Below, piece after piece: positions 1 to 32,518 of a DNA stretch of 32,518 nucleotides (position 1 is its first letter; every line of letters begins with the position of its first letter). This stretch comes from Ramicandelaber brevisporus (taxonomy: Eukaryota; Kickxellomycota; Ramicandelaberales; Ramicandelaberaceae). The stretch lies in the NCBI GenBank assembly GCA_025201865.1, contig MU602796.1:17799-50316 (forward strand), given 5' to 3'. The notes below the pieces were generated by a model. It ran no database searches, had not been told where the DNA came from, and saw only the letters and a program-made list of their open reading frames with translations. Position numbers and translations under genes: made by a program.

Positions 1-1488
1 CTCAAAGCAGATGCGGCAGCGCCGGTGTTCCGCCTTGCCGAGCTGCCGTTCGACGTGCTGGAGGCGGTGTCGGCCTATCTCGCCAGCTCGCATGCCGCCA
101 GGCTGCTCACGGTCTCCTGGCTGCTGCACGATGCATTCTGCCGCGCCGTCTGGACATGCATGAGTGTCACGGACGCGGTGGCTGCTGCGGTTCCCGCCTC
201 TGCCTGGCTGCGATATGGCCGCATGGTGCGCATCGCCCGCATCAGCTGCCGCAGCCGCGAGATGGCGCGGTGCATCCACATCCCGTGCGTCGTCCATCTC
301 ACCGTCCACCCAACCAACGTCGTCGCCGACATCTTCGAATCCGACCTGCCACGCCTCCGGCATCTGCAGCTCCGCGGCGCTGGCACAGCCGCTGGTGTCG
401 GCGCAGCATTGGCGTGGATATGCGCTGCCAGGCTGCGTGGCCAGGCGGTGCGTTGCGAGTGGGACGTCAATCTGGCTAGCCAGGCATTTGCAGACATTGT
501 CGACGCTGTTCTGGACACTGCTTTTGGCGATGCTTTGGATGCTTCTTTGGACGATGACACTCTCACCTCGCCGCTGGTCGATGTGGACAGCGTGCGCGTG
601 TCTGCATACTCTCGCTGGCCCATCGTCGTCAGCCAGATCCGCGCGCTGGCACTCGCCGTGACCGAGCTCGAGCTGGCCCACACTCTGCCGAACCACCTGT
701 GCTTCTTTGGCGAGCCGCGCGCCGTGTTCAGGCGGCTGCGGTCGATGACGCTGGTTGCACGGAAGTGGCCAGATGCGCGCAATGTCGACTCTGCCGGCAG
801 TGCCCTCTCGCCAGCGCGCTTCCCTGCGCTCCGCCGGCTCGAACTGTCGTTCGACGAGTTTGCAGGCGATGCGCATCTCCTGCTGTTCTTCGGCGGTGCC
901 TGGCCAAGTGTGACCGAGCTGCGGCTGCGCGACTGCACCAGCGACAGCACACTTGCCACCATCGCCGAGCGTGTCCCGAGCCTCACGCACTTGGCGCTGG
1001 TCCACTGTCCGGCTCGTGTCGACATTGCTGCGCTGTCCGCCAGTCTCCGGCTACTTCAGCATCTCGAGCTGACAGCATCCAGCAACATCGCTCTGCCCCG
1101 CGCCGATGCGTCTGTTCTGCCGCGATGGAGCGTCGCGTCCCTGACATTCGACTCCGATAGCGGCAGCGAGCCACACCTGGTCCCGGCTCTGTGCCTGCGG
1201 CTCATTGCGAGCCTGCTGCCCGCTCTGCCTGCTCTGCACTCGCTGTCGCTGTCGCTGGTCGGCGTGTGCGACTACAGCTCTGCTGCTGCCGGATTCGGCG
1301 CGCAGCCCAACACATCCGTGCGGCATCTCACCATCGCAGCCGGCAAGCACAGCCTCGCGTCCCAGAACATCCACCGGCTGATCGATCGCTTCAGCTCTCT
1401 CAAGCAACTGACTCTGCGGCACGCTTCAAAAGACGACCGAGTCCGTCTGCAGCTGGACTATCCGCACATTCGAGTTACATCTATCTAA
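1..1488 (+). CDS. F-box / leucine-rich-repeat-like protein, 5' partial
   Basis: The reading frame is open to the first base of the window, so the true start lies upstream; no ATG occurs in frame before the F-box. The visible N-terminus (RLAELPFDVLEAVSAYL, then an SHAARLLTVSW segment and FCRAVW) fits an F-box, which recruits substrates to SCF ubiquitin ligases through Skp1. The rest, about 450 residues, has irregularly spaced Leu-rich segments such as LRRLELSFDEF, VTELRLRDC and LTHLALVHC, as in fungal F-box/LRR proteins. The substrate cannot be inferred. The gene is much more GC-rich than its neighbours, and its last 40 bases including the stop lie inside an exact tandem duplication. F-box assignment is fairly secure; LRR is by pattern only. 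Confidence 0.72.
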   Translation, partial: LKADAAAPVFRLAELPFDVLEAVSAYLASSHAARLLTVSWLLHDAFCRAVWTCMSVTDAVAAAVPASAWLRYGRMVRIARISCRSREMARCIHIPCVVHLTVHPTNVVADIFESDLPRLRHLQLRGAGTAAGVGAALAWICAARLRGQAVRCEWDVNLASQAFADIVDAVLDTAFGDALDASLDDDTLTSPLVDVDSVRVSAYSRWPIVVSQIRALALAVTELELAHTLPNHLCFFGEPRAVFRRLRSMTLVARKWPDARNVDSAGSALSPARFPALRRLELSFDEFAGDAHLLLFFGGAWPSVTELRLRDCTSDSTLATIAERVPSLTHLALVHCPARVDIAALSASLRLLQHLELTASSNIALPRADASVLPRWSVASLTFDSDSGSEPHLVPALCLRLIASLLPALPALHSLSLSLVGVCDYSSAAAGFGAQPNTSVRHLTIAAGKHSLASQNIHRLIDRFSSLKQLTLRHASKDDRVRLQLDYPHIRVTSI

Positions 1489-1602
1489 AACAATTGTTAC
1501 TTCTAATTTTAGCTTCCATCGCTGGCAGCTGGACTATCCGCACATTCGAGTTACATCTATCTAAAACAATTGTTACTTCTAATTTTAGCTTCCATCGCTG
1601 GC
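1449..1602. repeat. Exact 76-bp tandem duplication spanning the F-box stop codon
   Basis: Bases 1449-1524 are repeated immediately as 1525-1600, and the match runs two bases further. The unit holds the last 40 coding bases and the stop codon of the F-box gene plus 36 bases of 3' flank. The second copy is therefore non-coding 3' sequence. There are no mismatches between copies, so it is recent or an assembly artefact. Confidence 0.95.
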
Positions 1603-1644
1603 TCACCAGCTTAACTGTTGGGTTGAAGCCCATTAGTTGTAAAA

Positions 1645-1932
1645 ATGCCTAGATATCTTTCTACTACCCTTTTAGTTAGTTTCACTTCCGCCTTGCTGTT
1701 ATTTTCACCCATGATCGCAATTTCTGGCATCCACTCAAAGCCCGTTCGCCAAGTGCATGAAGTGCAGGTCGCCCAACAACTGAATAACGCGGAGCATGAT
1801 GTGCACCTAGATATGGCTGCATTGACAAGGAGAGCGAAAGGGAAATGTCAGGAACTCTTGTGTATGGTACAAGAGTGTACTTCGAGCAATGACAACAGGA
1901 GCTATAACTACTGCTACAGCTACAAAAAATGA
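1645..1932 (+). CDS. Small secreted Cys-containing peptide precursor (95 aa)
   Basis: No family is recognised. The ATG follows a run of A, a good fungal start context. Residues 4-27 form a hydrophobic signal peptide, and no later membrane segment is seen. A pro-like region follows, then a dibasic RR at residues 62-63 that fits Kex2 processing. Cleavage there would free a 32-residue C-terminal peptide with four cysteines (C68, C73, C78, C90), enough for two disulfides. It starts 156 bases after the F-box stop on the same strand, immediately downstream of the tandem duplication. It could be an effector-like, signalling or antimicrobial peptide, but none of these can be chosen from sequence. A chance ORF is possible, though signal peptide, dibasic site and Cys cluster together argue for a real gene. 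Confidence 0.55.
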   Translation: MPRYLSTTLLVSFTSALLLFSPMIAISGIHSKPVRQVHEVQVAQQLNNAEHDVHLDMAALTRRAKGKCQELLCMVQECTSSNDNRSYNYCYSYKK

Positions 1933-2631
1933 GCTGCATGTTATACTTGAGATACCGCAGCTGTCTACAGTACACCATGGTTGTATGTATGATGTGGTAG
2001 GGGATGTACTTTGCAGTCGATGCCAGTAGATCGTTGCATGTAACATCAACTTCTCCTCGCTCAGAATGCATTGAATGCAGATAGTTTCGTTAGCTCTGCT
2101 ACTTCTGAAGTGACTGCGCAATTAGCACAGCGGACACACCCCGCCACTGAGATTGACAGCGACACGCAACCCACTCCGATTACACAATCGCTATCGACTC
2201 TGAGAGAGACTAGCATAGGTCGGTAAAAATAAAAGTGAAGTTCGTTCAATGCTGTATCGATTTCGCCATGGGCCACAGATGTCGTCTTCTGACGGAGAGA
2301 CAAGAGCTGACCTGCAATTTCTAATATCTGAAGATGGCGGGTGGGGCGGAAGAAGGGATAAAGGGGGAGGGTGTGCGGGATGGTGTTTGGCGAAGGTGTG
2401 TGTGTGTGTCTGTCATGTTAGTCGAATTGACCATCATTTGCTCACTCACTTCTATTTCTTCGTTCTATTATCATCCCTCCTCTATCTGTCAGGGTTGACT
2501 TCAGTCTATTATACCGAGCTAGTGCCAAGCAGCTGAGGAAAGAAAGAAAGAGAAGAAGAGGAGGAGGAGGCGTTTGTTTCTAATCTCTTCGTCATCTCTG
2601 CTGTACACTACTTTTATTCGTTTATTGCGTC
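1933..2631. other. Intergenic region upstream of ATG1
   Basis: I see no convincing gene in these 699 bases. It holds a short TG dinucleotide run (about 2395-2413) and a purine-only tract (2535-2570) ending 61 bases before the ATG1 start, probably in its promoter or 5' leader. An AG preceded by TTGAC near 2490-2505 resembles an intron acceptor but no matching coding exon was found. Confidence 0.5.
2535..2570 (+). repeat. Purine-only GA tract before ATG1
   Basis: An uninterrupted run of G and A sits upstream of the ATG1 start. It may be promoter or leader sequence; no specific factor can be assigned. Confidence 0.6.
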
Positions 2632-5600
2632 ATGACACGACAACAGCATCATCATCTGCAACATCGACAGTATCCAATTTACACAGCTGTAAAGCCACTC
2701 GAACCACAACAGCAACATCCACAGCCACAGCAGCAGCAGCAACAGCAGCAACAGCAGCAACAGCAGCAGCGTCGACCGTCCGCAGCCGCAGCCGTGTTTG
2801 CGGCCGCTCATGCCGCAGCGCCGCAAACCGGGGCAGTGTTCAGAGGCACTTTTGTGAGCAATGGAAGTGGAAACGGTGGTGCTGGCTCTAGTGCTGGTGC
2901 TGGTGCTGGCTCTGGCTCTGGATATCGAACTACCAACGGTAATGGGAATGTTGCAACTGTTCAGCAGCATCGACGCAATTCGCCAACTGAATTACTCCTT
3001 CAATCGACGCAACTGCAGCCTGCGGAAGGAAAACAACAGCAACAACCACAACCACAACCATTTCCACCCCTCGGTGTGTCAGCTTTCTCTCGCAACAACA
3101 CTTTCAACAATAATAACCCTCTCGCTGTGCCCAAAGTGTCGCAAGCGGTGGTAACAGCAGGTACATCTTCACAGTCGATCACTACGGACAAGCAGCAGCC
3201 AGCGAGCCGGATATCAAACGGAGTCACCGGTGCAGTTCGTCATCAGATGCAGCAACCACAGTCTGCAGTAAACCCTTCATCAGGGGCACAGCTTCAGCAA
3301 CAGCTTCAGCAACAGCAACAACAGCAGCAACTACAGCAGCAGCAGCCACGAGGCAGCAGCGGTATAGTGTTTACAGGAGGCACAACAGTGGGCGAGTATG
3401 TATTAGGAAGTGAAATTGGACATGGCTCATTTGCAACAGTGTCAAAGGGTATAGTCAAGCGAACAGGACAGTCTGTCGCAGTAAAGAGTGTCCACCGAGC
3501 CAAGTTAACATCGTCACTACTGCGCAATTTGGAGTCCGAGATTAGTATATTGAAGCGAATGCGTCATCCAAATATAGTGGCACTGTTGGATTGTCTAAAG
3601 TCAAGAAATAGGATTCATTTGGTAATGGAGTATTGTGAAGTGGGTGATATGGCATTTTACATCAAGGCGAGAAAAGAGTATCCTGCATTACGTGCTATTC
3701 AACCAACACTCAGCCAGCCCAAGATTATCATTGGTGGATTGAAGGATCCAATTTTGAGATTCCATCTGGGACAATTGGCATCTGCAATGTCGTATTTGTA
3801 CTCTCAAAAGATCATTCACAGAGATATTAAGCCTCAGAACATTCTATTGCAGGCTCCATCTGCAAACTATAAATTAGGAGAATCAGAACAGAATGGAGTG
3901 TATCCAAATGTTAAAATTGCAGACTTTGGATTTTCACGCACATTGCAGCATGCACAAATGGCAGAGACTCTCTGTGGATCACCATTATACATGAGTCCAG
4001 AAGTGCTGAGGTACGAGAAATACACAAACAGAGTGGATCTATGGAGTCTAGGAGTAGTGTTATATGAAATGGCAGTGGGCAAACCTCCTTTTAGGGCCAA
4101 TAACCATATTGAACTATTGCAGAAGATTGATAAAACCAACGATCACATTTTATTCCCCACTAAGGATGGCAATACTCAGTCTATCGATGACGATGATGTT
4201 GATGATAACAATGGTGGTTTCAACGGAAGTGGTATTGTGGCGAAAGATTTACGGGTCCTGATTGGTGGATTACTCAAAAAGACACCTTCCGATAGAATGT
4301 CATTTGAAGCATTCTTCAATGCACGTGTTGTAGTTGAATGTAGAATTGCATCAGAAGCCATTGAAGTGCCACCTCCCCCACTGGTCACTCCAATGTCATC
4401 TATGAAGCCAGCCCATCAACAACCACAACAGACGACATCTACATCTACAGCTACATCTACAGCTACAGCAACAACAGGTGCTTCCACAGCAATACCAACG
4501 GCAGCTGCAACCACTAACGCTAATAATACTACTAATACCGCCACTACTCCTTCTCATATTACGCCACCTCCTCTGCCCAATCGGCCATCAGAAACCGTGC
4601 TTGCAAAGGTGGTTGAACGAATGAAACTCCAGGACCCAGCAAACAAACAAACACATACTCAGCAGCAGCCACAGACGGACGCTGTGCCGCAGCAAACCAC
4701 AGAGTTGCCATCAGTATCTGTATTACCACCAACCATTCCAGTGGCAACAGGAGCACGCTGGCCAACAACAAAGGAGCCAATCATTGAGCGCGACTTTGTT
4801 GTAGTAAACAGAGATGCTGTAGTAATCAACAAGCAGGCTGACGAGCTTGGATCAACTCCACGTCCGCCTGCTGCTGATTTTGGACTGCGTCAGTTTTTAT
4901 TCGGTGGAGCTGGATCTCTGGCATCTGCATTGGGCCGCACTCCCGATAGTCCAGCCATCGATGATTTGCATTCGAACGCACCTGGACTCTTTGGTCAGAC
5001 TCAACAACCATCACAGCAGAGCCAGCAAGTCAACACGACAGCAGCAGATTTGACAGCCATTCACCAGAAATTGGCAATAGTGGAAGCGCAGGTTGTACAG
5101 CGCGTTGAAGACTTGGCAGGCAAAGCACATGCATTGATCAAATTTGCCAATCACAAAACAAACCAACTTGTAATGAATGAGACTATCCAGCAATTACCTG
5201 GCACCAGATTGAGTGCATCCCCTTCCTATCCAGGCAGCACTGGAGAGAGGCTGCAAATGCCTGCATCCTCACTGAGTGACAGTCCTTCTTCAGTATTCGA
5301 CCAGCCACCTGTAACTGTTGAATCAACATCAACCACGCGGGACATTACACGAGAAGTTGCACTCACATTAACACCAGATGATGGAATCAGAGTCTACTAT
5401 TGCGCACAGTCGCTGTTAACTGCAGCGATGGAGGCGGCTCATCAGCACTGGAGACTGGCTGGTGGAACTAACGGTGCGGTGACGTCTGTTTCATTTAATA
5501 ACACTGTTCAGTGGATACGGAACTTGTTCAATGATACTATAGACAAGGTAGAGTTCCTTCAAGGCTATGCTATGGCTCAGTCTGACTCTGATGAAGCAAA

Positions 5601-6159
5601 CGCTCGGCCAATTGGAGTTCACTCTGACTCGGACAGTGACAGAGAAGGTGATGCCGGCGATAATGATGGCGATGACAGTGATGAAAATGATGAAAAGAAC
5701 TCTCATGCAAAATCAGCTGCAATTGCTCAGATCATTTATGTGCGCTCACTTGGCATTGCTAAAGAGGCAGCCATAAAGGAGTTGGCGGGAGATGATCCAT
5801 TCAACTGCGAACGTGCCTACCAGATGGCTATTTCAATGCTATCTGCCTTGCTTGAGTTAACCTTCGTCGTCGCTGCGCCGCCTTCCGCCTCTGAGCACCC
5901 CTCGGATGATGATAGCAGCAATGACAATAGCGGTCGTTTGATGCCATCTCCACACATACAGCCTCGTCGTGCTTACCCTCCTTCCGCAGCAGCCAACCAG
6001 CAACGCCAGCAGCAGGAAGCCACGGAAACCTCGCAGCAGCTGCGCCGATATGTGGTGGAAGGTGAGAATCGAGAGACTATTAGCAAGTTTATTGCATCAT
6101 TAACTGCCAAGCTACAATCGCTACGCCGCAAGATTCTCGCCAGACCATCTTCTCCTTAG
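2632..6159 (+). CDS. ATG1: Autophagy-initiating Ser/Thr kinase Atg1 (ULK family)
   Basis: Atg1 starts autophagosome formation together with Atg13 and the Atg17 scaffold. The kinase domain spans about residues 254-568: glycine loop GHGSF, Lys in VAVK (K285), HRDIKPQN (D398), DFG (D431) and the activation segment AETLCGSPLYMSPE, whose T446 corresponds to the autophosphorylated Thr of yeast Atg1. An Atg8-interacting motif, FVVV at 722-725 after acidic ERD, aligns with the conserved fungal Atg1 AIM. The C-terminus carries helical tandem MIT segments (roughly 810-840, 905-985 and 1037-1085) that bind Atg13, interrupted by Ser-rich and acidic inserts. The protein is 1175 aa and has an unusual 250-residue Gln/Pro/Ala-rich extension before the kinase. 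An alternative start at 3247 (residue 206) would remove most of it. Confidence 0.93.
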   Translation: MTRQQHHHLQHRQYPIYTAVKPLEPQQQHPQPQQQQQQQQQQQQQQRRPSAAAAVFAAAHAAAPQTGAVFRGTFVSNGSGNGGAGSSAGAGAGSGSGYRTTNGNGNVATVQQHRRNSPTELLLQSTQLQPAEGKQQQQPQPQPFPPLGVSAFSRNNTFNNNNPLAVPKVSQAVVTAGTSSQSITTDKQQPASRISNGVTGAVRHQMQQPQSAVNPSSGAQLQQQLQQQQQQQQLQQQQPRGSSGIVFTGGTTVGEYVLGSEIGHGSFATVSKGIVKRTGQSVAVKSVHRAKLTSSLLRNLESEISILKRMRHPNIVALLDCLKSRNRIHLVMEYCEVGDMAFYIKARKEYPALRAIQPTLSQPKIIIGGLKDPILRFHLGQLASAMSYLYSQKIIHRDIKPQNILLQAPSANYKLGESEQNGVYPNVKIADFGFSRTLQHAQMAETLCGSPLYMSPEVLRYEKYTNRVDLWSLGVVLYEMAVGKPPFRANNHIELLQKIDKTNDHILFPTKDGNTQSIDDDDVDDNNGGFNGSGIVAKDLRVLIGGLLKKTPSDRMSFEAFFNARVVVECRIASEAIEVPPPPLVTPMSSMKPAHQQPQQTTSTSTATSTATATTGASTAIPTAAATTNANNTTNTATTPSHITPPPLPNRPSETVLAKVVERMKLQDPANKQTHTQQQPQTDAVPQQTTELPSVSVLPPTIPVATGARWPTTKEPIIERDFVVVNRDAVVINKQADELGSTPRPPAADFGLRQFLFGGAGSLASALGRTPDSPAIDDLHSNAPGLFGQTQQPSQQSQQVNTTAADLTAIHQKLAIVEAQVVQRVEDLAGKAHALIKFANHKTNQLVMNETIQQLPGTRLSASPSYPGSTGERLQMPASSLSDSPSSVFDQPPVTVESTSTTRDITREVALTLTPDDGIRVYYCAQSLLTAAMEAAHQHWRLAGGTNGAVTSVSFNNTVQWIRNLFNDTIDKVEFLQGYAMAQSDSDEANARPIGVHSDSDSDREGDAGDNDGDDSDENDEKNSHAKSAAIAQIIYVRSLGIAKEAAIKELAGDDPFNCERAYQMAISMLSALLELTFVVAAPPSASEHPSDDDSSNDNSGRLMPSPHIQPRRAYPPSAAANQQRQQQEATETSQQLRRYVVEGENRETISKFIASLTAKLQSLRRKILARPSSP
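2727..2770 (+). repeat. Mixed CAG/CAA tract encoding poly-Gln in Atg1
   Basis: A run of CAG and CAA codons encodes an uninterrupted Gln stretch in the N-terminal extension of Atg1. A second Gln-rich block lies at about 3290-3345. The CAG/CAA mixture is less prone to slippage than a pure repeat. Confidence 0.9.
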
Positions 6160-6408
6160 TATGATCACTCTTTTAGTTAATATCCTCTCCCTCCTCTTCC
6201 GTCCGCCCGCTTTTATGCGATGTTAGATCAAGCTATATCCATTTTACACATCTTTTTTCTTTTCTTTCTCTCTTCTTCAATCCGCATTGTATTCCTCCTC
6301 CCAAGCCAACTAGCCAACAGCGACAACAACTGTGACGGCAGCAGCTACAAAACAAGCAAATTGAAGAAACAAAAATTCAACACTGTTCAAACCAACTGGC
6401 AAACAGAG

Positions 6409-7326
6409 ATGACTACGACCGCAGCAAACACAGATGAGCTTGAGCAGCAGAAGCGTGAGTGGATGGATATTCAGCTTACATTGCGCTCCAAACTGAAGAA
6501 GCACGACGATGGCCTCACCTTTACGGCGACTTATGACCAGCTGCAGCAGACTCCAGCCATCGATGGCCTTACGCTTGTTGGAGGCGTTGACATTAGTTTC
6601 TTCATAGGTGAGTCAGACAACCGTGCTGTTGCTACACTTGTCGTCCTCTCGTATCCGGACCTCGAAGTTGTATACGAGGATCTTTCCGGTGATGATGCCG
6701 CCGATAATGGCAGCGGTGTTGTTCACTTGGAGCTGCCATACATTCCATCCTTCCTGGCGTTTAGAGAGGTGCCTCATCTCATCAAATTGGTTGATCGTCT
6801 TCGTCAAAAGAGACCGGATCTGATGCCACAGGTGATTCTCGTGGATGGCAACGGCATTTTGCACCCGCGCCAGTTTGGGCTCGCTTCGCATTTGGGAGTA
6901 GTGGCCAATGTGCCCACAATTGGCGTGAGCAAGAACTTCTTCCAGATGGAAGATATTGAGCCAGGCATGACAATTGCCAGCACCAAATCAACCTTTAGAG
7001 AAGCAGTAGCTGCCAAACGAGCCATATCCAAGAATGCCGATGTGATTGTGGATATCAAAGGCACACGGGTTCATGAAGATGAAGGTGAGACGGAGGTAAG
7101 AACGTATGGCGCGGCTGTGGCGTTTGGGAAAGCAGTGAGCAATCCGACATTTGTGACCATTGGACACAGAGTCAGCTTGGAAACTGCCATTGCTGTGGTG
7201 AAAGCAATGTCACTTCATCGCGTTCCGGAGCCAATCAGACAGGCGGATTTGAGATCACGGAGACGAGTTGCCGAGATTGAAAGTAAAGAAGCACCATCTG
7301 TCACAACTAGCTCAGATCAAATTTAA
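6409..7326 (+). CDS. ENDOV: Endonuclease V
   Basis: Endonuclease V cuts next to deoxyinosine in DNA; eukaryotic forms prefer inosine in RNA. All family motifs are present in order: GGVDIS (D61), YIPSFLAFRE (E120), VDGNGILHPRQFGLASH (D146, H152), PTIGVSKNFF and TIGHRVSLETA (H253). The carboxylates match the metal-binding residues of the E. coli enzyme. The 305-aa length suits a eukaryotic form. I chose the ATG at 6409, just before the conserved core. An in-frame ATG at 6220 would add 63 residues with a hydrophobic start that the family lacks and that looks like translated leader. It lies 249 bases after ATG1 on the same strand. Confidence 0.92.
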   Translation: MTTTAANTDELEQQKREWMDIQLTLRSKLKKHDDGLTFTATYDQLQQTPAIDGLTLVGGVDISFFIGESDNRAVATLVVLSYPDLEVVYEDLSGDDAADNGSGVVHLELPYIPSFLAFREVPHLIKLVDRLRQKRPDLMPQVILVDGNGILHPRQFGLASHLGVVANVPTIGVSKNFFQMEDIEPGMTIASTKSTFREAVAAKRAISKNADVIVDIKGTRVHEDEGETEVRTYGAAVAFGKAVSNPTFVTIGHRVSLETAIAVVKAMSLHRVPEPIRQADLRSRRRVAEIESKEAPSVTTSSDQI

Positions 7327-7400
7327 ACAAAGCGGTTACCGTCTCCTCAAAGCACTATTGCATTAAAGCTATGATGCAGATTCCCCACCAGCAGTATCAA

Positions 7401-7408
7401 TATAAAAG
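7401..7408 (+). promoter_or_regulatory. TATA box of the Gly-rich secreted protein gene
   Basis: A perfect TATAAAAG lies 94 bases before the ATG at 7502. This is the clearest core promoter element in the window and suggests strong, regulated transcription. Confidence 0.7.
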
Positions 7409-7501
7409 ACGTGAGTTGGACAGCTTGTATCCCGCTGATATGCTCTCGACTCAGTATCATATTCTTTGATAACATCCGACAACAACAGTAACAATACTAG
7501 A

Positions 7502-7795
7502 ATGAAGATGATTATACTCTCTCTTGCTGCACTTGCGTTTGTCGTGCTCGCTGTGCTCACCGTCGCCAACCCAGCTCCCGCACCAGAGCCAGCACCTGAA
7601 GCGACTGTACAAAAGACTCCACAGGATGCCAAGATTGATACCCGTGGCGGTGGCTGGAATGGCGGCTGGAACGGTGGCTGGAACGGTGGCTGGAACAACG
7701 ATCCATGGGGCTATGGAGGCTATGGAGGCTATGGAGGCTATGGAGGCTATGGTGGTTATGGTGGTTATGGAGGTCACGGTTACTACCGCCGTTAA
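7502..7795 (+). CDS. Secreted Gly/Tyr/Trp-rich repeat protein (97 aa)
   Basis: The ATG at 7502 is the first in frame. Residues 1-22 form a signal peptide (MKMIILSLAAL then AFVVLAVLTVA), followed by an Ala-Pro-Glu spacer. The mature part has four GGWN units (about residues 50-65) and then GGY units (72-89), ending in HGYYRR. There are no cysteines. Composition resembles Gly/Tyr-rich structural, adhesive or antimicrobial peptides of other eukaryotes, but that is composition only and no homology is claimed. The DNA repeats are near-perfect 12-bp and 9-bp units, so repeat number may vary between strains. A consensus TATA box lies upstream. A cell-surface or extracellular role is inferred from the signal peptide. 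Confidence 0.78.
   Translation: MKMIILSLAALAFVVLAVLTVANPAPAPEPAPEATVQKTPQDAKIDTRGGGWNGGWNGGWNGGWNNDPWGYGGYGGYGGYGGYGGYGGYGGHGYYRR
7649..7776 (+). repeat. Coding minisatellites for GGWN and GGY units
   Basis: About four 12-bp units at 7649-7697 are followed by seven 9-bp units (ggctatgga and close variants) at 7708-7776, all within the Gly-rich protein gene. Confidence 0.92.
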
Positions 7796-8234
7796 ACTTA
7801 CCACATGTCCACCATCTTTCGACCAACTCTACTCTGCGACATCTTTCTTTTACTACACTCGATAGACTTCTTCACCGCACGTGCGGTTCTTGTCATAGCT
7901 CGTCGACAATACGAAAAATATATATTATAAATATATGACTAGTGTCCTTTTTCCACGCCTTTTATTATTAATAGCAAACAATTATCATAGACTTGATAGT
8001 TCAGAATGCTCGTAACTGCAAATTGGAGAGAGGCAAAGTACCAGCAAGAGATAGTATAGCGTCAAACCCCCCCCCAAAAGCATGCTCGGTGGTTTCGCTG
8101 CACTTTTCCATCATTACCTGTATTTGTTTTGGATTGTTTGACTATTTATCATAGTTAGTAAGTTATGAATGAATCGTGTAATACATCTAGCCAAGTAAGT
8201 GATAATATTATTATTATTCAACAGATGTTTATCA
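7796..8234. other. Intergenic region between converging genes
   Basis: These 439 bases separate the 3' ends of the Gly-rich gene (+) and the uL6m gene (-). They hold a 14-bp palindrome with a central CACGTG (7874-7887), an AT-only stretch (7917-7936) that may contain polyadenylation signals, and a run of nine C (8067-8075). No gene is seen. Confidence 0.6.
7874..7887. repeat. 14-bp perfect palindrome containing CACGTG
   Basis: The sequence accgcacgtgcggt equals its own reverse complement. It lies 78 bases past the stop of the Gly-rich gene. It could be a bHLH site (E-box core) or a short hairpin in the 3' UTR. Confidence 0.7.
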
Positions 8235-9071
8235 TTATTTCTTCTTGCCACCACCAGACTTGGAGTCCTTCTTGCGCTCCTTCTTTTGAATAACCTCGCC
8301 GTCAACAAAGATACCCTTCAGGTTGTATGGTTCTGGCGGTTGGATTCTCCGAATGGTTGCAGCCAGCTCCTTCACTTGCTGCAAATCAATTCCGCGCAGC
8401 ACAATTCTCGTTGGATTTGGCACCTGCGCCGTGATGCCATCTGGAATTGTGACATACATCAAATGCGGGAAGCCAACCTTGAGCGCCAGTCTCATTCTGT
8501 TTGCACCCTCCAAGTAGTCAGCGTGGTTGGCGGGAATTGGCTCCACAGCGGCACGGAAACCGATACCCGAGAGACGAATTGGACAGGAAACGCCTTCGGT
8601 AACGCCACGGACGGCGTTGGACAGAAGAGCGCGAGTGGTGCCCCACATGCTGCGCTGGAAACGAACTTTGGGATCGACAATCGAGATTTTGAGCTCGGCC
8701 ATATCAGGCTCATCAGCAAGAATGCCGTCACTGGGAGCGGCTGGTGCAGCGTTGGATGCTGGAGTGGTTTGGTTGTCAGCAGCGCTTGTTGGATCGTTCA
8801 ACCGAAGACGCACAAATGGATGTAATGGAACCTGCAACTCTCCGCGCGGTCCCTTGACGTGCAGGTACTCTGGAGGGCTGTTGTCCGGCTGAGGACGCTC
8901 CGCTAGAGTCGAGGGCAGCGGTTTGCCGTGCAACAAGATCTCCACATCGGATGACAGCTTAATGGGCAGTCTGCCAATGCGCGAGAATGCTGGCTGTGTG
9001 GCCGTGAAGATCGTGCGCTGTGGTCTCGCTACTGCCGCAACCGTTCGTACTCGTGTTGGTGTTGACAGCAT
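8235..9071 (-). CDS. MRPL6: Mitochondrial large-subunit ribosomal protein uL6m
   Basis: The protein belongs to the uL6 (bacterial L6) family and would act in the mitochondrial large ribosomal subunit near the factor-binding site. Residues 1-30 are basic, hydroxylated and free of acid, typical of a mitochondrial presequence. The core shows SRIGRLPIKL, then VKGPRGEL, then MWGTTRALLSNAVRGVTEG, LSGIGFRA, VGFPHLMYVTIPDG and LRGIDLQQVKELAATIR, ending in a Lys-rich tail. Length is 278 aa, longer than bacterial L6 (about 177) because of the presequence, an Ala/Pro-rich insert near residues 95-125 and the basic tail. The start ATG at 9071 is the only one compatible with the presequence. Confidence 0.92.
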   Translation of the reverse strand: MLSTPTRVRTVAAVARPQRTIFTATQPAFSRIGRLPIKLSSDVEILLHGKPLPSTLAERPQPDNSPPEYLHVKGPRGELQVPLHPFVRLRLNDPTSAADNQTTPASNAAPAAPSDGILADEPDMAELKISIVDPKVRFQRSMWGTTRALLSNAVRGVTEGVSCPIRLSGIGFRAAVEPIPANHADYLEGANRMRLALKVGFPHLMYVTIPDGITAQVPNPTRIVLRGIDLQQVKELAATIRRIQPPEPYNLKGIFVDGEVIQKKERKKDSKSGGGKKK

Positions 9072-9160
9072 CTGATCTGGCTCCGAGTTTTTTTTTTGAT
9101 TTTTTTCGATGTAAACTTTTTTGGAGAGCAGTCAGCAGCTAACAGCTAACAATGAGCAAC

Positions 9161-9202
9161 ATTGAACATTGAACATTGAGCATTGAGCATTGAGCATTGA
9201 GC
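9161..9202 (+). repeat. Seven-base tandem repeat, six units
   Basis: Two attgaac units are followed by four attgagc units, between the start of the uL6m gene and the stop of the Myb gene, so in the uL6m promoter or the Myb 3' end. Confidence 0.93.
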
Positions 9203-9222
9203 ATTTAATATGGAAGTAATGT

Positions 9223-11283
9223 TTAGAATCCGCGGAATGCCTTGGGTCTCTTCTTTGCCTTTTCAAGTACACGAATGCCACCATCATCGTCATCATCGTC
9301 ATCATCGCCATTTGAGGTGAGCCTCTTGGCCCGATAGTTTGGATCGCTATCGTCAGAGATTCGGCCAATGTAATGGTCCAAAATGTCATCCAGCGGCTTC
9401 TTGTCATGGTCGGGGACAGCCGCCTTCATTTGGACAAACTTCATGCGGCACTTTTGTGCTCCAAACAGCTGCAATTCACTGTCCCTCGGCAGCTTCTTGA
9501 TGCCATCCCAACGAATGTCCTTTTCGTGCTCGACACCCAAGTCGTAAACCCACTTAATCAGCAGCCGCATACCTTCTTCCGTCCAGTGAATGCGCTCGCC
9601 GCCAGTGCGATATCTTGACAGCAACGTGGTCTCCCAGCGCTTGCGGCAGGCGGTTGGATTGCGAGTCTCCACCTCTTCGGACACCTTGTCCCATGGAATC
9701 GTGTCGTGGATGGAGCGGCCAACGTTGACAGTGGCGTCGAGAACAGCCTCCATGATGCGATTGTCTTCATCAGCAGAAAATGCACCTTGGACAGTGCGGT
9801 CATTGTGACGAATGTAGCGATATCTGTCACGAACCGCGTACTCACTCTTTTGCATGTGCAGAGCAATCAGCTTCCACTTGGGACCGTGGCTATTCACATA
9901 ATTGTTCAGCTTGTCGTCCTCTTCTTTGGTCCAGTCGCCAGTGTAATTGTTTGGATCAAGGACACGAGTGACATGCATGCGAATTGACTGCAAATCGCGC
10001 TCGGGAACAACCTTGTGCAGCAGCTTCCAAAACTCATCGCGCTGCTTGTTTGTAACAGATATGATGCGCGTTGGTGGGACAGGTGTGGTTGTTCCTTCTC
10101 TAGTGGTCGAGCCGCGTACAATGTTGCTGGCAGCGCGCTTGAGAATGTATTTGGCAACAAAGTCTTCAACACCCAGCTCGTTATCAGCCATGAACTTCTG
10201 GATGACTCTGAGCACCTTGAGTTCCTGGCTCAAGATCCATTTGCCGTCCTTTGGTGCCTGAGCTGTACCAGTACGCTTCTTTGGTGCCGCTTGTGCCTTC
10301 TCCTTCTTGCTTGCCTTCTTACTCTTCTTCTTGCCATCAGAATCAGAGTCGTCGTCACTGCCACCGCTTTCATCATCAGCATCAGCATCAGCATCGCTAT
10401 CGCTGTCAGATTCAGCAACACCGTGCTCTTTGAATATCATTGCGACGTTGACTGGACCGTGCAAAATGGCACCAATGACACTCTGGAATTCTGCTGGTTT
10501 GGCATTCTTGTTCGCCTTCGATCTTGCGACATTTTCAATGACTTCAGATTCCAATCGCTCCGCTGTGGCCTTGGATAGTCGGACAGGCCGAGCTGAGATA
10601 CTGTAGTCGAGTTCACTCGCACTGTAATCGTCACTATCACTGTCTGCAACTGTAGCCTCGGCAGCAACTGCGACGCTCGTAGTCTTGACCTCGTCGTCCT
10701 CAGAGTTATCAGAGTTATCAGAGTCAGATACTGGCTTCTCAACCTTTTCCTCACGTTCCTTCTTGTCCTTCTTGTCTTTCTTATCCTTCTTGTGTTTCTT
10801 CTCTTTCTTGTCCTTTTTGTCCTTCTTTTCCTTCTTGTGCTTCTTCTTCTTCTTTGAGCCTTCAGTGTCGTCATCACCATCATCATCACCATTATCATCG
10901 TTGTGCTTTGTCTTCCGTTTCTTCTTCTTTGATGAACCATCCTCCAGCTCTTCTACATCCACTACATCCACCACATCCGCTACTGTCTCAATGTCGGTCT
11001 CAGCATTGTTATCACTGCCTTCATTATCATTATTGTCATTGTCATTGTCATCATCGCTAGTACTCTTGGAGTGCTTCTTGTGCTTCTTCTCCTTCTTGTC
11101 CTTCATGTCCTTCTTCTCTTTACTCTTTGAGTGTTTGTCTTTCTTGGACTTGTGCTTCTCTTTGACAGTCTCTGCTTCTGCTGGTTCAACTGATAGAGAT
11201 TTCGCAACAGTCGAAATAGCATCTAGTGCATCTACCTCGCTACGCTTGCGCTTCTTACTGCTACCGTCTTTAACTTTGCCCAT
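9223..11283 (-). CDS. Myb-domain DNA-binding protein, Reb1/TTF-I-like
   Basis: The protein has 686 residues. The N-terminal third is low complexity: blocks of KKDKKEKKHKK alternate with Ser/Asp stretches, giving nuclear and nucleolar localisation character. The C-terminal half holds about three Myb/SANT-like repeats: DWTKEEDDKLNNYV...KWKLIALHM (from W451), AFSADEDNRIMEAV...CRKRWE, and HWTEEGMRLLIKWV...CRMKFVQM. The segment before them, with RDEFWKLLHKVVPERDLQSIR, fits the extended domain of Reb1/TTF-I, factors that bind rDNA terminators, stop RNA polymerase I and arrest replication forks. Myb DNA binding is secure; the Reb1 role is inferred from architecture. The gene lies head-to-tail between the eIF5A-like gene (134 bases upstream) and uL6m. 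Confidence 0.82.
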   Translation of the reverse strand: MGKVKDGSSKKRKRSEVDALDAISTVAKSLSVEPAEAETVKEKHKSKKDKHSKSKEKKDMKDKKEKKHKKHSKSTSDDDNDNDNNDNEGSDNNAETDIETVADVVDVVDVEELEDGSSKKKKRKTKHNDDNGDDDGDDDTEGSKKKKKHKKEKKDKKDKKEKKHKKDKKDKKDKKEREEKVEKPVSDSDNSDNSEDDEVKTTSVAVAAEATVADSDSDDYSASELDYSISARPVRLSKATAERLESEVIENVARSKANKNAKPAEFQSVIGAILHGPVNVAMIFKEHGVAESDSDSDADADADDESGGSDDDSDSDGKKKSKKASKKEKAQAAPKKRTGTAQAPKDGKWILSQELKVLRVIQKFMADNELGVEDFVAKYILKRAASNIVRGSTTREGTTTPVPPTRIISVTNKQRDEFWKLLHKVVPERDLQSIRMHVTRVLDPNNYTGDWTKEEDDKLNNYVNSHGPKWKLIALHMQKSEYAVRDRYRYIRHNDRTVQGAFSADEDNRIMEAVLDATVNVGRSIHDTIPWDKVSEEVETRNPTACRKRWETTLLSRYRTGGERIHWTEEGMRLLIKWVYDLGVEHEKDIRWDGIKKLPRDSELQLFGAQKCRMKFVQMKAAVPDHDKKPLDDILDHYIGRISDDSDPNYRAKRLTSNGDDDDDDDDGGIRVLEKAKKRPKAFRGF

Positions 11284-11417
11284 CTCCTACAGCTGATCTT
11301 CCGAACCGAGATTTTTCGTTAAAAAAAACTTTATACTTTTGTTTGTTTTGCTTTCTTTATTTCTTTATTTTAGGCTGGTTTGCGTTTGCGTTTATTCAAC
11401 AAACACTCTGCTCTTGT

Positions 11418-12002
11418 TCAACACTTTGTCGTGACTGTCGCAGTGGCAGTCTCGCAGTTGCATCCATTGTGGGCACACTTGGCCTGCTCTTTGTCACTAT
11501 TAAATGCACAGGTTACCGCAGCCTCTTCACCCTGGTACTCAGCCACCGTCACAATGATCTCTTTTCCTTTGCCAGCCATCTGTTTCTTCATCATGCTTCC
11601 CGTTCCGCACTCTTCCCACATGGCACGCATCCGCTCTCCAAGCTCGCCATCCGGCACAAACAGGTCATCCTTGAGCACCGAGTCATCAGCAACGTTCTCC
11701 GTGTCAAGCGGAACCAGATCCATGAAGCCCTTGTTGCATATACCAACCAGCATGTAGCTGGCGTAGTTGATGACGGGCACTTCCATGATTTGATCGTCGA
11801 GACACGTAATCATGTACTCCATGTTGGTCTTGAACATGTCGATTCCAGTCATGTGAATCTTGCGCTGGCCGTTGGAGACACTGGAAGAGAGTTTGGAGAT
11901 TGAGCATGGACGGCCCTCGATGATTACATTGTTGCCAACCTTGAGCTCGTTGCACTCAACTGGGAACGTGACTGATTCCTCGGAGACATCGCGGCACGCC
12001 AT
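11418..12002 (-). CDS. eIF5A-like protein lacking the hypusine lysine, with Cys-rich tail
   Basis: The 194-aa protein aligns with eIF5A along its length: FPVECNEL, NNVIIEGRPCSI, KIHMTGIDMF, EVPVINYASYMLVGI, LFVPDGELGERM and GKEIIVTVAEYQGEEAAV. Canonical eIF5A is about 157 aa and helps ribosomes through difficult peptide bonds using hypusine made from a Lys in the loop STSKTGKHGHAK. Here the loop reads SSSVSNGQRK (residues 39-48), two residues shorter, with no Lys at the modified position. A roughly 12-residue insertion precedes GKEIIV. The C-terminus is extended by about 28 residues and includes KCAHNGCNC and a final Cys; the protein has 11 cysteines. The start ATG is in a strong CAACAATGG context. 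It is likely a divergent paralogue, not the housekeeping gene. Confidence 0.85.
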   Translation of the reverse strand: MACRDVSEESVTFPVECNELKVGNNVIIEGRPCSISKLSSSVSNGQRKIHMTGIDMFKTNMEYMITCLDDQIMEVPVINYASYMLVGICNKGFMDLVPLDTENVADDSVLKDDLFVPDGELGERMRAMWEECGTGSMMKKQMAGKGKEIIVTVAEYQGEEAAVTCAFNSDKEQAKCAHNGCNCETATATVTTKC

Positions 12003-12646
12003 TGTTGTCAGTCAAAGTCAAAAGTCAAAAATAGAATATAAATAAATCAAAGTAAACGTCAGAGTGAGAGGGTCAAGGAAGAGCAAAGCAAGCTAGCAGT
12101 GACACAGTATAGTAAGTAAGAATAGTGGAAGTGGAGACGAAAGAAACTGATTCTAAGTGGGGGTGCAGCATGTGCCGTAGATGCCGTTTCGTAATGACAT
12201 ACACGTTCCCTCCTAGATTACTGTCTCCTTAATGAGAAACTTGGATCACGTCCCAAAGATTGAACATTCGCTGTAAGAGGCACTTTAGCACCTCCTTTTC
12301 TTCATTGTTTTTTTTTTTAGTGTGTTCCAAGTGGGAAGTGAAAGAATGCTTGCATCAGCATCAGCATCAATGTCGATCGATGCAAAGTGGCTGCATGCGA
12401 GTCCACCGATGATCTAGTGCAAATCTAATCTTGGGTTGTGAATGATGCTAAAGTTGTCCTCAAACAGCTCGAAAATAGAACAGCCGTTGTTGGCTCCCAA
12501 GTGGCTTGAAATTGCTGTCTTCCCTCCTCCCCCTTTTTAGACTTGCGCTTGCTGTGTCTCCTCGTTGAACTTGGCACAACAAGCCGTCTGTTCAATCTCA
12601 CCTCAATCTCTTCAACCCTGACTTCTTGTAGCCAGCTCTGCTTCTG
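12003..12646. other. Divergent intergenic region, probable bidirectional promoter
   Basis: These 644 bases separate the start of the eIF5A-like gene (-) from that of the coiled-coil gene (+). I see a 9-10 base T run near 12306, a GCATCA triplet repeat at about 12354-12372, and an acceptor-like CTGAC...TTGTAG ending at 12631, which may end a 5' UTR intron. A GTAAGT at 12112 could be the matching donor. No gene is visible. Confidence 0.45.
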
Positions 12647-14914
12647 ATGATCCCGTCGTTCTTCAAGGCACAGGGTCAGCGGCTGTCAACCGCGCCGCAC
12701 CAGCACCGCGACAGTCACCAGCAGTTCCCTCGTCATCAACACAGCCACCAGCAACAACAGCAACCAGTTCTTCACCACCCCAGGCCACAGTATGCACAGC
12801 ACCAGCAACACCAACAACAGCAACACCAGCAGCAACATCACAGCCATGGAATTCCCTTGCATCAACACCAGCAACATTCATCTTCTCACCCACGCGGTTT
12901 ATCGCCTCGACCGCCACCGCATGGACACCAGCATAACCATCAAAGGCAACAAGGTGGAGCGTTCTCTGGGAGCCATGATAACGTGTATTCAGGCGCAGCA
13001 GTCACTAGTCACTCTGCAGCGCAAGTCAGTGGAAGACCTACAGCTGCTTCTGCTGCCGCTGCACATATCAGCAACCACGCGGTATTTAATGGCAGCGGTG
13101 GACCTACGCCTGGTTATGGAGGTGCAGATATGGACGCGTCAATGATAGTACACGCTGACAACTCAGCAACTGCGACAACCACGGCAGACTTTTATGCTTC
13201 AATGCCTTCTCTTCCTCACAGATATCAAATGCAGCAACCTCAGTCTCAACCTCAACTACAGCAGCAGCAGCAGCAGCATCAGCATCAGCAGCATCAACAG
13301 CCATCCAAAGGCGAAAAGCCGTTTAAAGACGTTGAGTATCTGAGCGGAGCTGAAGGTTGGTACGCTAAGCGTCAGCTGGCGGTCAATAACAGCAGCAACG
13401 GAAACGGGAACGGAAACGGAAGCAGCAATAGTCATCCGATGCTATATTCTTCGTCGCTGAGTCGAATGGATAGTACAGTAATGAGAGAGGATATTCTGAG
13501 AGACTACTTTGATGGACCAGTTCAGCAAGTACCATTGAACGGTGGAGATGATTTTGACATTGACAATCCGTTTCCTGAAGATGATGGCCAAGTCAATGGA
13601 AATGACAATGTTGGCGGACATGGGGATGGCAACTTTGGTGGCCACGGCAATGGACGACCGATGGTGAATGCATCAATGCCAGTTATGATGCAAACTTCGT
13701 CATCTACTTTGAATCGGCAACATCGTCCACAACCTCTCCAGCATCCATCTGCTGCTACCACTAGTAGTACTCTTCCCCGATCAGCTGGTCACAGCAACCA
13801 TCGCCACATGAGATCAATCTCACCATCAGCCTCTACAATTGCACCGCCGCCAGATGTTCACTATCAGCGACTACGTATGTCAAAAGCCAGCGATCCAAAT
13901 CTCGCAAATGGCAGCAATCCACACAATTTATCATCTCCAGTACAGCTAAAGACCAAGTCTCCACCACCTCCCTCTACTCGCAGTCTATCACCTCCGCCCG
14001 TCATTCGTCCGCGCACATCATCTGCATCCCATCTCAATCTATCATCTCCCGGATCATCCCCCCGTCTCCATCAGGCTCAACCCTCAACATCAGCTACATC
14101 GCCACGCACTAGCAACATCCCTCTACAACCATCGACTCAATCAAACCCAGTGACAATAGACTCTGCTCCGCTCAGTCCAATCGATATCACAAATATTGAC
14201 ATTGCTTCAGAGATTGCACGGCGCGTTGATAAACAGCTCCAGCCGCTAAAACTAATGCTAGCTGAGCGCGACGTTACTCTACAGCGGTGCAATGAGTCTA
14301 TCACAAATAACGAGCAAGACATTCAGCAGCAGACAACCATAAAAGCTAAAACAAGCGAAAATGTCACAGAGCAGCTTGCTAAATTGAGGCAGATTTATGC
14401 AAAGCGGAATGCAGAATTGGAATCAAAGAAGCAAGCGTGTGAAGCAAAGAAGAAAGAATTGGATCAGCTAGAAGGTGATAGCATCAGCAACAACAACAAC
14501 AACAACAACAGAGATAGTAATAATAGCAATACCAGTGCTCCGTCTCGGATATCGATTGCACTTCAACTAGCAGAACAGGTAGAGCAAAAGTCTGCCAATT
14601 TACAAGCTGAGCACGGCGCACTAAAGAAGCAGCTTGAGCGGTTAAAAGCTAAACGCGTAGCACAGTTGGCAGAGAGACAGAGTAAATTTGGATGCGACAG
14701 CGTGCTCTATGGTGACGAAGCAGACCGTGCAAGCTGGCTCGCTGTTAAAGACACGGCAGCGCACGCACAGTCTGAGATTGCAAGAGCGCTGGATGATGTT
14801 GTCAACGGAATGGCAATGATGAACGCACAGATGGAAACTATTCAAAGAGCACACGATGCATTCCAAAAGGTTGCACATCTTGCAACATCACGTGTTGATA
14901 CAGCCGCGGATTAG
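12647..14914 (+). CDS. Gln/His-rich protein with C-terminal coiled coil (755 aa)
   Basis: I do not recognise this gene. Residues 1-100 are dominated by Gln and His (HQHSHQQQQQ and similar); a Ser/Pro-rich disordered middle follows with many SPxP/SPPP sites suitable for proline-directed kinases and one NPF tripeptide at 307-309, an EH-domain ligand if exposed. From about residue 517 to 735 it is strongly helical with heptad character (LKLMLAERDVTLQRCNESI, LAKLRQIYAKRNAELESKKQ, LKKQLERLKAKRVAQLAERQ), broken by an Asn-rich loop. No enzyme motif, signal peptide or membrane segment is seen. It may be a scaffold or cytoskeletal/vesicle adaptor. The frame stays open upstream of the ATG to an acceptor-like AG at 12631, so a short upstream exon cannot be excluded. 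A consensus AATAAA lies 33 bases past the stop. Confidence 0.72.
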   Translation: MIPSFFKAQGQRLSTAPHQHRDSHQQFPRHQHSHQQQQQPVLHHPRPQYAQHQQHQQQQHQQQHHSHGIPLHQHQQHSSSHPRGLSPRPPPHGHQHNHQRQQGGAFSGSHDNVYSGAAVTSHSAAQVSGRPTAASAAAAHISNHAVFNGSGGPTPGYGGADMDASMIVHADNSATATTTADFYASMPSLPHRYQMQQPQSQPQLQQQQQQHQHQQHQQPSKGEKPFKDVEYLSGAEGWYAKRQLAVNNSSNGNGNGNGSSNSHPMLYSSSLSRMDSTVMREDILRDYFDGPVQQVPLNGGDDFDIDNPFPEDDGQVNGNDNVGGHGDGNFGGHGNGRPMVNASMPVMMQTSSSTLNRQHRPQPLQHPSAATTSSTLPRSAGHSNHRHMRSISPSASTIAPPPDVHYQRLRMSKASDPNLANGSNPHNLSSPVQLKTKSPPPPSTRSLSPPPVIRPRTSSASHLNLSSPGSSPRLHQAQPSTSATSPRTSNIPLQPSTQSNPVTIDSAPLSPIDITNIDIASEIARRVDKQLQPLKLMLAERDVTLQRCNESITNNEQDIQQQTTIKAKTSENVTEQLAKLRQIYAKRNAELESKKQACEAKKKELDQLEGDSISNNNNNNNRDSNNSNTSAPSRISIALQLAEQVEQKSANLQAEHGALKKQLERLKAKRVAQLAERQSKFGCDSVLYGDEADRASWLAVKDTAAHAQSEIARALDDVVNGMAMMNAQMETIQRAHDAFQKVAHLATSRVDTAAD

Positions 14915-14946
14915 CTATCAATTCTACTATCTTTATAAAGAAAAAG

Positions 14947-14952
14947 AATAAA
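14947..14952 (+). terminator. Probable polyadenylation signal AATAAA
   Basis: A consensus AATAAA lies 33 bases after the stop of the coiled-coil gene, between converging genes. Confidence 0.45.
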
Positions 14953-15019
14953 ACTCTCATTTAAAGATACACTTTTTAAGCCATCTCTCCATAGTATGAC
15001 TTTTAAAAAGAAAAAGAAA

Positions 15020-15044
15020 AACAAACAAACAAACAAACAAACAA
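15020..15044 (+). repeat. AAAC tetranucleotide repeat
   Basis: About six consecutive aaac units lie in the short gap between the converging 3' ends of the coiled-coil and homeodomain genes. Confidence 0.9.
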
Positions 15045-15201
15045 ATCAGTAAACAATGAAAAATTAAAATAAAGAAACAAAAGATGATTGTGCAGTGAGA
15101 AAGAATATGAAAAGGTGGAGGCGTTAAAATATGAAAGACAGTAAGAAAGAAGGATAGAGTTAGCGAGTCATCAAGAGAGTTAAAGTGAGGGGGAAGGTGA
15201 G

Positions 15202-17682
15202 TTAATGCGGCTGAATATGGGGGTAGGGTGACTGCGGTTGCTGTTGCTGTTGCTGTTGTTGTTGTTGTTGTTGTTGTTGATGGTGAAGGACATGGGCAGG
15301 ATAAGCTACAGGAGTTCCACTAGTTACATTGGTCATAGTGTGCTGTTGTGACTGCTGTGGCTGTTGCTGGTGCTGGAACTGATATTGATAATGATTTTGA
15401 TGATGGATTGGAATCATTGGCTGCTGTTGCTGTTGCTGCTGACTGTGCGGTTGGGTGTGAGCCGGAATCTGCTGCTGATGCTGCATGAACACCTGCACTT
15501 TGCTAAACTGGTGATTGTTCGGATTAATCTGATGCTGAAGCTGCTCGTGCGACGCTTGCTGAGATGTTGGATTGGATGTAGCAGCTGCAGTAGTAGAGGG
15601 TGTGTTGTTAAAGGGACGCTGATGAGCCAAGCTGGCAATTTCAGCCACCTGAACTGCAAAATTGTCAGGATCCTGTTCATGGTCAATACCATCAGCCAGT
15701 CCCTCTGGGATCTCGATAGCAGCCGCAGCCGCAGCCGCAGCCATTTCAGCATCTGACACTCCGTCCAGAATCTCAATAGCGGCAGCAGCCAGCGAGGGGT
15801 CGTCTGCGATTTCATCAACAACTTGCATATCAGCCTGCAAGTCACCATTGGAATGAGCAGCAGCTTCCGCATCTACATCAGCATCAGCGTAAGCACCACT
15901 GTGATCGCCGCTGTGATCATCTTCATGTGAAGGGTTGTCAGTGTCCAACCGAATGCGCTTTTCATCTTGATACTGCTCCTCGGTGCCATCTTCAGCATAC
16001 TCTCCACCTTCTTCATCCAGCGGCTGCTGCGGCTGCTGTGTTACCTCTGCCTGGCGCTTTTGTGTCATGCGAGCAACTTCCTGTGCTCGCGACAGCTGAT
16101 TGTGCGACAGCTGTTGATGGCGATACTTGAACCGGAAATTCTGGAACCAGTTGCGCACCTGATGCGGGAATAAGCGAGTCTCCTGCACCAAGGCTTCAAG
16201 ACGCTCACCACGTGGCGTTTCGTGTGATTCTTCAAATGCCTTGATCAAAAGAGACAAGCTCTCGCCTGCAATCTTGGCACGTCCACCACGGACAGACTGC
16301 GGGCGACCACTTTCATCGCCTTCATTGTCATCCTGGCTACCATCTATCATGCTGGCTGTGTCGCCATTGCCACCCGGGCCAGCACTGGTGCTGACCGCAG
16401 CAGGCCGTGGTGAGCTAAGTGCAACCGAAGATGCATTCTGGGTGACACCGGCTTCAATTCCGGCTGCTGTGGACGGATCACGCAGAATGCTATTGATTCC
16501 ACCGCTACCACCACCACTGCCGCTGCCACCACTAACGCCACTACCACCTTGAGTACTGCGGCGCTTGCGGCTTGCACTGCCTCCAACGGCACTGGCGCCT
16601 CCAGAGCGAGAACGGTTAGTCTGCGAATTGGATGCACCGCCACTGCCAAGCATCGAGATATTGCCAAGTGCCCCAAACGATAGCTCGTTCTTAGCCGCAC
16701 CAGGGCCGCCAGCAGTGCGACCCGAGATGCCCAGTCCATTACCGCCACCAGCTCCCACGCTACTGCGCATAACACTGCTGGCCTCAGTCATAGTCTGCAC
16801 AAACAATTCACAGAGTCGGCGAGCACTCTGGATCGCAGTCATGTTCGAAGTCTGATCATCATCTCTGCCGCCGCCGCTGCTGCCGCCACTGCCGCCGGTG
16901 TTCTTATTGGTCAGCATGCGACGGTTGCCATCGACTTCATCTTCAGCCTCCCCATCGTCATTGTAGAGCTGAATGCCAATCTCTTCAGCATACAACAAGT
17001 AGCGGTCAGTGAGATCGAGCATAGCATCAAAGTCACTGGGGTTCATTGTGAAATGAGGATGGCGCAGCACCTTGGCGAATTGGACAAGTTTCTGGCGCAG
17101 TGACAGCAAGCGCTCACCTTCAACGACTTCCAAAGCTACATCATCTCCAGCAGCGCCAATTCCGTCATCCATCACCATACTGTGGCCTTCCTGTTCCATT
17201 GGCTGCAAATCATGCTCATTATGCTGTAAACGCTGTTGATGCTGCTGATACTGCTGTTGCTGGTACTGCTGATGTTGATGCTGCTGCTGATGCTGCTGAT
17301 GCAGGTGGTTGTGATGGTTAGACTGCTCGTGGCCGTGATGCTGATGATACTGGAACTGCTGTGCTTGTTCGTGATACTGATGGTGCCCATGCTGCTCGAG
17401 CTGCAAATTCTGTTGATGTTGTTCCGAAAACTCCGATTCGCCGCTCAGAGCAACTATCACAGAAGACGCTGCAATTATCTGCTGATCGTCTTGTTGCTGT
17501 TGCTGCTGCTGTTGGTGCTGCTGAAGGTAGGTTTGCTCAGGTGGCTGTTGTTGTTGCTGCTGCTGCGGCAGTTGCTGTGACGGGGACGGAGCGAACTGCT
17601 GTTGCTGCTGCTGCTGCTGCGGCGGCGGCGGCGATGGCGGCGGCTGCTGCTGTTGGCCAGTACTGTCAGCGCCTTGCTCCAT
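15202..17682 (-). CDS. Homeodomain transcription factor, Gln-rich (826 aa)
   Basis: A single homeodomain lies at about residues 465-524: ESLSLLIKAFEESHETP gives helix 1, RLEALVQET helix 2, and HQVRNWFQNFRFKYR helix 3. The invariant W48, F49, Q50, N51 and R53 equivalents are kept (W512, F513, Q514, N515, R517), so it should bind DNA, but positions 52 and 54 are both Phe, which is unusual. A basic RKRR patch upstream could serve nuclear import. Another predicted helical segment (about 190-245, LRQKLVQFAKVL and MLDLTDRYLLYAEEIG) is of unknown role. N- and C-termini are very Gln/His-rich, typical of activation domains. It is not a TALE or mating-type homeodomain on visible features. The target genes are unknown. 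Confidence 0.85.
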   Translation of the reverse strand: MEQGADSTGQQQQPPPSPPPPQQQQQQQQFAPSPSQQLPQQQQQQQPPEQTYLQQHQQQQQQQQDDQQIIAASSVIVALSGESEFSEQHQQNLQLEQHGHHQYHEQAQQFQYHQHHGHEQSNHHNHLHQQHQQQHQHQQYQQQQYQQHQQRLQHNEHDLQPMEQEGHSMVMDDGIGAAGDDVALEVVEGERLLSLRQKLVQFAKVLRHPHFTMNPSDFDAMLDLTDRYLLYAEEIGIQLYNDDGEAEDEVDGNRRMLTNKNTGGSGGSSGGGRDDDQTSNMTAIQSARRLCELFVQTMTEASSVMRSSVGAGGGNGLGISGRTAGGPGAAKNELSFGALGNISMLGSGGASNSQTNRSRSGGASAVGGSASRKRRSTQGGSGVSGGSGSGGGSGGINSILRDPSTAAGIEAGVTQNASSVALSSPRPAAVSTSAGPGGNGDTASMIDGSQDDNEGDESGRPQSVRGGRAKIAGESLSLLIKAFEESHETPRGERLEALVQETRLFPHQVRNWFQNFRFKYRHQQLSHNQLSRAQEVARMTQKRQAEVTQQPQQPLDEEGGEYAEDGTEEQYQDEKRIRLDTDNPSHEDDHSGDHSGAYADADVDAEAAAHSNGDLQADMQVVDEIADDPSLAAAAIEILDGVSDAEMAAAAAAAAIEIPEGLADGIDHEQDPDNFAVQVAEIASLAHQRPFNNTPSTTAAATSNPTSQQASHEQLQHQINPNNHQFSKVQVFMQHQQQIPAHTQPHSQQQQQQQPMIPIHHQNHYQYQFQHQQQPQQSQQHTMTNVTSGTPVAYPAHVLHHQQQQQQQQQQQQQQPQSPYPHIQPH
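15238..15279 (-). repeat. CAG/CAA tract encoding C-terminal poly-Gln of the homeodomain protein
   Basis: Alternating CTG and TTG on the given strand encode an uninterrupted Gln run near the C-terminus. Further tracts lie near 17490-17530 and 17570-17625 in the N-terminal coding part. Confidence 0.9.
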
Positions 17683-17906
17683 TTACGTCTGTCTGAACAA
17701 AACCGATCGTTGATGCGTCTGAAAGGCTGCTTCGTATTAAATAAAAGTGGTGTTTAAAAGGGAGAGTTTCATTCCTTTTTTTCTCTCTGTTATCTCTCTT
17801 TTTTCTCGAAACAATCAAATCATCCAATGGCAGACAATAAACAGCAGACAACACATTACAAATACTCTCATGTTGACGATATCTACACAGTCAAGTTACA
17901 GTTTAG

Positions 17907-19040
17907 CTACAGCTTCGCGCTAGTGTTAGCATTGCTCATGCTGATGAGACACAAGTCAACCAGAAGTGGAAGCAGCAGGACATATTGCTGTGCTTGCGCA
18001 GATGATGCCTGACCCAATGCCAGCCGTGCCTTGATGCCATGCAGGATGACCAGCAGTCTGAAGAAGGCAAACGTGCGTGCAAACGGCCACTGCTCAACCG
18101 GATACGCACGTCCAACTGCCGCGCAGTACGTACGCAGATTGGTCTGTTCTTCTGGAACACCCGCGGTGACACTCTCCGGAGCACCAACCCAGCCCGGTGC
18201 AGTTGTTTTAGCGTTCTTCGAGTAGGGCATTGAGAAGAACATGAGACAATTGCCAACGTCTGAAAGTGGATGTCCCAAAGTCGACAACTCCCAGTCGAGA
18301 ATGCCGATAATCCGCGGTTCGGTGGGGTGGAACACAACGTTATCCATCTTGTAGTCACCGTGAACAATCGTGGTCTCATCAACTACGCTGGACCGCACGG
18401 CATTCGCCAGCCATTCACGGATCTCGGCATCATGTGGAACTGGGCCTACGGCTTGCTTCGTCTCTTTGCTCACAACCTTGGCCTGTGCATCAAGGGTCTT
18501 GCCCAATGTGTTCAGCTGCCGCTGGTAAAAGCCGCCAGTACGTCCATAGTCACCTAGTCCAATTCCGCGATAATCAACCTTGTGCAACTTGGCCAAAACG
18601 CGCATCAGTTCTTCCCAGTACAGTCTGCGCTCGCCAGCTGGCACTGCTGCCAGCCAGTTATCGGTAAAGATACGGCCATCCAAGAACTCCATCACGTAGA
18701 ATGGAGCACCAGCCACCTCAATGTTTTCACAGAGCGCGTACACCTTGGGCACAGGCACATCCGTGTGCTTTCCGAGTGCATCCAAGATGCGATATTCGCG
18801 CTCAACTGCATGGGCCGATTTGGAGACGAGCTTGCCAGCCGGCTTCTTGCGCAGGACGTAGCGAATGCCCTTGGCATCGGTGATGAGATAAGTGGGGTTG
18901 GACTGGCCAAAGGAGAATTGCTTGACTGCAATCGGCACTGCCAGAGATGGAATGTGAGCAGCCAGATACGCCTCAACGCGGGGGATATCGAGCTCATGGC
19001 CTTTGCGAACGGCCGTCGTGTTTGCAGAAGTCATCTGCAC
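17907..19040 (-). CDS. ACAD10/11-type phosphotransferase (APH fold) with peroxisomal signal
   Basis: This 377-aa protein has the aminoglycoside-phosphotransferase/choline-kinase fold as found in the N-terminal half of ACAD10 and ACAD11. Visible motifs are FSFGQSNPTYLI, the ATP-site YVLRKKP, the catalytic loop HGDYKMDN (H227, D229, N234) and the metal-binding ILDWELSTLGHPLSDVGN (D249). Such domains phosphorylate small substrates; in ACAD10/11 they are linked to 4-hydroxy-fatty-acid catabolism, where phosphorylation precedes elimination by an acyl-CoA dehydrogenase. Here no dehydrogenase domain is fused. The last residues are SAKL, so the terminal AKL fits a PTS1 peroxisomal import signal, consistent with fatty-acid breakdown. 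A second ATG two codons downstream could equally be the start. The substrate is inferred. Confidence 0.85.
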   Translation of the reverse strand: MQMTSANTTAVRKGHELDIPRVEAYLAAHIPSLAVPIAVKQFSFGQSNPTYLITDAKGIRYVLRKKPAGKLVSKSAHAVEREYRILDALGKHTDVPVPKVYALCENIEVAGAPFYVMEFLDGRIFTDNWLAAVPAGERRLYWEELMRVLAKLHKVDYRGIGLGDYGRTGGFYQRQLNTLGKTLDAQAKVVSKETKQAVGPVPHDAEIREWLANAVRSSVVDETTIVHGDYKMDNVVFHPTEPRIIGILDWELSTLGHPLSDVGNCLMFFSMPYSKNAKTTAPGWVGAPESVTAGVPEEQTNLRTYCAAVGRAYPVEQWPFARTFAFFRLLVILHGIKARLALGQASSAQAQQYVLLLPLLVDLCLISMSNANTSAKL

Positions 19041-19234
19041 CAGAGTTCGTATCGCGTTGATGCTTGTTTCTGTCTCTGTCTGCCTGCGGGGAAGCGCGTG
19101 ATAGTTTTTGTGGATGAGAACGAGCGAGTGAGTGAGTGAGGGGAGAGCGGGAGAGAAGGTGTAAGTTGTAAGTCGGCTTCAACACTTGTTCTGCATCCGC
19201 TCATCGCACAACTGTTTTTTCTTTTTCTTTTTCC
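19041..19234. promoter_or_regulatory. Divergent promoter between the APH-type kinase and the UBA gene
   Basis: Only 194 bases separate the two divergent starts, so both promoters must lie here or within neighbouring transcribed sequence. It contains GA-rich and TC-rich stretches, including a T/C run just before the UBA gene ATG, and no clear TATA box. Confidence 0.5.
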
Positions 19235-21371
19235 ATGACTCGTACGTGAACATCAACTGTTTGTCTGCAGGTTATTTTCAAGTGCCTGCCGACTGCTGTA
19301 GTCCGTGGTTTGCTCGTGCTTTCTTGATCGAGTCTCCGGCAGAGTTTTCATACTGACAACGATTGAGATGACCGTGAACGTCTTGTTGATGATGATGATG
19401 AACCTTTGACTTGCAGAGACTGTGTCCGAGCTGTACAGCGCCATGCGTGGCGTGCCGTTCGTGGCCCGACTGCCGTTCAATCTGCCCGACATTGTTACAG
19501 CACCGCCAGAGTCGGCGATTATTACCAGAGCAGCATTGGCAGAGATATCAGAGTACAACTTTGCATATGAATCGGATTTGATTGCCAGAATTGATGCCAA
19601 GACAATTGGCGCTCAGCAGCAGCAACAGGCATTGAAGCGGATTGAGGAGGAGCAGCGCGCTGCGAGAGAAGCGGCGAGAGAAGCAGCTGAAAGAGAGGCG
19701 AGAGCTGCGGTAGAAGAGGCGGAAAGACTGGCTGCAGCTCGCGAAGCAATGATACAGAATCAGTTGCAGATGCAGCAGCAGCAACATTTATACAACCAGC
19801 AGCTACAGCAACAACAACAGCAACAGCAGCAGCTACAGCCACAGCCACAGCCACAACAACAGCATGTTATTCAAACTACAGTGCCATTGGGTGGAGGCAT
19901 GGTGCGTAGAACTGCGTCGGGAACAGATTTGTCGAGCAATGCTTCGAACATTCTCGTACAGCATCCACCTCAAATGATGCAGCTTCAGCATCAAATTGGT
20001 AGCCAGTTTGGACAGATTATCGCTCAACCTGGTCAACAGCAGCAACAGCAACAGCAGCAGCAGCAGCAGCATCCTATCCTCGTTGTGCAACCACATGGCC
20101 AAACAGTCCCATTACAACCAGCTCAGCAGGTTCAGTGGATTCCGTCTCAGCCGCAAATTGCTGCCCATCATGCTCCTCCCGTCACAACGGTGGCACAGCC
20201 TGTTCAACAGCAACTACAACAGCAGCAGCAACCTCATCAATTCGCCAATGTTGCTTACTCCAACGTTGCGCAGCCGATTGCTCAGCCTGAATTTGTGCCG
20301 CCTAATGTGCTGGGCAATACTGGAAATGCTCTGACTGGATCGATGCCAGATCTCCATGCATTCGGTCAACATAACCAGCAGGTACAGCCCCAGATACACA
20401 CTCCAGCACAATCTGCTGTTCAGCAACAGCAACCGCAGCAACCGCAGCAACAAGCACCAGCACCACCCCCTCTACCACCGCAGATTCAACAACCTGTCGC
20501 TCAGCCATTGTATCAACAGCCTGCTCAAACTGCTACAGCTGGTCTCATTCACGGATATCCTCCAGTCAGCGTTCCTCTCCATCACCCCGCTACAACCTCA
20601 ACCCCAGCTCCCCACCAGCAGATACACCAGCAGCCGCAGCACACACCTCCTATTCCGCCACCGCCGCCTCCTCTGCCAGCAAACTCCCAACAGACTGCTT
20701 CGCCTGGCCGAGTTGCATCACCTGCTCCACCACCACCACCTCGACCACATCCTGCCTCGAATGTGTCTCAGCCCCAGCATGCCCAGACACCGCCACCACC
20801 TCCCCCACCTCTTCCAACTACCTCCGCTCGTCCACCTCCACCTCGCCCTCCAGTACCCGTGCCTCGTAAACCGGCCGACTTGCTTGCCAACATTAATGCT
20901 TTGCCTCGGCCATCTACCGCCTCCCCGCAAACCACTACAAACCCGCAGCATACTCTCTCAGCCACAGCCGGCTTTGCCAATCGTCCAGCGCCGCCTCCAC
21001 CTCGCCCAGCTCCTCCGCCTATCCAGCCAGTTCAAGCATCTCGTCCAGCACCACCTATTCCGAGCAGTTCAGCTCCTGTTCCAGTTCCAGTCCCAGCTCC
21101 AGCTCTGCCTCACACTCGCCATCCACCGCCGCCACTTCCTTCTGCCCAACCACCAGCGCAACCACCAGCGCAGCCACCTGCACAGCCAGCCCAAGGCCCA
21201 CCACTGCAGCACCCTCAAGGAGACCTGTCCACGAATATGGTTGGCTTTGTCGACGAATCTGCACTGCGCCAGCTAATGTCAATGGGATTCGAGCGTGCTC
21301 GCTGCGTTGAAGCCCTTGAACGCTATGATAATAACATTGAACAAGCTGCCAACTGGCTCCTTGGCTTTTAA
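19235..21371 (+). CDS. UBA-domain protein with possible UMA-like N-terminus (spliced, 653 aa)
   Basis: The large open frame from 19417 has no ATG before conserved-looking sequence. I infer a 7-base first exon (19235-19241, ATGACTC) joined to 19417, giving MTQTVSELYSAMRGVPF in frame. The C-terminal UBA domain (about 613-653) is clear: LRQLMSMGFERARCVEAL and NNIEQAANWLL, the MGF loop binding ubiquitin. The N-terminus (YSAMRGVPF, LPFNLPD, then EYNFAYESDLIARI and a charged helix) resembles, from memory, the UMA region of UBAP1, an ESCRT-I subunit that also ends in UBA modules. The middle is Gln-rich then Pro-rich, with many SH3/WW-type PPxPP ligands. A role in endosomal sorting is inference; another UBA adaptor is possible. 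Confidence 0.8.
19242..19416 (+). other. GT-AG intron after a 7-base coding micro-exon
   Basis: The donor GTACGT directly follows ATGACTC; the acceptor is TTGCAG at 19411-19416. TACTGAC at 19351-19357 fits a branch site. Joining restores ATG ACT CAG ACT GTG in frame with the long ORF, whereas reading through meets TGA after four codons. Confidence 0.7.
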
Positions 21372-21595
21372 CTCGTTCCTTTGATTGTGTTTTTTTTTTT
21401 TAAATAAGAACGCTCTCCTTTAACATGACTTTTTTTTGTTCTAGAGAGGATTATCATGATTAATTAATAGCTGTGTGCACGCTCACCAGCGACTCCTTTC
21501 TGCCAACCTCTCCAATGACGAAGCACTATCCCTCAACACTGCTACTGTCACCATTAAACTTTTAATCAATCAAAGCCGCCGTTGTCTCTTTTGTC
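21372..21595. promoter_or_regulatory. Gap between the UBA and SH3 membrane protein genes
   Basis: It has T runs just after the UBA stop, consistent with a 3' end, and a TTAATTAA palindrome near 21459. No gene or firm promoter element is seen. Confidence 0.4.
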
Positions 21596-24500
21596 ATGTC
21601 AATGGAGTGGTTGACTTGCTGTCGAATACTCCACTCGGCGGTGGCTGTACTGGCCCTTTTGGCCATTCATTTTGCACTCGCAGCTAATCTGCAACCATTG
21701 TTAACTGATACATCAGCCTCCCCACCGGCAACGACAGCAGCAACAGCAGGAGAAGCAGGAGTTCTACCTGTTCGATGCGGTCTTGTTACTCATTCTGAAA
21801 TGTGCCCGGCATGGACATCTGCAGGTGACGACACCTCTCCGTCCAACATGCTTCGTGGCCAGTCATTTGTGGTATCCTCACGCGGAATCAATAGTCTCGC
21901 TAAATCGCCAGATTCAGCCATTTTTGTCACCGATGAGACCAATTCTACAACTACGGTCTTTGACTCAATAGTACAGGATCATCTCTTCATCAAAATGCGA
22001 CATGTTGTTGAGCTGCAGCGCATCTTTCAATGTGCTGTTGACAGCGACAGTTTACAGCCAAAATCCAGCCAGTCATTAGCGCAAAGCACTGCACGTCTGA
22101 TGGAGCAGTGGATGTATCGACTGCGGTATGCTCGTAGCATGGCATGTGCAGACGTGATTTTTGCGAGCCAGAACGTGGGTGACTGTGATTCATTCTTACG
22201 ATATCGGATTCGTACTAATCAACAGCAACAACAGCCAGAGAATACATTCCAAGTGTTTGATATGAACATGTTGACATCCGCAGCGGCATTTTCCACAGCA
22301 AACCGTGGTGATCGATTGAGACAGGGAGGCAGCATGGACTTGGCACTATTGGATGATCTTGACGAATCTTTTATAACCAAATCTACAACGTCAGCATCAT
22401 CATCTTCATCTTCGTCTTCATCATCCTCTACAGAATCACAATCACCAAATTCTAAGTCATCTTCTGATGCACCAGCTGATCCAAGAATGAGTGGATTTTT
22501 AATCAAACGCGGGCACCATCTTCACCATCGTCAGCTTCCGTCGCAGTTGCCAGTATTGACATGGCCAGATGCCCCACTGACATCAGATCTTCAACGTGCA
22601 TTGTTGCCATTATGCCGCACTACCTGTATCACTCATGCCCGCGACGTGGCTGCACTTGTCAACAACTCTACAACGTGTCCGTTCCCATCACCCTCATCAG
22701 TATCAGCCAGTTCTCGATCCACGCCTGATGATCGAGAGATTCAAATGATTACTGAGTATAGACATCGTAAACTACAGGAATTCTTCAGCAACTGTGATCG
22801 ACATCCATTCAATGGCTCAAATAATATTGATTCAGCCAATGGCAACAGTAGAACGAGCAGCTCGAGTTGCATTGATGGAGATTGGAATGAACCACGCTCA
22901 TGTGGATATTTGAATCAAGAAGCACAGTGTCAGATGTGTTCATCTTCAGAGTGTTTCATTCAACGGATGCATAGAGCAGTCACGAGTGCATCGCAACTTG
23001 CACCATTAGTACCTGATGACTTCAGTCATGATACTGCAGCTACAGCGAGTGGGGGAAGCGGAGTGCGAGCTGGGCAGCGGGTCGTGGCTGATAGTGTATT
23101 GACTCCAATCGCAGTCTTGGCAGAGGAAGGCAGTCACCCCAACAACAAAAACAACAACAAAAACAACAACAGCAATAACAGCAGCTCACATCATGGCACT
23201 GGTGGCAATGTAGGTGGAAGTAATGGTATGAATAGTCAATCACATGGTGTTTGGGCAACTTTGGCGCCAATTGGTCCAGCCATTCCACAGCCAACTCCTA
23301 CATTTACAACCCGCTCATCAATACCTTTGCCATCAGCAATGCCTTCGGCGACAAATCCAATTGAAGGTGACAGCACCAAGTCGACAGCATCATCACCTAC
23401 CAACAGCTACAACAATAACAGCAACATGATTGTAGTTGGCATCGCATCTGCGTTTGGCGCACTATTGGCATTCCTCTTAGTACTACTCATTGCGATGCGA
23501 TGTGGCTGGGTTAGTGATCGATTGTTCAGAGGCAATTCTGATGGTAAACGTACATTGCTAACAAAGGAATCACGCTCTGATACAGCCACAGCATCAGCCA
23601 CAGTATCAGCATCTCGTAATCGATCAACAAAGTCATCATGGATTAAATGGATGAAGACGCATTTATCAAAGGTTGATTATACAGCGGTGTTCACCCGTCT
23701 TCGTCAATTATGGAATGCGCGCAAGGCATCTACAGCTACAGCAGCATCTGCAACAGCAACAACAGCTACTACAGCTACAGCAGCAGCACAGCGTAACTCC
23801 AATGCTCACAAGCAAGCAACATCCTCCACTGATCAGCCGGACGCACCATCTTCTCCAGCATCCAAGAAGAGTACTCGCAGCTCAATCAGCTACGCCAGCG
23901 GTAGTTACAATGTCTTTTACACGAATCAAAATGGCACCAGTAAGCGCACATATCAACGCTATCCACAGCAGTTTCTCGACCGCCTCGCTTCGCCCACTTC
24001 GGCAACATCAACTGCTCCTCGCCAAGTTCTGCAGACATACTTTCCACGCCGACCAGATGAAATACTATTGACGATTAACGACATTGTGGATGTGAAATCG
24101 ACATTTGCAGACGGATGGGCAGTTGGATTCAATAGGACAACATCGTCGGAAGGTGCGTTCCCAGTTGTGTGCATCTTGACTACTGAGGAATTGGCAGAGC
24201 TGGAAGAGATGATGTTGGAAGAGCGTCGGAAAGCCCTTCGCCAACAACAGCAGCAACAACAGCAGTCAAATGGTAAGCATGGAGTATCAGCAGCAACAGT
24301 AACAACAATGGCAACTGGAGACGATGTTGATGACGGTAGATTGGAGATGACATCGTTTATGGTGAAGCCCCTGCCAACCGAGACCGACTATGAGTCGCTG
24401 CAGTTGTATTCAGTTGAAAGTGCATCAGACACTGAAGCAACAGCAATAACAACAACAACAACAACAACGGCTACCACAGCTACAGCGAGTCCTTCAGCCA

Positions 24501-25237
24501 CTAGAGAGCGTGGTGAAATAGGTAATGTATCGACTCAACAAGGCATACTCACCAGCATTTTCTCGGCTGTGAAGAATACATTTGCAAGTCTTGCGCTTCA
24601 CAGCCACAGCAACAATTCAGCTCACTCGCAGAATTTGGACATTGGTCGCATCATCCAGCCACGCACAGATTCTCTCGAGAAGCAGTCTGATCAACCATCC
24701 AGCTCACCAGTCATCATTTCACCAAGCTCATCTCGCACGTCAGCATCTTCACCGCCACTGCAGCCTCCTCCGCCTGTAGTGCCTCGTCCACGTCCACTCT
24801 CGAGCATCTTCCGGCCGACCCAGCAGTTTCAATCACATCACAGCAACGAGCCTAACATTGTGCATGCGTTTGAGCACACTCGTTTGTCACCCAGATTGCC
24901 ACCGCCTCGACTCCCATCGTCACCGCTTCGGCTGCCACAGATTCCTGGAATGCCAAAGCCTCACCCAGCTGATGTCATTGACCCGATTCCTAGTCAGCAG
25001 CAATCACAGCAGCCCAAACCGTCGTTATTGTCAACGTTGCACAAGCCGTGGAATTACCAGTATTTGCTGGAATCAAGAGATCGCATCAACACCCCGGAAT
25101 CACTGCGACAAAGACTTGAAGCACTCTCAGTAATCAAAAATCAACAGCAACAAACTTCCCAACCACAATCACAATCACAACTACAACTACAAACACAAAT
25201 ACAGCCACAGCATAACCTTTACCCTGATTACATATAA
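21596..25237 (+). CDS. Type I membrane protein with Cys-rich ectodomain and cytoplasmic SH3 domain
   Basis: The 1213-aa protein has a signal peptide (about residues 10-30, VAVLALLAIHFALAA), an ectodomain of about 580 residues with roughly 16 cysteines, including CGYLNQEAQCQMCSSSEC, and one membrane span (about 611-635, MIVVGIASAFGALLAFLLVL). The cytoplasmic side has a single SH3 domain at about 811-870: QTYFPRRPDEILLTINDIVDV, DGWAVGFNRTTSSEGAFPVVCI. It ends in Pro-rich sequence with PPPPVVPRPRP-like ligands. This layout is known in fungal membrane SH3 proteins such as Fus1-like and zygomycete surface proteins, which recruit Pro-rich partners at the membrane. The ectodomain ligand is unknown. 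Ser, Gln and Thr homopolymer stretches occur throughout. Confidence 0.82.
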   Translation: MSMEWLTCCRILHSAVAVLALLAIHFALAANLQPLLTDTSASPPATTAATAGEAGVLPVRCGLVTHSEMCPAWTSAGDDTSPSNMLRGQSFVVSSRGINSLAKSPDSAIFVTDETNSTTTVFDSIVQDHLFIKMRHVVELQRIFQCAVDSDSLQPKSSQSLAQSTARLMEQWMYRLRYARSMACADVIFASQNVGDCDSFLRYRIRTNQQQQQPENTFQVFDMNMLTSAAAFSTANRGDRLRQGGSMDLALLDDLDESFITKSTTSASSSSSSSSSSSTESQSPNSKSSSDAPADPRMSGFLIKRGHHLHHRQLPSQLPVLTWPDAPLTSDLQRALLPLCRTTCITHARDVAALVNNSTTCPFPSPSSVSASSRSTPDDREIQMITEYRHRKLQEFFSNCDRHPFNGSNNIDSANGNSRTSSSSCIDGDWNEPRSCGYLNQEAQCQMCSSSECFIQRMHRAVTSASQLAPLVPDDFSHDTAATASGGSGVRAGQRVVADSVLTPIAVLAEEGSHPNNKNNNKNNNSNNSSSHHGTGGNVGGSNGMNSQSHGVWATLAPIGPAIPQPTPTFTTRSSIPLPSAMPSATNPIEGDSTKSTASSPTNSYNNNSNMIVVGIASAFGALLAFLLVLLIAMRCGWVSDRLFRGNSDGKRTLLTKESRSDTATASATVSASRNRSTKSSWIKWMKTHLSKVDYTAVFTRLRQLWNARKASTATAASATATTATTATAAAQRNSNAHKQATSSTDQPDAPSSPASKKSTRSSISYASGSYNVFYTNQNGTSKRTYQRYPQQFLDRLASPTSATSTAPRQVLQTYFPRRPDEILLTINDIVDVKSTFADGWAVGFNRTTSSEGAFPVVCILTTEELAELEEMMLEERRKALRQQQQQQQQSNGKHGVSAATVTTMATGDDVDDGRLEMTSFMVKPLPTETDYESLQLYSVESASDTEATAITTTTTTTATTATASPSATRERGEIGNVSTQQGILTSIFSAVKNTFASLALHSHSNNSAHSQNLDIGRIIQPRTDSLEKQSDQPSSSPVIISPSSSRTSASSPPLQPPPPVVPRPRPLSSIFRPTQQFQSHHSNEPNIVHAFEHTRLSPRLPPPRLPSSPLRLPQIPGMPKPHPADVIDPIPSQQQSQQPKPSLLSTLHKPWNYQYLLESRDRINTPESLRQRLEALSVIKNQQQQTSQPQSQSQLQLQTQIQPQHNLYPDYI

Positions 25238-25390
25238 GTCATTTTAATTTATCATTTTCCATCAAGCCATTAAGTTACTATGTGTTTTAAGAACAAAGAT
25301 GTCAGGGAATAAGTGTAAAAGAAAAAGTTAACAAGGCGCAAGGTTAGAAGCTGAAAAGTAATTAGGTATGCATAGAGGATTCGCTAATGT

Positions 25391-25960
25391 TTAAGCCCGT
25401 TGTGACTGCTGAGTGTGCATTGCCGGTGATGCTGCGGCCTGTGTATATGCTGCTGGATCGTACGTGTAATAGTAACTGTTTGTTCTGCCAGCATCAGCTG
25501 GATTTGTGGTAGCAGCCGCAAGCTGTGGAGTCAGTGCTGGCGAGTCTGTTGATGTAGCCGCAGCTGTCGTGTAGATTGCGTATGGAGCCGCAGCTGTGGT
25601 CACGTATCCATACTGATATCCTGTAGATGCGTACGGAGAGCTATACGGATTCTGCACCACTTGGTACGGCTGTGCTGCTGTAGACACTGCAATCGCCACC
25701 ATGTTCGGGTCGTGAACTTTTGTGCCATCTGCATAATACATGCCGTTGTTATCGGGCATGACGAGTGTGGTGTGGTTTTCGCCAATGATGCCCATGTTGA
25801 CTGCATCGGTTACAACTTTGACGGCCATTTCGCCGTTCTCGACTTGCTTTTGCATCCGCAGCATTCGCTTGCGAGTGTAGCGTCTGTACACAAAGAAGCC
25901 GATGACCGCAAGCACGCCTATAGCTGTGCCGACCGAGCAATAGATTGGTACTCCACCCAT
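25391..25960 (-). CDS. Single-pass membrane protein, ectodomain-less paralogue of the 26706-28187 gene
   Basis: This 189-aa protein starts almost at its membrane span (residues 8-24, VGTAIGVLAVIGFFVY), followed by RRYTRKR, which predicts a cytoplasmic C-terminus and a signal-anchor topology. Residues 24-57 match the juxtamembrane region of the next gene upstream at 15 of 34 positions in a hand alignment, including ENGEMAVKVVTDAVNMG against ENSDQAVQALTDAVNAG. The tail is Ala/Tyr/Pro/Thr-rich, and both proteins contain YSSPY. No ectodomain or signal peptide is seen. The frame is open 7 codons upstream of the ATG to a TTAG that could be an intron acceptor, but no ectodomain exon was found in the 745-base gap. 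Function unknown. Confidence 0.72.
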   Translation of the reverse strand: MGGVPIYCSVGTAIGVLAVIGFFVYRRYTRKRMLRMQKQVENGEMAVKVVTDAVNMGIIGENHTTLVMPDNNGMYYADGTKVHDPNMVAIAVSTAAQPYQVVQNPYSSPYASTGYQYGYVTTAAAPYAIYTTAAATSTDSPALTPQLAAATTNPADAGRTNSYYYTYDPAAYTQAAASPAMHTQQSQRA

Positions 25961-26705
25961 GATGCTTTCTCGGTGTCGATACTAACTGAAGCTGTTGACG
26001 TTGTAAAAAATAAAAATGGAAATAGCGTGGAGGTGAGAACAGAGCAGAGCAGAGCAGAGCGGTATTCGAAATCAGCGACGACCAGATGGGCCGAATTGGA
26101 TGGAAGCCACAAAGACGGTCGTTGGTGCTGCTGTTACTGGTGTTTGCTGTTGTTTGTTGTACCGAAAGCCTGCCTATCAACGTGCAGTGATGATATAAAG
26201 TACAAGTAAAAGAAGAAGAAGAAGCGAAAGCAAGGGTATCAAAGTAAAAGTGGGTGGAGGTGGAAGGAGTGCACACCAAGACTGGTAAGTATACGAACAG
26301 AGTCCGGCGTATCGTTTGTTGACTTGCTTTGCTTCGCCTCACAGTTCAGTGACAAACCGCACAACCACCGACACACACAAAAATGCACACACGTACGCAC
26401 GCACGCTCACACAAAGCGAAAAGAGAACAGAAGACTGGGAGGATAAAGGCGGACCAGAGAACAGGGAATCGCGAAGGATTTGGGGGGAAGGGAAGGGAAG
26501 CTGGGTGACCCGAGTCAAGTATATTGGACTTCCGTTTGCCATTGACGCCCACGCGATTCGTTGCCATAATGTCTAAAAGTAGTAAAAATAGAAGCGATAA
26601 TCTGCTCGCGAGCATGTACGACGTGTTCATCATGATGACCTTTAAAAATTGTAAATAAGCGATGGCACAGTAACGACGGGAAGAGAGGAAGGTGAGAAGA
26701 TTAAA
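25961..26705. other. Intergenic region between two membrane-protein paralogues
   Basis: It contains four agagc units (26041-26060), a CA-rich stretch (about 26370-26413) and a G/A-rich block near 26480-26505. A minus-strand ORF at 26346-26633 starts with a hydrophobic leader but ends in translated CA repeat and is not convincing. No gene is called. Confidence 0.5.
26041..26060 (+). repeat. Four-unit agagc pentamer repeat
   Basis: Four exact agagc units lie upstream of the short membrane-protein gene. Confidence 0.9.
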
Positions 26706-28187
26706 TTAAGGGCGAGGTGCAGACGACTGTGGAGTGGCACCAGCTGCTGGTGGAGCTGCTGCAGAAGATGAAATCACTGGAGCCGTGGCAGATTCGCTGG
26801 CAAACACTTGGTAGCCATAGGGAGATGAATAAGCACCAGTTGCCGGGTCTGGCGCGTGGACATAGTACAAAAACTCGCCCGTAGATGGTGTGATGGCGGC
26901 AGTTGTGCCCAGAGCAGCCGCAGCAGCCGCAGCAGATGTGCCGGCAGCGGAAACGTAGATTGGCTGGCCATGTTCATCAATCGTCTGGTAGAGCAGTGCA
27001 GCCTGCTCACCTTCGCCAGATACAACAGGTGCACCGGTAGCTACAACGACGGTCGTAGGCTGCGAGTCAAGCAAGCCCTCATATGGGTTGGTGTTGAACG
27101 CACCGGCATTAACAGCATCAGTCAATGCCTGCACGGCTTGGTCACTGTTCTCGATGCGCTTCTCCATCGTCTTCATCTTCCGCTTTGCCCAGAAGCGATA
27201 CGCAATCAATGCAATGATCATGATGGCACCCACGCAGATACCAATGATGCCGGCGACTGGGAACGAGTGGCTGGTGCTACTACTGGTGCTTACACCGCCA
27301 GAACCACTGCTACCTGAATCTTTATGAAACAGGTAGCTTTCGGAGAGATTTGGCGCGCCATTGATGATGTTCTGTTTAAAGTACGACATGCGGACATAGT
27401 AGTCAACCGTGTCTGGATCGCCACAGGCTGCGGGGGTGATGCTCTTGGACTTTGACAAGCTGCCACTCGAGTGATAGATGCCCAACAGCGTCTTCTTGCC
27501 GTCTTTCTCCGTGCGCATCGCCATATCAGCCGCACCATAGTCGCACACTTTAGATGTTGTGCAAAAGTACTGCTGATCTCCCTGGAATTTGTAGTCGAGC
27601 TTGTTGTTTGCGCTCTGGCACGTTTCCTTGCTGAGGACCTTCGCTGTAGTCTCAGTCAGCTTTGGATCGAGCTCATAGCTGGACAACTTGGTTGTCTTGT
27701 AGATGGTCAGAATCTCGTCGTCGGCAGCAGGACTGTACGTGAGCTTGATTGGTTCAAAGCTGCTAATGCTCAGGTTCAGTGCCTTGCTAGTCTTGTACAA
27801 TGTCACAGTGTCGCCCGTGTCTTTACCATCAACATGTGTCACATTGACAAAGTCAGACGCACTTTGGTTAGCGTTGCTGGCGGCTGGAGTGTTGTTATCG
27901 CTGCTTTTGGCCGAAGCTGAGTCTGTTTGCGGCTGCTCCATCGGCTCAGAGATGACAGAGCAGCGTCTGATGGACATCAAGTAGTCTGGCGAAATGGCTG
28001 CAAACGTGCACCAACGATAAACGGCACCGCTGCCACCAGCGACTCGATTGTAGATTTGATGCTGGTAAAACGAGCCAATGGACATTGCCTTCATGTCGCC
28101 ACCAGTGCCTGTTTCGTCCATGTCTGTGGCAGTGCTAGGTCTGACCATCAGCAGACTGCATAATGCAAATAGAGCAAGGCAGCGCAT
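26706..28187 (-). CDS. Type I membrane protein with inactive trypsin-like (S1A) ectodomain
   Basis: The 493-aa protein has a signal peptide (1-20), an ectodomain with the chymotrypsin-fold pattern, a membrane span (about 310-330, VAGIIGICVGAIMIIALIAY) and an Ala/Pro-rich cytoplasmic tail. S1A landmarks: RVAGG (48-52) for the IVGG terminus, ISPDYLMSIRRC (65-76) for ISPxxVLTAAHC, DDEILTIYKTTKL (156-168) for the DIALLRL strand, CDYGAADMAM (215-224) for CxGDSGGPL, LLGIYHSSG for LVGIVSWG, and DYYVRMSYFKQNI for VYTRVSxYxxWI. The six mature cysteines pair as 60-76, 190-209 and 215-255, the three core trypsin disulfides. The catalytic His is Arg (R75) and Ser is Ala (A219), so it should be proteolytically dead and may act as a receptor or binding domain. 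Confidence 0.78.
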   Translation of the reverse strand: MRCLALFALCSLLMVRPSTATDMDETGTGGDMKAMSIGSFYQHQIYNRVAGGSGAVYRWCTFAAISPDYLMSIRRCSVISEPMEQPQTDSASAKSSDNNTPAASNANQSASDFVNVTHVDGKDTGDTVTLYKTSKALNLSISSFEPIKLTYSPAADDEILTIYKTTKLSSYELDPKLTETTAKVLSKETCQSANNKLDYKFQGDQQYFCTTSKVCDYGAADMAMRTEKDGKKTLLGIYHSSGSLSKSKSITPAACGDPDTVDYYVRMSYFKQNIINGAPNLSESYLFHKDSGSSGSGGVSTSSSTSHSFPVAGIIGICVGAIMIIALIAYRFWAKRKMKTMEKRIENSDQAVQALTDAVNAGAFNTNPYEGLLDSQPTTVVVATGAPVVSGEGEQAALLYQTIDEHGQPIYVSAAGTSAAAAAAALGTTAAITPSTGEFLYYVHAPDPATGAYSSPYGYQVFASESATAPVISSSAAAPPAAGATPQSSAPRP

Positions 28188-29038
28188 AACGAAAGAGAGT
28201 GTGTGGTATGTACTGCAGGTGATAGAGGGAAAGAGGAAGAGAGGAAGAGAGGAAGGGAGGGAAAGAGAGGCGGAAGTAGCGTCGACAGCCTGGACCGGAA
28301 GTGAGCTTTGTGAGTGTCGTTTGATAGGGCTTGAAGGTCAAAAGAGCGACAGAAAGTAACTCGCGTGTGTGTACGTCAACTCCAATAAATCCAGGTGGTT
28401 ACACGTCTGACGACTAAAGGGCAACACGCGCGAAAGGTTGATAACAAACTCAAAGAAGAAGAGGAAGAAAAAAAAACAAGTTGAAGAAGTCTAGGTTGCA
28501 AGTGAACAGCGAAAAGAAGCAGCGGAAGAAGAGGAAGAGGCAGTGTGAGCGAAGCAATGAGAGTGTGCCTGACTGTGAACGGCAACAGTCGATGCAGTCA
28601 ATAACACTGTGAAGGATAAGGGTATAGTTTATATTTGGTACTGTGCTGCGAGCACCCGCGAAGGCTTTGGGAACCCATCGCATACATCGCATACACCGAA
28701 CCACACACACCACACTCGTGACTTGCCTTCTTTCCAAAGAGGTAAACAAAGAGCACTGGCTGCGTTTTAACAACAACAAAAGAACACACAGCACGAAGTA
28801 TGTGCAGAAGCTTTCTTGATGCCACCGCTACTGTTCTTTGTAAGCGACAAAAAAGTGACACATACATACACCACGATGGCTACTGTTTCCGTTGTTGTTG
28901 TTATGCTTTCCTCCTGTTTTCTTCTTTGACCTTTTTTCGATTCAACCTTTACAATACAAACCTAATACAACCCAATATTACGTGTTCGTGAAACTAGACG
29001 AACCGAACCGAAACGAAACAACACTCAACTAGCCAGCT
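28188..29038. promoter_or_regulatory. Divergent intergenic region (pseudoprotease gene and UBX gene)
   Basis: These 851 bases lie between two divergent starts and probably contain both promoters. A purine-only tract lies at about 28225-28270, close to the pseudoprotease start; a second purine-rich block is near 28455-28550. I found no convincing gene, TATA box or RNA gene. Confidence 0.5.
28225..28270 (+). repeat. GA-rich purine tract
   Basis: A near-uninterrupted purine run made of gagga and aaga units lies in the divergent promoter region. Confidence 0.75.
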
Positions 29039-29822
29039 ATGGATCGTGATGTTCAAGTGGCACAGTTCTGTGCAATGACGGATACAGCACCTGACGTTGC
29101 GGAACAGTACTTGGCCATGGCAAACGATGACTTTGAAGCTGCAATCGGCCTTTACTTCGAGATTGGTCCAACTAGCGGTGGAGCTCAACAGCAGGCTTCA
29201 AACACTGCTGCAACTGCCAACAGACAATCTGCCGACCCATTCGGCATCGGTGGTGGTGGTGGTGCAGGTGGTGGTGCAGACTATGACGATATCCGTGCAC
29301 CAATTCAGCCACAGCGCACCACGCTAGCTTTCGACGATAGTGGAGACTACGGTGGAGACTATGGTGGATATGATTTCGGAAGAGGAGGTGGCGGAGGAAG
29401 AGGAAGAGGAAGAGGAAGTCGTGGTGGCTTTGGTGGCTTTGGTGCAGGCGATTTTGGATTTGACGATGAAGGCAATGATCCCGAATTGGAAATGGCACTT
29501 AATATGAGCAGAGGAGATGCTGGTGGAGGTGGAGGTGGAGATGTAGGTAGCGGACGTGAACATGGAGCAGATTCAACGAGATCGGCATTGAGAGGAATGT
29601 ATGATGATTTTGGAGAGACACATGACGGATCAAGAAGAATGGATCCTGGCTCGGTTGTTGAAATTGGCAGTGGCGATGATGATAATCATAATGAATATGC
29701 AGATGATCCAGTCGATGTTCTCGCGGCTTTGGAAACTGCCGGTGGCATCTCTGGTGCATCCAATTTGCCAATGAGTCGCACAGGCACATCATCATCTGCC
29801 ACAGCACCAGCCTTTGCAGCTT

Positions 29823-29854
<32 letters not shown>

Positions 29855-30877
29855 CCAAAGAGCAAGTTTGATGAGCTATTTGAACCGCCAGCTGATCTCC
29901 TGCACAATGCACCACTGGATACTCTGCTTGGCTGGGCAAAGGGTCAGCAAAAGTACGCCATTGTAAATCTCCAAGATCCAACCATATTCCAATGCCAAGT
30001 TCTGAATCGTGACTTGTGGAAAGACAAGAGAGTTCGGGAACTCATTGAAAATAGCTTCTTATTGACTCAGTATCAGATTGGTTCAGCTGATTATTCAAAC
30101 TATGTATCGTTGTATGGTGCAGTTGATGTATTGCCTCATATTGCCATTCTTCATCATCAGACTCGTGCTCGAGTGGCGATTGTTCCTCAGAGAGCTCACC
30201 AGCCCGACCAGTTTATTGACTTTTTGTATGATTTCTTGGGTGGCGCGTCAACTGCATATGGTGCCGCTACGCAACCACCCCAACCTCAGAGACAAGCTGC
30301 TGGAGAGAGTGCAAGGACGGAGAATGTACGCTCCGATGATTTGGAGCAGCGCATGCTTGAAGAGGCCATTGCCGCTTCTCTGCGCGACGCTGAAGAGAAC
30401 CAACTCAAGGCGGAACCCATTGTAGTGGATTCGGACGTAGATGATGCTGCCAACAAAGCCCAATCAGCCATTGCAGCTTCTACCGCCCCTGCTGCTGCTG
30501 CGCCATCATCGCACTGGTTTGACTCCATTCCCGCTACATTGTTGCCATCCGATACAAAGCCTGGTCCTGATGCCACTCGTATTCAAGTCCAGTTTGGCGA
30601 TGGAGCCCGAAGCACTCTCGTAATCCGTAAAGATGCCCATGTGCGTGACATCCTCTCGCATGTTCGTTCAATGGTGATTGAGAGAGCTGCAAACTCTGCT
30701 GAGATGGAGAAGCAGCTGTCTACCACCGACTGCATTGAGCTTCACTTCCAGGCTGCTCGTGGAGCAAAGACTACCACTCGCTTGAGCAAAATGCTGGATT
30801 CCACAGTTACTGAAGCTGGATTGACAATGGCTTCTCTGCGTGTTGAGGTTCTTGGCCGTGATGAAGAGTATGATTAA
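29039..30877 (+). CDS. UBX5: UBA-UAS-UIM-UBX protein, Cdc48/p97 cofactor (Ubx5/UBXN7 type)
   Basis: Domain order matches Ubx5/UBXN7, which link Cdc48/p97 to ubiquitylated clients and cullin ligases. Residues 4-45 are UBA-like (FCAMTDTAPDVAEQYLAMA, then DFEAAIGLYFE); about 285-400 form the thioredoxin-like UAS domain (LLGWAKGQQKYAIVNLQD, LPHIAILHHQTRAR); about 435-452 a ubiquitin-interacting motif (LEEAIAASLRDAEENQ); about 512-606 the UBX domain (IQVQFGDGARSTLVI...VTEAGLTMASLRVEVL). Two oddities: an Arg/Gly-rich segment (about 115-145) sits between UBA and UAS, and the FPR loop used to bind p97 is replaced by FQAAR at 570-574. A poly-Ala run from GCA repeats precedes the UAS domain. At 612 aa it is longer than yeast Ubx5 because of disordered inserts. 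Confidence 0.85.
29823..29853 (+). repeat. GCA repeat encoding poly-Ala
   Basis: About ten CAG-type triplets are read here in the GCA frame, giving Ala instead of the Gln encoded by the same repeat in neighbouring genes. Confidence 0.9.
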
Positions 30878-31028
30878 CTTATTCCTCTTGCTCATTCCAA
30901 ATACAACTAATATAAATCTCTCTCTTTCTCTCCTTTTTCAAATCTTCAAAGAAAAACATGTTTTCCTAATCTCTAAATACTTGCCAAGTAGTTAAGTATA
31001 CTAATTATAATAAAGAAAACAGAATTAT

Positions 31029-31074
31029 AAATGATAAATGATGAATGGTGGATAGTGAATGATGAATGATAAGT
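31029..31074 (+). repeat. Degenerate aatgat(g)a repeat
   Basis: Imperfect 7-8 base units of aatgata/aatgatg type lie just past the stop of the GCK-III kinase, in the gap between converging genes. Confidence 0.7.
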
Positions 31075-31084
31075 GAAACAAAAC

Positions 31085-32518
31085 TTATTCAAGACGAGTA
31101 ATGAAATCGTGCAGAATACGGTCTGAAATGCCCGGAATCTGACGCTCGGCATTCTGGAAAGCATCCAGCAGCGACCGCAGAACTGACTTGGTTGCGACAT
31201 TGCGCTGTGCAGCCATCAAGTCATTGAGAGTTGGCTCAACAACTGAGTGGAATGTAGTCTGCTGCAACTGCTGCTGCTGCTGTTGCTGCTGCTGATACTG
31301 GAGAGAAGGTGAACCTGGAGGCAACGACTGTGCCGATGGACGAGTGCTGATAATTGGGGCATTCGCGGCAGCTGCAGGAGCACGAATGGTGTCAAACTCA
31401 TCATCACCGCCTCCACTAGCGGCGCTCGAGATGGCGCGAATTGGAGAGTATGACTGTGGTGGAGTTCCAGACCCGGCAAATCCACCAGCATTTCCAAGAC
31501 CAGAGGGAGCCATGGGCTCAGCGTGAGCATGGGCATGGGCCAATGTTGGCAACACAACAGGTGATGGTGTGCGAGCCACAAGCTGAGGTGGTTGATGATA
31601 TCCCATCTGTGGACTGCCGGTGATATGCTGAGATTGGCGGGATGGAGATGGAGGAGCTCCGCCACCATACTGGCTCAAGCGATTCGATGGCTGAGGGATA
31701 TTATGGGCAACTGCAGAGTTTGATGGAGGTGGATGCATGTATGGAAGTTGCTGTGAAGAGCTTGACGGCTGAGTTCTGTTGTTACTCGGCGAAGACGGTG
31801 CAGCAGCTGGATGAGATGACTGCTGTTGACGATACTGCAACACTGGCTGAGATGGTTGTTGCTGTTGCTGCTGAGAGTAGCGAGAGGCAGCTGCGGCCGG
31901 TGAGCTTGGATGAGGATGAGAAGGTGGTGGGGGCAATGCAACATTGGGCGGCTGCGGAATGCGTGATGGCTGCTGCAGCTGAGGTGAAGATGGCACAGCT
32001 GGCAGTGGTTGTTTCGGCGGAAGTTGCTGCTGTGAAGACTGTTTACGTGGAGACTGGTCAAGCTGAGTGTGAGATGGCCGGGGCGGCAGTTGAGGCGATT
32101 GCTGAGGCTGTGGCTGCATAGATGGCACCTTATCGGAAGCCAAGCGCATAGTCTCAAACTCCCACTCCATACCCGCTTCTTCCTGGCCCCTCGGAGGCAG
32201 CGCCGGTGGTGGCTGCTGCTGTTGCTGTTGTGGTTGACCCGGACGTGCGATACCGGCCTTGTTGGCTGCAGCTGCGGCTACATTGTTGACCTTGTTTAAT
32301 GCGATGCGATCGCGACGCTGCAAGACTTCAGTCAGGTAAGAAGTCTTCTTTGCACTGCGAATGAATCGATGGTTGAGCAATTCCTTTGCACTTTTGCGGT
32401 TACTTGGAGACATTTGTAGACAGCACGAGACAAAGTCCTTGAATGCCAAACTGTAATTGCCAGTCAATTGAGGTGGATCTGATTTTGGAATCAAAAACAC
32501 AACCTTGAAAGGATGCTT
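31085..32518 (-). CDS. GCK-III Ste20-family kinase (Nak1/Sid1-like), 5' partial
   Basis: The frame runs off the window end, so most of the kinase domain is missing. The first visible residues, HPFKVVFLIPKSDPPQLTG, then YSLAFKDFVSCCLQMSP and NRKSAKELLNHRFI, are subdomains X-XI of a germinal-centre kinase of the MST3/Nak1/Sid1/Kic1 group. The following RSAKKTSYLTEVLQRRDR is typical of the group. A long Gln/Pro/Ser-rich linker leads to a conserved C-terminal helix region (TLNDLMAAQRNVATKSVLRSLLDAFQNAER...DFITRL) used for Mo25/partner binding and dimerisation in relatives. Fungal members act in the morphogenesis (RAM/MOR) or septation (SIN) network; which one cannot be decided without the rest of the protein. 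Confidence 0.85.
   Translation of the reverse strand, partial: KHPFKVVFLIPKSDPPQLTGNYSLAFKDFVSCCLQMSPSNRKSAKELLNHRFIRSAKKTSYLTEVLQRRDRIALNKVNNVAAAAANKAGIARPGQPQQQQQQPPPALPPRGQEEAGMEWEFETMRLASDKVPSMQPQPQQSPQLPPRPSHTQLDQSPRKQSSQQQLPPKQPLPAVPSSPQLQQPSRIPQPPNVALPPPPSHPHPSSPAAAASRYSQQQQQQPSQPVLQYRQQQSSHPAAAPSSPSNNRTQPSSSSQQLPYMHPPPSNSAVAHNIPQPSNRLSQYGGGAPPSPSRQSQHITGSPQMGYHQPPQLVARTPSPVVLPTLAHAHAHAEPMAPSGLGNAGGFAGSGTPPQSYSPIRAISSAASGGGDDEFDTIRAPAAAANAPIISTRPSAQSLPPGSPSLQYQQQQQQQQQLQQTTFHSVVEPTLNDLMAAQRNVATKSVLRSLLDAFQNAERQIPGISDRILHDFITRLE

Follow-up and report, generated by a model that had tools for sequence, protein, structure and literature searches.

The analysis of the window, i.e., the whole stretch of 32,518 nucleotides on contig C128 of the Ramicandelaber brevisporus assembly G000 (17.9 Mb, 510 contigs), showed that one of its genes encodes a protein, P0001, with a trypsin-related ectodomain that has lost its catalytic residues, followed by a predicted membrane anchor and a predicted cytoplasmic tail. 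The first-pass annotation had described a trypsin-related, membrane-anchored pseudoprotease, and this observation was confirmed as real at the sequence level by profile and shuffle tests, by the loss of His and Ser, by six conserved cysteines and by the predicted transmembrane helix. R. brevisporus is placed in Kickxellomycotina, and its genome carries 18 distinct loci with this combination of anchor and tail, none of which has an intact catalytic triad. As explained below, we lean towards the view that P0001 uses its dead trypsin head as the outer part of a receptor or sensor at the cell surface, with ligand binding and signalling as its presumed activities.

The features of the gene and of its downstream neighbour are presented in Table 1. 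The protein collection contains a sequence identical to P0001 (P0003). Hydropathy and sequence reading gave the layout of a single-pass type I receptor, namely a signal peptide, an ectodomain, one transmembrane (TM) segment and a tail, so that the topology of P0001 is predicted to be type I. The TM segment has a mean hydropathy of 2.85 over 19 residues, and five of the next 12 residues are Lys or Arg. A Ser/Gly-rich stalk lies between the trypsin-like ectodomain and the predicted TM helix, and five N-glycosylation sequons are present at residues 98, 107, 115, 138 and 280.

Table 1. Features of the pseudoprotease gene and its neighbour. Positions are those of the window; residues of P0001 are numbered from its Met (28187-28185), and the stop codon is at 26708-26706.
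Feature	Position	Strand	Basis
Membrane-anchored trypsin-related pseudoprotease gene, encoding P0001	26706..28187	-	single open frame, 493 codons plus stop (frame reading)
Predicted signal peptide, residues 1-21	28125..28187	-	hydrophobic N-terminus, judged by eye
Trypsin-homology ectodomain, residues 48-277, starting with RVAGG	27357..28046	-	hhalign and shuffle control
Arg75 in the His57 position	27963..27965	-	alignments
Ala219 in the Ser195 position, Gly218 in the Asp194 position	27531..27533 (Ala219 codon)	-	alignments
Predicted transmembrane helix, residues ~309-330, followed by basic RFWAKRK	27198..27263	-	hydropathy
Predicted cytoplasmic tail, ~163 residues, Ala/Pro/Thr/Tyr-rich, with QPIYV motif	26709..27197	-	sequence reading
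P0002, TM segment and tail without ectodomain, downstream neighbour	25391..25963	-	sequence comparison

The relationship of the ectodomain to trypsins was established by comparison of profiles. The P0001 ectodomain aligned with a profile of the active-looking trypsins of the same genome with a hhalign probability of 97.4 and an E value of 1.4e-11 over 227 columns, and the profile of the three-member clade that includes P0001 aligned with it at 98.8% (E 7.6e-17). In HMMER, P0001 scored 44.8 bits against the profile of the active-looking paralogues, while 500 shuffled sequences reached at most 5.0 bits. Moreover, locus L002 bridges P0001 to the rest of the family, with 25% identity over 401 columns that include the TM segment and tail (E 3e-24). 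A TM-bearing relative with clearer trypsin features, P0004, matched 196 distinct PDB sequences at E 0.001, and the best 60 of the 196 were all members of the S1 family.

No match of P0001 to Pfam Trypsin was listed at E 1, probably because the stretch between RVAGG and Cys60 is only seven residues long, there is no GWG motif and a long insert is present; the same model matched 6 of the 8 family members scanned. The PDB sequence search with P0001 returned no protease and a single match, to the tail (E 0.0029), and the search with the three-sequence clade profile found only one trypsin, at E 0.11. The AlphaFold2 models, built from three-row alignments, were both of low confidence, with a pLDDT of 34.4 for the full protein (alignment A3) and 37.6 for the ectodomain (A6), so the fold of P0001 has to be read from its sequence. 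The best 50 of 786 Foldseek matches of the ectodomain model (E 10) were all entries with an S1-fold protein; the best row had an E value of 6.6e-3, and we count this as weak support because no row reached E 0.001, the TM-scores did not exceed 0.37 and amino acids enter into the program's comparison as well. The two-barrel fold is therefore predicted from homology. According to the alignment, P0001 is shortened ahead of Cys60, its first strand region is incomplete and the GWG motif is absent, and for this reason its barrel may be altered.

The landmarks described in the first-pass annotation were found in the positions given there: RVAGG at residues 48-52, SIRRC at 72-76 with Arg75 directly before Cys76, and Ala219 four residues after Cys215. 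Its assignment of the catalytic His to Arg75 and of the catalytic Ser to Ala219 agrees with the alignments, although in the Ser195 column Ala219 is placed by two of them and Tyr217 by another; Ser is placed there by none. The Asp102 position is ambiguous, being occupied by Thr127 in two alignments, with Asp126 adjacent. The residues standing for His57-Asp102-Ser195 are thus Arg75, Thr127 (or Asp126) and Ala219, and the positions of Asp189 and Asp194 are taken by Lys and Gly, respectively. Likewise, the six ectodomain cysteines reported earlier (60, 76, 190, 209, 215 and 255) fall into columns C42, C58, C168, C182, C191 and C220, and fit the three core disulfides C42-C58, C168-C182 and C191-C220, the pairing being predicted. 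P0001 combines what defines an S1 pseudoprotease, i.e., S1 homology, absence of the catalytic residues and retention of the scaffold cysteines, and judging by these residues it is probably proteolytically inactive.

The search of G000 with Pfam Trypsin gave 49 matches, split and duplicate ones included, and protein searches brought in further, more distant trypsin relatives. Frames were read, C-termini were classified by a hydropathy rule and the triad columns were taken from one alignment. The classes, named TM+tail, GPI-like (the hydrophobic segment ends at the C-terminus) and soluble, follow our own hydropathy rules, which were set after the hydropathy table had been viewed. After near-copies had been collapsed and incomplete loci dropped, 48 distinct trypsin-fold loci remained, of which 18 were TM+tail, 20 GPI-like and 10 soluble.

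An intact His/Asp/Ser triad was found in 0 of 18 TM+tail loci and in 24 of 30 tail-less loci (Fisher's exact test, p 3.7e-8; the loci are related, and the p value is not one of independent events). The full triad occurs in all 10 soluble and in 14 of 20 GPI-like loci. Of the six dead GPI-like loci, three still have His but carry Gly in place of Ser, one of these with Asn at 102 as well, and the other three show broader changes. His57 is retained in 0/18 TM+tail loci versus 27/30 tail-less loci; Ser195 is lost in 17 of the 18, and the remaining one has Ser in the column without His. Asp102 is kept in five and Asp194 in nine of the 18, whereas Asp189 is kept in 2/18 TM+tail versus 9/24 intact loci. 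In place of His57 the TM+tail loci carry S, Q, N, E, R, F, Y or A (eight residues), and in place of Ser195 they carry A, V, I, D, Q, T, K, L, M, N or Y (11 residues in 17 loci), with the reservation that for the most divergent members different alignments can put different residues in these columns. All six core cysteines are present in 14 of the 18 loci despite these varied replacements, which means that the scaffold was retained and the chemistry was not. The other TM+tail members have between zero and eight N-glycosylation sequons. The first-pass annotation had suggested looking at whether His and Ser are consistently lost in relatives and whether active paralogues exist elsewhere in the genome; the counts answer both in the affirmative, with 24 active-looking loci carrying H, D and S.

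Several sequences were left out of the 18 and 30: C500 and C354, which are near-copies of C504 and C266; P0005, which is absent from this assembly; C169, with its N-terminal part missing and D and S kept; C130, with a masked stretch and Ser at 57; C165 (L082), cut by a contig end, with His kept and Gly at 195; C20, HtrA-like by eye; second rows of one locus; and the matches confined to the TM region on C5 (Ser/Thr-rich, not trypsin), C1 and C291:15336. The broken C18 copy, in pieces L054 and L049 with Gln at 57 and Asp at 195, was also excluded. It is a TM pseudoprotease copy (L054:900-2200) whose frame is interrupted by a tandem duplication of ~120 bp, either real or an assembly error. Loci L028 and L030 (C7), L042 (C69) and L082 (C165) keep His57, have Ser195 changed to Gly (CxGDGGxPL) and end in GPI-like C-termini. 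Loci L066 (C149), L073, L075 and L076 are very divergent TM members in which the trypsin landmarks are barely visible, and their divergence suggests that more trypsin-derived membrane proteins lie below the Pfam thresholds.

The clearer TM relative, P0004, is identical to locus L035 (contig C403). P0005 is 60% identical over the ectodomain query and 53-55% more widely; since even its best match in G000 reaches just 55% identity, its most likely source is a different R. brevisporus assembly. P0005 is dead too (Ala at 57, Thr at 195) and likewise carries a TM segment and a tail. A search of 5.8 billion proteins with P0001 and with profile A1 returned only P0001 itself, and the same search with L035 returned two R. 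brevisporus proteins; the word-based candidate step of this search is insensitive, so it is silent on absence from other fungi.

The phylogenetic analysis was performed on 49 rows (the 48 loci and P0005) with the catalytic columns removed. The tree splits 35 rows (24 intact, six dead GPI-like and five TM+tail) from 14 rows that are all TM+tail and dead, with support of 96/88, and P0001 clusters with L002, L066 and L074 (99/99). The tree has many long end branches, at which joins may be false according to the program's warning. The TM+tail label requires at least three changes on the best tree; the supported branches force only one change, and one to three independent pairs could be counted. 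With so few label changes, the 18:0 split goes back in large part to a single association passed on by descent and not to 18 events, and the association between TM+tail and catalytic death most likely arose once in the main clade, with a few uncertain cases in addition. The dead GPI-like members, which have no TM segment (6/20), indicate that catalysis can be lost in the absence of a tail.

Selection was assessed for five gene pairs, three TM+tail and two tail-less, none of which includes P0001. For the pair C153/C238, dN/dS was 0.33 (0.34 for the ectodomain and 0.32 for the TM+tail part). For C504/C500 it was 0.17, with zero non-synonymous differences in 226 TM+tail codons versus a synonymous proportion of 0.057. 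The pair C266/C354 is near-identical and too similar for dN/dS, and the two tail-less pairs are saturated at synonymous sites.

The predicted tails are 57-326 residues long in 16 of the 18 loci (some are cut by a masked stretch or the locus end) and 13 and 19 residues long in the other two. The claim of a conserved cytoplasmic module made in the first-pass annotation stood in part: a TM/juxtamembrane segment is common to P0001, P0002 and L002, but the tails are divergent across the family and share one short motif in 8 of 18, composed post hoc. The motif, [Q/Y/D]P[V/I/L/Q/Y]...Y[V/I] (the QP[V/I]..Y[V/I] type), had a shuffle mean of 0.37 tails and a maximum of 4 in 2000 shuffles; it was written after looking at the tails, and for that reason we regard it as a lead only. 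This set of 18 tails omits C238 (near C153) and takes in P0005, and the related pair L035 and P0005 is among the eight motif-bearing tails. In an unbiased pattern scan of the 18 tails, only basic stop-transfer patterns exceeded the shuffle maximum; the two halves of the motif, with z values of 5.3 and 5.1, were slightly below the 95% shuffle maximum of 5.4. We also asked whether the Tyr-rich tails might act through phosphotyrosine and discarded the idea, because fungi, to our knowledge, have no canonical tyrosine kinases or SH2 readers.

P0002 and P0001 share 34% identity across 58 residues of the TM/juxtamembrane segment (E 2e-13), and in a direct comparison P0002 aligned with L002 at E 7e-6. 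The genome search with P0002 at E 0.01 recovered only P0002 itself and P0001. Its gene stands in tandem with the pseudoprotease gene and may encode a co-receptor or be a duplicate minus its head. Convergent with the P0002 gene is a 1223-aa frame at 21566-25237 (+), a second surface-sensor-like gene near the pseudoprotease. Its predicted ectodomain contains Cys and is accompanied by a TM-like segment and by an SH3-like one, whose match to SH3_9 (E 5e-4) misses the Pfam cut-off. The window also contains, according to Pfam, an Atg1-like kinase (2584-6159, +), an endonuclease V (6181-7326, +), a homeodomain protein (15202-17682, -) and a UBA/thioredoxin-like protein (29033-30877, +).

The loss of catalysis is tied to the anchor and tail, and both scaffold and tail are retained, which looks like a receptor or sensor on an enzyme fold; the complete absence of an intact triad among the 18 TM+tail loci of one genome likewise favours this reading. 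The trypsin-like head would bind an extracellular ligand, and the predicted tail would pass a signal inward. The ligand may belong to the class bound by active trypsins, i.e., a substrate peptide, a protease inhibitor or one of the trypsins of the fungus itself, secreted or GPI-like. Given that Asp189 is kept in just two of the 18 loci, canonical substrate-like binding is doubtful. Active paralogues could cleave P0001 at its retained Arg-Val junction (residues 48-49), and the head would then act as a two-state switch by analogy with HGF. An Arg precedes the IVGG-like start in seven of the eight TM+tail loci that have such a start versus 9/24 intact loci (by reading and post hoc), which would make a cleavage switch possible. 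Asp194 is the usual partner of the new N-terminus formed by cleavage, and its absence from P0001 speaks against the switch. A more specific version of the receptor reading, in which at least 18 protease-sensing receptors would either be cut at an Arg|Val-type junction by the fungus's own or a neighbour's trypsins or serve as docking sites for inhibitors, with the tail relaying the state, is suggested by the same analogy and seems to us rather improbable. If it were true, the family would be a fungal counterpart of the protease-activated receptors.

The principal competitor of the receptor reading, to which we give perhaps half as much credence, is that the TM pseudoproteases regulate active secreted or GPI-like trypsins in the wall as dimer partners, chaperones or inhibitor decoys, with the tail used for trafficking only. 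The 24 active-looking paralogues would offer such partners, and the TM member L002 adjoins the active-looking soluble L022 in divergent orientation (C10, ~54.9-57.9 kb), possibly sharing a promoter region; just one such adjacent pair of active and TM-dead genes was noticed, however. Precedents point in the same direction, since S1 pseudoproteases are commonly cofactors or decoys according to excerpts of PMC13194640, and iRhoms regulate active proteases according to the excerpted literature. Insect serine protease homologues likewise act on active relatives. On the other side, the predicted tails are long, and the 226 unchanged TM+tail codons of C504/C500 are more than trafficking seems to need. 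The same constrained tail, together with the shared (post hoc) tail motif, is left unexplained if P0001 is an adhesin or wall-linked structural protein whose dead head sticks to a surface polymer or a partner cell while the tail merely anchors it. We therefore hold the adhesin explanation to be unlikely, although the Ser/Gly-rich stalks, the sequons and the large size of the family agree with it.

Two more sceptical explanations find still less room. That the family consists of decaying, functionless trypsin duplicates would fit the high divergence and the broken C18 copy, but 18 distinct open frames with TM segment and tail, 14 of them with six cysteines, and dN/dS values of 0.17-0.33 in the two informative TM+tail pairs (neither containing P0001) make it very improbable. 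Least credible of all, and in our view close to negligible, is that P0001 is not related to trypsin and carries the landmarks by chance. The Pfam miss and the nearly empty PDB searches would be expected in that case; the profile and shuffle tests, the identity to L002, the Pfam Trypsin matches of most members scanned and the uniformly S1-fold content of the best 50 Foldseek matches of the weak model, none at E 0.001, argue against it.

If P0001 is a receptor or sensor, the known surface sensors of early-diverging fungi would gain a new head domain, and the lineage, in which 18 genes join a dead trypsin head to an anchor and a tail and about two dozen relatives look active, would represent a natural experiment in turning an enzyme fold into a receptor. 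P0004 and P0005 are both annotated as 'trypsin-like serine protease', and such annotations, as well as the peptidase counts used for fungal lifestyle, can include non-enzymes. Peptidase abundance is related to fungal ecology in excerpts of PMC8778642 and PMC6784888, and the word Ramicandelaber is absent from the main texts of both.

Comparison with known systems places the layout of P0001 closest to fungal wall sensors and its head closest to animal S1 pseudoproteases. Wsc and Mid2 sensors have a signal peptide, an extracellular head, a Ser-rich stalk, a single TM segment and a cytoplasmic tail. P0001 is laid out alike, but its head is a trypsin homologue and not a WSC or mucin-like domain; Pfam gave no match to a WSC/Mid2-type sensor domain in P0001, and Mid2 matched one of the eight members scanned (E 5.1e-5), which supports the likeness to wall sensors. 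Insect serine protease homologues are secreted proteins, often with clip domains, and commonly show the change of Ser195 to Gly. They share with the P0001 family an S1 domain that has lost catalytic residues, and the GPI-like L028, L030 and L042 resemble them in the Gly at 195; unlike many of them, P0001 has no clip domain listed by Pfam. The SMIPP-S proteins of the scabies mite are a secreted multigene expansion. They are dead S1 proteins that keep the fold, according to excerpts of PMC13194640, as the P0001 family is predicted to be, and two SMIPP structures were among the best 50 of 786 Foldseek matches of the weak model. What sets the P0001 family apart is a predicted TM helix followed by a tail; its loci have lost His57 in 18/18 and Ser195 in 17/18 cases.

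The iRhom, Derlin and Dsc2 proteins are intramembrane and of the rhomboid type. They are described in the excerpted literature as pseudoproteases acting as membrane regulators, with Dsc2 in yeast; they are membrane pseudoproteases as here, but their fold is unrelated to the S1 ectodomain. The M14 metallocarboxypeptidase homologue Ecm14 was, in the same kind of excerpts, the only fungal pseudopeptidase outside the rhomboid group among the matches listed. A full-text literature search, which covers few subscription journals, gave neither a fungal S1 pseudoprotease nor a membrane-anchored S1 pseudoprotease family in fungi among the matches listed.

The S1 pseudoproteases known so far are mostly secreted proteins of animals. 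HGF entries were among the top rows of the best 50 of 786 Foldseek matches of the weak model. In excerpts of PMC13194640, the dead S1 domain of HGF is a receptor-binding surface switched by cleavage, and in the HGF beta chain and macrophage-stimulating protein, which bind MET and RON, the dead S1 domain likewise provides the surface for binding; P0001 shares with them the Arg|Val activation-type junction. HGF is a soluble animal ligand, whereas P0001 is fungal, has its own predicted membrane anchor and tail, and is without Asp194. As S1 pseudoproteases are already established in those excerpts, the R. brevisporus family is not a new category; its novelty, as far as the matches listed show, would lie in a fungal version of them with a predicted membrane anchor and tail.
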